A stretch of 64,000 nucleotides of DNA, taken from Clostridiales bacterium (GTDB taxonomy: Bacteria > Bacillota > Clostridia > Christensenellales > Borkfalkiaceae). Positions 1 through 64,000 of this stretch are shown here, one piece after another (within the stretch, counting starts at the first letter, position 1; every line of letters begins with the position of its first letter). The stretch spans positions 38,612 to 102,611 of the forward strand of contig SVHY01000002.1 of the NCBI GenBank assembly GCA_015055545.1. Reading direction: 5' to 3'. Below the pieces are notes generated by a model. It was not told where the DNA came from and searched no databases. It saw only the letters and a program-made list of their open reading frames with translations. The position numbers and the translations under genes are program-made.

Positions 1-2
1 AA

Positions 3-215
3 ATCAACAGGCTTTGGACGGTGAAAGAGGCGGCGTTTAAACTGCAAAACGGCAAAGCGTTTTTACCTAACGCAATAGAAACGGACGGCGTTTTGAAATA
101 CAGTACAGCGTTCAAAACCGACGGCGGGGAATATTTTCTCACCGTCGTAGGTAGCGCCGTAGAAACAACGAAAATAATCGCCGACGGCGATATTAGAATA
201 AAAAAAGGAGAATAG
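3..215 (+). CDS. C-terminal end of a truncated hypothetical protein
   Basis: The frame is open from the first bases of the window to a TAG stop, so this is the last 70 or so residues of a gene that begins upstream. A GTG at 21 could be read as a start, but no ribosome binding site precedes it and the frame stays open before it. The visible part is mainly short polar strands with a lysine-rich end. I recognise no family. It ends 3 bases before the next ATG, so the two genes are probably cotranscribed. Confidence 0.5.
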   Translation: MNRLWTVKEAAFKLQNGKAFLPNAIETDGVLKYSTAFKTDGGEYFLTVVGSAVETTKIIADGDIRIKKGE

Positions 216-218
216 ATT

Positions 219-758
219 ATGTATTGTAAAAAATGTGGTAAATTTATCGGTACGGACGAAGATTTGTGTTACGAGTGTAAGTCCGTGGACTTAATGGACG
301 AAAAGCCTACGCAACCTACGCCGCAGTTTCAACCTGCGTACGCACCCCAACCCAAGTTGCAACCGCAAGTAGAGCGCGAGGGAAGCGTGATGACGGGTTT
401 TGGCAAGGCGTTGGCTGGCACGATCGTCGGATTTTTCGCTTTTATCTTTTCAATTGTCGCGTTAATCGTCGGCGCAGGCACGGGCTTTACGGGCGGATTT
501 TTCGTCGTATGGTCGATAGCGGTTGCCGGTGGCGTGATTTCGCTCGTGTTCGGTATTCAATCTATTAAAGTATTTAAACGCGAAAAAAGAGCGGGTAGAA
601 AACCGCCTATTCCCGCGCTCGTTTTAGGAATATCGGCTACGGTGTTGGCAGGGCTGACCATTTTGTATGCGTTTATCGCATTGATTGGCGCGCTTGCATA
701 CGATCCCTATTACGACCCTTACTATTATGATCCTTATTACGACGGATATTACTATTAA
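219..758 (+). CDS. Zinc-ribbon membrane protein with tyrosine-rich tail
   Basis: This is a 179-residue protein of unknown role. It opens with a zinc-ribbon (CKKC at residues 3-6 and CYEC at 17-20), followed by a proline/glutamine-rich linker (about 30-55) and three hydrophobic stretches (about 63-88, 93-113 and 130-160) that look membrane-spanning. The last 20 residues are almost only Tyr, Asp and Pro. Proteins with an N-terminal zinc ribbon plus a small multi-pass membrane domain (DUF4190-like) are common in Firmicutes and mostly uncharacterised. A good AAAGGAG at 204-210 fixes the start. The gene ends at a bidirectional terminator facing a convergent operon. Confidence 0.7.
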   Translation: MYCKKCGKFIGTDEDLCYECKSVDLMDEKPTQPTPQFQPAYAPQPKLQPQVEREGSVMTGFGKALAGTIVGFFAFIFSIVALIVGAGTGFTGGFFVVWSIAVAGGVISLVFGIQSIKVFKREKRAGRKPPIPALVLGISATVLAGLTILYAFIALIGALAYDPYYDPYYYDPYYDGYYY

Positions 759-767
759 GAAATACGC

Positions 768-797
768 AAAAACGGACGGTGGCAACCGCCCGTTTTA
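768..797. terminator. Bidirectional intrinsic terminator
   Basis: A hairpin with arms AAACGG-CGGT and ACCG-CCGTTT is flanked by A and T runs on both sides. It lies between two convergent genes ending at 758 (+) and 814 (-), so it can end transcription in both directions. Confidence 0.7.
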
Positions 798-813
798 TCA
801 TGTAAAGAAGTCT

Positions 814-1809
814 TTATTCAATCGGAAAACTGCGCACGTAGTTTCCGCTGGTGAGCTTGCCGAATAAATATTTCATGCTCGCCGATTCGGTTAAGATAAG
901 CACTCTGCCATTTTCGTAAACGAGTTCTTCTGCCATAGGCGGGCAAACGACGTCTTGTACGAGGCAATCGCCGTCCAAATACACGATAGGGGTTTGCACG
1001 TCGTCAAAGTCCAAATTTCCCGTTTTTGCTTGCTCTAAATCGTATACGAGCAGGTGGGATTTGGTTAAACCCCAAGACGTGGATAAAACGATTTTTCCGC
1101 TGTCCGTAAGGCACATGCCCTGTACGTTGGACGTGGTTGAAAAATAGAATTCGGGCATAGGGCGGATAGGTTTACCTGTATTTTCGTCCAACGTCATCAC
1201 TGCCATCAGCGCGGTGTTTTTATCGCCGCAAGGGGTAGTGATACGGTGGTGTTCGGGCGTAGTATATTCGCTGCCGTCGCGATAGAACGCGCCCGCGTAT
1301 AATACGCCGTCGTAGACGGAGCAATAGGACACGGGCAGGGGTACGGAAACGCTATCCACTTTGGTTGCTTTGCCGTCGCCGTCCAGCACGTCGGACAATA
1401 AAAACATATCGCAATAGGTGCTGTCCTCGCCCGTATTATACGCTACGTATACCCACTTTGCGAAATGCGTAACGCCGCCCGCGTGGCTGGTGTAAGCCGA
1501 ACCGTCCGCGTTATACAGCTCGCACTTTGTCGCGCCGTCGTCGTCCACGATATAGAGCATGGACGGGGATTCACCGTCCTTATGATAACCGCTCATAAGA
1601 TACGTGTCGTCGTCCAGCTTGTCAAAGCCCTGTGGTACGAACCCCGACCACAGCCCGGGAATTTTCATTTCCCGCTCCGCGCCCTTGAAAAAGAACTTCG
1701 CGAAGATGAACTTTTCGCCCGCGTGCACGATAAGCACGAGCGAGAGCAACACGCTCAGGATAATACACAGGATTTTTGCCCACAGGGGCATTTTTTTCTT
1801 TTGTTCCAT
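814..1809 (-). CDS. Membrane-anchored secreted protein, beta-propeller-like
   Basis: This is a 331-residue protein with one N-terminal signal anchor (about residues 11-30) and an extracellular remainder rich in short beta strands. Phrases such as QGFDKLDDDTYLMSGY and IVLSTSWGL resemble repeated blades of a propeller, but no enzyme motif is visible. It is the last gene of a leftward operon: its ATG overlaps the stop of the glycosidase gene (TAATG) and an AAGGTGA lies inside that gene's end. A role at the cell surface with the sugar transporter and glycosidase is possible but unproven. Confidence 0.6.
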   Translation of the reverse strand: MEQKKKMPLWAKILCIILSVLLSLVLIVHAGEKFIFAKFFFKGAEREMKIPGLWSGFVPQGFDKLDDDTYLMSGYHKDGESPSMLYIVDDDGATKCELYNADGSAYTSHAGGVTHFAKWVYVAYNTGEDSTYCDMFLLSDVLDGDGKATKVDSVSVPLPVSYCSVYDGVLYAGAFYRDGSEYTTPEHHRITTPCGDKNTALMAVMTLDENTGKPIRPMPEFYFSTTSNVQGMCLTDSGKIVLSTSWGLTKSHLLVYDLEQAKTGNLDFDDVQTPIVYLDGDCLVQDVVCPPMAEELVYENGRVLILTESASMKYLFGKLTSGNYVRSFPIE

Positions 1810-3536
1810 TATTTCACCTTATTTGCTTCCGCGGTAATTTCCGCGTTGATTTTTTTCATAAATTCCACGGGAATTTTCACGATTTCTCTATCGTACGTTA
1901 CCAGCCCGTTAATCTCTTCTTCCACGTCTGAAACTTGCGTGTAAATGCACCCGCACAAGCCCTTTTTAATTAGCGGCAACACCTTTTTAAGATACAGTTT
2001 TTCCACCGCCGCGCCGAGCGTTTCAAACGAACGGAATTTCTTATATCCGAACTCTTTTTCTTCGTCGAAAACGTGTCCTGCGCATTTCATGGAATACCCG
2101 CCGAATTCGCTAAGAACCACAGGTCGGCTGTCCTTGGGTACGCGCAAGAGGGTATAATAGGTATGCAAGCTTTTGAGCTCCGTTTTGCCTACGCCCTGAT
2201 CGTGCCAACCGCTGACGGAATCGATGATACGCGTGTTGTCCAAGCTGCGTACGTACTCGGTAAAATGCGCGGAATCGAACTGTCCCCAGCCCTCGTTGAA
2301 AATTGTCCAAAGCCCGATACACGGGCAGTTATACAGCTTTGAAACCGTTTCGTCCACGGCGTGAGCAAACTCCGCGCGCCCGTCTGCGTCGTTACGTGCA
2401 AAATACGCGTAATCGTCGTCGCGGTGCTTAAAGCCCAAAAAGGGCAGGAGCGCAATATGCGACCATTTATAATCGCCGCCGCCGTTCACGAAATCCTGCC
2501 AAACGACGAGCCCTAATCTATCGCAATGATAATACCAACGCATAGGCTCGATTTTAATGTGTTTGCGCACGGTGTTAAAGCCCATGTCTTTGAGCAGTTT
2601 CAATTCTTCCCAAGCCGCTTGATCGCAAGGATAGGTGAGCATACCATCCGACCAATACCCCTGATCGAGTACGCCGTTAAAAAAGTAGGGTTTGCCGTTC
2701 AAGGTCAAGCGCGCTACGCCCTGTTCGTCCCGCGTTTTTCCAAAGGCACGGAACGCGAAATAGCTCTCGATTTTATCTCCCGTCGCGCTCGTGATGACGC
2801 AATCGTACAGTTTGGGGTTTTCGGGCGACCAAGGCTCGAAATCGTAGCGCAAGTCCGTTTCGCTTTGATACCGTTCCCGTAAAATTTCCGTGCCGTTGTC
2901 GTATACGGTAATTTTTTGCCATTCGTCGCCGCAATTCGATTGCACGCGAACGTTCTTGTCTGTAAAATTCGGCGTAAAGCGCAAACCCGTTATATGCGTT
3001 TTTGGCATAAATTCCAACCAAACCGTTTGCCAAATCCCGCTCTGGGGCGTATACCAAATCCCGCCGCGTTTATCTTTTTGTTTCCCGAACGCGCCGCCGT
3101 TTCTCGTTCCTTCGTCGCGGCATTTTACAACCAGTTCGTTTTCGCCTGCTCGTGCGTTTTCAAGCAGCGTCGAAAAAGCCGTGAACCCGCCGCGATGCAC
3201 GGCTACCTTTTCGCCGTTGAAAAATACTTCCGCCTCGCTGTCTACCGCGCCAAAATGCAGTTTAATAGCGCCGTTTAAAAAGCGTTCGTCTATGACGACG
3301 CTTCGGCTGTACACGAGCGTTTCGCCGCTTTCTAAACGGAAATTCTCAATGCCGCTAAGCAACGTTTCGGGGGAAAAGGGAACGAGAATTTTTCCGTCGA
3401 AAACAACGCTTTCGCCCCGTAGTTTTTGCAAATTCCATTTTCCGTTCAAACACAGCCAGTTTTCCCGTTTAGCCTGCGGGAAAGGGTGCTGACTATGCGG
3501 CGTTTCGCCTACGTTATATCTCGTTTTCAAGGTCAT
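1809..3536 (-). CDS. Glycoside hydrolase family 2 protein
   Basis: This is a 575-residue GH2 enzyme (beta-galactosidase, beta-glucuronidase or beta-mannosidase type). The order is a jelly-roll sugar-binding domain (about 20-180), an immunoglobulin-like domain (about 185-265) and a TIM barrel from about 275. The acid/base is Glu415 in FNEGWG and the likely nucleophile is Glu477 in VLSEFGG. There is no signal peptide, so it acts in the cytoplasm on imported sugar. It is shorter than LacZ and lacks the C-terminal domains; the substrate cannot be told. Its start lies 23 bases inside the end of the MFS transporter gene upstream, which suggests that the pair imports and cleaves the same glycoside. 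Confidence 0.85.
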   Translation of the reverse strand: MTLKTRYNVGETPHSQHPFPQAKRENWLCLNGKWNLQKLRGESVVFDGKILVPFSPETLLSGIENFRLESGETLVYSRSVVIDERFLNGAIKLHFGAVDSEAEVFFNGEKVAVHRGGFTAFSTLLENARAGENELVVKCRDEGTRNGGAFGKQKDKRGGIWYTPQSGIWQTVWLEFMPKTHITGLRFTPNFTDKNVRVQSNCGDEWQKITVYDNGTEILRERYQSETDLRYDFEPWSPENPKLYDCVITSATGDKIESYFAFRAFGKTRDEQGVARLTLNGKPYFFNGVLDQGYWSDGMLTYPCDQAAWEELKLLKDMGFNTVRKHIKIEPMRWYYHCDRLGLVVWQDFVNGGGDYKWSHIALLPFLGFKHRDDDYAYFARNDADGRAEFAHAVDETVSKLYNCPCIGLWTIFNEGWGQFDSAHFTEYVRSLDNTRIIDSVSGWHDQGVGKTELKSLHTYYTLLRVPKDSRPVVLSEFGGYSMKCAGHVFDEEKEFGYKKFRSFETLGAAVEKLYLKKVLPLIKKGLCGCIYTQVSDVEEEINGLVTYDREIVKIPVEFMKKINAEITAEANKVK

Positions 3537-4866
3537 TTCCCTTCTCCTTTTTCGCCGTTTTCTTTACCAAAATGGGTACGATGGCAAACATCAACAGCGC
3601 AGTAATCGCCGCCAACAAAAAGATTTCGGGCGCGGGGATATATTGCGTGGTCATCACGTCCGCGTTCGTCAAATCGGGCAGGGGGATTGCCGCCGCTTTA
3701 TTGATAGCGTTGCCGATAGCAGGACCTAAAAGCATAGGGATAAGTACGCTGAAAATCATACGCACGCCTTGCAGTTTTCCCGCGTCCTTTTCGGGGGTAT
3801 GATCGCGCACGAGCGCGCCGCAAAGCGCGGAAACGAGTATATAACCCGTAATCATCACGAACCCAGCCACACCAAAGAGTACGAGCGTCGCCGCCTTACC
3901 CGAAAGGAAAGAAAAGGCGTACATACCCGTAAGCCCAAGCGCGAACACGCCCGTTGCGGCGTAGAGCATAACGGCTTTGTTGCGTTTATCCGACAGCCGA
4001 CCTAAAAACACGTTTACCGCCGCACCGAGGATAATCGCCGCGCCGAACACGACGCTGTATTCCATGACGGTAAAGCCAAGATACGTTTTCATATAAATAA
4101 TGAGATACGGCATAAAAATCTGACACGCCACGCCGTACACGCCCATTAGCACGAGTGTGAGATACAACGGCGTATGTGCTTTGACGACGCTCGGTTTAAA
4201 CCCGTACGCAATATCTTTCAGCTTGCCGTTTTTAACGAGCGACGGGCTATCCTTTACGGTAAAAATTCCAACGATACCGCAAACGGTAATCACGCCGCCC
4301 AGCCCGAAGAATAAGCCTTTATAGCCGATAAACGATACGAGTATACCAAACCCGCCCGCTACGATGAGCATGGCGACGAGCGGTAGAACGGATAAAACGC
4401 TTTCCACCTTTCCGCGGTATTCTTCGCGGGTATTGTCCGTCACCCAAGCGTTGAACGCGGCGTCGTTCGCCGTCGAGCCGAACACGGTCATCACGCAATC
4501 GAGCGCTACGACGAGCGCAACGGCGATAGCCACGGCTTTTACCGTGGTCGTATCAAACAGTTTTGCGATATTCTCTGTCGTAATCAACCCGAACGCCGCT
4601 ACGGTAATACCCCAAATAATATACCCGAAAGATATAAACGAACGCCGATTTCCCGTTTTATCGGAAAGCGTACCCGCCACGAGCGTGGTTATCGTTGCGG
4701 CAACGCCCGAAAGCTGTACCATGAGCGTAACCGCGTCCAAATCAGGCGCGATGGTTTCAAACACGAACAGGTTAAAATATATATTTTCCACCGCCCAAGC
4801 GATTTGCCCAATCAACCCGAACAGCAATAAAATCGTCCAATTCCTTTTCCCAAAAACGTTTTGCAT
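3514..4866 (-). CDS. Major facilitator superfamily transporter
   Basis: This is a 450-residue protein with about 12 hydrophobic segments and the MFS loop-2/3 type motif GTLSDKTGNRR near residue 65, repeated in weaker form as GRLSDKRNKA in the second half. It is probably a sugar importer (GPH or related), judged from the glycosidase next to it. The chosen ATG at 4866 has AAGGTGA 4 bases upstream; an in-frame GTG at 4881 has none. It is the first gene of the leftward three-gene operon, read from a promoter at 4884-4912. Confidence 0.8.
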   Translation of the reverse strand: MQNVFGKRNWTILLLFGLIGQIAWAVENIYFNLFVFETIAPDLDAVTLMVQLSGVAATITTLVAGTLSDKTGNRRSFISFGYIIWGITVAAFGLITTENIAKLFDTTTVKAVAIAVALVVALDCVMTVFGSTANDAAFNAWVTDNTREEYRGKVESVLSVLPLVAMLIVAGGFGILVSFIGYKGLFFGLGGVITVCGIVGIFTVKDSPSLVKNGKLKDIAYGFKPSVVKAHTPLYLTLVLMGVYGVACQIFMPYLIIYMKTYLGFTVMEYSVVFGAAIILGAAVNVFLGRLSDKRNKAVMLYAATGVFALGLTGMYAFSFLSGKAATLVLFGVAGFVMITGYILVSALCGALVRDHTPEKDAGKLQGVRMIFSVLIPMLLGPAIGNAINKAAAIPLPDLTNADVMTTQYIPAPEIFLLAAITALLMFAIVPILVKKTAKKEKGNDLENEI

Positions 4867-4883
4867 AATATCACCTTGCACTT

Positions 4884-4912
4884 ATTATATCATATTTTCC
4901 CTTTTGTGTATA
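4884..4912 (-). promoter_or_regulatory. Promoter of the MFS-GH2 operon
   Basis: On the minus strand TATACA (4912-4907) and TATAAT (4889-4884) are 17 bases apart. The expected start site near 4877 would leave a leader of only about 11 bases that begins at the ribosome binding site of the MFS gene. Confidence 0.45.
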
Positions 4913-4941
4913 GTTATTTGCGGAAAATTTTCGCCGTCTGC

Positions 4942-4970
4942 TTTACTTTTTTTAAAAATAAGAGTATAAT
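4942..4970 (+). promoter_or_regulatory. Promoter of the EamA gene, leaderless arrangement
   Basis: TTTACT (4942-4947) and TATAAT (4965-4970) are 17 bases apart. The -10 box ends 7 bases before the ATG at 4978, so the transcript should begin at or next to the start codon. Confidence 0.6.
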
Positions 4971-4977
4971 AATGCGT

Positions 4978-5871
4978 ATGGAAAGTCAGTTATCAAGTGA
5001 ACAATTAAACGGCGGAGGAAAAGACAAGCGTGCTTTGGGCGTTTTGTGTATCCTTTTATCCGCGTTCTTTTTCTCGCTTATGAGCGTATTCGTGCGTCTT
5101 TCGGGCGATTTGCCCACCTTCCAAAAAGCGTTGTTTAGAAACGCCGTGGCGGCGGTTACGGCTTTTTGTTTGCTCGTAAGAAGTCGTTCGTTTGCGATTA
5201 AAAAAGGCTGTTTTCTTCCCTTGCTCGCCCGTGCGGTTGCGGGTACGGTAGGGATTATCGGCAACTTTTACGCCATCGATCATATGTACGTATCCGACGC
5301 GTCGCTTTTGAATAAACTCGCGCCCTTTTTCTCGGTTATTTTTTCCTTCTTTATCCTGAAAGAAAAGGCAAACTGGAAGGATTGGCTGCTCGTGTTTATT
5401 GCTTTTTTCGGCGCGTTGTTCGTGGTGAAACCGTCCTTTGATTTATCCAAAAGTATTCCCGCGCTCGTAGGCGTTTTGGGCGCGCTTGGCGCAGGTTTGG
5501 CGTATACGTTCGTGCGATATTTGGGCGGCAAGGGGGAACGCGCAAGCATTATCGTGTTCTACTTTTCCGTGTTTTCCACGGCGGCGGTGTTGCCCATGGC
5601 AATTGCCGATTTTCAACCCATGACGGCGGCGCAAGTGGTCTTTTTATTGCTTGCGGGCTTGGCGGCAAGCGTAGCGCAGTTTGCCTTGACGACGGCGTAT
5701 TCCTTCGCGCCCGCCAAAGAAATTTCCGTATACGATTATTCGCAGGTGCTTTTCGCCGCGATTTGGGGCGTTCTCTTCTTTTCCGAACTGCCCGACTGGA
5801 TCAGCTTTATAGGCTACGCAATCATCATCAGCGCGGCACTTGTAAAATATTTTCTTGGAAAGAAAAAGTAA
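4978..5871 (+). CDS. EamA (DMT) family membrane transporter
   Basis: This is a 297-residue protein with ten hydrophobic helices in two repeats, each with the EamA pattern (for example GVLCILLSAFFFSLMSVFVR near residue 20 and LGAGLAYTFVRYLGG in the second half). Family members export or import small metabolites; the substrate is unknown. The start was placed at ATG 4978, with ATG 4972 as the alternative, because the promoter -10 box at 4965-4970 excludes longer versions. No ribosome binding site is present, so translation may be leaderless. A strong terminator follows. Confidence 0.8.
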   Translation: MESQLSSEQLNGGGKDKRALGVLCILLSAFFFSLMSVFVRLSGDLPTFQKALFRNAVAAVTAFCLLVRSRSFAIKKGCFLPLLARAVAGTVGIIGNFYAIDHMYVSDASLLNKLAPFFSVIFSFFILKEKANWKDWLLVFIAFFGALFVVKPSFDLSKSIPALVGVLGALGAGLAYTFVRYLGGKGERASIIVFYFSVFSTAAVLPMAIADFQPMTAAQVVFLLLAGLAASVAQFALTTAYSFAPAKEISVYDYSQVLFAAIWGVLFFSELPDWISFIGYAIIISAALVKYFLGKKK

Positions 5872-5882
5872 ATTTGCTTTGT

Positions 5883-5921
5883 AAAAACCCGCGGCAAGCG
5901 TATACTTGCCGCGGGTTTTTT
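5883..5921 (+). terminator. Strong intrinsic terminator
   Basis: A perfect 16-bp stem including ACCCGCGGCAAG, loop CGTATA, then a run of T. It ends the EamA transcript. Confidence 0.9.
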
Positions 5922-6079
5922 GCATACTGCAAAGTAGCAAGATAAGAAAACACACAATATACTGATATAGAGATTTTTGCGAAAAAATGAAAAATAACCA
6001 CAAAAAACCGAAAGAAAACAACAAACAACCGTAAGAAAAGCACAAAAAAGTGAAAGAATAAGAAATTATATGTAAAGCG

Positions 6080-6108
6080 TTGCGTTTTCGGGGAATATAG
6101 GGTATAAT
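6080..6108 (+). promoter_or_regulatory. Promoter of the acyltransferase-glmM operon
   Basis: TTGCGT (6080-6085) and TATAAT (6103-6108) are 17 bases apart. A leader of about 23 bases follows, with the ribosome binding site AAGGAG at 6126-6131. The A-rich stretch 5922-6079 before it contains nothing else that I can recognise. Confidence 0.55.
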
Positions 6109-6137
6109 AGGAAAAGATTGACAAAAAGGAGCGAAAA

Positions 6138-6800
6138 ATGTATAAAATCACGGAACTTTACGATTTAGAGCGAACGCAGGCAAAGGAGTATTTGTCGCAG
6201 TTCACGTATCCGTACGAGGCTTTATCGGGGCTGAAAGCGTTTATCACGCGCTTTGGTGAAACGTTGGGTGAAGATTACGCGCAAATTTCGCCGTGCGTTT
6301 GGGTGCATAAGAGCGCGATTATTTCGCCTACGGCGCAAATCGGTTCGCCGTGCATTATCGGCGCAGGAACGGAGGTGCGGCACGGGGCGTTCATTCGCGG
6401 TAGCGCGCTCGTTGGAGAAAACTGCGTCGTCGGCAATTCGGTGGAGCTGAAAAACGTTATTCTATTCGACGGCGTGCAAGTGCCGCATTATAACTACGTC
6501 GGCGATTCTATTTTGGGGTTCAAGGCACACATGGGTGCGGGGTCGATTACGTCTAACGTCAAATCGGATAAGACGCTCGTCGTGATAAGGGACGGCGAAA
6601 AGAGCAAAGAAACGGGCATGAAAAAGGTGGGCGCAATGCTTGGCGATTTCGTGGAAGTGGGCTGTAACAGTGTGCTCAATCCGGGTACGGTGATAGGCAG
6701 GAACGCGCAAATTTATCCGCTTTCGTGCGTTCGCGGAACGGTTAAAGCGGATTGTATTTATAAAGACAAAAATCATATCGTTGGGAGGCAACATGGGTAA
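6138..6800 (+). CDS. Left-handed beta-helix (hexapeptide) protein, GlmU-C-like
   Basis: This is a 220-residue protein. After an alpha-helical N-terminus (1-55) come hexapeptide turns such as VHKSAIISPTAQIGSPCIIG, VGENCVVGNSVEL and the GAGSITSNVKSD stretch, which resembles the acetyltransferase half of GlmU. The pyrophosphorylase half is absent. It probably makes or modifies an amino-sugar nucleotide or binds one. It overlaps glmM by 8 bases, which fits a part in UDP-GlcNAc synthesis, but a different acyl acceptor is possible. Confidence 0.7.
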   Translation: MYKITELYDLERTQAKEYLSQFTYPYEALSGLKAFITRFGETLGEDYAQISPCVWVHKSAIISPTAQIGSPCIIGAGTEVRHGAFIRGSALVGENCVVGNSVELKNVILFDGVQVPHYNYVGDSILGFKAHMGAGSITSNVKSDKTLVVIRDGEKSKETGMKKVGAMLGDFVEVGCNSVLNPGTVIGRNAQIYPLSCVRGTVKADCIYKDKNHIVGRQHG

Positions 6801-8166
6801 ATATTTCGGAACGGACGGGTTTCGCGGCGAAGCGAACGTAGAACTTACGGCAAAACACGCTTTTGAAGTGGGGCGATTTTTGGGTTGGTATTTAACCGAA
6901 CGCGTAAAACGCGCGGGCGGTGAGAAAGCGAAAATCGTTATCGGTAAAGATACGCGAAGATCGGGGTATATGTTTGAATACGCGTTGTCGGGCGGGATCG
7001 TTTCCTCGGGCGCGGACGCGTATTTATTGCACGTGACCACCACGCCGTCGGTCGCGTACGTGACCAAGACGGACGGGTTTGATTGCGGCGTTATGATTTC
7101 CGCAAGTCATAACCCTTTTTACGATAACGGTATTAAACTCTTCAACGCCGCGGGCGAGAAGATGGACGACGAAACGATAGAGCTTATCGAAAATTACTTG
7201 GACGGTAGCGTGACGGCGTTTGGGCAAACGTATACCTCTCTTCCCTACGCTACGGGCGAAAAAATCGGCAGAACGGTAGACTTTGTAGCCGGTAGAAACA
7301 GATACGTTGGATATCTCATTTCGCTTGGCGTGTATTCGTTCAAGGGCGTGAAAGTGGGGCTGGATTGTGCAAACGGCAGTGCGTGGACGATAGCAAAAAG
7401 CGTATTCGACGCGCTCGGCGCGCAAACGTTCGTTATGGGCGCAGAACCAAACGGCGTCAACGTCAACGCAGGCGTAGGCTCTACGCATATCGAGAAATTA
7501 CAGGCGTTCGTGAAAGAGAACGGGTTGGACGTCGGCTTTGCTTACGACGGCGATGCGGACAGATGCCTTTGCGTGGACGAGAACGGCGAACTTGTAGACG
7601 GCGACAAAATTTTGTATATTTACGCGAAGTATATGCAAGAACGCGGCAAGCTTGTCAAGAACGCGATCGTTACGACGGTCATGTCTAACTTCGGGTTGTA
7701 TAAAGCGTTGGAAGAACTTGGTATAGACTACGTAAAAACGCCCGTAGGAGATAAATACGTCTACGAGTGCATGGCGAAGGAAGGATATATTTTAGGCGGC
7801 GAACAGTCGGGACATATCATTTTTTCTAAGTACGCTACGACGGGCGACGGCGTATTGACGAGCTTGAAAATTATGCAAGTTTTGATGGACAGAAAAGTGT
7901 CGTTATCCAAGCTCGCGTCGGGCATGAAAACGTATCCGCAAACGCTTGTCAACGTACGGGTAAAGGACAAAAAAGCCGCCTGCGAAAACGCGGCGGTGCA
8001 AGCGGCGGTAGACGCGGCGGCGAAAAAAATAGGGGATAAGGGCAGGGTTCTTCTTCGACAATCGGGCACGGAACCCGTCGTACGCGTAATGGCAGAAGCG
8101 GAGAGCAAAGACCTTTGCGACGAATGTGTGGAAAGCATCGTGAAAGTATTGAAACAAATTCAATGA
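6793..8166 (+). CDS. glmM: Phosphoglucosamine mutase
   Basis: This 457-residue enzyme converts glucosamine-6-phosphate to glucosamine-1-phosphate on the way to UDP-GlcNAc, the precursor of peptidoglycan and of several sugars made later in this window. The active-site serine is Ser105 in ISASHNP, the magnesium loop is YDGDADR (Asp252, 254, 256), and the phosphate-binding loop RQSGTEP is near the C-terminus. Length is normal for GlmM (about 450). The ATG at 6793 follows GGGAGG; an in-frame TTG at 6781 has no such site. The stop codon lies inside the first unit of a hairpin repeat. Confidence 0.95.
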   Translation: MGKYFGTDGFRGEANVELTAKHAFEVGRFLGWYLTERVKRAGGEKAKIVIGKDTRRSGYMFEYALSGGIVSSGADAYLLHVTTTPSVAYVTKTDGFDCGVMISASHNPFYDNGIKLFNAAGEKMDDETIELIENYLDGSVTAFGQTYTSLPYATGEKIGRTVDFVAGRNRYVGYLISLGVYSFKGVKVGLDCANGSAWTIAKSVFDALGAQTFVMGAEPNGVNVNAGVGSTHIEKLQAFVKENGLDVGFAYDGDADRCLCVDENGELVDGDKILYIYAKYMQERGKLVKNAIVTTVMSNFGLYKALEELGIDYVKTPVGDKYVYECMAKEGYILGGEQSGHIIFSKYATTGDGVLTSLKIMQVLMDRKVSLSKLASGMKTYPQTLVNVRVKDKKAACENAAVQAAVDAAAKKIGDKGRVLLRQSGTEPVVRVMAEAESKDLCDECVESIVKVLKQIQ

Positions 8167-8215
8167 ATTGAAAAGCTATGCTTTTCGTGAAATGCGCCTT
8201 TCGGCGCATGAATTG
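8163..8215 (+). repeat. ATGAATTG/palindrome repeat, copy A (short)
   Basis: Three copies of an 8-base unit (ATGAATTG at 8163, GTGAAATG at 8187, ATGAATTG at 8208) are separated by two different palindromes, AAAAGC-TAT-GCTTTT and CGCC-TTTC-GGCG. The first unit contains the TGA stop of glmM. The same unit recurs at 13300-13372 and 23213-23379. Confidence 0.75.
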
Positions 8216-8225
8216 AAATAACGAT

Positions 8226-8255
8226 AAACGCCTTGGACGAACGTCCAAGGCGTTT
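8226..8255 (+). terminator. Perfect hairpin after glmM, possible terminator
   Basis: Arms of 14 bp (AAACGCCTTGGACG and its complement) form a very stable hairpin. The T-run after it is short (TTT), so termination may be weak or the hairpin may protect the mRNA end. Confidence 0.5.
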
Positions 8256-8280
8256 ACCAAAATATATGATAAGGGGGAAA

Positions 8281-8379
8281 ATGATGAGCATATTCATTCG
8301 TCGTGTCGCCACAACTGATTTACGAATATATTATAACATACGGCGCGTAAAAAGTAAAGAGTACGAAAAAAATTTTTAA
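8281..8379 (+). CDS. Possible 32-residue basic small protein
   Basis: An ATG lies 3 bases after AAGGGGG, an unusually good ribosome binding site, and opens a 32-codon frame ending in TAA. The product is basic (many Arg and Lys) with no recognisable domain. There is no clear promoter of its own; it would depend on read-through past the 8226-8255 hairpin. It may be chance. Confidence 0.3.
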   Translation: MMSIFIRRVATTDLRIYYNIRRVKSKEYEKNF

Positions 8380-8403
8380 AAAATTTTAAAAATGATAGGT
8401 AGC

Positions 8404-8432
8404 AAACAAAAAATGTTATCTTGTAACATTTT
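8404..8432 (-). terminator. Terminator of the spmA-spmB operon
   Basis: On the minus strand AAAATGTTA and TAACATTTT form a hairpin followed by a T-rich run, just past the spmB stop codon. Confidence 0.6.
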
Positions 8433-8438
8433 GTCGTA

Positions 8439-8963
8439 TTATAACACGCGGCACAGTCCGCAACAAAGCACGACGGAAAGCAGGTAGGAAAACACGGCGA
8501 TACATAACGCAAGCGTCAGCTTTTTTCGCTTTAAACCCGCGAAATATACCGCGCCGATATAGAAAATCGTTTCCGAACTCCCGTACGCTACGCAAGCGCA
8601 CCGCGCTGCGTAACTGTCCACGCCGTAGCGCGCGAAAATTTCGGATAGGGTGGCGATAGCACCGCTCCCTGAAAAGGGTTTGACAAGCAAAAGCGGCGTG
8701 ATTTCGTTGGGTATGCCCGTAAAGGAAAACAGGGGTGAAAGCCACCGCGAGAGCGCGTTTTCCAAGCCGCTTACTTCAAAAAGCTTGGTCATCATCGTTA
8801 CCGTCGCGATATACGGGAATAGGGATACGATAAGCGGAATTGCACCCTTTGCGCCCTGCGTAAAACTGTCGTATACCTTCACTTTCTTACAAGCAGCAAA
8901 GATGAAACTCGCCAAAAAGATAGCGGGTATGATTAAGGCGAAAATGCGCGTCATCTCGTACAT
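8439..8963 (-). CDS. spmB: Spore maturation protein B
   Basis: This is a 174-residue membrane protein of the nucleoside-recognition (Gate) family, with the conserved stretches VSLFPYIATVTMM, LVKPFSGSGA and AYGSSETIFYIGAVYF that mark SpmB. In Bacillus and clostridia SpmA and SpmB are needed for spore core dehydration. It overlaps the end of spmA by 13 bases and has the usual length (about 175). The pair is the best evidence that the organism forms, or descends from formers of, endospores. Confidence 0.88.
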   Translation of the reverse strand: MYEMTRIFALIIPAIFLASFIFAACKKVKVYDSFTQGAKGAIPLIVSLFPYIATVTMMTKLFEVSGLENALSRWLSPLFSFTGIPNEITPLLLVKPFSGSGAIATLSEIFARYGVDSYAARCACVAYGSSETIFYIGAVYFAGLKRKKLTLALCIAVFSYLLSVVLCCGLCRVL

Positions 8964-9553
8964 ACCCCCTTTGTACGCCCGTTTTTTAAGCCAAAAGCGC
9001 TACGTTTTGGCGGGATAAGAAATCTTGTTAATACAACGCCGAGAATGGTAGAGAACGCGGTGGTAATCAGCGTGGGAAGTAAAATGTCCAGCGGCGCGTT
9101 ACTGCCCAACGCCACTCGAATACCGATGATAGACGTGGGAATAAGCTGAATGGACGTTGCGTTCAAAACGAACAACATACTCGACGCGTATTCCGCTTCG
9201 TCCGTTTTATCCAAGAGCTGCGCCGCCTTAATGCCGTAAGGGGTTGCCGCGCCCGACACGCCGAGCAGGTTGACGGACAAGTTCATGCTCACGGCGTTTA
9301 GCGTTTCTTCGTCATCCGTTTTAAACAGGCGTTTGGAAAGCGGTTTTAAAAGCCGCGACGCCACGTTCGTTACGCCGCTGTCCTGCCAAACGTTCATCAG
9401 CCCCAGCCAAACGGCGTAGGAGGCAACGAGCGATAGACAAAGCGTGGCGCTTTTACTTGCACCGTCTAACAGCGCGGATAGGAAATTGTCGGGCGACAAA
9501 ATAAGCAAAACGCCGTTGCAGACGATAAAAATAACGGTAAAAATTGCGTTCAT
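8951..9553 (-). CDS. spmA: Spore maturation protein A
   Basis: This is a 200-residue membrane protein with the Gate-family pattern (SVNLLGVSGAATPYGIKAAQLL and FVLNATSIQLIPTSIIGIR in the middle are typical of SpmA). It acts with SpmB in the spore or mother-cell membrane. The ATG at 9553 is chosen because a TATAAT lies 6 bases upstream on the minus strand, which rules out the longer frame starting at 9679. No ribosome binding site is seen, so its message is probably leaderless. It is the first gene of the spmA-spmB operon. Confidence 0.87.
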   Translation of the reverse strand: MNAIFTVIFIVCNGVLLILSPDNFLSALLDGASKSATLCLSLVASYAVWLGLMNVWQDSGVTNVASRLLKPLSKRLFKTDDEETLNAVSMNLSVNLLGVSGAATPYGIKAAQLLDKTDEAEYASSMLFVLNATSIQLIPTSIIGIRVALGSNAPLDILLPTLITTAFSTILGVVLTRFLIPPKRSAFGLKNGRTKGVCTR

Positions 9554-9559
9554 AGCACT

Positions 9560-9565
9560 ATTATA
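9560..9565 (-). promoter_or_regulatory. -10 box of spmA, leaderless arrangement
   Basis: TATAAT on the minus strand ends 6 bases before the spmA ATG, so the A of ATG is the expected +1. A -35 box cannot be recognised at 17 bases. Confidence 0.5.
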
Positions 9566-9599
9566 TGCGGGCTTTTGTATGGAAATGCCGTGCAAAGGC

Positions 9600-9628
9600 T
9601 TTACTTTTTCAAAAAAACAGTGTATAAT
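9600..9628 (+). promoter_or_regulatory. Promoter of metG
   Basis: TTTACT (9600-9605) and TATAAT (9623-9628) are 17 bases apart. A leader of about 50 bases follows, with a small hairpin (CGGGGC-TAT-GCCCCG, 9647-9661) and AAAGGAG before the ATG. There is no T-box or SAM riboswitch. Confidence 0.65.
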
Positions 9629-9683
9629 AAGGAAGATATAGACAAACGGGGCTATGCCCCGCAACGGAAAAAGGAGCAAGGTT

Positions 9684-11651
9684 ATGGCAAAGAAACCTTA
9701 TTATATTACGACGGCGATTGCGTATACTTCTGGTAAACCGCATATCGGCAACACCTATGAAGCGGTGCTTGCGGACGCTATCGCACGCTTTAAGAGAAAG
9801 CAGGGCTTTGACGTGTTCTTCCAAACGGGCACGGACGAGCACGGTCAAAAAATTCAAGAAAAGGCGCAAGCGGCGGGCGTTACGCCACAAGCGTACGTGG
9901 ATAAAATCGCGGGCGAAATTAAAGGTATTTGGGACGAAGTGGGTACTTCGTACGATAAATTTATGCGCACGACGGATGCAGACCACGTAAAACAAGTTTC
10001 TAAAATCTTTAAAAAATTCTACGACCAAGGCGATATTTACAAGGGTTATTACGAGGGTATGTACTGTACCCCTTGCGAATCGTTCTGGACGGAAAGTCAG
10101 CTCGTGGACGGCAAATGCCCCGATTGCGGTCGGGAAGTAAAGCCTGCCAAGGAAGAGGCGTATTTCTTCAAAATGGGCAAGTACGCGGATAGACTCATCG
10201 AGCATATCAACGCGCACCCTGAATTTATTCAACCCGTTTCGAGAAAGAACGAAATGATGAACAATTTCTTGCTCAAAGGCTTGCAGGATTTGTGCGTATC
10301 CCGCACCTCCTTTACGTGGGGCGTACCTGTCGAATTTGACGATCGACACGTCGTTTACGTATGGTTGGACGCGCTTACCAACTATATCACGGGTATCGGG
10401 TACGACGTAGACGGCAACCACGGCGAAAATTATAAAAAATACTGGCCTGCCGATTTGCACTTGATCGGCAAGGATATTTTGCGTTTTCACACCATTTACT
10501 GGCCCATCTTCTTGATGGCGCTCGGCGAGCCGTTGCCCAAGCAGGTATTCGGGCATCCTTGGCTGCTTATGGGCGACGGGAAGATGAGCAAATCCAAAGG
10601 CAACGTTATTTACGCGGACGATTTGGCACGCTTGTTCGGTGTGGACGCCGTGCGTTATTTCGTGCTCCATGAAATGCCGTTCGATAACGACGGTCAAATC
10701 ACTTGGGAGCTCGTAGCCGAACGGTTCAACACCGACCTTGCGAACGTACTTGGAAATCTCGTTTCCAGAACGGTTGCGATGATTGATAAATACTTTGGCG
10801 GTACGGTTCAAAAATCGCTTACGGAAAACGAAACGGACGTAGATAAGGACTTGAAAGCGCTCGCTTGTGGAACGGTTGCAAAAGTAGTGAAAAAAGCGGA
10901 CGAATTGCGGATTGCGGACGCCATTTCCGAAATCTTTACTCTTCTTCGCCGCGCGAATAAGTATATTGACGAAACGATGCCTTGGGCGCTTGCCAAAGAC
11001 GAATCGCAAAAGAGCAGACTTTCCGACGTTTTATATAACCTTGCGGAAACCATTCAAATTTGCGCAAGCTTGTTAGATAGCTTTATGCCCGAAACGTCGG
11101 CGAAAATGCTTTCGGCGTTCGGCGGTAAAACGCGTAGCTTGGAAGATTGTGCTTCCTTTGCGCTTCGCGACAGCGTAACCGTCACGGCGATTCCGCCCCT
11201 GTTTGCGCGTATTGATTTTAAAAATATAGCACCCGAAATCGAGAAGATTCGTCAGGCGCAAATCGCGGAGGCAACAGCCGCACAAGCTCCTAAAACGGAA
11301 GAAAAGGCGGAAGAGAAAGTGCCTGAAATCAGCATTGACGACTTTGCAAAAGTGCAGCTGAAAGTGGGCGAAATTATCGCATGTGAACGAGTGCCTAAGT
11401 CGTCCAAACTGTTGCACGAAACGGTAAAATTCGGCGACGAAGTACGCTCTGTCGTTTCGGGGATTGCGAAAGTATACGCACCTGAAGAGCTGATCGGGAA
11501 AAAGGTGGTGTTCGTCACCAACCTTGCGCCGAGAAAGGTTTGCGGCGTGCTTTCCGAGGGTATGATTTTAGCCGCGGAAGACGAAGACGGCGTAATGTCG
11601 CTCATCGTTCCCGATAAATCGGAAATCAAGAGCGGGGCGAATTTAGGCTGA
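9684..11651 (+). CDS. metG: Methionyl-tRNA synthetase
   Basis: This 655-residue class I synthetase charges tRNA-Met with methionine in the cytoplasm. It has the HIGH motif (PHIGNTYEA, near residue 20), one zinc knuckle (CTPC and CPDC, about 128-148), KMSKS (about 298-302) and, after a lysine/glutamate-rich linker (about 535-550), a C-terminal tRNA-binding OB domain starting at DFAKVQLKVGEI. One CxxC pair set and the attached OB domain are typical of Bacillus/Clostridium MetG. The ATG at 9684 follows AAAGGAGCAAGG. It heads a transcript with tatD and a radical SAM gene. Confidence 0.96.
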   Translation: MAKKPYYITTAIAYTSGKPHIGNTYEAVLADAIARFKRKQGFDVFFQTGTDEHGQKIQEKAQAAGVTPQAYVDKIAGEIKGIWDEVGTSYDKFMRTTDADHVKQVSKIFKKFYDQGDIYKGYYEGMYCTPCESFWTESQLVDGKCPDCGREVKPAKEEAYFFKMGKYADRLIEHINAHPEFIQPVSRKNEMMNNFLLKGLQDLCVSRTSFTWGVPVEFDDRHVVYVWLDALTNYITGIGYDVDGNHGENYKKYWPADLHLIGKDILRFHTIYWPIFLMALGEPLPKQVFGHPWLLMGDGKMSKSKGNVIYADDLARLFGVDAVRYFVLHEMPFDNDGQITWELVAERFNTDLANVLGNLVSRTVAMIDKYFGGTVQKSLTENETDVDKDLKALACGTVAKVVKKADELRIADAISEIFTLLRRANKYIDETMPWALAKDESQKSRLSDVLYNLAETIQICASLLDSFMPETSAKMLSAFGGKTRSLEDCASFALRDSVTVTAIPPLFARIDFKNIAPEIEKIRQAQIAEATAAQAPKTEEKAEEKVPEISIDDFAKVQLKVGEIIACERVPKSSKLLHETVKFGDEVRSVVSGIAKVYAPEELIGKKVVFVTNLAPRKVCGVLSEGMILAAEDEDGVMSLIVPDKSEIKSGANLG

Positions 11652-11652
11652 T

Positions 11653-12435
11653 ATGTATATCGACGTACATTGTCATTTGACGGACGATTATTCGGCTGTG
11701 GGCGGCGTAGACGAAGTGATTGCCCGCGCTAACGCGGCGGGCGTAAAACGCATTATCTGTTCAGGCTACGATTTGCTTTCGTCGCAAACGGCGGCAAGGC
11801 TTGCAGAAAAACACGAGAGCGTGTATTTTTCCGCAGGCTTTCACCCCAGCGAATGGTCGAAATATAAGGACGGCGATTTTGAACGCTTGAAAGAGCTTTG
11901 TAAACACGAAAAATGCGTAGCCGTCGGGGAAATCGGTTTGGATTATCATTTCGACGACAACCCGAGCGCGGAAACACAGCGAAAGGGCTTTATCGAGCAA
12001 CTGCATATTGCACGCGAACTCAAAAAACCCGTGGTTCTGCACAGCCGCGACGCGGCGCAGGAAACGCTGGAAATTTTACAGGCAAATAAGGACTGTTTGC
12101 AAAGCGGCGCGCTCATGCACTGTTATTCTTATTCGGCGGAAATGTCGGAACGGTTCGCGGCTTTGGACGTGTATTTTTCTTTTGGCGGACCTTGTACGTT
12201 CAAGAACGCAAAAAAGGTTTTTGAAAGCGTTGAGCGCATACCTGCCCCGCGCATTTTATCAGAAACGGATTGCCCGTACCTCACACCCGTACCGCACAGG
12301 GGCGAGTTTCCTAACCAACCCGTGTACGTGCAACACGTCGTTTCGCGGCTTGCTCAGCTTCGCGGCGTGACGGAAGAAGAAATGAAAAAGCAAATTTGGC
12401 AAAACGCGGAAACGCTGTTTTTCAATAAAGGATAG
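11653..12435 (+). CDS. tatD: TatD family metal-dependent hydrolase
   Basis: This is a 260-residue TIM-barrel DNase of the TatD/YcfH family. Metal ligands are seen in DVHCHL (residues 3-8), the Glu of GEIGLDYH (about 95), His of HSRDA (about 130), His of HCYSYS (about 156) and the Asp of SETDCPY (about 206). It starts one base after the metG stop; the metG-tatD order is conserved in Firmicutes. The next gene is the TatD-linked radical SAM protein. Confidence 0.9.
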   Translation: MYIDVHCHLTDDYSAVGGVDEVIARANAAGVKRIICSGYDLLSSQTAARLAEKHESVYFSAGFHPSEWSKYKDGDFERLKELCKHEKCVAVGEIGLDYHFDDNPSAETQRKGFIEQLHIARELKKPVVLHSRDAAQETLEILQANKDCLQSGALMHCYSYSAEMSERFAALDVYFSFGGPCTFKNAKKVFESVERIPAPRILSETDCPYLTPVPHRGEFPNQPVYVQHVVSRLAQLRGVTEEEMKKQIWQNAETLFFNKG

Positions 12436-12439
12436 TATT

Positions 12440-13297
12440 ATGGACGAAATCAAAGAACAAAACGTGAATTTGCAAAACCCGCAAGGTCAAAATCAAGGCG
12501 GCGGCGGAAAACGCAGACGTCGCAAAAAACGCAAGGGCGGCGGTGGTCAAAACGGTCAAAACGCGCAAAATCAGCAAGCGCAACAAGTCGTTGAACAGGC
12601 GGCGCAGCAAGAGCGCGCAAAACCGCAACCGCAACAACAAAAACAGAAACAAAAGCAAAAACAAAACAAGCAAGCGGACGACGGAAGGAAGGATACTTAC
12701 GCGTACGTTTTAGACGGGAATTTGTATATCAACCTTACCAACAAATGCTCCAACGGCTGTGATTTTTGCGTACGGAACGAGCGGGCGAGCTATTACGGGC
12801 ATTATTTATGGCTTCGCCACGGCGAACCGACGGTGGATAAAGTGATTGCGGCGGTGAAACAGCTTGGGGATTTGTCGCAGTTTAAGGAAGTGGTGTTCTG
12901 TGGATTTGGCGAACCGACGTATAAGGTCGCGGAAATGGTAGAACTTTGCGATTATTTCCACGAAAAGGGGTTAAAAACCCGTTTAAATACCAACGGACAG
13001 GGCAATCTTATCAATAAGCGGGATATCGTACCCGAAATCAAGGGTAAAATCGATTTCGTAAACGTTTCGCTCAACGCGTCTTGCGCGGAAAAATACCAAA
13101 AAATTTGCCGTTCACAGTTCAAGGAAATGGGCTTTGACGCGCTTGTGGAATTTGCAAAAATTTGCCGTCGCAACGGTGTAAAATGCCGTTTCTCGATTGT
13201 CGATTGTATCGGCGAAGAAGAAGTGGAAGCGTGCAAAAAACTCGCTGAAAGCGTGAAAGTACCTTTGTATATCCGCAAATATATAACGGATTCCTAA
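12440..13297 (+). CDS. TatD-associated radical SAM protein
   Basis: This is a 285-residue protein of the radical SAM family found next to tatD (TIGR04038 type). The iron-sulfur motif CSNGCDFC (CX3CX2C) is at about residue 102, and GFGEPT is the likely SAM-binding GGE-like segment. The substrate of the family is not known to me. Residues 1-80 are an unusual low-complexity tail, first Gln/Asn/Gly with RRRRKKRK, then runs of Gln and Lys, which could bind RNA or the ribosome. The ATG follows AAAGGA, 4 bases after tatD. The stop is 2 bases before hairpin repeat B. Confidence 0.85.
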   Translation: MDEIKEQNVNLQNPQGQNQGGGGKRRRRKKRKGGGGQNGQNAQNQQAQQVVEQAAQQERAKPQPQQQKQKQKQKQNKQADDGRKDTYAYVLDGNLYINLTNKCSNGCDFCVRNERASYYGHYLWLRHGEPTVDKVIAAVKQLGDLSQFKEVVFCGFGEPTYKVAEMVELCDYFHEKGLKTRLNTNGQGNLINKRDIVPEIKGKIDFVNVSLNASCAEKYQKICRSQFKEMGFDALVEFAKICRRNGVKCRFSIVDCIGEEEVEACKKLAESVKVPLYIRKYITDS

Positions 13298-13299
13298 CG

Positions 13300-13664
13300 A
13301 TGAATTGCAAGGATTTGCCTTGTGTGAATTGAAAAATAAATTTTTCATGAATTGCCCTACGGGCATGAATTGCAAAACAAAGTTTTGCATTGTGGAAATA
13401 TTACAATAATCAAAACGCAAGCTTTGTATCTATACGCCATAGCGTATGTACCGCTTTGCGGTGAGCGCAACCTCTGGTTGCTTTACTTGGGACTATTTCG
13501 CGGGGCGTTTCTCTCGCAAAGCTGTTCTTTGCGTTCGGGCACGCTCACGCCTACCTATCGGCGTTCGCTTATCTCGTCCCTACAAGGCATTATTAATGCC
13601 TTGCTTAACGGGCAACTCGTCCCAACACCCCACAAGGGACTGTGTCCCTTGACCCTTTTCCTTA
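13300..13664 (+). repeat. Hairpin repeat element, copy B (long)
   Basis: This fills the 378-base gap before ksgA and is not coding. Four ATGAATTG-type units (13300, 13324, 13347, 13365) are separated by unrelated palindromes: CAAGG/CCTTG, AAAAA/TTTTT, CCC/GGG, CAAAAC/GTTTTG. A core at 13431-13506 follows, with hairpins ATACGC/GCGTAT, ACCGC/GCGGT and GCAACC/GGTTGC and the linker TTTACTTGGG. This core matches the reverse complement of copy C. The last part (13515-13655) adds GCAAAG/CTTTGC, CAAGGCATTA/TTAATGCCTTG and CAAGGGAC/GTCCCTTG. No promoter or known RNA family is visible. Confidence 0.8.
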
Positions 13665-13675
13665 GATTAGAGCTT

Positions 13676-14515
13676 ATGAGCGAATTAAAAACAGTACTTG
13701 ACAGACACGGATTCCGTTTTAAAAAACAATTCGGGCAAAATTTCATATCGGATACCAACTTGCTTTCGTCCATCGTGGAGGCATCGGGCGTAACAAAAGA
13801 TACCACGGTGGTGGAAATCGGTTGCGGTGCGGGTACGCTTACGCGCGCGATTGCGGAAAAGGCGAAAAAGGTCTACGCATTCGATATCGACCGCGATTTG
13901 CAGCCCGTTCTTGCCGAAACTTTGAAAGGACTTGATAACGTGGAAGTTATTTTCCGCGATTTTAATAAGTTGAATTTAAAGGAATTTGAACGGGAAATCG
14001 GCGAATATTTGGTCGTTGCCAACCTGCCTTATTATATTACGACGCCGCTGGTTACCAAACTCTTGGAAGAAGGGGAAAAGGTGCAAGGACTGTCGGTAAT
14101 GGTGCAAGAAGAAGTGGCGCTCAGATTTTGCGCGCAAGAAAACACGCCCGAATACGGTTCGATTACGGCGGCGATTGCCTTGAAAGGCAAAGCGCAAATC
14201 GTAAAACGCGTTTCGCGCAATCTCTTTTATCCTCGCCCCAACGTCGATTCCGCCGTTGTCAAAATCACTTTTGAACGTGGTCGGATTCCCGTTAAAAGTG
14301 CCGCGGCGTATCGTCAAACGGTCAAATGTGCGTTCTTAAACCGCCGCAAAACGCTTGAGAACAACCTTGTAAACAGTTTTAAAGTTTCCCGTGAAACAGC
14401 GAAAGAAATTTTGAGCCTTGCAGGGGTAGACGAAAAGGCTCGCGGGGAAACGCTCTCGCCTATGCGCCTTGGCGCGCTGTCGGATATACTCGTCGAAAAA
14501 GGTATATTGCAATAA
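13676..14515 (+). CDS. ksgA: 16S rRNA (adenine(1518)-N(6)/adenine(1519)-N(6))-dimethyltransferase
   Basis: This 279-residue enzyme dimethylates two adenines at the 3' end of 16S rRNA during small-subunit assembly. It shows FGQNFISD near the start, the SAM site VVEIGCGAGTLT (about 46-57), FDID, and the catalytic NLPYYITTP (about 117-125). The ATG at 13676 gives the usual length; the frame is open back to 13352 but that part is repeat B. The ribosome binding site is weak (TTAGAG), and the CCTT-rich end of the repeat lies just upstream, so the leader could affect translation. Confidence 0.95.
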   Translation: MSELKTVLDRHGFRFKKQFGQNFISDTNLLSSIVEASGVTKDTTVVEIGCGAGTLTRAIAEKAKKVYAFDIDRDLQPVLAETLKGLDNVEVIFRDFNKLNLKEFEREIGEYLVVANLPYYITTPLVTKLLEEGEKVQGLSVMVQEEVALRFCAQENTPEYGSITAAIALKGKAQIVKRVSRNLFYPRPNVDSAVVKITFERGRIPVKSAAAYRQTVKCAFLNRRKTLENNLVNSFKVSRETAKEILSLAGVDEKARGETLSPMRLGALSDILVEKGILQ

Positions 14516-14535
14516 GCCGTAACGTATGGTATGAT
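14507..14535 (+). promoter_or_regulatory. Promoter of the first glycan cluster, leaderless arrangement
   Basis: TTGCAA (14507-14512) and TATGAT (14530-14535, preceded by TGG as an extended -10) are 17 bases apart. The box ends 6 bases before the ATG at 14542. The -35 box lies inside the ksgA end. Confidence 0.55.
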
Positions 14536-14541
14536 TAGACT

Positions 14542-15810
14542 ATGAAGACGTTGATTATCAGTCACAATCCCATTTCCACCTATCAAAGCATGGGAAAAAC
14601 GATGCTCGCCTTTTTTTCTCAATTTGAAAGAGAGGAGCTTTGTCAGTTATATATTTATCCCACTTTGCCCGATACGGATAAATGCGGTTCGTATTTTCGT
14701 ATTACGGATAAGGCGGTGCTTAAATCGTATTTGCGTTTTAGGGTGCAAAGCGGCGAAGTTTCGCCTCTTTTGCAGTCGGAAAAGACGGATTTGAGTGAAG
14801 AAGACAGAAAACTCTATCGCAATAAAAAGAACAAAAGCCCCTTTCGGATTCTTGCGCGCGATTGGCTTTGGAAGGGCGCGCGTTGGTATAATAAAGCTTT
14901 GAAAGCTTGGTTGGATAAAGAAAAACCCACCTGTATTTTTATTGCTCCGGGCGCGCAGAAATTCTTATACGATATTGCACTCAAAATCGCGAAAAAGCGG
15001 GGTATACCCATCGTAACGTATATTTGCGACGAATTCTATTTTTTGGAAAAGAAAAAAGGATTTTGGGGACGGTTGCAACAACGCGCGTTGCGTAAAAAGA
15101 TTCGCAAGCTTATGCAACGCACCGCGCACGTTATCACTATTTGCGACGAACTGAAAGAGATTTATTCGCAAACGTTTGGCGTAGCGGCAACTACGCTGAT
15201 GACGGGCGCGAACTATCCGCCGCGCGAAGCGCCGCGTGAAGTGGACAAGCCAACGGTGCTCACCTACACGGGTAATATTCGTTGGAATCGATATACGTCG
15301 CTAGCGGAAATCGGCAAAACGCTCGATGACATCAACGCCCAAACAAACGCCGGGTACGCTTTGCATATTTATACGCGCGAAAAGGACGAGAGTATCTTAT
15401 CCGCGTTCGACGGCATACAATCCGTTCAATTCTGTGGATTTTTACAGGGCAAAGCGTTTGACGATACGCTCAAAAATGCTGAAATCTTGGTGCATACCGA
15501 AGCGTTTGATGACGAGAGTATCGACGGGGTGAAACATTCCGTTTCCACGAAGATTGCCGATTGTCTATCAGTAGGGAATTGCCTGTTTGCTTACGGACCT
15601 AAACAGGTCGCGTCTATGCGGTATTTGCTCGATACGCAAAGCGCGGTTTGCGCAACGGAGCCGTCTGCGCTCAAAGACGCGCTCTTGTGTGTTTTGACGG
15701 ATAGGGACAGTCGTTTAAAAGCGGTGGAAAACGCTTTGCAAGCGGCAAAGGCAAACCACGACGGACAAAAGACGAGCGAAACGCTCAAAAACATACTGAA
15801 AAATCTTTAA
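14542..15810 (+). CDS. Glycosyltransferase, GT-B fold
   Basis: This is a 422-residue cytoplasmic or membrane-associated enzyme. The N-terminal half carries ISHNPISTYQSMGKTM and VTYICDEFYFLE; the second half begins with LTYTGNIRWNRYTSLAEIG and contains QFCGFLQGKAFDDTLKNAEILVH, a pattern of family 4-like glycosyltransferases. Donor and acceptor are unknown. It opens the first polysaccharide cluster, has no ribosome binding site, and its -10 box is 6 bases before the ATG. Confidence 0.7.
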   Translation: MKTLIISHNPISTYQSMGKTMLAFFSQFEREELCQLYIYPTLPDTDKCGSYFRITDKAVLKSYLRFRVQSGEVSPLLQSEKTDLSEEDRKLYRNKKNKSPFRILARDWLWKGARWYNKALKAWLDKEKPTCIFIAPGAQKFLYDIALKIAKKRGIPIVTYICDEFYFLEKKKGFWGRLQQRALRKKIRKLMQRTAHVITICDELKEIYSQTFGVAATTLMTGANYPPREAPREVDKPTVLTYTGNIRWNRYTSLAEIGKTLDDINAQTNAGYALHIYTREKDESILSAFDGIQSVQFCGFLQGKAFDDTLKNAEILVHTEAFDDESIDGVKHSVSTKIADCLSVGNCLFAYGPKQVASMRYLLDTQSAVCATEPSALKDALLCVLTDRDSRLKAVENALQAAKANHDGQKTSETLKNILKNL

Positions 15811-15842
15811 AAAATACACACACTGAAAAAGGAGGGAGAAAC

Positions 15843-17159
15843 GTGCTGATTTATGTTTGTTTATTTGCGCTTGGGTGCGGCGGTATATTGTTTGAAAAGT
15901 ACGCCAAGCTTGACAAACAGTTTAAACGCGTAATCGTTTGCAGCGTTATGTTTCTCGCGCTCTTTTTTACGTTTGCGCTCCGCCATCAATGCATGGGGAT
16001 TGATTTGCGTTATCAAGACCCGAAAACGGGGTATTTGCGTTCTTTCGAACTGATTACGGGTATGCCTTTGAAAAAGGTTCTCTTTATGGAGAGTTATCAA
16101 AACTACGAACGCGGTTATATCATTTTCAACAAGCTCGTAGGCATGATTAACCCTAGCCGTCAATTCTTTATGGCGTGTTGCGCGTTCTGCTGTGTCGCGC
16201 CCGTAGCTTGGACGATTTATAAGCGTAGCGAATCGCCTGCGTTCTCGTTCGTCGTATACATGGGTATACCCTATTTCCTTTGCCTCTTTTCCACCTTGCG
16301 CCAAGCGATAGCGGTAGGCATTTGTTTTTTGGCGTTTTCTTGCGTGCAGGGTAAAAGACCACTGCTCTTTACCGCGCTCGTTTTCCTTGCGAGCACCTTC
16401 CATGGTACGGCACTTTTGTTCTTGGTGGTATATCCCGCGTATCACGTGCGCTTGTCTATTAATTTGCGCTGGGTGTCGCTGTTCGCTTTGCCGTTCGTGT
16501 ATTTGCACGCAAATATTTTAATAGAATATGCATCTATGTTTATTACACAAGTATCCGTAGGCGAAGGCACAGGCGCAATTAATCTGTTTTTGATTTTCTG
16601 TGCGATTTATGCGTTTTGTATTACGCTTCAAAAAAACGGCGGTGTAAAAAAACGCGGTTATCGAAATATGCTTTTGAACAAAGACGACGAAATACCCAAA
16701 CAGCAAGGCTATTTGAATATTTTTTGGATCGCGTGTGCCATGCAAGCGTTCAGCGGTGTGGACAGCTTGGCAATGCGTATGGCGCATTATTATATGATTA
16801 TTCTCGTGCTTTTGTTGCCGTCGCTTATTATGCATTTGCCCAAAGGTAAACTGATACTCATTAAAGACGAGTCGGAAAAGCCGAAAGAAACGGCATTGCA
16901 AATGGTCGCAAGGCTTATGGACGGAAGAGAATACGTGCAAAGTAAATGCCGCCCTCTTACACGCGCAGTTGCAAGGCTCGGACGTTTTTTCGTGGATAAC
17001 AAACCCGTCCGTAAAACCTTGGCTTTCTGGCGCGACCATAAGAAGACGATTTTGCTTTGGTTTATCGTCCTTTGTTTCGTTCTTTCGGGACTTGACGGAC
17101 TCGCGCATACTTATTGGTCGATGTCTTATCCCTATTATTTCTTCTGGCAGGCGGTATGA
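15843..17159 (+). CDS. EpsG-type polysaccharide polymerase
   Basis: This is a 438-residue protein with about ten membrane helices. TLRQAIAVGICFLAF followed by ASTFHGTALLFL is the signature pair of EpsG/Wzy-like proteins that join repeat units at the outer face of the membrane. The start is a GTG at 15843 with AAGGAGGGAG 4 bases upstream. A basic cytoplasmic loop (about 335-385) is longer than usual. Its stop overlaps the next ATG, so the two genes are translationally coupled. Confidence 0.75.
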   Translation: MLIYVCLFALGCGGILFEKYAKLDKQFKRVIVCSVMFLALFFTFALRHQCMGIDLRYQDPKTGYLRSFELITGMPLKKVLFMESYQNYERGYIIFNKLVGMINPSRQFFMACCAFCCVAPVAWTIYKRSESPAFSFVVYMGIPYFLCLFSTLRQAIAVGICFLAFSCVQGKRPLLFTALVFLASTFHGTALLFLVVYPAYHVRLSINLRWVSLFALPFVYLHANILIEYASMFITQVSVGEGTGAINLFLIFCAIYAFCITLQKNGGVKKRGYRNMLLNKDDEIPKQQGYLNIFWIACAMQAFSGVDSLAMRMAHYYMIILVLLLPSLIMHLPKGKLILIKDESEKPKETALQMVARLMDGREYVQSKCRPLTRAVARLGRFFVDNKPVRKTLAFWRDHKKTILLWFIVLCFVLSGLDGLAHTYWSMSYPYYFFWQAV

Positions 17160-18358
17160 GGAATATGAGAATAGCGCAAATTAACGTATCCCATTACGGA
17201 AGTACGGGCAAAATCATGCTCCAAATTGCCGACCAAGCAAGAGCGCGCGGACACGAATGTAAAACGTTTTCCCGCGCTTGGAAAAATCAGGCTTTGCCCA
17301 GTAGCGAACACGCGTTTGTCGGTTCGCATTTTGCCAACGGCGTACACCATATTTTCGCGGCGATTACGGGCAAGAACGAAGAATATTCCAAAAAGGGTAC
17401 GAAAAAACTCGTTAAGATTTTAGAAAACTACCAGCCCGACGTGTTGCATTTACACAACCTGCACGGCTGGTTTATCCATTTACCGACGTTGTTTGCGTAT
17501 ATCAAAAAAAGCGGTGTGCGCGTTGTGTGGACGTTGCACGATTGCTGGGCGTTCACAGGGCACTGTCCGTATTTTGATATGGTAGATTGCAAAAAATGGA
17601 CGACGGGCTGTTTCGATTGTCCGCAGTATAAAGCGTATCCGAATAATTTCGTGGACAGCTCCAAGCGTTCGTACGCCAAGAAAAAAGAATGGTTTTTGGG
17701 CGTAATGGATATGACAATTGTTACGCCGTCTAAATGGCTTGCCGATTTAGTCAAACGCTCCTTTTTAAAGGATTATAACGTCCAAGTTATCAACAACGGG
17801 ATCGACTTGTCCGTTTTTCGTCCCCGCGAAAGCGATTTTCGCGTGCGATACGGTTTGCAAGATAAATACATCCTGCTTTGCGTAGCGTTTGCTTGGGGGA
17901 AACGCAAGGGTTTGGACGTTCTTATCGAGCTTTCCAAACACCTTGATAAACGTTATCAAATCGTGCTTGTGGGCACGAGCGAGAACACGGAAAAACAGCT
18001 TTCGGGCAATATTATTAGTATCCGTAAAACGCAAAACCAAACGGAGCTTGCAGAGATTTACAGCGCGGCAGATTTGTTCGTGAATCCCACGCGCGAAGAA
18101 AATTTCCCGACGGTGAACATTGAATCGCTTGCTTGCGGTACGCCCGTGTTGACGTTCAAAACAGGCGGCAGTCCCGAAGTGATCGACGAAACGTGCGGGG
18201 CGGTCGTGGATAAAGACGATATTGACGCAATGCAGAAAGAAATAGAGCGTATCTGCGCTGAAAAACCGTATACGAGCGGGGCATGTACGAGTCGAGCGCA
18301 AATTTTTGATAAAAACGACAAGTTCAACGAATACGTGGATTTGTACGAAAGGGAATAA
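17156..18358 (+). CDS. Family 4 glycosyltransferase
   Basis: This is a 400-residue GT-B enzyme. It has the donor-site pattern of GT4: VTPSKWLADLVK, NNGIDLSVFRP, AFAWGKRKGLDVLIEL and AADLFVNPTREENFPTVNIE. HLHNLHGWFIHLP and WTLHDCWAFTGHCPYFDM are typical of the WcaC/colanic-acid type group. It is a close paralogue of the gene at 29324-30520, with patches of near-identical DNA. The start at 17156 (ATGA overlap with the polymerase) is preferred; ATG 17165 is possible. Confidence 0.85.
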   Translation: MRNMRIAQINVSHYGSTGKIMLQIADQARARGHECKTFSRAWKNQALPSSEHAFVGSHFANGVHHIFAAITGKNEEYSKKGTKKLVKILENYQPDVLHLHNLHGWFIHLPTLFAYIKKSGVRVVWTLHDCWAFTGHCPYFDMVDCKKWTTGCFDCPQYKAYPNNFVDSSKRSYAKKKEWFLGVMDMTIVTPSKWLADLVKRSFLKDYNVQVINNGIDLSVFRPRESDFRVRYGLQDKYILLCVAFAWGKRKGLDVLIELSKHLDKRYQIVLVGTSENTEKQLSGNIISIRKTQNQTELAEIYSAADLFVNPTREENFPTVNIESLACGTPVLTFKTGGSPEVIDETCGAVVDKDDIDAMQKEIERICAEKPYTSGACTSRAQIFDKNDKFNEYVDLYERE

Positions 18359-19681
18359 ATGACGGAAAATAAAGTAGTCAAAAACGCTACTTGGATTATT
18401 GCGTGTAAAATCGTCCAAGTGCTTTTAAATCTCGTCGTCACAATGATGACGGCACGTTATCTCGGACCGTCCGGTTACGGGCTAGTTAACTACGCCGCGT
18501 CGGTGGTGGCGTTCGTTTCACCGATTATGCAGCTTGGTTTTAATTCGGTGCTCGTGCAAGAACTTATCAATTATCCCGAAGAAGAGGGAAAAACGCTCGG
18601 CACAGCGCTTTCCACCAGCTTGCTCTCGTCCGCGTTTTGTATCGTGGGCGTAGTGGCGTTCGTGTCCGTTGCCAACGCAGGCGAGAAAGCCACGCTTATC
18701 GTGTGCGCGCTGTATGCGATACAACTCGTCTTTTCCGCACTTGAACTCGTGCAATATTGGTTCCAAGCCAAGCTCAAATCCAAATACACGTCGCTCGTTA
18801 TGCTCGCCGCATACGTCGTCGTTTCAGCGTACCGCATTTTCTTGCTGATAAGTGGTCTGAGCATTTACTGGTTTGCAATATCCCAAGCGCTCGATTATGC
18901 CATTATCGCGTTTTCATTGCTTGTGATTTATAAACGGTTAGGCAATCAAAAGCTTGCGTTTTCAGGCGCAACGCTTAGGCGCATGTTCAAAAAGAGCCGT
19001 TATTACATCGTTTCCAACTTGATGATAGTGATTTTTGCGCAAACGGACAGAATCATGTTAAAGCTGATGATAGACGACGCGGCAACGGGTTACTATTCGG
19101 CGGCGGTCACGTGCGCGGGTTTGACGGGGTTTGTGTTTACGGCGATTATCGACTCCGCGCGCCCGTCCGTTTTTGAGAGCAAGAAAACGGGCGTGGGCTT
19201 TGAAAAGAACGTTTGTGCGCTATATTCGGTGATTATTTACTTATCCTTGCTTCAAAGCTTGTTCATATCCCTGCTTTCTCCGATAATCGTAAAAATATTA
19301 TACGGCAGTGCGTACACGCCGACGGTTAGCGTACTTCGCGTCGTCGTTTGGTATACGACTTTTGCGTATTTAGGATCGGTTAGGAACGTCTGGATTTTAG
19401 CGGAAGGCAAGGAAAAATACCTTTGGATACTCAACCTTTCGGGCGCAACGCTTAACGTCGCTTTGAACGCGATTTTCATTCCCGTATGGGGAATTATGGG
19501 CGCGGCGGTTGCCTCGCTCGTTACGCAAATTTTCACGAACGTAGCGCTCAATTTCATCGTTTGGCCCATGCGCCGAACGAATGTACTTATGCTCAAAGCG
19601 CTCAACCCCAAGCTTCTACTTAGCATGGCGAAATCGCTCAAAGGCAATAAACAATCGGAGGAAGAAAGTGAGAAAAATTGA
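18359..19681 (+). CDS. Polysaccharide flippase (MOP superfamily, Wzx-like)
   Basis: This is a 440-residue integral membrane protein with about 12-14 helices. The N-terminal NATWIIACKIVQVLLNL and ARYLGPSGYGLVNYAAS are characteristic of Wzx flippases, which move lipid-linked repeat units across the membrane. Its ATG follows the preceding stop directly. It is one of two flippases in the window and belongs with the EpsG-type polymerase of the first cluster. Confidence 0.85.
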   Translation: MTENKVVKNATWIIACKIVQVLLNLVVTMMTARYLGPSGYGLVNYAASVVAFVSPIMQLGFNSVLVQELINYPEEEGKTLGTALSTSLLSSAFCIVGVVAFVSVANAGEKATLIVCALYAIQLVFSALELVQYWFQAKLKSKYTSLVMLAAYVVVSAYRIFLLISGLSIYWFAISQALDYAIIAFSLLVIYKRLGNQKLAFSGATLRRMFKKSRYYIVSNLMIVIFAQTDRIMLKLMIDDAATGYYSAAVTCAGLTGFVFTAIIDSARPSVFESKKTGVGFEKNVCALYSVIIYLSLLQSLFISLLSPIIVKILYGSAYTPTVSVLRVVVWYTTFAYLGSVRNVWILAEGKEKYLWILNLSGATLNVALNAIFIPVWGIMGAAVASLVTQIFTNVALNFIVWPMRRTNVLMLKALNPKLLLSMAKSLKGNKQSEEESEKN

Positions 19682-20477
19682 AACCGTTGACGAGTTGAAA
19701 AAAATCGAACTGGATATCTTGTTGTATTTTTCCCAGTTTTGCGAAAAACACGGTTTGCGTTATTTTTTAGCGTACGGCACGCTCATCGGTGCAGTCCGTC
19801 ATCAAGGCTTTATCCCTTGGGACGACGATATCGACATACAAATGCCGCGCGAAGATTATAATAAGCTCATAGAGCTTTACGAAAAAGAAAACACCAACGT
19901 GCGTTACGAACTCGTTTCGCCCGAGCAAAAGCGTTCCCGTCATTCGATAGTCAAAATTATCGACAATAAAACGGTGAAATACGAGAACTACATGAAAAAG
20001 GGCGACGAGCCCTTGGGCGTAGATATCGATATTTTCCCTGTGGACGGCTTGCCCGCAAACGACGCGGATTATAAGGCTTGGTTTCAAGAAATCCACAAAC
20101 TGTATTTGCAGTTTTTATACGCTTGCCGTGCACCCATGAAAGGGGGCAAGTTTAAGGTGAACGCATATATTGCGCTCAAAAAGCTGATTACGCCGAGCAA
20201 GAAAAAAATATTGCGCAAGGCAAAAGCCTTGCACGATAAATACCCGTATGAAACTTGCGAATTCGTCGGTTCGGTAGAAACGTGGGTGGAAGGGGAAGAA
20301 AACAAATTACGCAAGGAGTGGTTTGAAGAAAGCGTGGACTTGTCCTTTGAAGGGCATACGTTCAAAGCCCCCAAAGCCTATCACGAAATTTTAACCGCGC
20401 TCTACGGCGATTATATGCAGCTCCCGCCCGAAGACAAACGTGCGCCGCACCACGTCAACCAAACGTACTGGAAATAA
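19668..20477 (+). CDS. LicD family phosphotransferase
   Basis: This is a 269-residue protein of the LicD/fukutin nucleotidyltransferase fold, which transfers phosphocholine or other phospho-alcohols onto glycans. YGTLIGAVRHQGFIPWDDDI (about residues 35-54) holds the metal-binding Asp residues, with DIDIFPVDGLP further on. The start is GTG 19668 after GGAGGAAG and overlaps the flippase gene by 14 bases. It suggests that the glycan of the first cluster carries a phospho-substituent. Confidence 0.83.
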   Translation: MRKIETVDELKKIELDILLYFSQFCEKHGLRYFLAYGTLIGAVRHQGFIPWDDDIDIQMPREDYNKLIELYEKENTNVRYELVSPEQKRSRHSIVKIIDNKTVKYENYMKKGDEPLGVDIDIFPVDGLPANDADYKAWFQEIHKLYLQFLYACRAPMKGGKFKVNAYIALKKLITPSKKKILRKAKALHDKYPYETCEFVGSVETWVEGEENKLRKEWFEESVDLSFEGHTFKAPKAYHEILTALYGDYMQLPPEDKRAPHHVNQTYWK

Positions 20478-20478
20478 G

Positions 20479-20506
20479 AAAATCCCGAACCGCAGTTCGG
20501 GATTTT
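20479..20506. terminator. Bidirectional intrinsic terminator
   Basis: Perfect 12-bp arms (AAAATCCCGAAC and GTTCGGGATTTT) around CGCA. It lies between the convergent licD-like and PAP2 genes and can serve both. Confidence 0.88.
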
Positions 20507-20509
20507 ATC

Positions 20510-21025
20510 TTAAATAAAAAACGAGGGTATGCCAAATATAAGTCCAAGCCCCGCGCCGAAAAGCAGGTCGGACGGATAATGTAGCCCAAGCGCAAACCGC
20601 GTGTAGGCAAGCAGTATGCTGCAAAGATATAAGGGTATGCCCGTCCAAGGGAAATACGCACAAAAAAGCGTAGCGATGACGAACGCGCTTGCTAAATGCC
20701 GACTGGGAAACGATTCGTTTTCCCCGTCCGTTTTTTTAAGGAGCGGCGTGATATTTGCACCGCTCGTTTGATAGGGGCGGGGCTTGTGGATAAGCCGCCG
20801 CAAAAGCGTAACCGTCGCCAAGCACGCAATAGGTAATGCAAACGTTTTGATATACCTACGCGCGCCGCGGAAGTATATAAAAGTAAGCGCAATCAACGCG
20901 GCGTAAGCGAGCATAAAAGAAACCGTCGCAACGCCGTTAAAAAGCACGAGTGCGCGTTTCAGCTTGGGGCGTTTTTGATAAAACGCCGACTGTTTTTCGT
21001 AAACGGTTTTATAATCGTAAGCCAT
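20510..21025 (-). CDS. PAP2 family membrane phosphatase
   Basis: This is a 171-residue membrane protein with the three phosphatase motifs: RRLIHKPRP (about 75-83), SFPSRH (about 104-109; the usual PSGH has Arg for Gly) and RFALGLHYPSDLLFG near the end. Family members such as BcrC remove phosphate from undecaprenyl pyrophosphate, which would recycle the carrier used by the glycan clusters on either side, but a phosphatidylglycerophosphatase role is also possible. The ATG at 21025 is chosen because an extended -10 box lies 6 bases upstream; there is no ribosome binding site. Confidence 0.8.
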   Translation of the reverse strand: MAYDYKTVYEKQSAFYQKRPKLKRALVLFNGVATVSFMLAYAALIALTFIYFRGARRYIKTFALPIACLATVTLLRRLIHKPRPYQTSGANITPLLKKTDGENESFPSRHLASAFVIATLFCAYFPWTGIPLYLCSILLAYTRFALGLHYPSDLLFGAGLGLIFGIPSFFI

Positions 21026-21031
21026 AAAACA

Positions 21032-21040
21032 AGTATACCA
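21032..21040 (-). promoter_or_regulatory. Extended -10 promoter of the PAP2 gene, leaderless arrangement
   Basis: TGG-TATACT on the minus strand ends 6 bases before the ATG. The -35 region (TTGTAT, 17 bases upstream) is poor, as expected for an extended -10 promoter. Confidence 0.5.
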
Positions 21041-21068
21041 CAAATTTAGGCGAAATACAAATATTTTA

Positions 21069-21099
21069 GCGCCCTTTGGGAAACTTTCCCAAAGGGCGC
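21069..21099 (-). terminator. Hairpin after the EF-G-like gene
   Basis: A perfect hairpin with GCGCCCTTTGGGAA arms lies 27 bases past the stop of the leftward EF-G-like gene. The T-run after it is broken (TAAAATATTT), so it is a fair rather than strong terminator. Confidence 0.6.
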
Positions 21100-21125
21100 G
21101 TAAGCATAATGCATAATCGTTTGCG

Positions 21126-23183
21126 TTATTCCTTCTTCGCAGCCTCTACGATTTTATCCACGAGCATAAAGGGTACGTCCTCATAGCCAAGGAATTCGGA
21201 AACGAACTTCCCGCTGCCGCGTGTAAGCGAACGTAATTCCATGGTATATTCCATAATCTCCGCCAAAGGCACTTCCGCGGTGATAATGGAATTTTCGCCT
21301 TCGGTATCCGTGCCCATGATCCGACCGCGCCGCTTGTTGATATCGCCCATAACGTCGCCCAGATAATCGCTGGGCACGGCGATCTTCAAACGGTGGATAG
21401 GTTCAAGCAAGACGGGCGTAGCTTTTTTCAAACCTTCTTTAAAGGCGATTGCCGCCGCCATTTTAAAGGACAGTTCGTTAGAGTCAACGTCGTGATAACT
21501 TCCATCGTACAACACGGCTTTTACGCCCACTACGGGATAACCCGCCAAAGGACCGTTTTCCATACATTCGCGCAAACCTTTTTCAACGGCAGGGAAGTAG
21601 TTCTTGGGGACAGCGCCGCCTACCACTTCTTCTTCAAATACGAAATCTTCATCGGCAGGCGAGAAACGGATTTTTACGTGCCCGTATTGACCGTGGCCGC
21701 CCGATTGTTTCTTGTGCTTACCTTCCGCGTCCGAATTGCCGCGAATGGTTTCGCGATACGCAATCTTGGGTGAGCTCAATTTCATATCCACACCGTAACG
21801 GGATTTCACTTTCTTCACAAGCGTTTCGAGTTGCACGTCGCCTTGCCCGCCCAAAAGCATTTCCGCCGTTTCGGCGTTCTTTTCGATGGAGAACGTGTAA
21901 TCTTCTTCTCTAAGTTTCGCAAGCCCCGCAAAAACCTTGTCTTCTTCGCCTTTCTTTTCCGCGGCAACCGCCATAAACAGAGTAGGTTTGGGGAAGTGGA
22001 TAGGGGTAAAGCGCACTTTTGCGTTGATATCGCAAAGCGTATCGCCCGTGTTGGTGTTGCTCAGCTTATTCACCGCGCCGATATCGCCCGCCGCCAGTTC
22101 GTCTACGGGTTCCATTTTCTTTCCGCGCATCTGATAAATTTGTCCGATGCGTTCTTCCGTTTCCGTGTTCGCGTTCCATACGGTAGAACCGCTCTTTAAA
22201 ACGCCGCGGAAACTCTTCAAATAGGACAGCTTACCCGAATAGGGGTCGATGACCGTCTTAAACACTTGCGCTGCAAACGGAGCGTCTGATACGGTGGGAA
22301 TATTCACGATTTTATCGTTTTGTAAATCGTCAGCAAGCGTATTCATACGTTCGCTCGCTTGGGGCATGTACGTGACGATTTCGTTCAAAAGGTTGATAAC
22401 GCCGCGGTTTTGTAGAGCCGAACCCGCCATGACGGGAATGGTGTTCACGGACGCAATACCAAGACGTATACCGCGAATGGTTTCTTCACGTGTCAAATCA
22501 CCCGTTTCAAAGAACTTATCAAGCAGTACTTCGTCGTTTTCCGCCGCCGTTTCCATAAGGCTGGCTTTCATTTCTTCCACTTGGTCTTTCATGTTCTCGG
22601 GGATAGGAATTTCCTGCGGTCCGCCTTCCTTAAATAAATACGCGCGTTCCTGCAGCGCATTGATACAGCCTTGCATTTTTCCGTTTTCCATAATAGGAAT
22701 TTGGATAGGCGCAAGTTTCCCTGCGTATTTCGCTCTCAGCGCTTGCACGGTACCGAGATAATCAGCGTTTTCCTTATCCATACCGTTAATGAAGATGATA
22801 AGCGGTTTACCCAGTTTCAAGCAATAATCCACGATGGATTGCGCCCCGATCGGCAAAACGCCGTTCGCGCCGATAACCAAGCACGCACCGCCCGCCGCGC
22901 GCAAACCTTCCGCGCGTTCGCCTTCAAAATCGTAATAACCGGGCAGGTCGAGCAAATTGACTTTTACGTCTTTCCATATTAAATAAGAACAAGAAGTGTA
23001 AATAGACATCTTCTTGGCTTTTTCCAATTCATCAAAATCGGAAACGGTCGTCCCGTCGGGCACTTTGCCCTGTCTGTCGATAGCGCCACCGTTAAAGAGC
23101 ATAGCTTCGCAAAGAGTGGTTTTCCCTTCGCCGCTGTGTCCCACGATGGCAATGTTACGGATGTTTTCGCTTTGTACGTTCAT
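21126..23183 (-). CDS. EF-G-like translational GTPase (EF-G2 type)
   Basis: This 685-residue protein has the five-domain layout of elongation factor G but is a paralogue of it. G1 is GHSGEGKTT (about 15-23), G3 is DLPGYYDF where EF-G has DTPGHVDF, so the catalytic His is a Tyr, and G4 is NGMD instead of NKMD. Tyr at the His position is known in EF-G-like family members; the Gly for Lys in G4 is less expected. Domain IV contains GGHGQYGHVKI. It is probably a ribosome-associated GTPase with altered hydrolysis. AGGGGG lies 10 bases before the ATG, and repeat C lies in the leader. Confidence 0.88.
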   Translation of the reverse strand: MNVQSENIRNIAIVGHSGEGKTTLCEAMLFNGGAIDRQGKVPDGTTVSDFDELEKAKKMSIYTSCSYLIWKDVKVNLLDLPGYYDFEGERAEGLRAAGGACLVIGANGVLPIGAQSIVDYCLKLGKPLIIFINGMDKENADYLGTVQALRAKYAGKLAPIQIPIMENGKMQGCINALQERAYLFKEGGPQEIPIPENMKDQVEEMKASLMETAAENDEVLLDKFFETGDLTREETIRGIRLGIASVNTIPVMAGSALQNRGVINLLNEIVTYMPQASERMNTLADDLQNDKIVNIPTVSDAPFAAQVFKTVIDPYSGKLSYLKSFRGVLKSGSTVWNANTETEERIGQIYQMRGKKMEPVDELAAGDIGAVNKLSNTNTGDTLCDINAKVRFTPIHFPKPTLFMAVAAEKKGEEDKVFAGLAKLREEDYTFSIEKNAETAEMLLGGQGDVQLETLVKKVKSRYGVDMKLSSPKIAYRETIRGNSDAEGKHKKQSGGHGQYGHVKIRFSPADEDFVFEEEVVGGAVPKNYFPAVEKGLRECMENGPLAGYPVVGVKAVLYDGSYHDVDSNELSFKMAAAIAFKEGLKKATPVLLEPIHRLKIAVPSDYLGDVMGDINKRRGRIMGTDTEGENSIITAEVPLAEIMEYTMELRSLTRGSGKFVSEFLGYEDVPFMLVDKIVEAAKKE

Positions 23184-23212
23184 AATAATGAACCCCCTAA
23201 ATTAGTTTCTCA

Positions 23213-23379
23213 ATGAATTGTCCTGCGTGAATGAAGTGGGGCAACGCCCCGCAAAATAAGCCCCAAGTAAAGCAACCGCAGGTTGCGCATCACCGCGTTA
23301 GCGGTTATTACGCTATGGCGCATAAACGTGAACCTTGCTTTGGCTATTTCCATTCAGGCAAGTCCTACTTGCAATTCAT
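23213..23379 (-). repeat. Hairpin repeat element, copy C
   Basis: This 167-bp element is bounded by ATGAATTG (23213-23220) and its inverse (23372-23379). Read on the minus strand it starts with ATGAATTG, the palindrome CAAG-TAGGA-CTTG and a TGAATGG unit. The core (23325 to 23242) follows, with hairpins ACCGC-TAAC-GCGGT and GCAACC-TGC-GGTTGC, the linker TTTACTTGGG, and last GGGGC-GTT-GCCCC. The core matches copy B at most positions; arms are conserved and loops differ. It lies in the leader of the EF-G-like gene. The rest of the gap (23380-23506) is A+T-rich with nothing recognisable. Confidence 0.8.
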
Positions 23380-23506
23380 TGATACTATTATACAATACTT
23401 TCGTTCATTTTTCAAGAATTTTAAAGCAACTTTTTCACAAAAAAAGAAATTTTTTTTCAATTTTTCATAAAAAATCAAAATCCGCGCAGAAAAAACCGCT
23501 TTGTTC

Positions 23507-23535
23507 TTGACAATATTTATAAAAAGGGGTATAAT
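23507..23535 (+). promoter_or_regulatory. Consensus promoter of the cysteine desulfurase gene, leaderless arrangement
   Basis: TTGACA (23507-23512) and TATAAT (23530-23535) with a 17-base spacer form a perfect sigma-A consensus. The box ends 7 bases before ATG 23543, and no ribosome binding site fits in that gap. Confidence 0.85.
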
Positions 23536-23542
23536 CATACCT

Positions 23543-24688
23543 ATGAGCGACGTAATTTATTTAGACCACGCGGCAACCACGCCGTTGGATAAAAGAGTGT
23601 TTGAAAAAATGCGCCCGTATTTTTGCGAGTGCTACGGTAACGCCGATTCTCCACACGCTTTGGGCAGAAAAGCGCAAGCGGCGGTGGATGCTGCACGCGA
23701 TTGTGTGGCAGAACTTATCGGAGCAAAGAGTAATGAAATTTATTTCACTTCGGGCGGTACGGAAAGCGATAATTGGGCGATTATAGGTGGCGCACGCGCC
23801 AAACGCGTAGAGGGTAGAACGCAAATTGTTGTATCCACAATCGAACATCACGCCGTATTATCCGCGGTAGAACGGCTGGAAAAAGAGGGCTTTGAAATTG
23901 TGTGGCTTCCCGTGGACGAGGGGGGCATGGTTGCGTTGCAATCTATTCAAGACGCCGTTTCTGATAAAACTGCTATCGTTTGTTTGATGGCAGTCAACAA
24001 CGAAACGGGCGTAAAACAGCCCGTTGAGCAAGCCGCGTCAATCGCCAAGGAGCGCGGCGCGCTGTTTTTCACCGACGCCGTGCAAGCCGCACCGTATATG
24101 CCCATCGACGTCAAGGCTTGGGGCGTGGATTTGTTGAGCTTTTCTTCGCATAAATTTTACGGACCGAAAGGTTGCGGCGTTTTGTATATCCGTAGTGGCG
24201 TTAAAATGGAAAAACTCGTCGGAGGTGGCGAACAGGAACGCGGTATGCGCGGCGGTACGACCAACGTCCCGTTCGTGGTCGGCTTGGCGGAAGCTTATCG
24301 CTTGATTAGAGCGGAAATGCAAGAAAATAACGCCAAATTACAATCGCTTGCGGAAACGTTCATGCAAGAGCTTGCTCCGCTTGACGGCATTATGCGCAAC
24401 GGTGATAAGGCTAACGCGCTCCCGTCTGTGTTGAATTTACGTTTTTCGGGTGTGGAGAACACGTCGCTTTTGTATAATATGGACTTGCAGGGCGTGGCGT
24501 TTGCCGCGGGCAGTGCTTGCGCTAGCGCGTCGGTAAAGCCTAGCCACGTATTGACGGCAATGGGCTTAAACGAAACACAAGCAAAAGAAAGCGTTCGGTT
24601 GAGTTTTGGTAAGGATAATACGTTGGAAGAGGTTACGCGCGTAGCGGCACTTTTAACCGATACGCTGCGCCGTTTACGAAAAAAATAA
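23543..24688 (+). CDS. Cysteine desulfurase, NifS/IscS family
   Basis: This 381-residue PLP enzyme takes sulfur from cysteine for iron-sulfur clusters and thiolation. YLDHAATTPLD opens the protein, HHAV (about 105) stacks on PLP, the Schiff-base lysine is in SSHKFYGPKG (about 200-209), and the active-site cysteine is in GSACAS (about 324-329). The start was set at ATG 23543 from the consensus promoter just upstream; the frame is open to 23501. No IscU or ThiI gene follows; the next gene is a ferredoxin with its own promoter, which needs such clusters. Confidence 0.93.
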   Translation: MSDVIYLDHAATTPLDKRVFEKMRPYFCECYGNADSPHALGRKAQAAVDAARDCVAELIGAKSNEIYFTSGGTESDNWAIIGGARAKRVEGRTQIVVSTIEHHAVLSAVERLEKEGFEIVWLPVDEGGMVALQSIQDAVSDKTAIVCLMAVNNETGVKQPVEQAASIAKERGALFFTDAVQAAPYMPIDVKAWGVDLLSFSSHKFYGPKGCGVLYIRSGVKMEKLVGGGEQERGMRGGTTNVPFVVGLAEAYRLIRAEMQENNAKLQSLAETFMQELAPLDGIMRNGDKANALPSVLNLRFSGVENTSLLYNMDLQGVAFAAGSACASASVKPSHVLTAMGLNETQAKESVRLSFGKDNTLEEVTRVAALLTDTLRRLRKK

Positions 24689-24706
24689 AAAAGTAGCGCA
24701 AAATCC

Positions 24707-24735
24707 TTTACTAATGCAAAAAAAAGTGATATAAT
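24707..24735 (+). promoter_or_regulatory. Promoter of the ferredoxin gene
   Basis: TTTACT (24707-24712) and TATAAT (24730-24735) are 17 bases apart. A leader of about 26 bases with GGAGG (24756-24760) follows. Confidence 0.7.
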
Positions 24736-24767
24736 AAAACCAAGAAAGAAAACGCGGAGGTAATAAA

Positions 24768-24938
24768 ATGGCACACGTTATTACGGACGAATGCGTAGCA
24801 TGCGGCGCTTGCGCGGACACCTGTCCCGTAGGAGCAATCGTTTTGGGCGACAACGGTATATACGTTGTTTCAGACGAATGTGTAGATTGCGGCGCTTGCG
24901 AAGACGGATGCCCCGTTGGCGCAATCAAAGAAAACTAA
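24768..24938 (+). CDS. 2[4Fe-4S] clostridial-type ferredoxin
   Basis: This 56-residue protein carries low-potential electrons in the cytoplasm. Two cluster motifs, [12 protein letters not shown] and [12 protein letters not shown], form a clear internal duplication, as in clostridial ferredoxins of 55-56 residues. It is acidic. It has its own promoter, GGAGG before the ATG, and a strong terminator, so it is expressed as a single gene. Too many redox partners are possible to name one. Confidence 0.95.
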
Positions 24939-24943
24939 AAACA

Positions 24944-24988
24944 AAGGTCGGAACGCCACTATTTGCATATAGTGGCGTTCACCTTTTT
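24944..24988. terminator. Strong terminator, probably bidirectional
   Basis: AAAGGT plus GAACGCCACTAT pairs with ATAGTGGCGTTC plus ACCTTT, with T and A runs on the two sides. It ends the ferredoxin transcript and can end the leftward small gene at 24999. Confidence 0.9.
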
Positions 24989-24998
24989 TATGCGAACA

Positions 24999-25166
24999 CT
25001 AATGTTTTTGTTCGCGTAGTTTACGCGCTTGCTCCAAAGCGTTTTTTGCTACCGTTTCCAGAGCAGACAACTTTTTCACGAGCCCGCGCGCAAGCTTCTC
25101 GATAAGCCCCAAAAGGAGCACTTCGAGTTTGAGGAACCGCAATACTTTCATTAACATAGCTTTCAT
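24999..25166 (-). CDS. 55-residue amphipathic helical protein, unknown
   Basis: A small basic protein that should form one or two long amphipathic helices: KVLRFLKLEVLLLGLIEKL is hydrophobic with regular Lys/Arg, and the tail is a charged Ala/Lys/Glu helix. It has no Cys and no known motif. The ATG at 25166 has AAAAGGAG 7 bases upstream; longer readings lack this. It has a strong promoter at 25288-25315 and a leader of about 115 bases. It could be a membrane-surface peptide, a toxin-like peptide or a small structural protein. Confidence 0.55.
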   Translation of the reverse strand: MKAMLMKVLRFLKLEVLLLGLIEKLARGLVKKLSALETVAKNALEQARKLREQKH

Positions 25167-25287
25167 TTTCAAATTCTCCTTTTTTGAAGTCTTAACAAAT
25201 GAAAACCGAGGAAAGTAGCGGTTTGTTGGTACGGAAAGTCCAAGCGAAACGGGTCGTTTTTCGCCTGTTTGCCCCGTCGTGGACAGT

Positions 25288-25315
25288 ATTATACCACACG
25301 TTTTCCCTTTGTCAA
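25288..25315 (-). promoter_or_regulatory. Near-consensus promoter of the small helical protein
   Basis: On the minus strand TTGACA (25315-25310) and TATAAT (25293-25288) are 16 bases apart, with an extended TGG before the -10 box. Confidence 0.75.
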
Positions 25316-25478
25316 GGGGGTACTGCCACTTTTTTTTGCGTTTTTTGAAAAAAATTTTGAAACGACGGTTTTGCACGGCGTGTTTTTTGCGAATATTGAT
25401 AGAAAAACGTCGAAAAATGTGTCAAAACGCGTAAAATTCTCTCAAAAAAGCGTAATGAGAATATATTACAAAAAAATA

Positions 25479-25507
25479 TTGACAAAAGGTTCTTGTTGTG
25501 ATATAAT
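25479..25507 (+). promoter_or_regulatory. Consensus promoter of the glycan locus
   Basis: TTGACA (25479-25484) and TATAAT (25502-25507) with a 17-base spacer are a perfect sigma-A consensus. It should drive the genes from 25583 onward. Confidence 0.85.
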
Positions 25508-25582
25508 AAGGTAGTATGAGTGCGTGCGCTCACATACGTAAGAGGAAAGAAAAAGGGCGAAAATCGCCGCGAAAAGTGAACC

Positions 25583-26272
25583 ATGTATAGATTATTCGTA
25601 AAAAGATTGTTGGATATTTTGTTGAGTTTTTTAGGCTTGCTCGTGTTGGCGTTGCCTATGCTCATTATCGCTATCGCGGTAAAATGCAGCAGCAAAGGCC
25701 CTGCGCTTTTCAAAACGGAACGCGTAGGCAAAAACGGCAAACCTTTCAAGTTCTACAAATTCAGAAGTATGCGCACGGACGCGCCGAAAGACTGCGCGCC
25801 GAGATTGTTGCATAGTGAAGACTATATCACGAAAGTGGGTAGATTTCTTCGCAAGACGAGTTTGGACGAACTGCCGCAGTTGTTTTGTATTTTAAAAGGC
25901 AGTATGTCGATTATCGGTCCACGCCCTTGCGGTTTTTCGGAAGAAGACTTGATAGAAGCAAGGAAAGAAAGCGGAGCTTTGAAAGTTCGTCCTGGGCTTA
26001 CTGGTTTAGCGCAAATCAGCGGTCGCGACGTACTTGCAGAAGACGTAGTGGCGAAAGCCAAGTTAGACGGCGAGTATGCAAAGAAAATCACGTTTTGGCG
26101 TGATTTGAAGATATTTTTCAAGACGATCGTAGTAGTCTTGCGAGAAGACGACGTAGTGGAAGGCACGGCAGAAACAACGCCCGCTCAAGCGGAAGAAGAG
26201 GGGAAAGCGGACGTAGCAGAAATTCTTCTTGAAGCCGCCCCCGCCGATGCAACGAATGAGAACAAAGAATAG
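25583..26272 (+). CDS. Initiating sugar-1-phosphate transferase (bacterial sugar transferase)
   Basis: This 229-residue phosphoglycosyl transferase puts a sugar-1-phosphate on undecaprenyl phosphate to start a repeat unit. It has one re-entrant hydrophobic segment (about 10-32), then FYKFRSMRTD, LRKTSLDELPQL, SIIGPRP and RPGLTGLAQISGRD. It is the short PglC/WcaJ-C type without N-terminal helices. The tail after residue 195 is acidic (Glu/Ala-rich) and unusual. It is the first gene of the large glycan locus. Confidence 0.88.
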   Translation: MYRLFVKRLLDILLSFLGLLVLALPMLIIAIAVKCSSKGPALFKTERVGKNGKPFKFYKFRSMRTDAPKDCAPRLLHSEDYITKVGRFLRKTSLDELPQLFCILKGSMSIIGPRPCGFSEEDLIEARKESGALKVRPGLTGLAQISGRDVLAEDVVAKAKLDGEYAKKITFWRDLKIFFKTIVVVLREDDVVEGTAETTPAQAEEEGKADVAEILLEAAPADATNENKE

Positions 26273-26282
26273 GATAACGAAC

Positions 26283-27029
26283 ATGAATGATTTAGTTTCC
26301 ATTATCATGCCCAATTATAATAGCGCAAAATATGTCAAAGCGACAATTGAAAGCGTTTTGGCGCAAACGTATACCAATTGGGAACTTTTATTTGTGGACG
26401 ATTGTTCTACGGATAACTCTTTGGAAATTGTTCGCGCTTTCAACGACGATAGAATACGTATTTTGCAAAACGAGAAAAACAGCGGTGCTGCGGTAAGTCG
26501 CAATTATGCATTACGCGAAGCAAAAGGCAGATGGATTGCTTTTTTGGATAGCGATGATTTATGGGAAGAAAGCAAATTGACACAACATATTGCTTTTATG
26601 AAAAATAGCGATATAGCTTTTTCTTTTACGGATTATTCAGTTATTAATGATGAGAATGAATTGATTGCGCAGTTCAAACCCAAGAAAGGAATCTATGATT
26701 ATAAAGCAATCTTAAAACATTGTGCGATTGGTTGTTCGACGGTTATTTATGATAAAAACCAATTGGATACGGTATATATGCCTGAAAACGCGATTAAAAG
26801 AGAAGATTTTGCGTGTTGGCTTACAATTTTGAGAAATGGGACAAAAGGTGTATGTTTGCATGATAGCTTGACTAAATATAGGGTACATTCAAATTCGGTT
26901 TCGTCAAATAAGTGTAAAATGATAAAATACCAATGGAACGTTTATAGAAAGTTGGAAAAATTAAACTTTTTCAAATCGGTCTATTATATGTTGCATTGGG
27001 GTATCCGTGGATTGTTTAAATATAGATAA
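26283..27029 (+). CDS. Family 2 glycosyltransferase
   Basis: This is a 248-residue GT-A enzyme. VSIIMPNYNSAKYVKATIES opens the nucleotide-binding fold, FVDDCSTDNS follows, and FLDSDDLWEESKL holds the metal-binding DxD. KREDFACWLTILR is the usual acceptor-side motif. The start is ATG 26283 after AGGATAA. From this gene to about 37.4 kb the DNA is visibly richer in A and T than the flanks, as in exchangeable parts of glycan loci. Confidence 0.87.
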   Translation: MNDLVSIIMPNYNSAKYVKATIESVLAQTYTNWELLFVDDCSTDNSLEIVRAFNDDRIRILQNEKNSGAAVSRNYALREAKGRWIAFLDSDDLWEESKLTQHIAFMKNSDIAFSFTDYSVINDENELIAQFKPKKGIYDYKAILKHCAIGCSTVIYDKNQLDTVYMPENAIKREDFACWLTILRNGTKGVCLHDSLTKYRVHSNSVSSNKCKMIKYQWNVYRKLEKLNFFKSVYYMLHWGIRGLFKYR

Positions 27030-27053
27030 TACTAAATATAAGAGGAATGAAGC

Positions 27054-28244
27054 ATGAAAGTTTTATTTCTTGGAAGTGTATTTGCGACGGAAAACGAGAA
27101 AGAAATTCTTGAAAACTCTAAAGTCGCGGTAGAATATTCTGCCAATAACTTTCAAAAGAAAATGATAGACGGGTTTAAAGAAGTAGCAGAAGATTTTTTT
27201 ATTTTATCTGCGCCTGGTATTGCCAGTTTTCCCAAGGGCTATCGAAAAATGCAATTTAAAGGATTTTCCGTTGCGCAAAGCGAATATGAGTACGTAAAAT
27301 TTAATAATATTTGGGGTATTAGAAATCGTTCGAGAGCGAAAAACGTAAAAAAGGCTTTACGTCCGTTTATAGCGGCGACGGATGAAGAAAAACTGATTGT
27401 AGTATATTCTGCACATACCCCCTTTTTGCAAGCCGCTACTTATGCGAAACGGAAAGATTCAAGAATAAAGATTTGTTTGGTTATTCCTGATTTGCCACAA
27501 TATATGAATTTATCTGCAAATCAAAGCTTACTTTATCGTTTGGGGAAGAGATATGATATAAATAAATTTAATAAATTGTTGCCAAACGTTGATTCATTTA
27601 TGTTTTTAACAGAAGAAATGAATAAGAAGTTGAATAAAGAAAACAAGCCCTATATCGTCGTAGAAGGCATAGTGGGTGAAAATGATTTTCAACTTGAAAC
27701 AAATAAAGAAGAAAGAGTTGGGAAATATATTGTCTACACGGGTAAGTTATACGAAAGATTTGGGGTTAATAATTTAGTGCGTGCCTTTGAGCGCCTCCAA
27801 GAAGAAAATTATCGCTTGATTTTATGCGGTGCAGGGGATAGCGAAGAGTTTATAAAAAAAGAAGCGAGCAAAGACGAAAGAATTTGGTTTAAAGGGCAAG
27901 TAACGGCGGACGAAGCAAAACAATGGATAAAACAAGCGGATGTTTTAGTGAATCCACGCCCCAACAATGAAGAGTACACGAAATATTCCTTCCCGTCTAA
28001 AAATATCGAATATTTAGCCAGTGGAAAGCCCGTTGTTGCATATATGTTAGACGGCATGAAACAAATATATAGGGATTTTTTATATATTCCCAAAGATGGT
28101 TCTATATATGCTTTAGCCCAAAGTTTATTATCTGCTATAGAACAAAGTAACGAATATACAAATAAGGACTTCATGAAATATTGTAAAGAAAAATTAACGG
28201 CAAAATATATTGCCAAAGAAATAATAAGAATAGGCAAGAGTTAG
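27054..28244 (+). CDS. Family 4 glycosyltransferase
   Basis: This is a 396-residue GT-B enzyme. The second domain shows YIVYTGKLYERFGVNNLVRA, RLILCGAGDSEEFI and a late QADVLVNPRPNNEEYTKYSF with SGKPVVAY, the GT4 donor site. The N-terminal half is diverged. It is followed one base later by the polymerase gene. The codon choice is A+T-rich. Sugar and linkage are unknown. Confidence 0.8.
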   Translation: MKVLFLGSVFATENEKEILENSKVAVEYSANNFQKKMIDGFKEVAEDFFILSAPGIASFPKGYRKMQFKGFSVAQSEYEYVKFNNIWGIRNRSRAKNVKKALRPFIAATDEEKLIVVYSAHTPFLQAATYAKRKDSRIKICLVIPDLPQYMNLSANQSLLYRLGKRYDINKFNKLLPNVDSFMFLTEEMNKKLNKENKPYIVVEGIVGENDFQLETNKEERVGKYIVYTGKLYERFGVNNLVRAFERLQEENYRLILCGAGDSEEFIKKEASKDERIWFKGQVTADEAKQWIKQADVLVNPRPNNEEYTKYSFPSKNIEYLASGKPVVAYMLDGMKQIYRDFLYIPKDGSIYALAQSLLSAIEQSNEYTNKDFMKYCKEKLTAKYIAKEIIRIGKS

Positions 28245-28245
28245 T

Positions 28246-29310
28246 ATGGTTCATATTATATTGTTTTCAGTAATTATTATAGCTATTAATGCACGAAAAG
28301 ATAAGAAAGAGTCTTTGTTTTTTTGCTTTTGTATTCTTTATTTGTTTTCGGCTTTGCGTTATGATTATGGAAATGATTATAACGCTTATTATGCTATTCA
28401 CGAAAATATTAAAAATGGAGTGACTGCTATTCAAGCGGATGAGCCGATATTCTTTTTATTAAACTTTATAATACCAGATTATTATTTTTTTATTGCCATT
28501 ACTAGTATACCATTATTGCTTGTAGTCTATAAATTAATTAAAAATCATGTTGATTATAGATATATAGGTGTTGCCGTCTTTATTTTTGTAATTAATCCAT
28601 ATTTGTTTTTAATGTCCCTTTCTGCTATTAAACAAACATTGGCAATGGTTTTATTTATAATAGCAACGTATTTTTCCAAACGAAAAAAGATAATTCCATA
28701 TATTTTATTAATATTAATAGCAACGTTAATTCACGCAAGTGCAATTATTTTATTGCCGTTTTATTTTGTTGCTAACGAAAAAAAAGTTGGGATAATTCAA
28801 TTAGTTGTGTTTTTGATGGGGGTGCTTATCCTTTTATTAGGATGGGATTTATTTGATGAATTCTTTTCTAATTTAATTATTGCGTTATTTGATGATCCCA
28901 ATTATATACGTTATTTTGAACAAGATAGGCAAAATACAATTCGCGCTACTTTATTGACTTCTGTAACGGGAATATATTTATTATTAAATATTCGAAAACT
29001 TGAAGGGGCTTCTTTAATGTGTGCGAAATTATATTTAATAGGAATTGCATTAGGGGTATTGGCCTATAGGGTTTCTATGTTGACAAGATTTCAAATGTAT
29101 TTTGATATTTTTTCCGTTGTTGCCATTCCTTCTATTCTTCAAACCAATAAAGAGCCTAAAATTGAAGAGCCTGAGTGGTTGGTTATTTTAAATAAATTCG
29201 TTTTTCCCTTATTAATTTTTGTAATTTATTTAGCGCGCTACTATTCGTTTTTTACAAATTCTTTATGGGAAGCTTTTTTCACCTACAAGACTATTTTGAG
29301 AATACTATAG
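28246..29310 (+). CDS. EpsG-type polysaccharide polymerase
   Basis: This is a 354-residue integral membrane protein with about ten helices. LRYDYGNDYNAYY near residue 40, SLSAIKQTLAMVLFIIATYF and LIHASAIILLPFYF match the EpsG/Wzy pattern. It is the most A+T-rich gene of the window, as usual for polymerases of variable glycans. It is the second of three polymerase-like proteins here and probably works with the flippase at 31537. Confidence 0.72.
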   Translation: MVHIILFSVIIIAINARKDKKESLFFCFCILYLFSALRYDYGNDYNAYYAIHENIKNGVTAIQADEPIFFLLNFIIPDYYFFIAITSIPLLLVVYKLIKNHVDYRYIGVAVFIFVINPYLFLMSLSAIKQTLAMVLFIIATYFSKRKKIIPYILLILIATLIHASAIILLPFYFVANEKKVGIIQLVVFLMGVLILLLGWDLFDEFFSNLIIALFDDPNYIRYFEQDRQNTIRATLLTSVTGIYLLLNIRKLEGASLMCAKLYLIGIALGVLAYRVSMLTRFQMYFDIFSVVAIPSILQTNKEPKIEEPEWLVILNKFVFPLLIFVIYLARYYSFFTNSLWEAFFTYKTILRIL

Positions 29311-29323
29311 GCGGGATGTAAAA

Positions 29324-30520
29324 ATGAAAGTTTTTCAAATTAATGCAGTTCCATATGGAAGTACGGGAAGGATAATGTTTGAAATAGGTGAATTAGCGGG
29401 AACAAATGAAATGTACGTGGCTTACGCTTGCGGATATTCATATCATCCAATTGAAGAGCTTAAACATAAATATATCAAAATAAATGGATTGATAGGCAAA
29501 ACTTTGCATATTTGGTTGACTAAATTTACTGGATTGCATGGAGTATTTTCTTATTTTTCCACAAAAAAATTATTACGAAAGATTAAAAAGATAAATCCTG
29601 ATATTATTCATTTGCATAATATACATGGCTGGTTTTTGCATTTTCAGTCTTTCTTTAAATATATTAAACAAAGCAGGGTTCGAGTGGTTTGGACGTTGCA
29701 CGATTGTTGGGCGTTCACGGGGCAGTGTCCGCATTTTGATATGATTCAATGTGATAAATGGAAAACTGGATGTTACGCGTGTACACAATATAAAGATTAT
29801 CCAAAAACATATATTGATAAATCGAAAAAGATGTATCATCTAAAAAAACAATGGTTTACTGGTATTGATAATTTGACTATTGTAACCCCATCACAATGGC
29901 TTGCTAATTTGGTCAAACAATCATTTTTGAAAGAATATCCTGTAAAAGTGATCAATAACGGAATAGATTTGTCTGTTTTTAAGCCTACTGAAAGTGATTT
30001 TAGAAAGAAATACGGATTAGAAAATAAGTATATTTTGCTTGGAGTTGCATTTGGTTGGGGAAAAAGAAAAGGGTTAGACGCATTTATTGAATTATCTAAG
30101 AGACTGGACGAAAACTATCAAATTGTTCTTGTTGGCACGGATGATAATATAGACAAACACTTACCGCAAAATATTATTTCTATTCATCGAACGCAAAATC
30201 AAACTGAGCTGGCTGAAATTTATAGCGCAGCAGATTTGTTTGTTAATCCTACGCGTGAGGAGGTTTTAGGATTAGTGAACATAGAGGCCCTTGCTTGCGG
30301 TACACCTGTGCTGACATTTCGAACAGGTGGGAGTCCTGAAATCATCAATGAAACGTGCGGGGCGGTCGTAGACAAAGACGATATTCTTGCTATGAAAGAA
30401 GAGATAGAACGTATCTGCGCGGAAAATCCGTACACGAGCGAAGCTTGTATGAGTAGAGCTAAAAGCTTTGAAAAAAAAGATAAATTTAATGAATATATAA
30501 AGCTTTATAAAGGAGAATAG
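29324..30520 (+). CDS. Family 4 glycosyltransferase, paralogue of 17156-18358
   Basis: This 398-residue GT-B enzyme keeps nearly all motifs of its paralogue: YGSTGRIM, HLHNIHGWFLHF, WTLHDCWAFTGQCPHFDM, NNGIDLSVFKP, GWGKRKGLDAFIEL and ADLFVNPTREE. The gene body is A+T-rich, but short stretches (about 29695-29745 and 30345-30450) are almost identical in DNA to the copy at 17156 and richer in G+C, which suggests local gene conversion. The two enzymes probably use the same donor in two glycans. Confidence 0.85.
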   Translation: MKVFQINAVPYGSTGRIMFEIGELAGTNEMYVAYACGYSYHPIEELKHKYIKINGLIGKTLHIWLTKFTGLHGVFSYFSTKKLLRKIKKINPDIIHLHNIHGWFLHFQSFFKYIKQSRVRVVWTLHDCWAFTGQCPHFDMIQCDKWKTGCYACTQYKDYPKTYIDKSKKMYHLKKQWFTGIDNLTIVTPSQWLANLVKQSFLKEYPVKVINNGIDLSVFKPTESDFRKKYGLENKYILLGVAFGWGKRKGLDAFIELSKRLDENYQIVLVGTDDNIDKHLPQNIISIHRTQNQTELAEIYSAADLFVNPTREEVLGLVNIEALACGTPVLTFRTGGSPEIINETCGAVVDKDDILAMKEEIERICAENPYTSEACMSRAKSFEKKDKFNEYIKLYKGE

Positions 30521-30522
30521 AA

Positions 30523-31533
30523 TTGGAAAAATGCGAAGTAAAACCTTATTTGGTTGATGTGCCTGTTAGGGTTAATATTTGGATTCGTCCGCAATGCCAA
30601 AGAGAACAATTTGAAGTTTTGAAAAAAGCGCGTCCGAGTGTTATATTCTTGCAATCGGATGGTGGTAGAAATGAAAAAGAATGGGCGGCCATTTATCAAA
30701 ATCGAAAAATTTTCGATGAGGAAATTGATTGGGATTGTAAGGTATATAAATTTTATGAAAATGAAAATTTAGGACTTTATACGATGGGGAGTAAAGTCGC
30801 TAAGGCCATTTGGGAAAAGGTTGACCGCTGTATTTTTTTGGAAGACGACCATATCCCTTCCGTTTCGTTTTTTCAATATTGTGCGGAATTATTGGAAAAA
30901 TATAAGGACGATTTGCGCATTGATTGTATTTGTGGAATGAATCATTTAGGTAAGTCGGAAAACGTTACTGCGGATTATTTCTTTTCTCGACAGGGTTCCA
31001 TTTGGGGAAATGCCACTTGGAAACGAGCAGTAGAAATGCGCGATACGGATTTCTCTTATGCTAAAGATCCTTATATTATGAAGTTGCTTTATCAACGGAC
31101 GAGGAGAAATAAGATTTTTCGAAAGCGGATAGATGCTTATGCTAAGCAAAAGTATTACGAAGGGCATGTGGCAGGGGGCGAATTTTTTAAAGAATTTGCT
31201 ATGTATGGTCAAAATCAATTGCAGATTATTCCTAAGGTTAATATGATAAAGAATACAGGGGCAACAGAAGATGCGGCCCATGTGGATTCATTAAAAAAAT
31301 TGCCTAGAGGCTTGAGGCGTATTTTCAACATGCAAACATACGAACTAGAGTTTCCGATAAAACATACGCGATATGTCATTCCCGATATTGAATATGAAAA
31401 GAAAAGGAATCGGATTATGGCATACAATGCTCCGCTTATTGCATTTTGGCGAAAAATAGAATCGGTGTTTTTATTAGGTTTTTTTACTAAATTAAAACGC
31501 AGAAGGGAAAGAAAGAACAAATTGGAAAAATAA
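30523..31533 (+). CDS. Glycosyltransferase-like protein, GT-A fold
   Basis: This is a 336-residue protein. VPVRVNIWIRPQCQREQFEV begins a GT-A-like domain and CIFLEDDHIPSVSFF (about residues 103-117) carries a DxD-type metal site; RQGSIWGNATWKRA is the likely acceptor side. Similar proteins are annotated as HlpA-like or glycosyl transferases in glycan clusters. The start is TTG 30523 with AAAGGAG 8 bases upstream. It begins 2 bases after the GT4 stop. Confidence 0.6.
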   Translation: MEKCEVKPYLVDVPVRVNIWIRPQCQREQFEVLKKARPSVIFLQSDGGRNEKEWAAIYQNRKIFDEEIDWDCKVYKFYENENLGLYTMGSKVAKAIWEKVDRCIFLEDDHIPSVSFFQYCAELLEKYKDDLRIDCICGMNHLGKSENVTADYFFSRQGSIWGNATWKRAVEMRDTDFSYAKDPYIMKLLYQRTRRNKIFRKRIDAYAKQKYYEGHVAGGEFFKEFAMYGQNQLQIIPKVNMIKNTGATEDAAHVDSLKKLPRGLRRIFNMQTYELEFPIKHTRYVIPDIEYEKKRNRIMAYNAPLIAFWRKIESVFLLGFFTKLKRRRERKNKLEK

Positions 31534-31536
31534 TAT

Positions 31537-33477
31537 ATGACCAATACGGAAAATCAAAATCAAATAGCCAAAAAAACCGTAAATGGCATGTTTTGGAAAT
31601 TTCTTGAAAAAATTTTTTCGCAAGGAATACAATTAATTATTCAAATTGTTTTAGCTCGATTGCTATTGCCAGAAGAATATGGACTAGTAGGATTACTTGC
31701 GATTTTTATTTCTATTTCAGACGTATTCATATTACAAGGGCTAACAACGGCACTTATTCAAAAAAAGAATGCAGATGAAACTGACTTTTCCTCGGTATTT
31801 ATAGCAAATATTATAATTTCATTATTATTATATGGGATATTGTTTGCAATAGCTCCGTTTGTTGCAAGATTTTATCATGAACCGAAACTGAAAGAGCTTA
31901 TGCGAGTGCTCTCGCTGAACGTTATAATTGGTGCAATACCTGCGGTTCATAATGCTATTTTATCCAAAGAATTAGACTTTCGAAAAAGCTTTTATAGAAA
32001 TATTTCTAACGTTTTGACACAAGGCATTGTGGGAATAGCGCTGGCGATTTTAGGTTGGGGGGCTTGGGCTATGGTCTATTCTAAACTTGCAGGCGTCGCT
32101 GTTGGAGCGGTTGTTTTATGTGTTACCGTAAAATGGCGTCCGCAAAAAATGTTTAGTATTAAGCGAGTCAAGTCTTTATTTCATTATAGTTCAAAAGTTT
32201 TAGGAACAAACTTGTTAAATACAACTTTTAATAATATGCATTCATTGGTCATCGGAAAATATTATTCAACGACCGATGTGGGATATTATCAAAGGGGACA
32301 ACAAATTCCGCAAACCGTCATGACGGCATTGGATGGTAGTATGTCAGAGGTGTTGTATCCAGCATATTCCAAAGTCCAAGACGATAAAGTCTTATTGAAA
32401 AAGGCGGTGCGAAAATCAGTTTCTGTGAGTATGTATATCGTTTTTCCTGTTCTAGTGGGATTATTGGTGGTAGCAGAGCCTTTGACCTTGTTGCTGTTGA
32501 CGGAAAAATGGTTGCCAAGTGTACCGTTTATGCAATTTTCATGTGTAATTTGTATGTTTTGGCCACTTTCACATAGAACGCACGCGTTAAATGCATTAGG
32601 AAAAAGTGGAACGACATTAGCAATATCGTTGGTCGGAAAATCGATAACCCTTATAGCAATATTCAGTTGTTTAAAATTTGGGATATATGCCTTAATGATA
32701 GGCACAATTATTGCTTCGTTTATTAATATGTGGATATCGTCTTATTATGTAAAGAAACATATTGATTATAGTATAAAAGAATTGGCAATTGATGTGTTGC
32801 CACCGTTATTGTTATCAGTTATCATGGGCGGGGCGGTGTATTGTGTGAGCTTTATTGGATTGCATGATATTATCACCTTGGCTATTCAAGTCGTCTTAGG
32901 CGTGGGAATATATATTTTCGGTTCGTGGTTGTTCAAATTGGAAAGCTTTGGATATTTGCTTTCAATTGTAAAAGGATTTTTGAGAAAACGCGGAAAGAGT
33001 TCGTTAAAAAGCAACGAAAAAACCGCAAAACAACCGTCTATTGACGAGATAGAAAAATTTTTAAATGCTGTGGATAAGGAGTTCCCCGTTCCTTTATCGC
33101 AAAAAACGGATTTGCATGAATATGCAATTAAATTATACGAACATGCTACTATTTTTTTCGTAGAGCAAGATGGGAAAATTGCAGCAATGGTTGCAGGGTA
33201 TACGGATAACGTAGAAAACGACATGGCGTATATTTCGTTATTGGCTACACGAGAAGAATATCGCGGACAAGGTTATGCCAAACGCTTGGTAAATGAATTC
33301 TTGGAATGCGCTAAAAACAAGAATTTGTCTGCGACTCATTTATACGCAGTAGAAACGAATGAACGAGCGGTGCAATTATATTATAAATTAGGATTTGAAA
33401 AGTATATGCCGGAAATGGAGCCACGTAAAGACGATTTGCATTTAATTTTTAGAGTAAAAAAGGACAAAAAAATATGA
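31537..33477 (+). CDS. Wzx-type flippase fused to a GNAT acetyltransferase
   Basis: This is a 646-residue two-domain protein. Residues 1-480 form a MOP flippase (NGMFWKFLEKIFSQGIQLI, LARLLLPEEYGLVGLLAIF and about 14 helices). A basic linker (about 481-505) joins a GNAT domain (about 508-646) with the acetyl-CoA loop EEYRGQGYAKRLV at about 573 and a C-terminal YYKLGFEKYMPE. The frame is continuous with no break. A flippase ending in a cytoplasmic acetyltransferase is unusual and may couple acetylation of the lipid-linked sugar to its export. The next gene overlaps by 4 bases. Confidence 0.85.
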   Translation: MTNTENQNQIAKKTVNGMFWKFLEKIFSQGIQLIIQIVLARLLLPEEYGLVGLLAIFISISDVFILQGLTTALIQKKNADETDFSSVFIANIIISLLLYGILFAIAPFVARFYHEPKLKELMRVLSLNVIIGAIPAVHNAILSKELDFRKSFYRNISNVLTQGIVGIALAILGWGAWAMVYSKLAGVAVGAVVLCVTVKWRPQKMFSIKRVKSLFHYSSKVLGTNLLNTTFNNMHSLVIGKYYSTTDVGYYQRGQQIPQTVMTALDGSMSEVLYPAYSKVQDDKVLLKKAVRKSVSVSMYIVFPVLVGLLVVAEPLTLLLLTEKWLPSVPFMQFSCVICMFWPLSHRTHALNALGKSGTTLAISLVGKSITLIAIFSCLKFGIYALMIGTIIASFINMWISSYYVKKHIDYSIKELAIDVLPPLLLSVIMGGAVYCVSFIGLHDIITLAIQVVLGVGIYIFGSWLFKLESFGYLLSIVKGFLRKRGKSSLKSNEKTAKQPSIDEIEKFLNAVDKEFPVPLSQKTDLHEYAIKLYEHATIFFVEQDGKIAAMVAGYTDNVENDMAYISLLATREEYRGQGYAKRLVNEFLECAKNKNLSATHLYAVETNERAVQLYYKLGFEKYMPEMEPRKDDLHLIFRVKKDKKI

Positions 33478-34493
33478 ACGTGTTGTTGACGTCGGTAGGT
33501 CGCCGTGCGTATATGGTGAAATATTTTAAAGACGCGCTTGGCGAAAACGGTGAAGTGCACGTTTGTAATTCTGACGATTTGACGGTTGCCTTTCATTATG
33601 CGGACAAAGCCGTTGTGTCGCCGTTGATTTATGACGAGGCGTATATTCCGTTCCTTTTACAGTATTGTAAAGAAAACAAAATAGACGTTTTATTATCCTT
33701 GTTTGATATTGATTTGCCGATTTTAGCGAAAAATAGAAATGCATTTGAAGAAATAGGCGTAAAGGTTATCGTGTCAGATTTAGAGCTCGTGGAAATTTGC
33801 AACGATAAATGGAAAACGTACGAATTTTTGAAGAATAAAGGTTTTAACGTACCCAAAACATATCTGAATTTGCAGCGCGTTATGTTGGCGTTAGAAAGTG
33901 GAGAACTCCATTATCCGATTATTATAAAGCCGCGGTTTGGTTGTGGGTCAATAGGTATGTCGATTGCGGAAGATGAAATGGCACTTTTATATTACTTCCG
34001 CCGTAATACGCGCGTTATTAATCGTTCTTATTTAAAGTACGAATCGGCGAAAGTGGATCAGGCAGAACAGATAATTTATCAAGAATGTTTAAAAGGGCAA
34101 GAGTACGGTATTGACGTTATCAACGATTTACACGGAACGTTTCAAAATGCAATCGTTAAAAAGAAAATTGCGATGCGAGCGGGCGAAACGGATATTGGCG
34201 AAACGGTGGACGAGCCTGTTTTATGGGAAACGGCCGCAAGATTGGGCAAATTGACGAAGCATGTTGCGAATATGGACTGTGATTTCTTTTTGGTGGATGG
34301 ACGGCCGTACGTATTGGAGATGAACGCGCGTTTTGGTGGTGGATATCCGTTCAGCCATACAGCAGGTTGTGATTTGCCGAGAGCAATCGTGCAATGGTGT
34401 AAAGGTAATAAGAAACCGCTTATAGAATTAACGAATGTAAAAGCGGGAGTAAAAGCATTCAAAGAATTGGTTTTAACGGAGGTGTTGCTTTGA
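33474..34493 (+). CDS. ATP-grasp enzyme, carbamoyl-phosphate synthase-like
   Basis: This is a 339-residue protein. VLLTSVGRRAYMVKYFKDAL is the pre-ATP-grasp domain, YPIIIKPRFGCGSIGMS the ATP-binding lysine region and VLEMNARFGGGYPFSH (about 280-295) the magnesium site. ATP-grasp enzymes join a carboxylate to an amine or thiol via an acyl phosphate. It is related to the gene at 51031 (same order of motifs). It overlaps both neighbours (ATGA and TTGA), so it is translated together with the flippase fusion and the next ATP-grasp gene. Substrate unknown. Confidence 0.8.
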   Translation: MNVLLTSVGRRAYMVKYFKDALGENGEVHVCNSDDLTVAFHYADKAVVSPLIYDEAYIPFLLQYCKENKIDVLLSLFDIDLPILAKNRNAFEEIGVKVIVSDLELVEICNDKWKTYEFLKNKGFNVPKTYLNLQRVMLALESGELHYPIIIKPRFGCGSIGMSIAEDEMALLYYFRRNTRVINRSYLKYESAKVDQAEQIIYQECLKGQEYGIDVINDLHGTFQNAIVKKKIAMRAGETDIGETVDEPVLWETAARLGKLTKHVANMDCDFFLVDGRPYVLEMNARFGGGYPFSHTAGCDLPRAIVQWCKGNKKPLIELTNVKAGVKAFKELVLTEVLL

Positions 34494-35734
34494 AAAAAGC
34501 ACTGGTTTTGGCTGGCGGATTTGATCAGATTGCGCTGATTGAAGAACTTAAAATAAGAGGCTATTACGTTATTTTGGCGGATTATTATCCACATCCTGTG
34601 GCAAAACCCGTGGCAGATAAACATTATCAGGTGTCTACTTTAGATATTGATAAGGTTATTGAAGTTGCGCGAATTGAGAAGGTCGAATTGGTGACTACGG
34701 CTTGCACGGACCAGGCTCTTTTAACAGTTGCAAGAGTTTCAGAAATATTAGAATTACCTTTTTATCTTGATTTTGAAACAGCGCGGAATGTTACGAATAA
34801 GGAGTATATGAAACAGCGTTTTTTGGAATTTTCTATTCCTACGGCAAAGCATATAATTGTTGATACGTTGAACAGTATACAAGAACGAATTATTGATTTT
34901 CAATATCCCCTTATTGTGAAACCTGTAGATTGTAATAGTTCTAAAGGTGTATTAAAAGTTAATAAGTTTGGAGAATTATTGCGAGCGGTTGAAAATGCTA
35001 AAAATTTAAGCCGAACCCAAACGGCTATTGTTGAAGAGTTTATCGAAGGGAAAGAGTATACGGTAGATTTTTGGATAGAACATGGCGAACCCGTATTATT
35101 AATGGCCTCGGAAATTAGAAAATTACAAAACAGAGAAACCTTTACAATAAACGGATGTCGAACTTTACCGGAATTGATTGAAGAAAAAGTAGAAAAACTA
35201 AAAGAAATTGCCAAGAAGATTAGCGTTGCGTTTGCTTTGGATAATATGCCTATGTTTATGCAGGTGATAGATAATGGTGAAGATATCTACGTTTTGGAAT
35301 TTAGCGCTCGTATGGGTGGTGGTACAAAATATAAGATGATAGAGTTGTATTCAGGCGTTCCGATTATGAAAATTTATGTAGATAGAATCTTGGGTATATT
35401 GCCTGTATTGCCACATAAATTGACACGCAAAAATATGTTGCTTAGTTTTGTATATTGCAAAGCGGGTGTAGCAAAAAAAATAGTGGGGCTTCAGGAGTTG
35501 CAAGATAAAGGGGTCGTTTTTGAATCTTATCAATACAAGCCATTGGGAACCCGTTTTATAAAAGCTGAAAATAGTGGGGATCGATTATTAGGTGTTTTAT
35601 TGATGGCAGAATCAAATGAAGAGATTCGGTATAAAGAAAAAGAAACATACGAGCAATTATCTGTTTTAGATGAAAATGGATACGATATTATTTTAAGAGA
35701 ATTGAACGAAGAAGGAGGTTGTTATGCCGGTTGA
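34490..35734 (+). CDS. ATP-grasp carboxylate-amine ligase
   Basis: This is a 414-residue protein of the PurK/carboxylate-amine ligase class. It starts with ALVLAGGFDQIALIEELK, has YPLIVKPVDCNSSKGVLKV (about 140-158), EFIEGKEYTVDFWIE and VLEFSARMGGGTKYKMIE (about 268-285), plus a C-terminal domain of about 100 residues as in BtrJ/PurT-like ligases. The start is TTG 34490 after CGGAGGTG. Together with 33474 it may add an amino acid or other acyl group to a sugar of the repeat unit; this is inferred from context. Confidence 0.8.
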   Translation: MKKALVLAGGFDQIALIEELKIRGYYVILADYYPHPVAKPVADKHYQVSTLDIDKVIEVARIEKVELVTTACTDQALLTVARVSEILELPFYLDFETARNVTNKEYMKQRFLEFSIPTAKHIIVDTLNSIQERIIDFQYPLIVKPVDCNSSKGVLKVNKFGELLRAVENAKNLSRTQTAIVEEFIEGKEYTVDFWIEHGEPVLLMASEIRKLQNRETFTINGCRTLPELIEEKVEKLKEIAKKISVAFALDNMPMFMQVIDNGEDIYVLEFSARMGGGTKYKMIELYSGVPIMKIYVDRILGILPVLPHKLTRKNMLLSFVYCKAGVAKKIVGLQELQDKGVVFESYQYKPLGTRFIKAENSGDRLLGVLLMAESNEEIRYKEKETYEQLSVLDENGYDIILRELNEEGGCYAG

Positions 35735-37070
35735 AGTATGGTATATAGTGGCGCTACTTGGCTTAATAGGCGTTACATTCATTTTATTTAAGAGACCAAT
35801 ATATGAATGTATGTTCTATGCTTTCTTGCTAATGATTATACTCACAGGTGAGTATAGCAATATTTTTAAATACATAGTTAAAACATCGACGGATACATTA
35901 TTCTATTCAATAATTGCTTTTTTAGTTTTGGCAAAGATATTAGATGCAACGCATGCTGTGGATTCATTGGTAAATCTTATTGTATCGATTTTCGGGCGTT
36001 TACCAGGCGGGGCTGCGTATACTGCTGTTATTGGCAGTACAATGATGGGTGCGTTGTCTGGTAGTGGGGCTGGAAATGTTGCAACAACAGGGACGTTTAC
36101 GATTCCTGCGATGAAAAAATCTGGGTTGCCGGCTCATTTGGCTGCTAATATTGAAAGTTCATCTAGCACTATGGGGAATATGATTCCGCCCGCAGGGGTT
36201 ATTTTAGCTGCGCTCGCTTGTTATAATGAGTTTAGCGGTGCGGAAATGTCGCAGTCAACCTTTTGGTTGGCGTGTTGGGGCGTTGCTTTATGGTTCATCA
36301 TTCAAAGACTTATCACGACATTTGTTTTTTGTAAGATTTATCATGTAAAGCCTATGGCTAAAGAAGATATTCCTAGTTTAAAGGAAACATTTAAAAAGGG
36401 TTGGAAAAATTTACTTCTTCCTATTATTATCTTATTGCCTTTTGTTTTAGATTACTGTTTTAAAACCACGTTCTTTAAAAGTCGTTTAGGCGCTGGAGCT
36501 TCAAATTTATCTAGCAGTTTATTGATTTTTACTCCAGGGATTGCGGCGGTTTATGCTTTATTGGTAAATAAGAAGGAATGGACTTTGAAAAGTTTGTCTC
36601 ATAAAATGACGAATTCCGTTTCAGGAATTGTACCAGTTGGAGCAACAATCTTTTTTGCTTATTGCATCAGTAATCTATTTACAGCAACAAATATAGGCGC
36701 AAACATAGGTGCTTACATTCAAAGTTGGAATTTGTCGTTGATTGCACTTGCGTTTTTAATTCCATTACTTTGTGCAATTTTAGGTATGGTGTTTCCTGGG
36801 TCTGCGCAGACTAAGATTTTTGGTAGCACAATAATCGCTATTTTTGCTGCGGCGGGAGGGGATCCGCTGTTAGCTGCTATTATGTTACCTGTTATAACAG
36901 GTGCGATGGAGGGAATGACACCACCTTTAGCTATTTGTATGTATGCGGCTATGGGGATAGCTGAATCAAAAATGAAAGAAACAACACTTAATTGCTTAAT
37001 TTGGGTGGGGTTGCATTATATATTATCGGTAATTTGCTTCCTTGGATTATTGCCGATAATGGGATTATAA
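35724..37070 (+). CDS. TRAP (TAXI-type DctM-like) permease
   Basis: This is a 448-residue membrane protein with about 12 helices in two inverted halves. MGALSGSGAGNVATTGTFTI (about 109-128) and ALLSGS-like IESSSSTMGNMIPPAG, with GMTPPLAICMYAAMGIA in the second half, are the substrate-site repeats of the DctM large subunit, closest to TAXI-type proteins. TRAP systems import acids such as sialic acid, ectoine or dicarboxylates with a periplasmic binding protein; none is seen here. The ATG overlaps the ATP-grasp gene by 11 bases after AAGGAGG. Its place in a glycan locus is odd. Confidence 0.75.
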   Translation: MPVEVWYIVALLGLIGVTFILFKRPIYECMFYAFLLMIILTGEYSNIFKYIVKTSTDTLFYSIIAFLVLAKILDATHAVDSLVNLIVSIFGRLPGGAAYTAVIGSTMMGALSGSGAGNVATTGTFTIPAMKKSGLPAHLAANIESSSSTMGNMIPPAGVILAALACYNEFSGAEMSQSTFWLACWGVALWFIIQRLITTFVFCKIYHVKPMAKEDIPSLKETFKKGWKNLLLPIIILLPFVLDYCFKTTFFKSRLGAGASNLSSSLLIFTPGIAAVYALLVNKKEWTLKSLSHKMTNSVSGIVPVGATIFFAYCISNLFTATNIGANIGAYIQSWNLSLIALAFLIPLLCAILGMVFPGSAQTKIFGSTIIAIFAAAGGDPLLAAIMLPVITGAMEGMTPPLAICMYAAMGIAESKMKETTLNCLIWVGLHYILSVICFLGLLPIMGL

Positions 37071-37083
37071 TGAGAGGAAGGAT

Positions 37084-37416
37084 ATGAAGAAAGTTTCAGA
37101 TGTTTTATTAAAAATTTTTGCTATTGGCATCATGTTGGTTTTGTTGGCTGGTGCGCTATCATTTGTTGGATATTTAGTTGCCCTTTTTATTGGTGGAGAT
37201 CAGGCGACAAAGATATGCACGTTTATATTTAAAGAATATATTCCTTGGGTTGTTAAGCTTACCAGTATTTTTACTGCTGTGGGATTAGTTGCCATGTATT
37301 TATGTAAAATAAAAGCGCTTACAGTTAATCAACAAGAAGAAACTGCAAAATCTACTATACTTGAAAGGAAAAATGATTCTTTAGACGGGAAACAAGAATT
37401 ACATGAAGATGATTAA
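37084..37416 (+). CDS. Small two-helix membrane protein, possible permease partner
   Basis: This is a 110-residue protein with two hydrophobic helices (about 8-36 and 50-74) and a charged cytoplasmic tail. It is 13 bases after the permease stop, with AGAGGAAGG before the ATG, and overlaps the aminotransferase gene by 14 bases. The TRAP small subunit (DctQ) has four helices and about 160 residues, so this could be a reduced version; the sequence alone does not show it. Confidence 0.6.
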   Translation: MKKVSDVLLKIFAIGIMLVLLAGALSFVGYLVALFIGGDQATKICTFIFKEYIPWVVKLTSIFTAVGLVAMYLCKIKALTVNQQEETAKSTILERKNDSLDGKQELHEDD

Positions 37417-38488
37417 CGTTACAAAGTCGTCTATGCCTTCGTATGAAGAGTATTGCGCGGAAATTAAAAGTATTTGGGATACCGTTCATTTAACGAATAT
37501 GGGTCCGATTCATAATACGTTGAAAGACCGCGTTCGCGAATATCTCGGCGTGCAAAATATCGAACTGTTCGTCAATGGGCATTTGGCTTTATATTGCGCG
37601 ATTAAGGCACTTGGTCTGACAGGCGAAATTATTACCACTCCGTTTACGTTTGCCTCCACGACCAACGCTATTGTGCAAGCGGGTTGTACGCCCGTATATT
37701 GCGACGTGAAAGAAGATTACACGATCGATGAAAATAAGATAGAAAGCCTTATTACAGACAAAACGACGGCGATTTTGGGCGTGCACGTATACGGGAATAT
37801 TTGCAACGTGGAGGCTATTCAAAAAATAGCGGACAAGCATAACTTGAAAGTGATTTACGATGCGGCACATGCCTTTGGTGTGGAGTATCAAGGACGTGGC
37901 ATTGGTGCGTACGGCGACGTTTCTATGTTCTCATTCCATGCGACCAAGGTTTTCCACACAATCGAAGGCGGTTGCTTGACGTTTAAAGACGGAACGCTGG
38001 TACAAAAGATTGCGCTGGAACGCAACTTTGGTGTGAACGGCGAAAGCTTGGATTGTTTTGGTACGAATGCGAAAATGAACGAATTTCAAGCGGCAATGGG
38101 GATTTGCAATTTACGGCATATTGACGAAGAACTTGCCAAGCGCAAAGCTGTTTTTGAACGCTATACAAAGCATTTGCAAGGCGTAAACGGGTTGAAGCTG
38201 TTGCCTAAGCAAGATATTAAACAAAATTACGCGTATTATCCTGTTTTGGTAGATGAAAAAGCGTTTGGAATTAACCGCGACGGACTTTGTGAGAAGTTAA
38301 AAGAAAAGGGTGTGTTTGCGCGCAAGTATTTCTATCCGCTCGTTTCGGGAAACAAAGCATTTGGCACGGATTTGACAAAAGCTACGCCGAAAGCGAAATA
38401 TTATTCGGAAAACGTCGTTTGCCTACCGTTGTATGCGAACTTGGATTTAGCAGACGTAGATATGATTTGCGAGATTATAAAAGGATAA
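37403..38488 (+). CDS. DegT/DnrJ/EryC1 family sugar aminotransferase
   Basis: This 361-residue PLP enzyme transfers an amino group from glutamate to a keto sugar nucleotide. [15 protein letters not shown] and [17 protein letters not shown] form the cofactor pocket, YDAAHAFGV holds the PLP Asp, and the Schiff-base lysine is in [14 protein letters not shown] (about 180-193). With rmlA and rmlB directly downstream the likely substrate is dTDP-4-keto-6-deoxyglucose or its 3-keto isomer (giving an amino-dideoxy sugar). No isomerase (FdtA/QdtA type) is present, which favours 4-amination. Confidence 0.85.
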
Positions 38489-38498
38489 GGAGAAAGGA

Positions 38499-39374
38499 AT
38501 GAAAGGGATTATATTGGCTGGGGGAAAAGGCACGAGATTGTATCCGATGACGAAAGCCGTTTCCAAACAGTTGTTGCCAATTTACGACAAACCGCTTATT
38601 TATTATCCGCTTTCCGTTTTATTGTTGGCGGGTATTAAAGAAATTCTAGTGATTTCTTCACCCGAAGCGATTGGTTCGTACGAAGAGCTTTTGGGCAATG
38701 GGAATCAAATCGGGGTGTCGATTGAATACTGCGTGCAAGAAACGCCGCGCGGGCTTGCCGATGCGTTTATTCTCGGTGAGAAATTTATCGGCGACGATAA
38801 CGTATGCTTGATTTTGGGCGATAACGTATTTTACGGAAAGGATTTGACCCGTATTTTAAATAGAGCAAAATCGCGTACAACGGGTGCTACGGTGTTTGGC
38901 TATCCCGTGAAAGACCCGACTTCCTTTGGCGTAGTGGAATTTGACAAAGACAATAAAGTGGTTTCCATTGAAGAAAAACCGCAAAATCCTAAATCCAATT
39001 ACGCTGTGCCCGGGTTATATTTTTACGACAACAAGGTTGTGGAGATTGCGAAAAACGTAAAGCCGTCGGCGCGTGGGGAAATTGAAATTACGTCCGTGAA
39101 TAACGTGTATTTAGAACAAGGCGAATTGCATGTAGAGCTTTTAGGTAGGGGCATGGCTTGGTTGGATACGGGTACGCCTATGGGCATGTATAAAGCGAGC
39201 GGGTTCGTACAGACCGTGCAGGAAATGCAAGGATTTTACATATCGTGTATAGAAGAAATTGCTTGGCGTAGAGATTTTATCACGACCGAGCAACTGAAAA
39301 ATATCGGCGAAGGTTTGAAACAAACGGAATACGGACAGTATTTATTAGCCTTAGCTAACGGAGAATTGAAATGA
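38499..39374 (+). CDS. rmlA: Glucose-1-phosphate thymidylyltransferase
   Basis: This 291-residue enzyme makes dTDP-glucose from dTTP and glucose-1-phosphate. [20 protein letters not shown] (residues 4-23) is the nucleotide-binding signature, [10 protein letters not shown] holds the catalytic Asp and [20 protein letters not shown] the sugar site. Length is as usual (about 290). AAGGAG precedes the ATG and the rmlB gene overlaps its stop. Confidence 0.95.
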
Positions 39375-40390
39375 CGATTATCGTAACAGGCGGTGCTGGT
39401 TTTATCGGCAGCAACTTCATATTCCATATGCTCAAAAAATATCCTACGTACCGTATTGTGTGTTTGGATAAATTGACGTACGCGGGGAATTTATCTACGC
39501 TTGCGAGCGTAATGGATAACCCGAATTTCCGTTTCGTAAAAGCGGATATTTGCGACCGAGCGGCGGTATATCAATTATTTGAAGAAGAAAAACCGTCTAT
39601 CGTTGTGAATTTTGCGGCGGAAAGCCACGTGGATAGAAGTATTGAAGCACCCGACGTATTTTTACAAACGAATATTATGGGTACGGCAACACTTATGGAC
39701 GCGTGCAGAAAATACGGCATTGAACGTTATCACCAAGTTTCGACGGACGAAGTGTACGGGGATTTGCCGTTGGATAGACCTGACTTGTTCTTCACGGAAG
39801 AAACACCGCTGCATACCAGTTCGCCCTATTCTTCAAGCAAGGCGGCGGCAGATTTGTTGGTACTTGCGTATCATAGAACGTATGGATTGCCCGTGAGTAT
39901 TTCACGTTGCTCTAATAATTACGGACCTTATCATTTCCCTGAAAAGCTTATCCCGCTCATGATTGCAAACGCGCTAGCGGATAAACCGTTGCCCGTATAC
40001 GGCGAGGGGATTAATGTGCGCGATTGGCTGTACGTGGAAGACCACTGCAAAGCCATTGATTTGATTATTCACAAAGGCAGAGTAGGACAGGTGTACAACG
40101 TCGGCGGGCACAACGAAATGCGCAATATCGATATCGTGAAATTGATTTGTCAAAAACTTGGCAAGCCCGAAAGTTTGATAACCTACGTGACGGATAGAAA
40201 AGGACACGATATGCGTTATGCTATCGACCCGAATAAGATACATACGGAACTTGGTTGGTTGCCTGAAACGAAGTTCGCCGACGGTATTGAAAAGACGATT
40301 GCTTGGTATTTAGAAAACCGCGAATGGTGGGAAACGATTATTTCGGGTGAATACCAAAATTATTACGAAAAAATGTACGCGAATAGATAA
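39371..40390 (+). CDS. rmlB: dTDP-glucose 4,6-dehydratase
   Basis: This 339-residue SDR enzyme converts dTDP-glucose to dTDP-4-keto-6-deoxyglucose. [11 protein letters not shown] (residues 6-16) binds [14 protein letters not shown]-type [11 protein letters not shown] contains the catalytic Thr-Asp-Glu, and the active-site Tyr and Lys are in [13 protein letters not shown] (about 150-162). The ATGA overlap couples it to rmlA. No rmlC or rmlD follows, so the product is probably passed to the aminotransferase at 37403 and not made into rhamnose here. Confidence 0.95.
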
Positions 40391-40396
40391 AAAGAT

Positions 40397-40426
40397 TTGA
40401 ATAATATAGTATTCCTATGGTAAAAT
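40397..40426 (+). promoter_or_regulatory. Possible internal promoter before the FucNAc genes
   Basis: TTGAAT (40397-40402) and TAAAAT (40421-40426, with TGG extension) are 18 bases apart. TAAGGAG follows before the ATG at 40452. Confidence 0.4.
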
Positions 40427-40451
40427 TGTATTGTAGGTAAGGAGAAAAAAT

Positions 40452-41492
40452 ATGTCGGTTTTTAAGGATAAAACGTTATTGATTACTGGGGGGACGGGGA
40501 GCTTTGGTAATGCCGTTCTCAATCGTTTTTTGAAAACGGATATCGGCGAAATCCGTATTTTCTCGCGCGATGAGAAAAAACAGGACGATATGCGCCACGA
40601 TTTTCAGGCTAAAATGCCCGAAGTTGCCGAAAAAATTAAATTCTATCTCGGCGACGTTCGTGATATCGCTAGCGTTAAAAACGCTATGCACGGAGTAGAT
40701 TATATCTTCCATGCGGCGGCGCTTAAACAAGTTCCGTCCTGTGAGTTTTTCCCTATCGAAGCGGTGAAAACGAACGTGCTTGGTACGGAAAACGTACTGA
40801 CGGCGGCGATTGAAGCGGGCGTAAAGAGCGTCATCTGTCTTTCGACGGACAAGGCGGCGTATCCCGTCAACGCCATGGGTACGAGCAAGGCGATGATGGA
40901 AAAGGTCGTCGTTGCAAAATCCCGTACGGTTAGCCCCGAAAAGACGAAAATTTGCTGTACGCGCTACGGCAACGTTATGTGTAGCCGCGGTAGCGTTATT
41001 CCGCTTTGGATCGATCAAATCAAAAACGGCAAGCCCATTACGCTTACGGATCCGAATATGACCCGTTTTATTATGTCCTTGGACGAAGCGGTGGATTTGG
41101 TGCTGTTCGCCTTTGAAAACGGGCAAAGCGGGGATATTCTCGTGCAAAAAGCTCCTGCTTGTACCATTCAAACACAAGCGGAAGCGGTATGCGAACTCTT
41201 CGGTGGCGATAAGAACAATATCAAAGTGATTGGTATTCGCCACGGCGAAAAGATGTATGAAACGTTGCTCACGAATGAAGAATGCGGGAACGCAATCGAC
41301 ATGGGCGATTTCTATCGCGTGCCTTGCGACAAGCGTGGGTTAAACTATGATAAGTATTTCAAGGACGGCGACACTGAGCGCAATCCGCTTACCGAGTTCA
41401 ATTCCAATAATACTAGACTTTTGAATGTAGAAGAAACGAAAGTGAAGATCGCTTCGCTTGCCTATATCCAAGATGAACTTAAAAAGTTGTAA
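40452..41492 (+). CDS. fnlA: UDP-GlcNAc 4,6-dehydratase/5-epimerase (FnlA/CapE type)
   Basis: This 346-residue SDR enzyme does the first step to UDP-L-FucNAc: 4,6-dehydration and 5-epimerisation of UDP-GlcNAc. LLITGGTGSFGNAVLNRFL (about 9-27) binds NADP, and STDKAAYPVNAMGTSKAMME has Met in place of the usual catalytic Tyr, as in CapE/FnlA/PseB. With the genes at 42162 and 44615 it completes the three-enzyme FnlABC/CapEFG pathway. The gene order is interrupted by two inserted genes. Confidence 0.9.
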   Translation: MSVFKDKTLLITGGTGSFGNAVLNRFLKTDIGEIRIFSRDEKKQDDMRHDFQAKMPEVAEKIKFYLGDVRDIASVKNAMHGVDYIFHAAALKQVPSCEFFPIEAVKTNVLGTENVLTAAIEAGVKSVICLSTDKAAYPVNAMGTSKAMMEKVVVAKSRTVSPEKTKICCTRYGNVMCSRGSVIPLWIDQIKNGKPITLTDPNMTRFIMSLDEAVDLVLFAFENGQSGDILVQKAPACTIQTQAEAVCELFGGDKNNIKVIGIRHGEKMYETLLTNEECGNAIDMGDFYRVPCDKRGLNYDKYFKDGDTERNPLTEFNSNNTRLLNVEETKVKIASLAYIQDELKKL

Positions 41493-41501
41493 GGTAAAAT
41501 C

Positions 41502-42152
41502 ATGAAATTCATTAAAAAAATGGCGCTAAAATTTTGTGGAATTATTAACAAGTTGCCGTTTAATAATAAAATTTATCGCCGTGGAAATAAAATTATTTTT
41601 GGGAAATCTGTATTGGTAAAATGCAGAATTGATTGTAAAGGAAAAGGCAATGTAATAGAGTTTTCTCAAAACAGCAGTTTTCGAAATTGTAATTTTTTGA
41701 TTTATGGTAATGACAATATCATAAGAATTGACGATAATGTTTCGGGGAAAAATGCAGAGTTTTATATAGAAGATAATGGAGGCGCAATTGTTGTCAAAGA
41801 AGCTACGCATTTTTGTGGAAAAATACATTTAGCATGTATTGAAGGGTGCCAGATCCAGATTGGAAAAGATTGTTTGTTTTCTTCAGATATTATATTTAGA
41901 ACGGGGGATTCTCATTCTTTGCTGGATATGGACGGAAACAGGATAAATCCGTCCAAGAATATTAAGATTGGGAATCACGTTTGGATAGGAAATCACGTTA
42001 TTATCAACAAAGGCGTTACAATTGGAGATAATAATATGATCGGTACTGGTGCAGTAGTAACGAAAAGTATTCTCGAATCGAATAATGTGATAGCAGGAGT
42101 ACCAGCTAAAATAGTAAAAAGGAACACGAATTGGTGTTCAAAAAGGCTGTAA
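41502..42152 (+). CDS. Hexapeptide-repeat acyltransferase
   Basis: This is a 216-residue left-handed beta-helix protein. The C-terminal half has IGNHVWIGNHVIINKGVTIG, DNNMIGTGAVVTKSI and AGVPAKIVKR, the pattern of WcaF/WbbJ-like O-acetyltransferases; the N-terminal half has looser repeats. It probably O-acetylates a sugar of the repeat unit. It is clearly more A+T-rich than the fnlA and fnlB genes on either side, so it was probably inserted later. A PglD-like N-acetyl role is possible but it lacks the PglD N-terminal domain. Confidence 0.72.
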   Translation: MKFIKKMALKFCGIINKLPFNNKIYRRGNKIIFGKSVLVKCRIDCKGKGNVIEFSQNSSFRNCNFLIYGNDNIIRIDDNVSGKNAEFYIEDNGGAIVVKEATHFCGKIHLACIEGCQIQIGKDCLFSSDIIFRTGDSHSLLDMDGNRINPSKNIKIGNHVWIGNHVIINKGVTIGDNNMIGTGAVVTKSILESNNVIAGVPAKIVKRNTNWCSKRL

Positions 42153-42161
42153 AGGTGCGTT

Positions 42162-43361
42162 ATGAACATACTCATTACGGGGGCAAAAGGGTTTGTTGGT
42201 AAGAACTTGGTCGCGAATTTAAAAAATATCGCAAGCGGAAAGGACAGAACCCGTCCCAGTCTTTCGATAGGCGAAATTTACGAATACGATTTGGATAGCA
42301 ATCCTGCCGATTTGGATGGGTATTGCGCGCGTGCGGATTTTGTGTTCAACCTTGCAGGAGTGAACCGTCCGCAAAACCAAGAAGAATTTATGCAGGGCAA
42401 TTTCGGCTTTGCAAGCGTGCTTTTGGAAACGCTGAAAAAACACCAAAATAAATGCCCCGTTATGCTTTCCTCGTCCTTACAAGCGACTCTGATCGGTCGG
42501 TACGCAGACGGCGAATACGGCAAAAGCAAGAAAGCAGGGGAAGAACTTTTCTTTGATTATCAAGCGAAAGGTGGGGGGCATGTATGCGTTTACCGTTTCC
42601 CTAACCTGTTCGGGAAATGGTGCAGACCTAACTATAACAGTGCCGTTGCGACCTTTTGCAATAACACGGCGAAGGATTTACCCATTACGGTGACTGACCC
42701 CAAGATTGAGCTGGAACTCGTGTATATCGACGATTTGGTTTGTGAAATGCTCGATTTGTTGGAGGGGAAAGGACACCGTTGCGAATACGACGGGCTTAGC
42801 CCCGTGGAAAAAACGGACGGGAAGTATTATTACGTGCCCGTATCGCATAAAGTTACGCTTGGGGAAATCGTGGAACTGTTGCAATCGTTCAAGGCGCAAT
42901 CGGAAACGCTCTTGATGCCTGAAATTGCAAACGGTAGTTTTGCAAAGAAGTTGTATTCCACCTATCTTTCCTATTTGCCAAAGGAAAAGGTTGCTTTTAC
43001 GCTAAAGATGAACGAGGACGCGCGCGGCAGTTTTACCGAGCTTTTGAAAACGAAAAATTGCGGGCAAGTGTCCGTCAATATTTCAAAACCTGGGATAACC
43101 AAAGGACAGCATTGGCATAACACGAAATGGGAATTTTTTATCGTCGTGGCGGGACACGGGCTCATTCAACAACGTAAAATCGGTACGGACGAAGTGTTGA
43201 ATTTTGAAGTGAGCGGCGAAAAAATACAGGCGGTACATATGCTGCCAGGGTATACTCATAATATTATCAATTTATCCGAAACGGAGAATTTGGTTACGGT
43301 GATGTGGGCAAACGAGGCGTTCGACCCCGCGCGACCTGACACCTTTTTTGAAACTGTGTGA
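42162..43361 (+). CDS. fnlB: UDP-sugar C-4 reductase (FnlB/CapF type), SDR plus cupin
   Basis: This is a 399-residue bifunctional protein. The N-terminal SDR domain (NILITGAKGFVGKNLVANL, YGKSKKAGEELFFDY) reduces the 4-keto sugar made by FnlA; the C-terminal cupin (from about 270) has the metal-binding GQHWHNTKWEFF and GHGLIQQRKI. CapF has exactly this two-domain form, and the cupin catalyses 3-epimerisation. The product goes to the 2-epimerase at 44615. Confidence 0.9.
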   Translation: MNILITGAKGFVGKNLVANLKNIASGKDRTRPSLSIGEIYEYDLDSNPADLDGYCARADFVFNLAGVNRPQNQEEFMQGNFGFASVLLETLKKHQNKCPVMLSSSLQATLIGRYADGEYGKSKKAGEELFFDYQAKGGGHVCVYRFPNLFGKWCRPNYNSAVATFCNNTAKDLPITVTDPKIELELVYIDDLVCEMLDLLEGKGHRCEYDGLSPVEKTDGKYYYVPVSHKVTLGEIVELLQSFKAQSETLLMPEIANGSFAKKLYSTYLSYLPKEKVAFTLKMNEDARGSFTELLKTKNCGQVSVNISKPGITKGQHWHNTKWEFFIVVAGHGLIQQRKIGTDEVLNFEVSGEKIQAVHMLPGYTHNIINLSETENLVTVMWANEAFDPARPDTFFETV

Positions 43362-43379
43362 AAGGAGAGTAAGTAAAAA

Positions 43380-44609
43380 ATGCAGTTACATTCCGAATTG
43401 ACTTTGGAACAGAACTTGTTATTGCATTTGTTAAGACGCGGGCTCTTAGGCGAAAGTGAACCGCTTGATGCGGAAGCTTGGAAAGACGCTGATTGGGGCG
43501 AAGTTTGCAAGGAAGCTGTGCAGCAAGCCGTGCCCGTTATTGCGTTCGACGTTGCGGCAGAGTATAAAAAACAAATACCGCAAAACCTGTATCGGTATTG
43601 GCTCAAACTTTCGGGCGGAACGTTGCAAGCAAACGAACGGATAACGCACGCGCAAGAGGAGCTGATTGCGTGGCTGAAAGAAGCGGGGTATACCTATCTG
43701 ATTTTGAAAGGTACTTCGGCGGCGGCGTATTATCCGAAACCCGAAAACCGTGGCTATGGCGACGTGGATTTTCTCGTGCAAGAAGATTGCGTAAAAGCGG
43801 TTGGGAAAATGCTCAAAGAAAAGGGCTGTAAAAAAGAGAGCGTGGGCGGGCATCATATCGCGTACGCGCGTGCGGACGGTGTGCATTTGGAATTGCATTT
43901 TGCCGTAGGCGGTATTCCTTACGGGGAACGCGGTGAAAAGATAAAAGCTTTTTTAGCGAATATTTTGCAGACTTCTCAAACGGTAAAAAGCGGACTGACG
44001 GAGTTCGTTGCGCCGAGCGATGAAAAGCATGCGATGGTGCTTATATTGCATATGCTTTCGCATATGTTAGGCGAGGGTATGGGCTTGCGCCATTTATGCG
44101 ATTTTGCATGTTTTTTGAATAAAACGCACGAAAAGGCGTTTTGGGTAGAGAGCCTGTTGCCCCTTTTAAAGGACGTTGGCTTGTATACGTACGTCCAAAT
44201 CATGACGAAAACGTGTGCGCTGTATTTGGGTTCGGTTTTGCCGTCGTGGGCGGCGGATGCGGACGAGAGCGTTTGCTTGGAGGTGCTGAAAGAACTGTTT
44301 GTAAGCGGGAATTTCGGCGGTAAAGATTTCAAACGCGCAAAGAGCGCGATGCTAATTTCCGAACGGGGTAAGGCGGGTATGAAACACGGAAAAGTGTATA
44401 ATTTATGCCACGGATTGCATAATTATACAAAAGCGAAACACCCCGTTTGTCAGAAGTGTTTTTTGTTGTATCCGATATTCTATATCGGGGAAATGGTACG
44501 CTACGGGTGGTTGATGATACGGGGAAAACGGCCGTCGCCGCTGAGTATGACGACACAAGCGGACGAACGCAAAGCCGTTTATGAAAAATTGCATATTTAC
44601 GAGGAGTGA
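43380..44609 (+). CDS. Uncharacterised nucleotidyltransferase (NTP_transf_5 type)
   Basis: This is a 409-residue protein. LILKGTSAAAYYPKPENRGY followed by GDVDFLVQ (about residues 118-145) is the Gly/Ser-containing helix and Asp-x-Asp of the MNT-like nucleotidyltransferase fold; a later HLELHFAV gives the third acidic residue. The C-terminal half is helical with His-rich HAMVLILHMLSHMLGEG. The family is frequent in glycan loci and its reaction is unknown to me. It lies between fnlB and the 2-epimerase and has a diverged second copy at 45871. Confidence 0.75.
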   Translation: MQLHSELTLEQNLLLHLLRRGLLGESEPLDAEAWKDADWGEVCKEAVQQAVPVIAFDVAAEYKKQIPQNLYRYWLKLSGGTLQANERITHAQEELIAWLKEAGYTYLILKGTSAAAYYPKPENRGYGDVDFLVQEDCVKAVGKMLKEKGCKKESVGGHHIAYARADGVHLELHFAVGGIPYGERGEKIKAFLANILQTSQTVKSGLTEFVAPSDEKHAMVLILHMLSHMLGEGMGLRHLCDFACFLNKTHEKAFWVESLLPLLKDVGLYTYVQIMTKTCALYLGSVLPSWAADADESVCLEVLKELFVSGNFGGKDFKRAKSAMLISERGKAGMKHGKVYNLCHGLHNYTKAKHPVCQKCFLLYPIFYIGEMVRYGWLMIRGKRPSPLSMTTQADERKAVYEKLHIYEE

Positions 44610-44614
44610 ATTTT

Positions 44615-45796
44615 ATGGAAATCAAACTCGATTATTCGGACGTACAATTTAAGAACGACGGTAGATTAAAACTGCTGATAATCGTGGGTACGCGCCCTGA
44701 AATTATTCGGCTTGCAGCGGTAATTAACAAGTGCCGTAAGTATTTCGATTGCGTGTTAGCGCATACGGGACAAAATTACGATTATAACTTGAACGGCGTA
44801 TTCTTCCACGATTTGAAACTGGACGCGCCCGAAGTGTACATGGATGCGGTTGGCGACGATTTGGGGGCTACGGTTGGGAATATCATCAACTGTTCGTACA
44901 AGCTCATGAATCAAATCAAGCCCGATGCGTTGCTCATTTTGGGGGATACGAACAGCTGCCTTTCCGCGATTGCGGCAAAGCGGTTGCATATTCCTATTTT
45001 CCATATGGAAGCTGGTAATCGTTGCAAGGACGAATGTTTGCCCGAGGAAACGAACCGTCGAATCGTCGATATTATTTCCGACGTTAATCTTGCTTATTCC
45101 GAGCACGCGCGGCGGTATCTTGCCGATTGCGGGTTGCCTAAGGAACGCACCTACGTGACTGGTTCGCCTATGGCGGAAGTGTTGCGCGCGAATTTGGCGG
45201 ATATTGAAAAGAGCGATATTTTAAGTCGTTTGGGCTTACAATCCAAAAAATATATCCTGCTGTCTGCGCACAGAGAAGAAAATATCGATACGGAAAAGAA
45301 TTTCTTATCCCTTTTCAACGCGATCAACAAGATTGCGGAAAAGTACGATATGCCAATTCTGTATTCCTGCCATCCACGCAGTAGAAACCGCTTGGAAAAG
45401 AGCGGATTTGCGCTGGATAAGCGGGTGATTCGCCACGAGCCGCTCGGCTTCCACGATTATAACCATTTGCAAATGAACGCTTACGCGGTGGTGTCGGATA
45501 GTGGTACGTTGCCCGAAGAAAGTAGCTTTTTCACGAGCATTGGAAAGCCCTTCCCTGCGGTGTGTATCCGTACGAGTACGGAGCGCCCCGAAGCGCTCGA
45601 TAAGGCGTGTTTCGTGCTCGCAGGGATTGACGAAAAATCGCTTTTGCAAGCGGTGGAAACGGCGGTTTCGCTTACCGAAGACGGATGTCACGGTATACCT
45701 GTGCCCGATTACGTAGAAGACGTTTCGACGAAGGTCGTGAAAATCATTCAATCGTACACGGGCGTTGTGGATAAGATGGTTTGGAGAAAGTTTTAA
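44615..45796 (+). CDS. fnlC: UDP-sugar 2-epimerase (WecB/FnlC type)
   Basis: This is a 393-residue GT-B-like epimerase. LLIIVGTRPEIIRLAAVINK, HTGQNYDYNLNGVFF, GDTNSCLSA, HMEAGNRCKDECLPEE, SAHREENIDTEKNF and SDSGTLPEES are the usual WecB/CapG signatures. Next to FnlA and FnlB homologues it most likely makes UDP-L-FucNAc rather than UDP-ManNAc. The ATG at 44615 has GAGGAG 8 bases upstream; an in-frame GTG at 44606 has none. The RCKDECLPEE form (with Cys) is the FnlC rather than the WecB variant. Confidence 0.88.
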   Translation: MEIKLDYSDVQFKNDGRLKLLIIVGTRPEIIRLAAVINKCRKYFDCVLAHTGQNYDYNLNGVFFHDLKLDAPEVYMDAVGDDLGATVGNIINCSYKLMNQIKPDALLILGDTNSCLSAIAAKRLHIPIFHMEAGNRCKDECLPEETNRRIVDIISDVNLAYSEHARRYLADCGLPKERTYVTGSPMAEVLRANLADIEKSDILSRLGLQSKKYILLSAHREENIDTEKNFLSLFNAINKIAEKYDMPILYSCHPRSRNRLEKSGFALDKRVIRHEPLGFHDYNHLQMNAYAVVSDSGTLPEESSFFTSIGKPFPAVCIRTSTERPEALDKACFVLAGIDEKSLLQAVETAVSLTEDGCHGIPVPDYVEDVSTKVVKIIQSYTGVVDKMVWRKF

Positions 45797-45870
45797 GGGT
45801 TCGAAAAATACGATTAACCAAGGCAATATAAGTGAGTGCGGATTATACGGACTTGGTTAGGGGGAATGAG

Positions 45871-47040
45871 ATGAAAGACGTACGCAAAATTTTGTTCGGA
45901 TTGTTGCGATTCGAAATTTGTGGCACGCCGATTACGGAGGATGTGAAAGCCGCGGTCAACAAGGAAACGTTGACGGCGCTTTACAAGCTGTCTAAAATGC
46001 ACGATATCGCGCATTTGATTGCCGATGCGTTGCATAAAAACGGACTGCACGGGGTGGATAAGGAAACGTACGAATTATTCAACCGTCAGCACCAGTTGGC
46101 GGTGTATCGCCACGAGCAAATCGATTACGAATACAAGCGTATTTGCGAAACGCTGGAAAATGCGAAAATTCCGTTTATGCCCTTGAAAGGTTCGATAATT
46201 AAAGAGTATTATCCCGAGCCTTGGATGCGGACGAGTTGCGACATTGATATTCTCGTGCATCCCGAACATTTGGGAACGGCAATAGGCGCATTAAAAAGGG
46301 ATTTGGATTATAAAGAAGACGGCGGTGGTGTTAATGAAATTACGCTGTGTACGGATAGTAATACGGTGCATTTAGAATTACATTATAGCCTAATGGAAAA
46401 TATTATAATGGATTATTTCCATAAAACTTGGGGTCAAATTTTGAGCAATGTTTGGGGGACAATGTTGCTTAAAAAAGATTGGAAATATTGGCATTTGATG
46501 GATGATGAAATGTTTTATTTTTACCATTTTGCACATATGGCAAAGCATTTCGGTCATTGCGGTGGTAGCGGTATCCGTTCGGTTATAGACGTATATTTGT
46601 TGCGCAAGAAATGGACGTTTGATGAAGAAAAACTTTCGTTGCTCATGGAAAAAGGAAAGTTGACGACGTTCGTTGCTACGTCGGAAAAGTTGGCGAAAAT
46701 TTGGTTTGAAGAAGAAGCGTACGACGAGCTATCGCTGGATACGGAAACGTATCTTTTGCGGGGTGGCGTGTACGGAACGTTTGAAAATCACGTGACGGCG
46801 CAAGCGGAAAAACGAGGAAAAAAAGGATATATCTTTTCGCGTATTTTCGAGCCGTATGGTGTGCTGGTTGCGAAATATCCAAAACTTCAAAAGCATAAAT
46901 GGTTGTATCCGTTTTATCAGGTGAAACGGTGGTGTAAATATGTGTTCAAGCGTTCGACAAGGGAACATGCGAAAAAGGAAATGACGGCGATTAACCAAGT
47001 GAAAACCGTGCCCGACCTTTTGAAACGCTTAGAGCTTTGA
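45871..47040 (+). CDS. Uncharacterised nucleotidyltransferase, second copy
   Basis: This is a 389-residue relative of 43380-44609. FMPLKGSIIKEYYPEPWMRT followed by CDIDILVHPEHLG holds the nucleotidyltransferase motif and HLELHYSLME the third acid. The ATG at 45871 follows TTAGGGGGAATGAG; an upstream GTG at 45832 does not. About 230 bases in the middle (46320-46550) are much more A+T-rich than the rest, a sign of recombination within the gene. It is the last gene before a terminator, so it ends the first transcription unit of the locus. Confidence 0.75.
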   Translation: MKDVRKILFGLLRFEICGTPITEDVKAAVNKETLTALYKLSKMHDIAHLIADALHKNGLHGVDKETYELFNRQHQLAVYRHEQIDYEYKRICETLENAKIPFMPLKGSIIKEYYPEPWMRTSCDIDILVHPEHLGTAIGALKRDLDYKEDGGGVNEITLCTDSNTVHLELHYSLMENIIMDYFHKTWGQILSNVWGTMLLKKDWKYWHLMDDEMFYFYHFAHMAKHFGHCGGSGIRSVIDVYLLRKKWTFDEEKLSLLMEKGKLTTFVATSEKLAKIWFEEEAYDELSLDTETYLLRGGVYGTFENHVTAQAEKRGKKGYIFSRIFEPYGVLVAKYPKLQKHKWLYPFYQVKRWCKYVFKRSTREHAKKEMTAINQVKTVPDLLKRLEL

Positions 47041-47056
47041 TAAATTGCATAAAAAT

Positions 47057-47099
47057 AGGGCGGTCAGGACGTAAATGATACTCCTCGACCGTCTTTTTT
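47057..47099 (+). terminator. Intrinsic terminator inside the glycan locus
   Basis: GGCGGTC-A-GGA pairs with TCC-TC-GACCGTC, followed by six T. It separates the two transcription units of the locus. Confidence 0.75.
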
Positions 47100-47110
47100 C
47101 ATGCAAATCC

Positions 47111-47140
47111 TTGACAAAGATATGTTATCGGTGGTATAAT
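47111..47140 (+). promoter_or_regulatory. Promoter of the second half of the glycan locus
   Basis: TTGACA (47111-47116) and TATAAT (47135-47140, with TGG extension) are 18 bases apart. The leader of about 70 bases contains alternating GCGCGC segments (47168-47197) able to form a GC-rich stem, then AAAGGA before the ATG. Confidence 0.8.
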
Positions 47141-47217
47141 ACTGATAATGGGTCATAATAGTTAGTGTCGCGCGCGCGTAATGCGTATGCGCGTGGGTAG
47201 CATAAAGAAAGGACGAT

Positions 47218-49128
47218 ATGAAAGAACAAACGAAAAAACAAAAGAAATTTTCAAAGCATTTAAGCCGCGGTGCGTTGGTGCTTGCCGATTTATTGTCCAT
47301 TTCGGCAGCGATCGTGTTTGCGTATTTGAGTACGCAATGGTATAAAATTATCAGCGTTTCCGCGCTCATTTGGGCGATAGGGAATATTATTTGTGCGATA
47401 GCCGTATACGCCTCGTTAGGGCTGTATTCCATCGTGCTCAAAGCGGTGGGCGTAATGGAAATTATGAAAATCCTGTTCGCCGCGTTCATCATCGGACTTT
47501 CCAACGTCGTGTTCACGCTGTTCGTGCGTGATTTCGTTGGGATTGGTACGGGGCTTGTGTATACGCTTGCTTTAGCGTCGCTCACTGCGCTCACAAGATA
47601 TATACAGCGTTTGCGCGTGGGGATACGGCATTATATCAGCGAACAACCTGCTAATAAAATCCGCGTTATGATCATCGGCGGCGGGAGCGCGGGTAGTTCG
47701 CTTATCCAAGAAATGCAAACGAGCGAAAAGATTGCCTACAACCCCGTTTGTATTCTCGACGACGACCCTGCTAAACTTAGAAGCTATATCAGCGACGTAA
47801 AAATCGTTGGTACGACCAAGGACGTAAAGAAATACGCCGAAGAATACGGCGTGCAAGAAATTTTTATCACCATTCCGTCGGCGGATAAAAAACGGCTTAG
47901 CGTAATCGTGAAACGCTGCCAAGAAAGCAACTGCCCGATTAAAATTTTGCCCGGTATGTATCAGCTTGCCTCGGGGCAGGTGACGGTGGAAAAACTCCGA
48001 CCTGTGGAAGTGCAGGACTTGTTGGGCAGAGAACAGGTTTCCGTCAATTTGGACGAAATTATGGGCTATATTGAAAACAAGACGGTGCTCGTTACAGGCG
48101 GCGGCGGTTCGATAGGGAGCGAACTTTGTCGGCAAATCGCTACGCATAATCCTAAAACGCTTATCATTTTGGACGTGTACGAAAACGGCGCGTACGACAT
48201 TGAGCAGGAACTCAAACGCAAATACCGCGATTTACAGTTATTAACGCTGATTGCAAGCGTGCGGGAAGAAGACAAAATGCGCGACGTGTTTAAAAAATAC
48301 CGACCGCAAATCGTATTCCACGCGGCGGCGCACAAGCACGTGCCGTTGATGGAAACGAGCCCCAACGAAGCGGTAAAGAACAACGTATTCGGTACGCTCA
48401 ACGTAGCCAAGTGCGCGGACGAGTTCGCGGCGGAAACGTTCGTGCAGATTTCTACGGACAAGGCAGTAAACCCCACGAATATCATGGGTGCGACCAAGCG
48501 TATATGCGAAATGATCGTGCAAACGATAGGTAGACACAGTAAAAAGACCAAGTTCGTGGCGGTGCGTTTTGGGAACGTGCTCGGTTCGAACGGTTCGGTT
48601 ATTCCGCTGTTTAGAAAGCAAATTGCAGAGGGTGGGCCTGTAACCGTTACGCATAAGGATATTATCCGATACTTTATGACCATTCCCGAAGCGGTGTCGC
48701 TCGTGTTGCAGGCGGGCGCGTATGCAAAGGGCGGACAGATTTTCGTGCTGGATATGGGTGAGCCCGTACGTATTTACGATTTGGCGTGCAACCTTATCAA
48801 GCTTTCGGGGTTAGAACCGAACGTGGATATTGATATCGTTTGTACGGGCTTGCGCCCTGGGGAAAAGCTGTACGAAGAACGGCTGATGGAAGAAGAAGGG
48901 TTGCAAAAAACACCCAACGGGCTTATCAATATCGCAAAGCCGATTGCTATCGACGAAGTGATGCTCAAAACGACGTTGGATAAGTTGTATAAAGAGGCGT
49001 ACGATGAATCGGAGGATATGAAACGGTTAGTGCAACAGCTCGTACCGACGTATACCATCGATAAACGCGATTCGATTGCGGAAGCGTTGGCGGATAAGAA
49101 GAATAAGCAAAAACAAAAAAGAGCGTAA
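47218..49128 (+). CDS. Membrane UDP-GlcNAc 4,6-dehydratase (PglF/CapD type)
   Basis: This is a 636-residue protein. Four N-terminal helices (about 15-135) are followed by a nucleotide-binding domain (RVMIIGGGSAGSSLIQEM, about 150) and a C-terminal SDR domain with VLVTGGGGSIGSELCRQI (about 290). STDKAVNPTNIMGATKRICE has Met for the catalytic Tyr, as in PglF and WbpM. It makes UDP-4-keto-6-deoxy-GlcNAc, the substrate for the aminotransferase that follows. Length fits the family (about 600-650). Confidence 0.9.
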   Translation: MKEQTKKQKKFSKHLSRGALVLADLLSISAAIVFAYLSTQWYKIISVSALIWAIGNIICAIAVYASLGLYSIVLKAVGVMEIMKILFAAFIIGLSNVVFTLFVRDFVGIGTGLVYTLALASLTALTRYIQRLRVGIRHYISEQPANKIRVMIIGGGSAGSSLIQEMQTSEKIAYNPVCILDDDPAKLRSYISDVKIVGTTKDVKKYAEEYGVQEIFITIPSADKKRLSVIVKRCQESNCPIKILPGMYQLASGQVTVEKLRPVEVQDLLGREQVSVNLDEIMGYIENKTVLVTGGGGSIGSELCRQIATHNPKTLIILDVYENGAYDIEQELKRKYRDLQLLTLIASVREEDKMRDVFKKYRPQIVFHAAAHKHVPLMETSPNEAVKNNVFGTLNVAKCADEFAAETFVQISTDKAVNPTNIMGATKRICEMIVQTIGRHSKKTKFVAVRFGNVLGSNGSVIPLFRKQIAEGGPVTVTHKDIIRYFMTIPEAVSLVLQAGAYAKGGQIFVLDMGEPVRIYDLACNLIKLSGLEPNVDIDIVCTGLRPGEKLYEERLMEEEGLQKTPNGLINIAKPIAIDEVMLKTTLDKLYKEAYDESEDMKRLVQQLVPTYTIDKRDSIAEALADKKNKQKQKRA

Positions 49129-49149
49129 TTGCGCTAAGAGAGATTGAGT

Positions 49150-50280
49150 ATGGAAAAACGGATACCTTTGGCAACGCCTACCATGCACGGCGAAGAAATG
49201 CGGTTTGTGCAAGAGGCGTTTGATAAGAATTGGATAGCGCCCCTTGGGTTTAACTGCGACGGGTTTGAGAAGGAAATCGCCGAATATTTGAGCGGCGAAA
49301 GCGGGGAAGAATACCACGCGTTGGCGCTTTCGGCGGGTACGGCGGCGTTGCACCTTGCCTATAAGTTGGCGGGTGTTAAACGCGGGGATATCGTGCTCTG
49401 TTCGGATATGACTTTTGCGGCTACGGTCAATCCCATATCCTACGAAGGCGGCGTGCAAGTGTACGTGGATTCCGAGCGGGAAACGTGGAATATGTGCCCC
49501 AAAGCTTTGGAACGCGCGTTTGGAAAATACCCGCAAGCCAAGGTAGTGTCGCTTGCACATTTGTACGGTACGCCGTCCAAGATGGACGAAATTTTGGATA
49601 TTTGCAACCACTACGGCGCAATTATAGTAGAAGATGCGGCGGAAGCGCTTGCGGCAACCTATAAAGGCAAACAAATGGGTACGTTCGGGAAATATAACGT
49701 GCTTAGCTTTAACGGAAATAAACTCATCACGACGTCGGGTGGGGGTATGCTCGTAACAAAAGACAAGGCGGCGCGGGATAAGGCGTTTTTCTGGGCGACG
49801 CAATCGCGGGAAAAGGCGGCTTGGTATCAACACGAAGAGATAGGGTATAATTACCGTATGTCCAACGTGGTGGCGGGTATTGGTCGCGGACAGCTTTTGT
49901 ACGTAAATAAGCACCGCGATAAAAAGGAAGAAATTTATAAACGTTATCAAGACGGATTGAAAGATTTACCCGTAACGATGAATCCGTATTTGGCGGACTC
50001 GTCGCCCAACTTTTGGTTGTCGTGTATGCTGATTGACGAAAAATCGAGCGTGTCGCCGATGACGGTAATGCAAAAACTGGAAGAAAATAACGTAGAAAGC
50101 AGACCGATTTGGAAACCTATGCATATGCAACCCGTTTTCAAGGCGAACGATTATATCACGGCGGGCGGTAAGTCCGTAAACGAAGATATTTTTGCGCGCG
50201 GGCTGTGCTTGCCGTCCGATATCAAGATGACGGAAGAAGAACAGGCGTTCGTTATCGATACGATCAAAAAGTGTTTTTAA
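49150..50280 (+). CDS. DegT family aminotransferase (PglE-like)
   Basis: This 376-residue PLP enzyme should aminate the 4-keto sugar from the preceding dehydratase, giving UDP-4-amino-sugar (UDP-bacillosamine precursor). RIPLATPTMHGEEMRFV, WIAPLG, ALSAGTAALHLAYKLAG, VEDAAEALAA and the Schiff-base lysine in SFNGNKLITTSGGGM (about 182-196) fit PglE. ATG 49150 was chosen over TTG 49144 because GAGAG lies at the right distance. The acetyltransferase PglD is missing downstream. Confidence 0.88.
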   Translation: MEKRIPLATPTMHGEEMRFVQEAFDKNWIAPLGFNCDGFEKEIAEYLSGESGEEYHALALSAGTAALHLAYKLAGVKRGDIVLCSDMTFAATVNPISYEGGVQVYVDSERETWNMCPKALERAFGKYPQAKVVSLAHLYGTPSKMDEILDICNHYGAIIVEDAAEALAATYKGKQMGTFGKYNVLSFNGNKLITTSGGGMLVTKDKAARDKAFFWATQSREKAAWYQHEEIGYNYRMSNVVAGIGRGQLLYVNKHRDKKEEIYKRYQDGLKDLPVTMNPYLADSSPNFWLSCMLIDEKSSVSPMTVMQKLEENNVESRPIWKPMHMQPVFKANDYITAGGKSVNEDIFARGLCLPSDIKMTEEEQAFVIDTIKKCF

Positions 50281-50287
50281 GTAGTTT

Positions 50288-51034
50288 ATGAAAGAATTTT
50301 TACAAAATTTAACCACGACTTGGTGGGGGATTACCTTAATATGCGTAGCTATTTTGGCGGTTTGGGTATTGCTTTCCGCAGTCTTTTACCGTATATTTTT
50401 CAAGCGGTTTTACGATATTCTTTTGTCGGGAATAGCGATTTTGGTTTTGTCGCCCGTGCTGATTATTATGACGGTGGTGGGCGCAATCAAAATGAAAGGC
50501 AATCCCTTTTTTACGCAACCTCGCCCTGGTAAAAAAGAAAAGATTTTCAAGCTTATCAAATTCCGTACGATGACTTGCGAAAAGGACGAGAACGGGAATT
50601 TATTGCCCGATGAAAAGCGGCTGACGAGATACGGAAAGGCGCTCCGTGCGACGAGCTTAGACGAGCTTCCTGAACTTTTCAATATCTTTTTAGGGCATAT
50701 GTCTATCGTTGGACCTCGCCCGCTGCTCGTGCAATATTTGCCCTTATACAACGAGAAACAACGCCACCGCCACGATGTGCGTCCCGGGCTTACGGGTTTG
50801 GCACAGGCGTCGGGAAGAAACGCGATTAGCTGGGAGCAAAAGTTTGATTTGGACGTAAAATACGTGGAAAACGTCAGTTTGAAAATGGATATCAAGGTGC
50901 TCCTTATGACCATACGCGCCGTACTTAAAAAGGACGGTATCAGTTCGGAAAATTCCGCGACGATGGAATTTTTCACGGGCACGAAAGAAAAGGAAACGGA
51001 CGAGCAAAGCGGCGAAAAGGAGAAAACGGAATGA
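50288..51034 (+). CDS. Initiating sugar-1-phosphate transferase (PglC-like)
   Basis: This 248-residue phosphoglycosyl transferase starts a second glycan on undecaprenyl phosphate. It has an extra N-terminal helix (about 12-34), a second hydrophobic segment (about 43-66), then KLIKFRTMTCEKD, RATSLDELPELFN, SIVGPRPLLVQYL and RPGLTGLAQASGRNA. Following PglF and PglE homologues, its donor is probably a UDP-diamino- or amino-trideoxy sugar. The end is acidic and charged, as in the transferase at 25583. Confidence 0.88.
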   Translation: MKEFLQNLTTTWWGITLICVAILAVWVLLSAVFYRIFFKRFYDILLSGIAILVLSPVLIIMTVVGAIKMKGNPFFTQPRPGKKEKIFKLIKFRTMTCEKDENGNLLPDEKRLTRYGKALRATSLDELPELFNIFLGHMSIVGPRPLLVQYLPLYNEKQRHRHDVRPGLTGLAQASGRNAISWEQKFDLDVKYVENVSLKMDIKVLLMTIRAVLKKDGISSENSATMEFFTGTKEKETDEQSGEKEKTE

Positions 51035-51981
51035 GAATACTCTTTACTTGCGTCGGTAGACGGGTGGAGCTTGTGCAAGCCTTTTACGCGGCGGCAAAAA
51101 AATGCGGTGAGAAGTTGGAAATCTACGCGACGGATATGACCATGACCGCGCCTGCAATCGCTTTTTGCGATAAGGGATTTACCGCGCCGCGCATTTCGGA
51201 TACGGCGTATATTCCCTTTTTGTTGAAGCTTTGTAAAGAGGAAAAAATCGACGCGGTAATTCCTACGATTGACACCGATTTGTTGATTCTTGCCGAGAAC
51301 AAAAACGCGTTTGAAGCAATAGGCGTGAAGGTGTTCGTAGCCGCGCCCGAAAAGGTAAGGATTTGCCGCGATAAGCGGTACACTTCCGAGTATTTTGAAA
51401 GCCTTGGCTTGTCCGCGCCCAAAGCGACGGGGGATATAGCAAGTTATACGGGCGGATTTCCTGCGTTTATTAAACCCAAGGACGGAAGTTCGAGTATTAA
51501 CGCGTATAAGGTGGAAAACGAACGGGATTTGAAAACGTACGCCGAAAAGATAGGCGAGTACGTGGTGCAGCCGTTTGTTAGCGGAACGGAGTACACGGTG
51601 GATATTTTTTGCGACGAAAAGGGCAATCCTATATATATCACGCCGCGTATCCGTCTTGCCGTGCGCGCGGGTGAAGTGTTGAAAACGGAAATTAGGCAGG
51701 ACGAAAGTATTATCGAGCAAATGCAGGTTTTGGCGGCGGATTTCAAGCCGAGCGGCGGGATTACCGTACAACTTATCCAAGACGAAAAGACCAAGACCAA
51801 TTATTATATCGAAATTAATCCCCGTTTTGGCGGTGGAGCGCCCCTTTCCATGAAAGCGGGAGCGGACGCGGCGGAGGCGCTTATCCGTATTTTACGCGGC
51901 GAAACGCTTGCCTTTCAAAAGGGCGCGGCGGAGGACGGCGCGATTTACAGTCGGTTCGACCAAAGCGTGCGGGTGAACTGA
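51031..51981 (+). CDS. ATP-grasp enzyme, carbamoyl-phosphate synthase-like
   Basis: This is a 316-residue protein, related to 33474-34493. RILFTCVGRRVELVQAFYAA, AFIKPKDGSSSINAYKV and YYIEINPRFGGGAPLSMKAG (about 270-290) mark pre-ATP-grasp, lysine and magnesium regions. Such genes are often next to PglC-like transferases; the ligation that they catalyse is not known to me. It overlaps the transferase gene by 4 bases and is followed one base later by a HAD phosphatase gene. Confidence 0.82.
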   Translation: MRILFTCVGRRVELVQAFYAAAKKCGEKLEIYATDMTMTAPAIAFCDKGFTAPRISDTAYIPFLLKLCKEEKIDAVIPTIDTDLLILAENKNAFEAIGVKVFVAAPEKVRICRDKRYTSEYFESLGLSAPKATGDIASYTGGFPAFIKPKDGSSSINAYKVENERDLKTYAEKIGEYVVQPFVSGTEYTVDIFCDEKGNPIYITPRIRLAVRAGEVLKTEIRQDESIIEQMQVLAADFKPSGGITVQLIQDEKTKTNYYIEINPRFGGGAPLSMKAGADAAEALIRILRGETLAFQKGAAEDGAIYSRFDQSVRVN

Positions 51982-51982
51982 A

Positions 51983-52612
51983 ATGACGGTGATAAACGCT
52001 ATTTTGGAAGCGGAAGAGATTGCGCAAACGTGTAAAGCGGCGATTTTTGATTTGGACGATACGCTGTACGCGGAAAAGGCGTACGTCAAAAGCGGATATA
52101 AGGCAGTAGCGGCGGCGTTTCCGCGAATCGAGAATATGCAAGAAAAGCTTTGGAACGCGTTTTTGCGCGGCGGCAAGGCGATTGACGAAGTGCTGACGGC
52201 AGAAAACGCGTGTACGGAAGAAAACAAGGATAAATGTTTGCAAATCTACCGTTTTCATACGCCTACCATTGCGTTATACGAGGGCGTGGAGGATATGCTC
52301 AAACGCTTGAAAAATGCGGGCGTGAAGTTGGGGCTTATCACCGACGGAAGAAGTGAGGGACAACGCGCGAAAATCAAGGCTTTGGGAATAGAAAACCTGT
52401 TCGATAGCGTGATTATCACGGACGAGTTGGGCGGGGTGGAGTATCGTAAACCGTGCGAAAGGGCGTTCGTGCTTACCTGTGAAAGGCTGGGCGTAGCGTT
52501 TGCGGACGCGGTGTATATCGGCGATAATTTGAGAAAAGATTTTATTGCGCCTGAAAAGTTGGGTATGAAAGCTTGTTATTTTAAAAACCCCGACGGGCTG
52601 TATACGGAGTGA
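51983..52612 (+). CDS. HAD family hydrolase
   Basis: This 209-residue HAD-like phosphatase has motif I IFDLDDTLY (about 22-30), motif II LITDGRSEGQ, motif III KPCERAF and motif IV YIGDNLRKDF. It has a helical cap between motifs I and II. It starts one base after the ATP-grasp stop, and the pair probably acts in the same modification of a sugar or an amino acid derivative. Substrate unknown. Confidence 0.85.
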   Translation: MTVINAILEAEEIAQTCKAAIFDLDDTLYAEKAYVKSGYKAVAAAFPRIENMQEKLWNAFLRGGKAIDEVLTAENACTEENKDKCLQIYRFHTPTIALYEGVEDMLKRLKNAGVKLGLITDGRSEGQRAKIKALGIENLFDSVIITDELGGVEYRKPCERAFVLTCERLGVAFADAVYIGDNLRKDFIAPEKLGMKACYFKNPDGLYTE

Positions 52613-52617
52613 AAAAC

Positions 52618-53367
52618 ATGTTTGCAAAAGAGGATTTGTACAATACGAGAGCTACGCAAGAAGAATTGCTTGCGATGATGAAAGATATCCACGCGTTTTT
52701 CGAGCGGGAGAAGATAACCTATTCGCTAACGAGCGGTTCGCTGCTTGGCGCGGTGCGTGAAAATGGATTCATTCCTTGGGACGACGACATGGATATCATG
52801 GTCGATAGAAAGAATTTCGAGCGGATTTTAAGCGCGTTCGACGGGTGCAAGGGATATACCTTGAAACGGGATTTATGGATATACCGTATTCGTCGCGAGG
52901 GAAACGAGAATACGGAAGAATATCAGCCGACGGTGGATATTTTCGTTATTGATAACGTGCCGGAAAATAAACTGCAATGGAAATGGAAGGTGCTGCGTTT
53001 AAAGACGTTGCAGGGCATGATGAAGAAAAAGCCCGATTATAAAAAGTATTCGTTTATACATAAAATTTTAGTGGCGGCTACGCGGTTTTTGGGGTTGTTT
53101 TTTACGGATAATTTCAAGTGGAAACGGTATGATAAAATTTCCAAAATCGGGAATAAAAAGCCTACTAAGTACGTGGCTATGTACGACGATTTGTATAAAT
53201 ATTTGTCCGTGCGCTACGACGCGGATTTGATGGCGAGTTTAATGAAACACCCGTTTGAAGATACGGAGTTTTACATAACCGAGAAATACGACCATTCGCT
53301 GACGGTGTTATACGGCGATTACATGACGCCGCCGCCTGAAAACGAACGTATTTCGGCGCATTTGTAA
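52618..53367 (+). CDS. LicD family phosphotransferase
   Basis: This is a 249-residue LicD-type protein, second in the window. SLTSGSLLGAVRENGFIPWD with the following DDMDIMVDRKNF (about 38-70) holds the metal-binding Asp residues, and TVDIFVIDNVPE is the next conserved part. It should transfer a phospho-alcohol from a CDP donor to a glycan. The ATG at 52618 follows GGAG. Together with the CDP-glycerol genes below, it points to phosphate-bearing substituents. Confidence 0.85.
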   Translation: MFAKEDLYNTRATQEELLAMMKDIHAFFEREKITYSLTSGSLLGAVRENGFIPWDDDMDIMVDRKNFERILSAFDGCKGYTLKRDLWIYRIRREGNENTEEYQPTVDIFVIDNVPENKLQWKWKVLRLKTLQGMMKKKPDYKKYSFIHKILVAATRFLGLFFTDNFKWKRYDKISKIGNKKPTKYVAMYDDLYKYLSVRYDADLMASLMKHPFEDTEFYITEKYDHSLTVLYGDYMTPPPENERISAHL

Positions 53368-53375
53368 GGAGTCTT

Positions 53376-54563
53376 ATGAAAATAACCGTTATAGCAAATT
53401 TCGTGGGCGATAAAAAGACCAACCGTTTCGTTTACCTTGCGCAAACGCTCGCTCGGCGCGGACACGAAGTAAAGCTGCTCACGTCCGATTTCGTGCATTA
53501 TACGAAAAGCTTTCGCGACGAGTTTGATTTAGGAAAGGACGTACAGGTTGTCTTATTGCACGAAACGGGTTATAAAAAGAACGTGAGCTTGAAACGCTTG
53601 CGCTCACACGCAAGGTTTGGGAAAGAAGTGAAAAAATACCTTGCGTCAAACGAAAAGCCCGATTTGATTTATTGCGCGTTGCCGTCGCTCGATTGCGGGG
53701 TGTACGCGGCGAAGTATGCCAAGGAACAGGGCGTGCCGTTTGTGATAGACGTGCAGGATTTATGGCCCGAAGCGTTTGAAATGGTGATGCCCGTGCCTTT
53801 TATCGGCAAGGCGTTGTTTGCGCCTATGCGGAAAAAAGCGAATTTTGCTTACGCCGCGGCGGACGAGATTATCGCCGTTTCTAAAACGTACTGTAAGCGC
53901 GTGCAACAAGTGAATAATGCGGTAAAAGAAACGCATAGCGTGTTCTTGGGGTCGCGCCTTTCGGGGTTTGACGAGAACGTGGCAAACAACCGTGTGGAAC
54001 GCACGGATAACGAAGTTTGGTTTGCGTATTGCGGTACGCTGGGCAGTAGCTACGATTTAAAGTGCGCTTTGGACGCGTTGGCGATTTTGGGCGTACGCGG
54101 ATATGAGAATTTGCGCTTTAAAGTTATGGGCGACGGGCCTATGCGGAAAGAGTTTGAAGCGTATGCGGATAAAATGGGTGTCAAAGCGGAGTTCTTCGGG
54201 TATATGCCTTACGAGAAAATGTGTGGACTGCTCGCCTCTTGCGATATTGCGCTAAACCCGATTGTGAAAGGGAGTGCGGGTTCGATTATCAACAAGCACG
54301 GTGATTACGCGGCGGCGGGGATTCCCGTGGTGAATACGCAGGAAAATGAGGAATATCGCGCGCTTGTGGAAGAATACGGCATGGGCTTTAACGCGGAAAA
54401 CGGGAACGCGGGCGATATGGCGGACAAGATAGAAACGCTTTTAAATAATAAGGCGCTTTGTCAAAAAATGGGCGCAGGCGCGAGAAGGTGCGCGGAAGAG
54501 AAATTTAATCGCGATTGTAGTTATCAAGAAATCGTGGAAACGATAGAAAAATACGGGAAGTAG
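53376..54563 (+). CDS. Family 4 glycosyltransferase
   Basis: This is a 395-residue GT-B enzyme of the WbuB/PimA-like group. ITVIANFVGDKKTNRFVYLA, FVIDVQDLWPEAFEM, AYCGTLGSSYDLKCALDAL, FKVMGDGPMRKEFE and the late GSAGSIINKHGDYAAAGIPV make up acceptor and donor sites. VQDLWPE is typical of WbuB-like fucosaminyl (FucNAc) transferases, and UDP-L-FucNAc is made by this locus; this match is suggestive only. Confidence 0.83.
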   Translation: MKITVIANFVGDKKTNRFVYLAQTLARRGHEVKLLTSDFVHYTKSFRDEFDLGKDVQVVLLHETGYKKNVSLKRLRSHARFGKEVKKYLASNEKPDLIYCALPSLDCGVYAAKYAKEQGVPFVIDVQDLWPEAFEMVMPVPFIGKALFAPMRKKANFAYAAADEIIAVSKTYCKRVQQVNNAVKETHSVFLGSRLSGFDENVANNRVERTDNEVWFAYCGTLGSSYDLKCALDALAILGVRGYENLRFKVMGDGPMRKEFEAYADKMGVKAEFFGYMPYEKMCGLLASCDIALNPIVKGSAGSIINKHGDYAAAGIPVVNTQENEEYRALVEEYGMGFNAENGNAGDMADKIETLLNNKALCQKMGAGARRCAEEKFNRDCSYQEIVETIEKYGK

Positions 54564-54566
54564 GGT

Positions 54567-55769
54567 ATGCGGAAAAGGCTAATAGCGTTTTTAAAAAGAC
54601 ATCCGAAAATTTTGCGTGCGTTTTGGGCGATTGCGGGCTGGTGCTTGCGCGTCATCGGTAGGTTTGTGCGCGTACGTGAAAAGACGGCGATTTTTGCCTC
54701 TTTCGGCGGGAGAAATTTCGACGACAGCCCTAAAGCCGTGTACGAGCAAATGCGCGCGGACGAACGATTTAAGGATTGGAAACTGTATTGGGCGTTCGTC
54801 GAACCGTCCAAGTTTGATATTCCGTGCGGCGAAAAAGTGAAAATCGATACGTGGAAGTTTTTCAAGACGTTGATGTTTTGCCAAGTTTGGGTGGGGAATT
54901 CGTCCATTACGCGCGGCGTGGATTTGTATCCTAAGAAAAAGCAGGTGCGCGTGGAAACGTGGCACGGTACGCCCTTGAAGAAAATCGGCGGCGACGAAAA
55001 CACCAACAGTATGGCGGTCAAGAAAAAGAAACCCAAGAAGAAAAAGGATTTCCGTACGCTTCGTTGTGCGCAAAGCGCGTACGATAGAGAAATTTTCATG
55101 CGTATTTATAACGCGGACGAGAGTGCGTTTTTAACCTGCGATTTGCCGAGAAACGACGCTTTGAAAAAATATACGGACGAAGATATCCGTCAAGTGAAAG
55201 AAAAGCTGGGCGTGCCGCAGGATAAGAAGATTATTTTGTATATGCCCACCTACCGCGAATACGCGTACGATAACGATAAAAAGATTTGTTTAAAACCGCC
55301 TATGGACGTGGAAAAATGGCAAGCGGCTTTAAGCAAAGACTACTGTCTTTTGGTGCGCGCGCATTATATGGTCGAATCGGCGATGGATTTAAAGGAAAAC
55401 GAGTTTTTGAAAGTCGTTTCTTCCTATCCGTACTTGAACGATTTATACGCGGTGGCGGATATTCTTATTTCTGATTATTCGAGCGCGTTTATCGATTATT
55501 CTATTTTGAACCGTCCTATGCTTTGTTTTGCGTACGATAAGGAAGAATACGAGAAAAAGCGGGGCTTGTATATCGATTTGGAAAAAGAACTGCCTTGCTT
55601 GGTTAGAAAGACGGAAGAAGAAGTTATAGGTGATATTGTGCATTTGGATTATGCGGCGGCAAGCGAGAAAACGGACGCGTTTCGGCGTAAATACGCGCCA
55701 AACGCGGGCAGGGCAAGTCAAGTCGTGGTAGAGAGAATTTTAAAAAGAATAGAGGAGATGAAAGCATGA
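54567..55769 (+). CDS. CDP-glycerol glycerophosphotransferase (TagB/TagF family)
   Basis: This 400-residue peripheral membrane enzyme transfers glycerol phosphate from CDP-glycerol to a lipid-linked glycan. [14 protein letters not shown]-type [33 protein letters not shown] (catalytic His), [22 protein letters not shown] and [14 protein letters not shown] (second His/Ser region) are the family motifs. One short basic patch ([10 protein letters not shown]) could bind membrane. It overlaps tagD by 4 bases, and TagD makes its donor. Confidence 0.9.
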
Positions 55770-56161
55770 AAAGAGTAATCACTTACGGGACGTTCGATTT
55801 GTTGCACTACGGGCATATCAATTTACTTCGTAGGGCGAAAGAGTTGGGCGATTATTTGATCGTTGCGCTTTCAACGGACGAGTTTAACTGGAACGAAAAA
55901 CAGAAAAAATGTTATTTTTCCTACGAACAGAGAAAACAGCTTTTGGAATCCATTCGGTACGTGGATTTAGTAATTCCCGAAGAAAACTGGGATCAAAAAA
56001 GGACGGACGTGAAAGAATATCATATCGATACGTTCGTTATGGGTAACGACTGGGAAGGAAAGTTCGATTTCTTGAAAGAACAATGCGAAGTGGTGTATCT
56101 GCCCAGAACCAAAGAAATTTCTACGACGAAAATCAAAAACGATTTGTTGGATAAAAAGTAA
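55766..56161 (+). CDS. tagD: Glycerol-3-phosphate cytidylyltransferase
   Basis: This 131-residue enzyme makes CDP-glycerol from CTP and glycerol-3-phosphate. [20 protein letters not shown] has the HxGH motif (His14 to His17), and [11 protein letters not shown] is the second signature. Length matches TagD (about 130). Directly coupled to the TagF-like gene, it shows that the glycan of this half of the locus bears glycerol phosphate. Confidence 0.95.
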
Positions 56162-56172
56162 GGAGCTTGCAT

Positions 56173-57618
56173 ATGGCGTTGGCAAATAGCAGTGAAAAAT
56201 TGTACCTTGGAAAGACGGCGAAAGAGTGGCTGCAAGCCGCGCGCGCGTTTTTCAATAGCGGTTGGGGGTTCGTTTTGCAAACGGCGCTTGCGTTTATCTT
56301 CGTGTTCTTGCAACAGGAAGTTATCGGCGTTATCGTCTTTATCGGCTTACTGTCCGTTATCTTAATCGTGTGCGACGACGTGATTGCAACGACGCTCCCG
56401 TTTTTGCTCGTGTGTACCTTTTCTACCAACTGCTACGATTCCTTCGATACGTTTATCGGGTTTGCCGTGTACGCGCCCATTCCCGCGGCGGCGCTCGTGG
56501 GGCATTTCCTCGTTTATCATAAGCCGTATCGCGAGTTTGGGATAAGCGCGTACGGGTTGTTCGCCATAAGCTGTGCTCTTATTTTGGGCGGTATCGGCGC
56601 ATTTGCCTTGAAAGAATACATACTCGGTGCGTATTACGTGTTCGGGCTGGGTATTGGTATGTTGGTGGCGTACATATTGATGAAATCACAATTTGCAGGG
56701 CGTAGAGATTACGATTTAAAAGAGAAGTTCGCGCAGATTATGACTTGCATGGGTTGCTTGATTTTGGCGATGTTCGCGCTTTCCTTTATTCGCCGTTTGG
56801 CAGGGGATCAGATTTGGGGCTTTCCCGATATCCGTTGGCTGATTGGCGCGAACGGCAGAACGGGCTATACGCTGGGATTTTCCGCTAACAATATCGCAAC
56901 GCTGTTGATGTTCGCGATGCCTTTCCCCTTATACCTTGCGAAAAAACACAAGGCTTGGGCGATTATGACCGTCGTATTTTTCCTGTCGCTGTTTTATACG
57001 GAATCGCGCGGGGGTATGTTGTTTGGTGCGGTAGAGTTCTTGGCTTGCTTTTTGTACTGGGCTTGGGAAAATAGGACGACCAAGCTTTGCAAGGTGGCGT
57101 GCGTAGGCGCAATCTTGGTATTTATCGCCGTGATAGCGCTTGTCATCGTTAAATGGAACGTCGTGATCGCTCTTATACAAACCAAGCTTTTAGACGGTGC
57201 GCGCGCGAAAATGCTCTTTCAAGCGTTCGACAATTTCCGCGAAAATTTCGTGGTTGGAACGGGGCTTTTGGACGATAGTATCGCCTACGGCGAAACGAAG
57301 AAACAGGGTACGATGGCGTGGTATCATATGATGATACCGCAAATTATCGGCAGTATGGGGCTCGTAGGCGTTTTTGCGTACGGTTATCAAATCTTTGGAC
57401 GCGTAAAGCTGATATTTAAAAAGGCGTGCGCTTGGTCGCTCGTTTTGGGGATTTCCTATCTTGGGATTTTGGGTATGAGCCAAGTTAACCCCGGCGAATT
57501 TTGCCCCGTACCGTACGGTGTACTCACCGTGTTATTGTTCGTATTCCAAGAACTGCGTTTAGAAGAGAATGAAGAATTGCCCTTGCAATGGGAGGGCGCG
57601 TTTAAGAAACGGAAATAA
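56173..57618 (+). CDS. O-antigen ligase/polymerase-like membrane protein
   Basis: This is a 481-residue protein with about 12 helices. The loop YTLGFSANNIATLLMFAMPF and FYTESRGGMLFGAVEFLACF match the Wzy_C/O-antigen ligase (RfaL) family; the long outer loop (about 345-400) holds VVGTGLLDDSIAYGETK and WYHMMIPQIIGSMGLVGVFA. It probably polymerises repeat units or ligates the finished chain. The ATG at 56173 has TAAGGAG 7 bases upstream; TTG 56167 is the alternative. It ends the glycan locus. Confidence 0.78.
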   Translation: MALANSSEKLYLGKTAKEWLQAARAFFNSGWGFVLQTALAFIFVFLQQEVIGVIVFIGLLSVILIVCDDVIATTLPFLLVCTFSTNCYDSFDTFIGFAVYAPIPAAALVGHFLVYHKPYREFGISAYGLFAISCALILGGIGAFALKEYILGAYYVFGLGIGMLVAYILMKSQFAGRRDYDLKEKFAQIMTCMGCLILAMFALSFIRRLAGDQIWGFPDIRWLIGANGRTGYTLGFSANNIATLLMFAMPFPLYLAKKHKAWAIMTVVFFLSLFYTESRGGMLFGAVEFLACFLYWAWENRTTKLCKVACVGAILVFIAVIALVIVKWNVVIALIQTKLLDGARAKMLFQAFDNFRENFVVGTGLLDDSIAYGETKKQGTMAWYHMMIPQIIGSMGLVGVFAYGYQIFGRVKLIFKKACAWSLVLGISYLGILGMSQVNPGEFCPVPYGVLTVLLFVFQELRLEENEELPLQWEGAFKKRK

Positions 57619-57645
57619 AATCGGTAAAACGCAACTGATTTTTTA
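57617..57645 (+). terminator. Terminator at the end of the glycan locus
   Basis: AAAATCGGT pairs with ACTGATTTT (one G-T pair), followed by TT. The hairpin begins inside the stop codon region of the preceding gene. It is weaker than others here. Confidence 0.5.
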
Positions 57646-57665
57646 TAGCTTTTCACGGAAAAATA

Positions 57666-57674
57666 TGTTATAAT
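57666..57674 (+). promoter_or_regulatory. Extended -10 promoter of the pyrH operon
   Basis: TGT-TATAAT (57666-57674) has no good -35 box at 17 bases. A leader of about 23 bases with AAGGAG precedes the pyrH ATG. Confidence 0.5.
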
Positions 57675-57703
57675 AATAAAAACGAAAACGAAGGAGAATT
57701 TTT

Positions 57704-58411
57704 ATGCAACCTATTTATAAAAGAGTGCTTTTGAAACTTTCGGGTGAAGCGCTTGCGGGCGATCAAAGATTCGGACTGAACCACGAAGTTATCGCGCCCG
57801 TAGTCGATCAAATCGTAGCCATTCACAACATGGGCGTGGAAGTGGGCTTGGTCATCGGCGGCGGCAATTTCTGGCGGGGTAGACAGGGTACGAAGATGGA
57901 CAGAACGACGGCGGACCATATGGGTATGCTTGCAACGGTGATGAACTCGCTTGCGATGATGGACGCTATCGAACAACGCGGCGTGCCCGTGCGCGTGCAA
58001 ACGGCGCTCGATATGGTTTCGCTTGCCGAACCGTTTATTTTGCGTAAGGCGCTTCGGCATTTTGAAATGGGTAGAATCGTCATTTTTGCTTGCGGTACGG
58101 GCAATCCCTATTGTTCGACGGACACGGCGGCGGCGCTTCGGGCTTGCGAAATAGACGCGGATATCCTGCTTATGGCAAAGAACGTGGACGGCATTTACGA
58201 TTCCGATCCCAAAACCAACCCCTTGGCAAGAAAATACGAATCGCTCAAATACGCGGATATTATCAATCAGGGCTTGAAGGTGATTGATTTTACGGCGGCG
58301 ACGATGTGTATGGAAAATAACGTACCTACGCTTGCGTTCGGCTTAAACGAAGACAATTCGATTGTGCGCGCGGTGTGCGGAGAAAAATTAGGAACGATTA
58401 TCAAGGTGTAA
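57704..58411 (+). CDS. pyrH: UMP kinase
   Basis: This 235-residue amino-acid-kinase-fold enzyme phosphorylates UMP to UDP, feeding UTP for UDP-sugars. RVLLKLSGEALAGDQRFGL (about 6-24), LVIGGGNFWRGR (about 50-61), FACGTGNPYCSTD (about 128) and YDSDPKTNP (about 165) are its signatures. It starts the pyrH-frr-uppS-cdsA-dxr operon, whose order is common in Firmicutes, here with an extra gene before frr. No rpsB or tsf precedes it. Confidence 0.96.
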   Translation: MQPIYKRVLLKLSGEALAGDQRFGLNHEVIAPVVDQIVAIHNMGVEVGLVIGGGNFWRGRQGTKMDRTTADHMGMLATVMNSLAMMDAIEQRGVPVRVQTALDMVSLAEPFILRKALRHFEMGRIVIFACGTGNPYCSTDTAAALRACEIDADILLMAKNVDGIYDSDPKTNPLARKYESLKYADIINQGLKVIDFTAATMCMENNVPTLAFGLNEDNSIVRAVCGEKLGTIIKV

Positions 58412-58425
58412 AAAGGGCGTAAAAA

Positions 58426-59061
58426 ATGAAGATATTGTTTTTTGGAGATAGTATTACCGACTCTACTCGCGAACGCGGTTCAAACGATGCGGGACGGGTG
58501 CGTGAAGAATATAGCATTTGTCCTAGAAGCTACGGCAGCGGCTACGTATTTTTAACGGCGGCGCAGCTCTTTTATGAAAAACCGAACGCGTACGAGATTT
58601 TAAACCGTGGTATCGGTGGGGACAGATTGCCTCAGCTGTATGCGCGGATTCAGTTGGACGTTTGGAACGAAAACCCTGACGTGTTGAGTATACTCGTTGG
58701 ATTCAACGATAATAATACGGGAGAAAATCCCAACTTCACGGACGTGAAACGGTGGGGTAGAATATACCGTATGATGATTTCCGATACGATGGAAAGATGT
58801 CCGCAAACGAAGATTATGATTTGCGAACCGTTTGCAATAGCAAGGAAAGACAGTATCCGCGAATACGCTGTCGAGGCGAAGAAGATTGCAGAAGAATTCG
58901 GATTGCCGTTCGTAGAATTACAGGAAAAAATGGAACGTGCGGTGGAAACCTATGGTTTGCAAGCCTGTCTGTTTGACGGAATACATCCTAATATCGTAGG
59001 CAGTAAAGTAATTTCCGACGCTTGGTTGGAAACGTTTAAAACGCAAGTGCTTGAAAAATAA
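58426..59061 (+). CDS. SGNH/GDSL hydrolase
   Basis: This is a 211-residue hydrolase. FFGDSITD (Ser9), the block II Gly in GIGGDRLPQL, block III LVGFNDNNTG and block V DGIHPN give the SGNH catalytic set. It has no signal peptide and acts in the cytoplasm, perhaps as an esterase or deacetylase on sugars or lipids. Its place between pyrH and frr is unusual; it sits 14 bases after pyrH, so it should be cotranscribed. Confidence 0.85.
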   Translation: MKILFFGDSITDSTRERGSNDAGRVREEYSICPRSYGSGYVFLTAAQLFYEKPNAYEILNRGIGGDRLPQLYARIQLDVWNENPDVLSILVGFNDNNTGENPNFTDVKRWGRIYRMMISDTMERCPQTKIMICEPFAIARKDSIREYAVEAKKIAEEFGLPFVELQEKMERAVETYGLQACLFDGIHPNIVGSKVISDAWLETFKTQVLEK

Positions 59062-59089
59062 AAAATACTTATAAAGGAAGGATATAATT

Positions 59090-59662
59090 ATGATCGAAAA
59101 CGAAAAAGTAGAAGAAATGATGTTGGAGCTTGACGAAAAATCGGAAAACACCGTTAAGGCGCTTGAAAGCGATTACGGCGCAATTCGTACGGGTAGAGCG
59201 AATCCGCATATCTTGGATAAAATCGAAGTGGAAGCGTACGGCGGTATGAGCAAGCTTATCGAGCTTGGCAACGTGGCTACGTTAGACGCGCGTTGTTTGC
59301 AAATCAACCTTTGGGATAAATCGCTGTTGAAAGCGGTGGAAAAGGCGATTTTGCAATCGAATATCGGGATTACGCCTACCAACGATGGTCAGGTTATTCG
59401 CTTGGTGTTCCCCGTTATGACGGAAGAAAGAAGAAAGGAACTCGTAAAGCAAGCGAAAAAGACGGGCGAAGAAGCAAAGGTTGCTATTCGTAACCACCGC
59501 CGTGAAGCGATGGACGTGTTGAAGAAGATGAAGACGAGCAAGGAACTGTCCGAAGACGCGGTTGCGCTTTGCGAAGCGGACGTGGAAAAAGCGGTTTCGG
59601 GGTATATGAGCACGGTGGAAAGCATTATTTCCGCAAAAGAAAAAGAATTAATGTCTATTTAA
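59090..59662 (+). CDS. frr: Ribosome recycling factor
   Basis: This 190-residue protein splits the post-termination ribosome with EF-G. GAIRTGRANPHILDKIEVEA and ARCLQINLWDKSLLKAVEKA are domain I/II signatures, and the C-terminal RRKELVKQAKKTGEEAKVAI with EDAVALCEADVEKA forms the helical bundle. It is close to the usual 185 residues. A good AAAGGAAGG precedes the ATG. Confidence 0.96.
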   Translation: MIENEKVEEMMLELDEKSENTVKALESDYGAIRTGRANPHILDKIEVEAYGGMSKLIELGNVATLDARCLQINLWDKSLLKAVEKAILQSNIGITPTNDGQVIRLVFPVMTEERRKELVKQAKKTGEEAKVAIRNHRREAMDVLKKMKTSKELSEDAVALCEADVEKAVSGYMSTVESIISAKEKELMSI

Positions 59663-59665
59663 TAT

Positions 59666-60400
59666 ATGGCGCGGAATAAAATAAAAGCGGGGACGAATAT
59701 CCCCAAACATATTTCAATTATTATGGACGGGAACGGGCGTTGGGCGAAAAAGCGGCTAATGCCCCGTTCCTTTGGTCATCAAATGGGTATGGAACGCATG
59801 GTCGGGCTTATCGAACACGCCTTTTCTCTCGGCGTGCAGTACGTTACCGTCTATGCGTTATCCACCGAAAATCTGAAACGCCCGCAGGACGAACTCGAAG
59901 GCTTGTACAACCTTATCCGTAAGCATTTTGCAACGTATATGGAGAGGCTCTGTAAAAACGGTATACGCCTTCGCGTAATCGGCGAAACGTCGCTCTTGCC
60001 CGACGACGTGCAGGAAATTTTACGCGCGTCCGAAGAAAAAACGGCGGAGAACACGGGGCGCGGGATTAACGTTGCGCTTTGCTACGGTTCGCGCGCGGAA
60101 ATGGTGCGTGCGGTGAATATAGCGGTGGAAAAGGGCGAAAGGGTAACGGAAGAGAGTTTGTCTAATTTGCTCTATACGGGTGGGCAACCCGACCCCGATT
60201 TGATGATTCGTACGGGCAAAGAAGTGCGCCTTTCCAACTTCTTACTCTATCAATCGGCGTACGCGGAATTGTATTTTTCCGATAAAATGTTCCCCGAATT
60301 TTCGGATAAGGACTTGGAAAAAGCGATTTTGTGGTTTTCACAGCGCACCCGCAGGTTTGGAAAAACAGACGAGCAATTAACAAAGGAGCAAAAGATATGA
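59666..60400 (+). CDS. uppS: Undecaprenyl pyrophosphate synthase
   Basis: This 244-residue cis-prenyltransferase makes the C55 lipid used for peptidoglycan and for all glycans coded in this window. HISIIMDGNGRWAKKR (Asp in MDGNGRWA), FGHQMGMERM, YALSTENLKRP and a C-terminal RTGKEVRLSNFLLYQSAYAE are its five motifs; the usual RTSGE reads RTGKE here. The ATG is 3 bases after the frr stop and lacks a clear ribosome binding site, which suggests coupled translation. Confidence 0.95.
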   Translation: MARNKIKAGTNIPKHISIIMDGNGRWAKKRLMPRSFGHQMGMERMVGLIEHAFSLGVQYVTVYALSTENLKRPQDELEGLYNLIRKHFATYMERLCKNGIRLRVIGETSLLPDDVQEILRASEEKTAENTGRGINVALCYGSRAEMVRAVNIAVEKGERVTEESLSNLLYTGGQPDPDLMIRTGKEVRLSNFLLYQSAYAELYFSDKMFPEFSDKDLEKAILWFSQRTRRFGKTDEQLTKEQKI

Positions 60401-61299
60401 AAATCCGTTTATTGAGCGGCTCGGTGTATATCGCGCTGCTTGCGGCGTTTTATTTAATGAAAATATTCGTGCCCGCCTACGGCGCGTTTTGTTTCGATGT
60501 GCTCGTGTACGCGTTTTCGCTGCTCGGCACGCGCGAAATGTTGCGCGCAATGGGCGATAAAGCGACGAAAGCAGAGCGCGGAATCGTAACGGCGTTTTCT
60601 ATCGTCTGTATTCCCGTGGTGGCGGCGGCGGAATATTTCTACGGCGCAGGCATAACGGCGGGCGCGGTTTGTCTGTTTGCGTTAGGTATAGTGCTTTTGT
60701 CGTTGTTCGTTTGCAAACACGAAGAAAGTACGCCTGAAAATATCGGCGTTGCACTCCTTTGCGCGGTATATCCCACGGTGCTTTTGTGCGTGCTTACGCT
60801 TGTAAACCACGCGTGTGTGGAAAGCGGTTCGCCGCTTTTTGGCGTGGCGTTCAACAGCGACCTTTTGATATTGTTCGTGTTCGTAATCTCGCCCGTAGCC
60901 GATTCCTTGGCGTACGTATTCGGTCGGTTCTTGCGTAAGTATTTCCCTAAGCAAATGGCGCCGAATATCAGCCCGAACAAAACGGTTGTCGGCGGCATTG
61001 GCGGACTTATCGGCGGTATGCTGGGTGCGCTCGTTTTGTATTTTGCGTATAACGCGGTTGCAGGGAGCTTTGTGGACGTGGGGCTGTGGTTGCCCGTATA
61101 TCTTGTCATCGGATTGTTTAGTGCGGTGGCGACGGCGTTCGGCGATTTGGTAGAAAGCTGTATAAAACGCAAAGTCGGTTTGAAAGACATGGGCAAAATT
61201 ATGCCCGGACACGGCGGCGTGTTAGATAGAATCGACGGCACGCTGTTTGCGAGTATCGTCGTGTATTTTGCATTTATCTTACTTCGGGCGGTGCTGTAA
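60397..61299 (+). CDS. cdsA: Phosphatidate cytidylyltransferase
   Basis: This 300-residue membrane enzyme makes CDP-diacylglycerol for phospholipids. The signature CIKRKVGLKDMGKIMPGHGG followed by VLDRID (about 255-280) is complete. About eight helices are visible. The ATG at 60397 overlaps the uppS stop (ATGA) and has AAAGGAG 9 bases upstream; the frame open before it belongs to uppS DNA. Confidence 0.95.
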   Translation: MKIRLLSGSVYIALLAAFYLMKIFVPAYGAFCFDVLVYAFSLLGTREMLRAMGDKATKAERGIVTAFSIVCIPVVAAAEYFYGAGITAGAVCLFALGIVLLSLFVCKHEESTPENIGVALLCAVYPTVLLCVLTLVNHACVESGSPLFGVAFNSDLLILFVFVISPVADSLAYVFGRFLRKYFPKQMAPNISPNKTVVGGIGGLIGGMLGALVLYFAYNAVAGSFVDVGLWLPVYLVIGLFSAVATAFGDLVESCIKRKVGLKDMGKIMPGHGGVLDRIDGTLFASIVVYFAFILLRAVL

Positions 61300-61300
61300 A

Positions 61301-62455
61301 ATGAAAACGATTGCGTTGATCGGTTCGACAGGTTCAATAGGACGACAGGTTTGTTCGGTGGTGCGTAGACACGCGGATAAATTCCAAGTAGAAAGTATCG
61401 TGGCTAACGCTTCCGCGGAAACGTTTTTAGAGCAGGTGCAGGAATTTAAACCCAAATACGCCGCGCTTGCCGACGAAACCGTGGGCAAACAAATTGCGAA
61501 TAAAATCCCAAGCGGTGTGAAATTTGCGTACGGGAAACAGGCGGCGGTAGATGCAATCGAATACGGCGATATCGCCTTTATCGCGGCGACGGGGTTTGCG
61601 GGCTTACAGTATTCTTTAAAAGCGGCGGCGCTCAAAAAAGACATCGCGCTTGCGAATAAAGAAACGCTCGTTTGCGGCGGGGAGCTGGTTATGCGCGAAG
61701 TAAAAAAAGCGCAAATCAACTTAATGCCCGTGGATAGCGAACATTCCGCGCTTTGGCAGGCGTTGCATTTTAACGCAAACGCACCGTTTAAGCGGCTGAT
61801 TATTACCGCGAGCGGCGGTCCGTTTTACGGAAAGAGCAGGCAAGAACTTGCTCTCGTTACACCCGAATCCGCGCTCAAACACCCCACTTGGAAGATGGGC
61901 GCGAAGATAACGATTGATTCGGCTACCCTTTTGAATAAAGGTTTTGAAGTGATAGAGGCAAAGTGGCTGTATAATTGCGGCTTGGAAAAAATAGCGACGG
62001 TGGTGCAACCCGAAAGCATTATCCATTCCATGGTGGAATTTGCCGACAACGGCATTTTGGCGCAAATGAGCTATCCTACGATGGAACTTCCTATCCAGCT
62101 TGCGCTTACCTATCCCGAGCGTTTGGATTGTAATTTACAACCGCTCGATTTTGAAAAGCTGGGCGCAATTCACTTCTTGCCTTTGAAAAAAGAAGATTTT
62201 CCGTGCTATGCGGCGGCGTTAAAATCTGCGGAAATGGGCGATAATTATTCGTGTGCGCTCAACGGCGCGGGGGAGGTTGCCGTTCACGCGTTTTTAAACG
62301 GCGAAATACCGTTCTTGGCGATTGCCGACGTTTTGGAAGAATCGCTCGAAAAAACTGAGCGTATAAAAATCGCCGATTACGGCGTATTAGAAGAAACGGA
62401 CGCGCGCGCTCGTGCGCTCGCGCGTGAATATATCGATAGGAGAAAAAACAAATGA
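61301..62455 (+). CDS. dxr: 1-deoxy-D-xylulose 5-phosphate reductoisomerase
   Basis: This 384-residue enzyme does the second step of the MEP pathway to isoprenoids, upstream of UppS. LIGSTGSIGRQVC (about 6-18) binds NADPH, ALANKETLVCGG, DSEHSALWQAL (metal-binding Asp and Glu), ITASGGPFYG and HPTWKMGAKITIDSATLLNK are complete signatures. The ATG at 61301 is one base after cdsA. The usual next gene, rseP/rasP, is replaced by a lipoprotein gene overlapping the stop (ATGA). Confidence 0.96.
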   Translation: MKTIALIGSTGSIGRQVCSVVRRHADKFQVESIVANASAETFLEQVQEFKPKYAALADETVGKQIANKIPSGVKFAYGKQAAVDAIEYGDIAFIAATGFAGLQYSLKAAALKKDIALANKETLVCGGELVMREVKKAQINLMPVDSEHSALWQALHFNANAPFKRLIITASGGPFYGKSRQELALVTPESALKHPTWKMGAKITIDSATLLNKGFEVIEAKWLYNCGLEKIATVVQPESIIHSMVEFADNGILAQMSYPTMELPIQLALTYPERLDCNLQPLDFEKLGAIHFLPLKKEDFPCYAAALKSAEMGDNYSCALNGAGEVAVHAFLNGEIPFLAIADVLEESLEKTERIKIADYGVLEETDARARALAREYIDRRKNK

Positions 62456-64000
62456 AAATGAAAAGAGTGTTGGCAGGGCTTTTCGCAGGCGTTTGGGCGT
62501 TTACCTTTGTGGCTTGTGAAAACGGAAAAACGACGACGGGCGGGGGTACGCCGCAAAGCAAAACGATTATCGATTTATACAGCTTTTTGCAACCGTACGA
62601 ATCGTATCAAGACGAGTTTACCATAGAGGATTTGCAAGAAGCCTTAGCGGAAGGCTGGGTGGATAGTGCGATTCTTACGAAAAACGGTTGTGAAATCTAC
62701 GGCGACGTGGAAGGCGGCGTAATAAATTTCGGTGAAGAAAGCACTTGTGCGCATAGATTTACCGTACCCACTACGCGTACGAATGCCAACTGTACGGAAT
62801 TTGGCTACGCGACGGCGGTTTGTTCCGTTTGCCGTGCTACGCAGTTTACTTTTACGGGCGCGCTTGGGCACGATTGGAAAATAGACGAACACTATATCAG
62901 CGACGTGCCGCATTATATATGTGACGATTGCGGCGCAACGCATACGGGGGCTTTGGACGGCAGTAATTCGGGTGGCGTTAGTAATGATGATCCCATGAAA
63001 GACGTTCTCCGTGTTTATAATCAGCAGGATGCGGTCGGTGATGCTTGGTTGGAAAATGCGGCAAAGCGTTTTGAAGAAAAATATGCGGACGTGTCTTTTT
63101 CGGAAGGTAAAGTCGGCGTACAGGTGATAGTATTGGGAACGACAAATGCTCAGGATATTACCAACTCTATGCAAACGTCAGGATATCAACTGTATTTCGC
63201 AAGACCGAACGAAAGCGTTTGGGAACTTACGCAAATGGGATTGCTGGCGGATATTTCCGACGTAGTTTGCGAACGGTTAGACGGCGAATATAAGAGTATT
63301 CAAGAAAAAATATACGCGGCAACCCGTAGTTCGTGTATGGGTGGCGACAACAAATATTACGCGTTGCCCCATTACGAGGCGTACGCAGGCTTAACCTACG
63401 ACGTGGATTTGTTTGAAGAAAAAAATCTGTTCTTTGCGGACGGGGAAACGAGCGATTATTACGATTCTCAATTTGGCACTGCGTATTTCGTGCAATCGGA
63501 ATACGATAGAAAATCGTGCGGGCCTGACGGGATTTACGATACGCAAGACGACGGTTTGCCCTCGTCCTTGGTAGAATTTTTAATCCTTTGCGATTATATG
63601 AAACAGGAAAAGAATATTACCCCGTTTACGTTTACGGGTGCATATCCGTATTATTCCAATATGTTGGTTTCCGCGCTTTGGGCATCGCTTGCAGGAGCGG
63701 ACGAAATGAAAGCGATGTATACCCTTGATAGCAACGGGACGGAAATAGACGTGATTACGGGGTGGTATGACGATGAAACGCCCACGGTGGAACGGGTAGT
63801 TATCACGCCCGACAACGCGTATAAGCTTTACGATTCTATGGCGCGCTATTACGCGACGGCAATTTTGGAAATTGCCGAAAACGAGGGTTGGTTTTCTGAT
63901 AGAAGTTATCAAGGGTCATGTACACATAAAGACGCGCAAAGTGAATTCATTCTTAACGGCATAAGCGGTAGAGAAGAAATCGGTATGCTGATCGAAGGCA
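62452..64000 (+). CDS. Solute-binding lipoprotein with a Cys-rich N-terminal module (3' truncated)
   Basis: The frame is open from ATG 62452 to the window end, at least 516 residues. A signal peptide ends in the lipobox FVAC with Cys22. Residues about 99-165 form a Cys/His module (CSVC, ALGHDW, CDDC) of the kind repeated in secreted proteins of gut Firmicutes. From about 180 the sequence resembles an ABC sugar-binding protein (family 1): MKDVLRVYNQQDAVGDAWLE, ALPHYEAYAGLTYDVDLF, and Trp/Tyr-rich parts. AGGAG and an ATGA overlap couple it to dxr. Sugar and ABC partners lie outside the window. Confidence 0.75.
   Translation, partial: MKMKRVLAGLFAGVWAFTFVACENGKTTTGGGTPQSKTIIDLYSFLQPYESYQDEFTIEDLQEALAEGWVDSAILTKNGCEIYGDVEGGVINFGEESTCAHRFTVPTTRTNANCTEFGYATAVCSVCRATQFTFTGALGHDWKIDEHYISDVPHYICDDCGATHTGALDGSNSGGVSNDDPMKDVLRVYNQQDAVGDAWLENAAKRFEEKYADVSFSEGKVGVQVIVLGTTNAQDITNSMQTSGYQLYFARPNESVWELTQMGLLADISDVVCERLDGEYKSIQEKIYAATRSSCMGGDNKYYALPHYEAYAGLTYDVDLFEEKNLFFADGETSDYYDSQFGTAYFVQSEYDRKSCGPDGIYDTQDDGLPSSLVEFLILCDYMKQEKNITPFTFTGAYPYYSNMLVSALWASLAGADEMKAMYTLDSNGTEIDVITGWYDDETPTVERVVITPDNAYKLYDSMARYYATAILEIAENEGWFSDRSYQGSCTHKDAQSEFILNGISGREEIGMLIEG

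Follow-up and report, generated by a model that had tools for sequence, protein, structure and literature searches.

The window analysed here is a stretch of 64,000 nucleotides (G000:C43:38612-102611) from a 1.95 Mb MAG of an uncultured gut clostridium, G000, which comprises 59 contigs and is an estimated 83% complete. The closest records for its cysteine desulfurase come from the unclassified Clostridiales/Clostridia MAGs SIG420, SIG410, RGIG5268 and SIG419, and among named genera Candidatus Borkfalkia, assigned to the Christensenellales by NCBI, comes closest (52% identity for the same protein). The analysis covered 1.80 of the 1.95 Mb (46% G+C) and 1,419 genes called with a simple home-made coding-score caller, on which the gene starts also depend. 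Five genes in the window, encoding an EamA-type transporter, a spore maturation protein A-like protein (SpmA), a glycosyltransferase-like protein, a PAP2 phosphatase and a cysteine desulfurase, are preceded by a hexamer resembling a -10 box just upstream of the ATG and lack a Shine-Dalgarno (SD) site (Table 1). A sequence-only reading had placed these boxes 6 or 7 bases before the ATG, and all five were recovered where it had put them, with spacings of 7 bases for EamA and cysteine desulfurase and of 6 bases for spmA, the glycosyltransferase and PAP2. A scan of the window for Rfam families and tRNAs returned none.

Table 1. Promoter elements and predicted leaderless genes in the window, and related genes elsewhere in the genome
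Feature	Position	Strand	Details
-35 element TTTACT, EamA promoter	4942..4947	+	17-base spacer; 4/6 to TTGACA
-10 box TATAAT, EamA	4965..4970	+	7 bases before ATG 4978
EamA-type transporter, predicted leaderless	4978..5871	+	297 aa
spmA (spore maturation protein A-like), predicted leaderless	8951..9553	-	200 aa
SigE-type -10 element GCATATAATA, spmA	9559..9568	-	encloses TATAAT 9560-9565
SigE-type -35 element GGCATTTCC, spmA	9581..9589	-	
TATGAT (extended TGGTATGAT), glycosyltransferase	14530..14535	+	6 bases before ATG 14542
Glycosyltransferase-like protein	14542..15810	+	422 aa; no NCBIfam match
PAP2 phosphatase, predicted leaderless	20510..21025	-	171 aa; Pfam PAP2 E 2e-15
-10 box TATACT (extended TGTGGTATACT), PAP2	21032..21037	-	6 bases before ATG 21025
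-35 box TTGACA, cysteine desulfurase promoter	23507..23512	+	read from the sequence; kept in many congeneric species
-10 box TATAAT, cysteine desulfurase	23530..23535	+	7 bases before ATG 23543
Cysteine desulfurase (NifS/IscS-like), predicted leaderless	23543..24688	+	381 aa
spoIIIAA	G000 C8:37847	-	GCATATAGTA-4-ATG; Spore_III_AA 1.6e-44
yabP	G000 C22:18631	+	GCATAAAATA-4-ATG; YabP 4e-9
AraC-family genes, predicted leaderless	G000 contigs C2, C4, C15, C24, C25, C38, C46		

The cysteine desulfurase gene has the arrangement TTGACA-17-TATAAT-7-ATG with no SD site, a perfect promoter as the sequence-only reading had described it. The protein matches the NCBIfam NifS family with an E value of 3e-131, which is below the curated cut-off, and its conserved N-terminal motif IYLDHAATTP begins at residue 5, so that the true start cannot lie much later. 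Among 30 congeneric species the box is found 6-8 bases from the ATG without an SD site in eight, and at 9-10 bases in five more, one of which has an SD-like site; overall the gene is leaderless or nearly so in 12-13 of the 30. Many of the other congeneric genes have the same promoter followed by a leader of 20-43 bases, usually with an SD site. Since leadered and leaderless forms of the gene occur in one genus, the mode appears to have been switched within it.

A TTGACA-like element, a spacer of about 17 bases and a TATAAT-like box, the arrangement used here to recognise sigma-A promoters, are found upstream of the cysteine desulfurase, EamA, PAP2 and glycosyltransferase genes, with a perfect -35 element only at the first and with PAP2 relying on its extended -10 box. 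At PAP2 the extended box (TRTGnTATACT) lies 6-9 bases before the ATG in all 30 congeneric species, mostly at exactly 6, and none of the 30 has an SD site there, at protein identities of 44-52%. The EamA protein matches TIGR00950 with an E value of 2e-13, again below the curated cut-off. A -10 box 6-9 bases from its ATG without an SD site is present in 13 of 21 congeneric homologues (12 of them at 6-7 bases), and two of the 21 have the box at 23 bases together with an SD site. No conservation of the glycosyltransferase box was found among the few homologues of that gene, which is plausibly leaderless. Leaderless transcription, proposed for all five genes, is the most fitting interpretation for PAP2, EamA, cysteine desulfurase and, as described below, spmA, where it has backing from relatives, and has gained no such backing at the glycosyltransferase.

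The start codons are themselves predicted, and the EamA homologues differ in N-terminal length, which leaves some room for the reading that the starts are misplaced and that the true starts lie downstream behind an ordinary leader. This reading is extremely unlikely given that the conserved N-terminal regions of PAP2, SpmA and cysteine desulfurase start with the assigned methionines or no more than a few residues from them, that an alternative SD-led ATG lies nearby in only one of 53 candidate leaderless genes of the genome, and that no upstream in-frame start was found for either spoIIIAA or yabP, two further candidates.

SpmA is identified by a Gate domain (Pfam PF07670, E 5e-8), and its gene overlaps that of a second, SpmB-like Gate protein at 8439-8963. 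In the window its promoter reads CATTTTC-N14-GCATATA, and across the genus the consensus is GGCATTTTC, 14 bases and GCATATAnTA/T, with the TTT of GGCATTTTC nearly invariant. In B. subtilis spmA, spoIIIAA and yabP are mother-cell genes, and SigE promoters of the B. subtilis type consist of an ATATT- or ATTTT-type -35 element, a spacer of about 14 bases and the -10 element CATA(T/C)A. The CATA element abuts the ATG at a fixed distance in 30 of 30 congeneric species, as against only three of the 30 in which a sigma-A -10 box (score >6) lies 5-8 bases from the ATG. The TATAAT that had been taken as the -10 box of spmA therefore belongs to a CATA-type element, and we infer that the promoter is a SigE-type sporulation promoter and not one of the sigma-A form. 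The genome carries a sigE gene on contig C14 (NF006158, 349.6 bits, cut-off 339). By the upstream regions of spmA, the families of the order fall largely into two groups, one with a SigE-like element 4-5 bases from the ATG and no SD site, and the other with such an element about 20-34 bases from the ATG and mostly with an SD site; a few upstream regions fit neither group well.

Two other sporulation genes of this genome, spoIIIAA and yabP, have -10 elements of the GCATA-NA-NTA type that end 4 bases before the ATG. The arrangement does not extend to the whole SigE class, a possibility that was rejected on finding that spoIVA in the same genome is SD-led. In a post hoc scan for the SigE motif, CATA alone at the leaderless spacing showed a small excess (5 against about 0.7 expected), for which reason the claim of leaderless SigE-type genes rests mainly on the conservation at spmA. 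One CATA match, before a polysaccharide deacetylase gene, was discarded because it lies inside a longer reading frame. GCATA-type elements also abut the ATG at C15:14761, C12:8599, C45:15573, C39:2710 and C22:15159 of the same genome; the products are small or membrane proteins, including one LysM, one M20-type peptidase and one YihY-like protein, and the five genes are candidates for sporulation genes. In L322, a genome from a different family, a YabP-like gene identified by eye is preceded by GCATACATTA-4-ATG.

The genome-wide count of TATAAT that the sequence-only reading had proposed gives a sharp peak. Among the candidate gene-start ATGs of the 1,419 genes, an exact TATAAT occurs 23 times at 6 bases and 14 times at 7 bases, as compared to 0-4 times at most other spacings between 3 and 17. 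With a weight matrix for the -10 box, 30 genes are found at 6 bases and 16 at 7 against about three at neighbouring spacings. GTG and TTG starts show no peak at 6 or 7 bases, and a broad hump of TATAAT 25-35 bases upstream corresponds to ordinary leadered promoters. None of 53 candidate leaderless starts has an SD site, and a strict SD-led ATG is present in 592 of the 1,419 genes. After subtraction of the background, an estimated 40 or so genes, about 3% of those called, have the leaderless architecture. The earlier figure of "at least five" such genes was accordingly an underestimate.

AT-rich intergenic DNA often contains TATAAT, of which this genome has 2,063 copies, and boxes next to an ATG might be chance matches or minor promoters of genes that are served by longer upstream transcripts with a cryptic ribosome-binding site. 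Taken over all DNA, the raw distances from TATAAT to ATG peak weakly (46 and 41 against 25), and the peak described above is sharp because the count there is limited to gene starts. That sharpness, the restriction to ATG, the lack of SD sites and the fixed position of the box across genomes in which the proteins are only 44-74% identical make this reading very unlikely.

A closer alternative to a leaderless start is transcription beginning 1-5 bases upstream of the ATG, which would leave a leader of non-zero length with no room for an SD site. Of the strong sigma-A cases, one in three has 7 bases and not 6 between box and ATG, and the congeneric cysteine desulfurases include spacings of 8-10 bases; a box at 7-9 bases may indeed give a leader of 1-3 bases rather than none. 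The peak is, however, sharpest at 6 bases, where transcription would begin with the A of the ATG and where most PAP2 homologues stand. Furthermore, base -1 is a pyrimidine in each of the 30 genes with a 6-base box as compared to 74% of SD-led ATGs (p = 3e-4), a bias consistent with +1 at that A. As a general account of these genes a short leader is therefore possible, if unlikely.

The distribution of the arrangement was followed with the pattern TTGACA-16..18-TATAAT-6/7-ATG. A reversed-pattern control proved too lenient, and thus the same pattern with a box-to-ATG spacing of 11/12 bases served as control on the same genomes. In 151 genomes of the family the pattern occurs 706 times against 301 for the control, and it is the more frequent of the two in 111 genomes and the less frequent in 20 (p ~2e-16). 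Four sister families also show an excess over the control: f32 (70 against 9), f16 (40 against 7), f14 (30 against 11) and f24 (31 against 10). Families f3, f17, f19, f21 and f23 together show none, with 58 matches against 61. In 398 kb of one f32 genome, 14 of 303 genes have a box at 6-7 bases, compared to none of 230 genes in loci of other Clostridia. In the rest of the phylum the raw count, taken without the spacing control, is about one per genome and never more than five. Judging from these patterns, the leaderless arrangement characterises this family together with several sister families, is weak or absent in other families of the order and is rare in the rest of the phylum. That the signal is weak or missing in such sister families and in other Clostridia also speaks against boxes that arise by chance.

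Leaderless genes, uncommon among bacteria, are as such already known from Firmicutes, and the genes described here are a new instance of a known arrangement. In the survey of Zheng et al. (2011, PMC3160421), 56 of 209 genomes of Firmicutes were predicted to have such genes, at a mean of 4.2% and chiefly in Lactobacillales and Mycoplasma. In Streptococcus pneumoniae D39 9% of operons are leaderless, and a pbp2A reporter is translated well without a ribosome binding site (PMC6212727). Among Clostridia, a TSS map of C. difficile lists 15 potentially leaderless genes (PMC7438776), solventogenic clostridia have 2-3% of leaderless transcripts (PMC9045289), and the figure for apparently leaderless starts in C. 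phytofermentans is 4%, most of them with a second upstream start and a ribosome binding site (PMC5171806). The opinion of the sequence-only reading that leaderless mRNAs are rare in Firmicutes is only roughly right, in that TSS-mapped Clostridia have few, and is qualified by the 56 genomes and the pneumococcal operons.

A close likeness is to the genes with a TA-like signal (PMC3160421). These also carry a -10 box where an SD site would otherwise stand, with the sequence TATAAT, a TG extension in some, an ATG start and a spacing that sets +1 on the start codon. They too are enriched for transcription regulators, which here are of the AraC type, and differ in belonging, within Firmicutes, mainly to Lactobacillales and Mycoplasma, whereas the present genes come from a clostridial lineage near Christensenellales. 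In the non-sporulating pneumococcus the evidence consists of mapped 5' ends and a reporter, as compared to sequence alone in the present case, and SigE-type promoters form part of the leaderless set here, unlike in pneumococcus. Cultured, TSS-mapped Clostridia belong to the same class and have low numbers of apparently leaderless starts. Those of C. phytofermentans, which lend some weight to hidden upstream transcripts, mostly keep a ribosome binding site, whereas the genes in question here lack any SD site and have a promoter position that is conserved across species; additional upstream start sites may nevertheless exist at these genes. The putative SigE promoters have the same elements as those of B. 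subtilis type, the difference being that the -10 element abuts the ATG and therefore no leader remains. Within an incomplete coverage of the literature, no work linking leaderless transcription to Christensenellales was found, and the only co-mention of leaderless and spoIIIA was a Paenibacillus transcriptome. What is new is the conservation at the level of a clade of uncultured Clostridia and the extension to the SigE regulon.

Taken together, it is very probable that about 40 genes of this genome are leaderless through the placement of their promoters, that this placement is under selection and that it is a trait of the family and some sister families. Promoter geometry, spacing statistics, conservation and the lack of SD sites are read directly from the genomes, and from them we infer the 5' ends, the use of sigma factors and the mode of translation. 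In the proposed mechanism RNA polymerase would begin either with the A of the ATG itself or no more than about 3 bases from it. Most genes would use sigma-A at a TTGACA-like element followed by a 17-base spacer, an often extended (TGn) TATAAT or TATACT box, 6-7 bases and the ATG, and spmA, spoIIIAA and yabP would use a SigE-type promoter of the same geometry. The resulting mRNAs would have neither a leader nor an SD site and would thus have to be initiated by the SD-independent route for 5'-terminal AUGs, at which ribosomes would begin without SD pairing as in leaderless mRNAs elsewhere. Selection would maintain the arrangement, and genes would switch between the leaderless and the SD-led state within a genus. 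The wider form of this proposal, namely that leaderless, SD-independent mRNAs are a stable and selected feature of a Christensenellales-like subclade, that they include part of the SigE regulon and that leaders are gained and lost between congeneric species, seems on balance to be correct.

Clostridia are treated as SD-dependent organisms, and cultured species with mapped transcription starts have yielded few leaderless genes. The present lineage, known mostly from metagenomes, appears to have retained dedicated leaderless genes over long evolutionary times, among them one whose SigE-type sporulation promoter abuts the start codon. If this is true, part of the mother-cell sporulation proteins would be made by SD-independent initiation. 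The lineage also offers a natural series in which to study how and why the initiation mode of a gene changes, since congeneric species hold leaderless and SD-led versions of the cysteine desulfurase gene. Gene callers that expect an SD site or a leader may misplace such starts.

The predicted leaderless genes are enriched for AraC-family regulators (9 of 45 against 32 of 1,419 overall; Fisher p 2e-7), a post hoc comparison in which paralogy may inflate the figure. A sixth match in the window, TTGACA-TATAAT-7-ATG at 47111-47150, was rejected as a leaderless gene as its ATG opens a frame of only five codons (MGHNS). This frame, 7 bases behind a strong promoter, sits in the leader (47111-47217) of an SD-led gene at 47218; it may encode an upstream peptide that is itself leaderless, or its ATG may be there by chance. 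On contig C19 (25720-25804) two perfect TTGACA-17-TATAAT-6-ATG promoters of the leaderless type lie back to back and serve divergent genes with 9 bp between their -35 boxes, and a divergent pair of leaderless promoters resembling it is found in genome G288 (C44:5580-5668).
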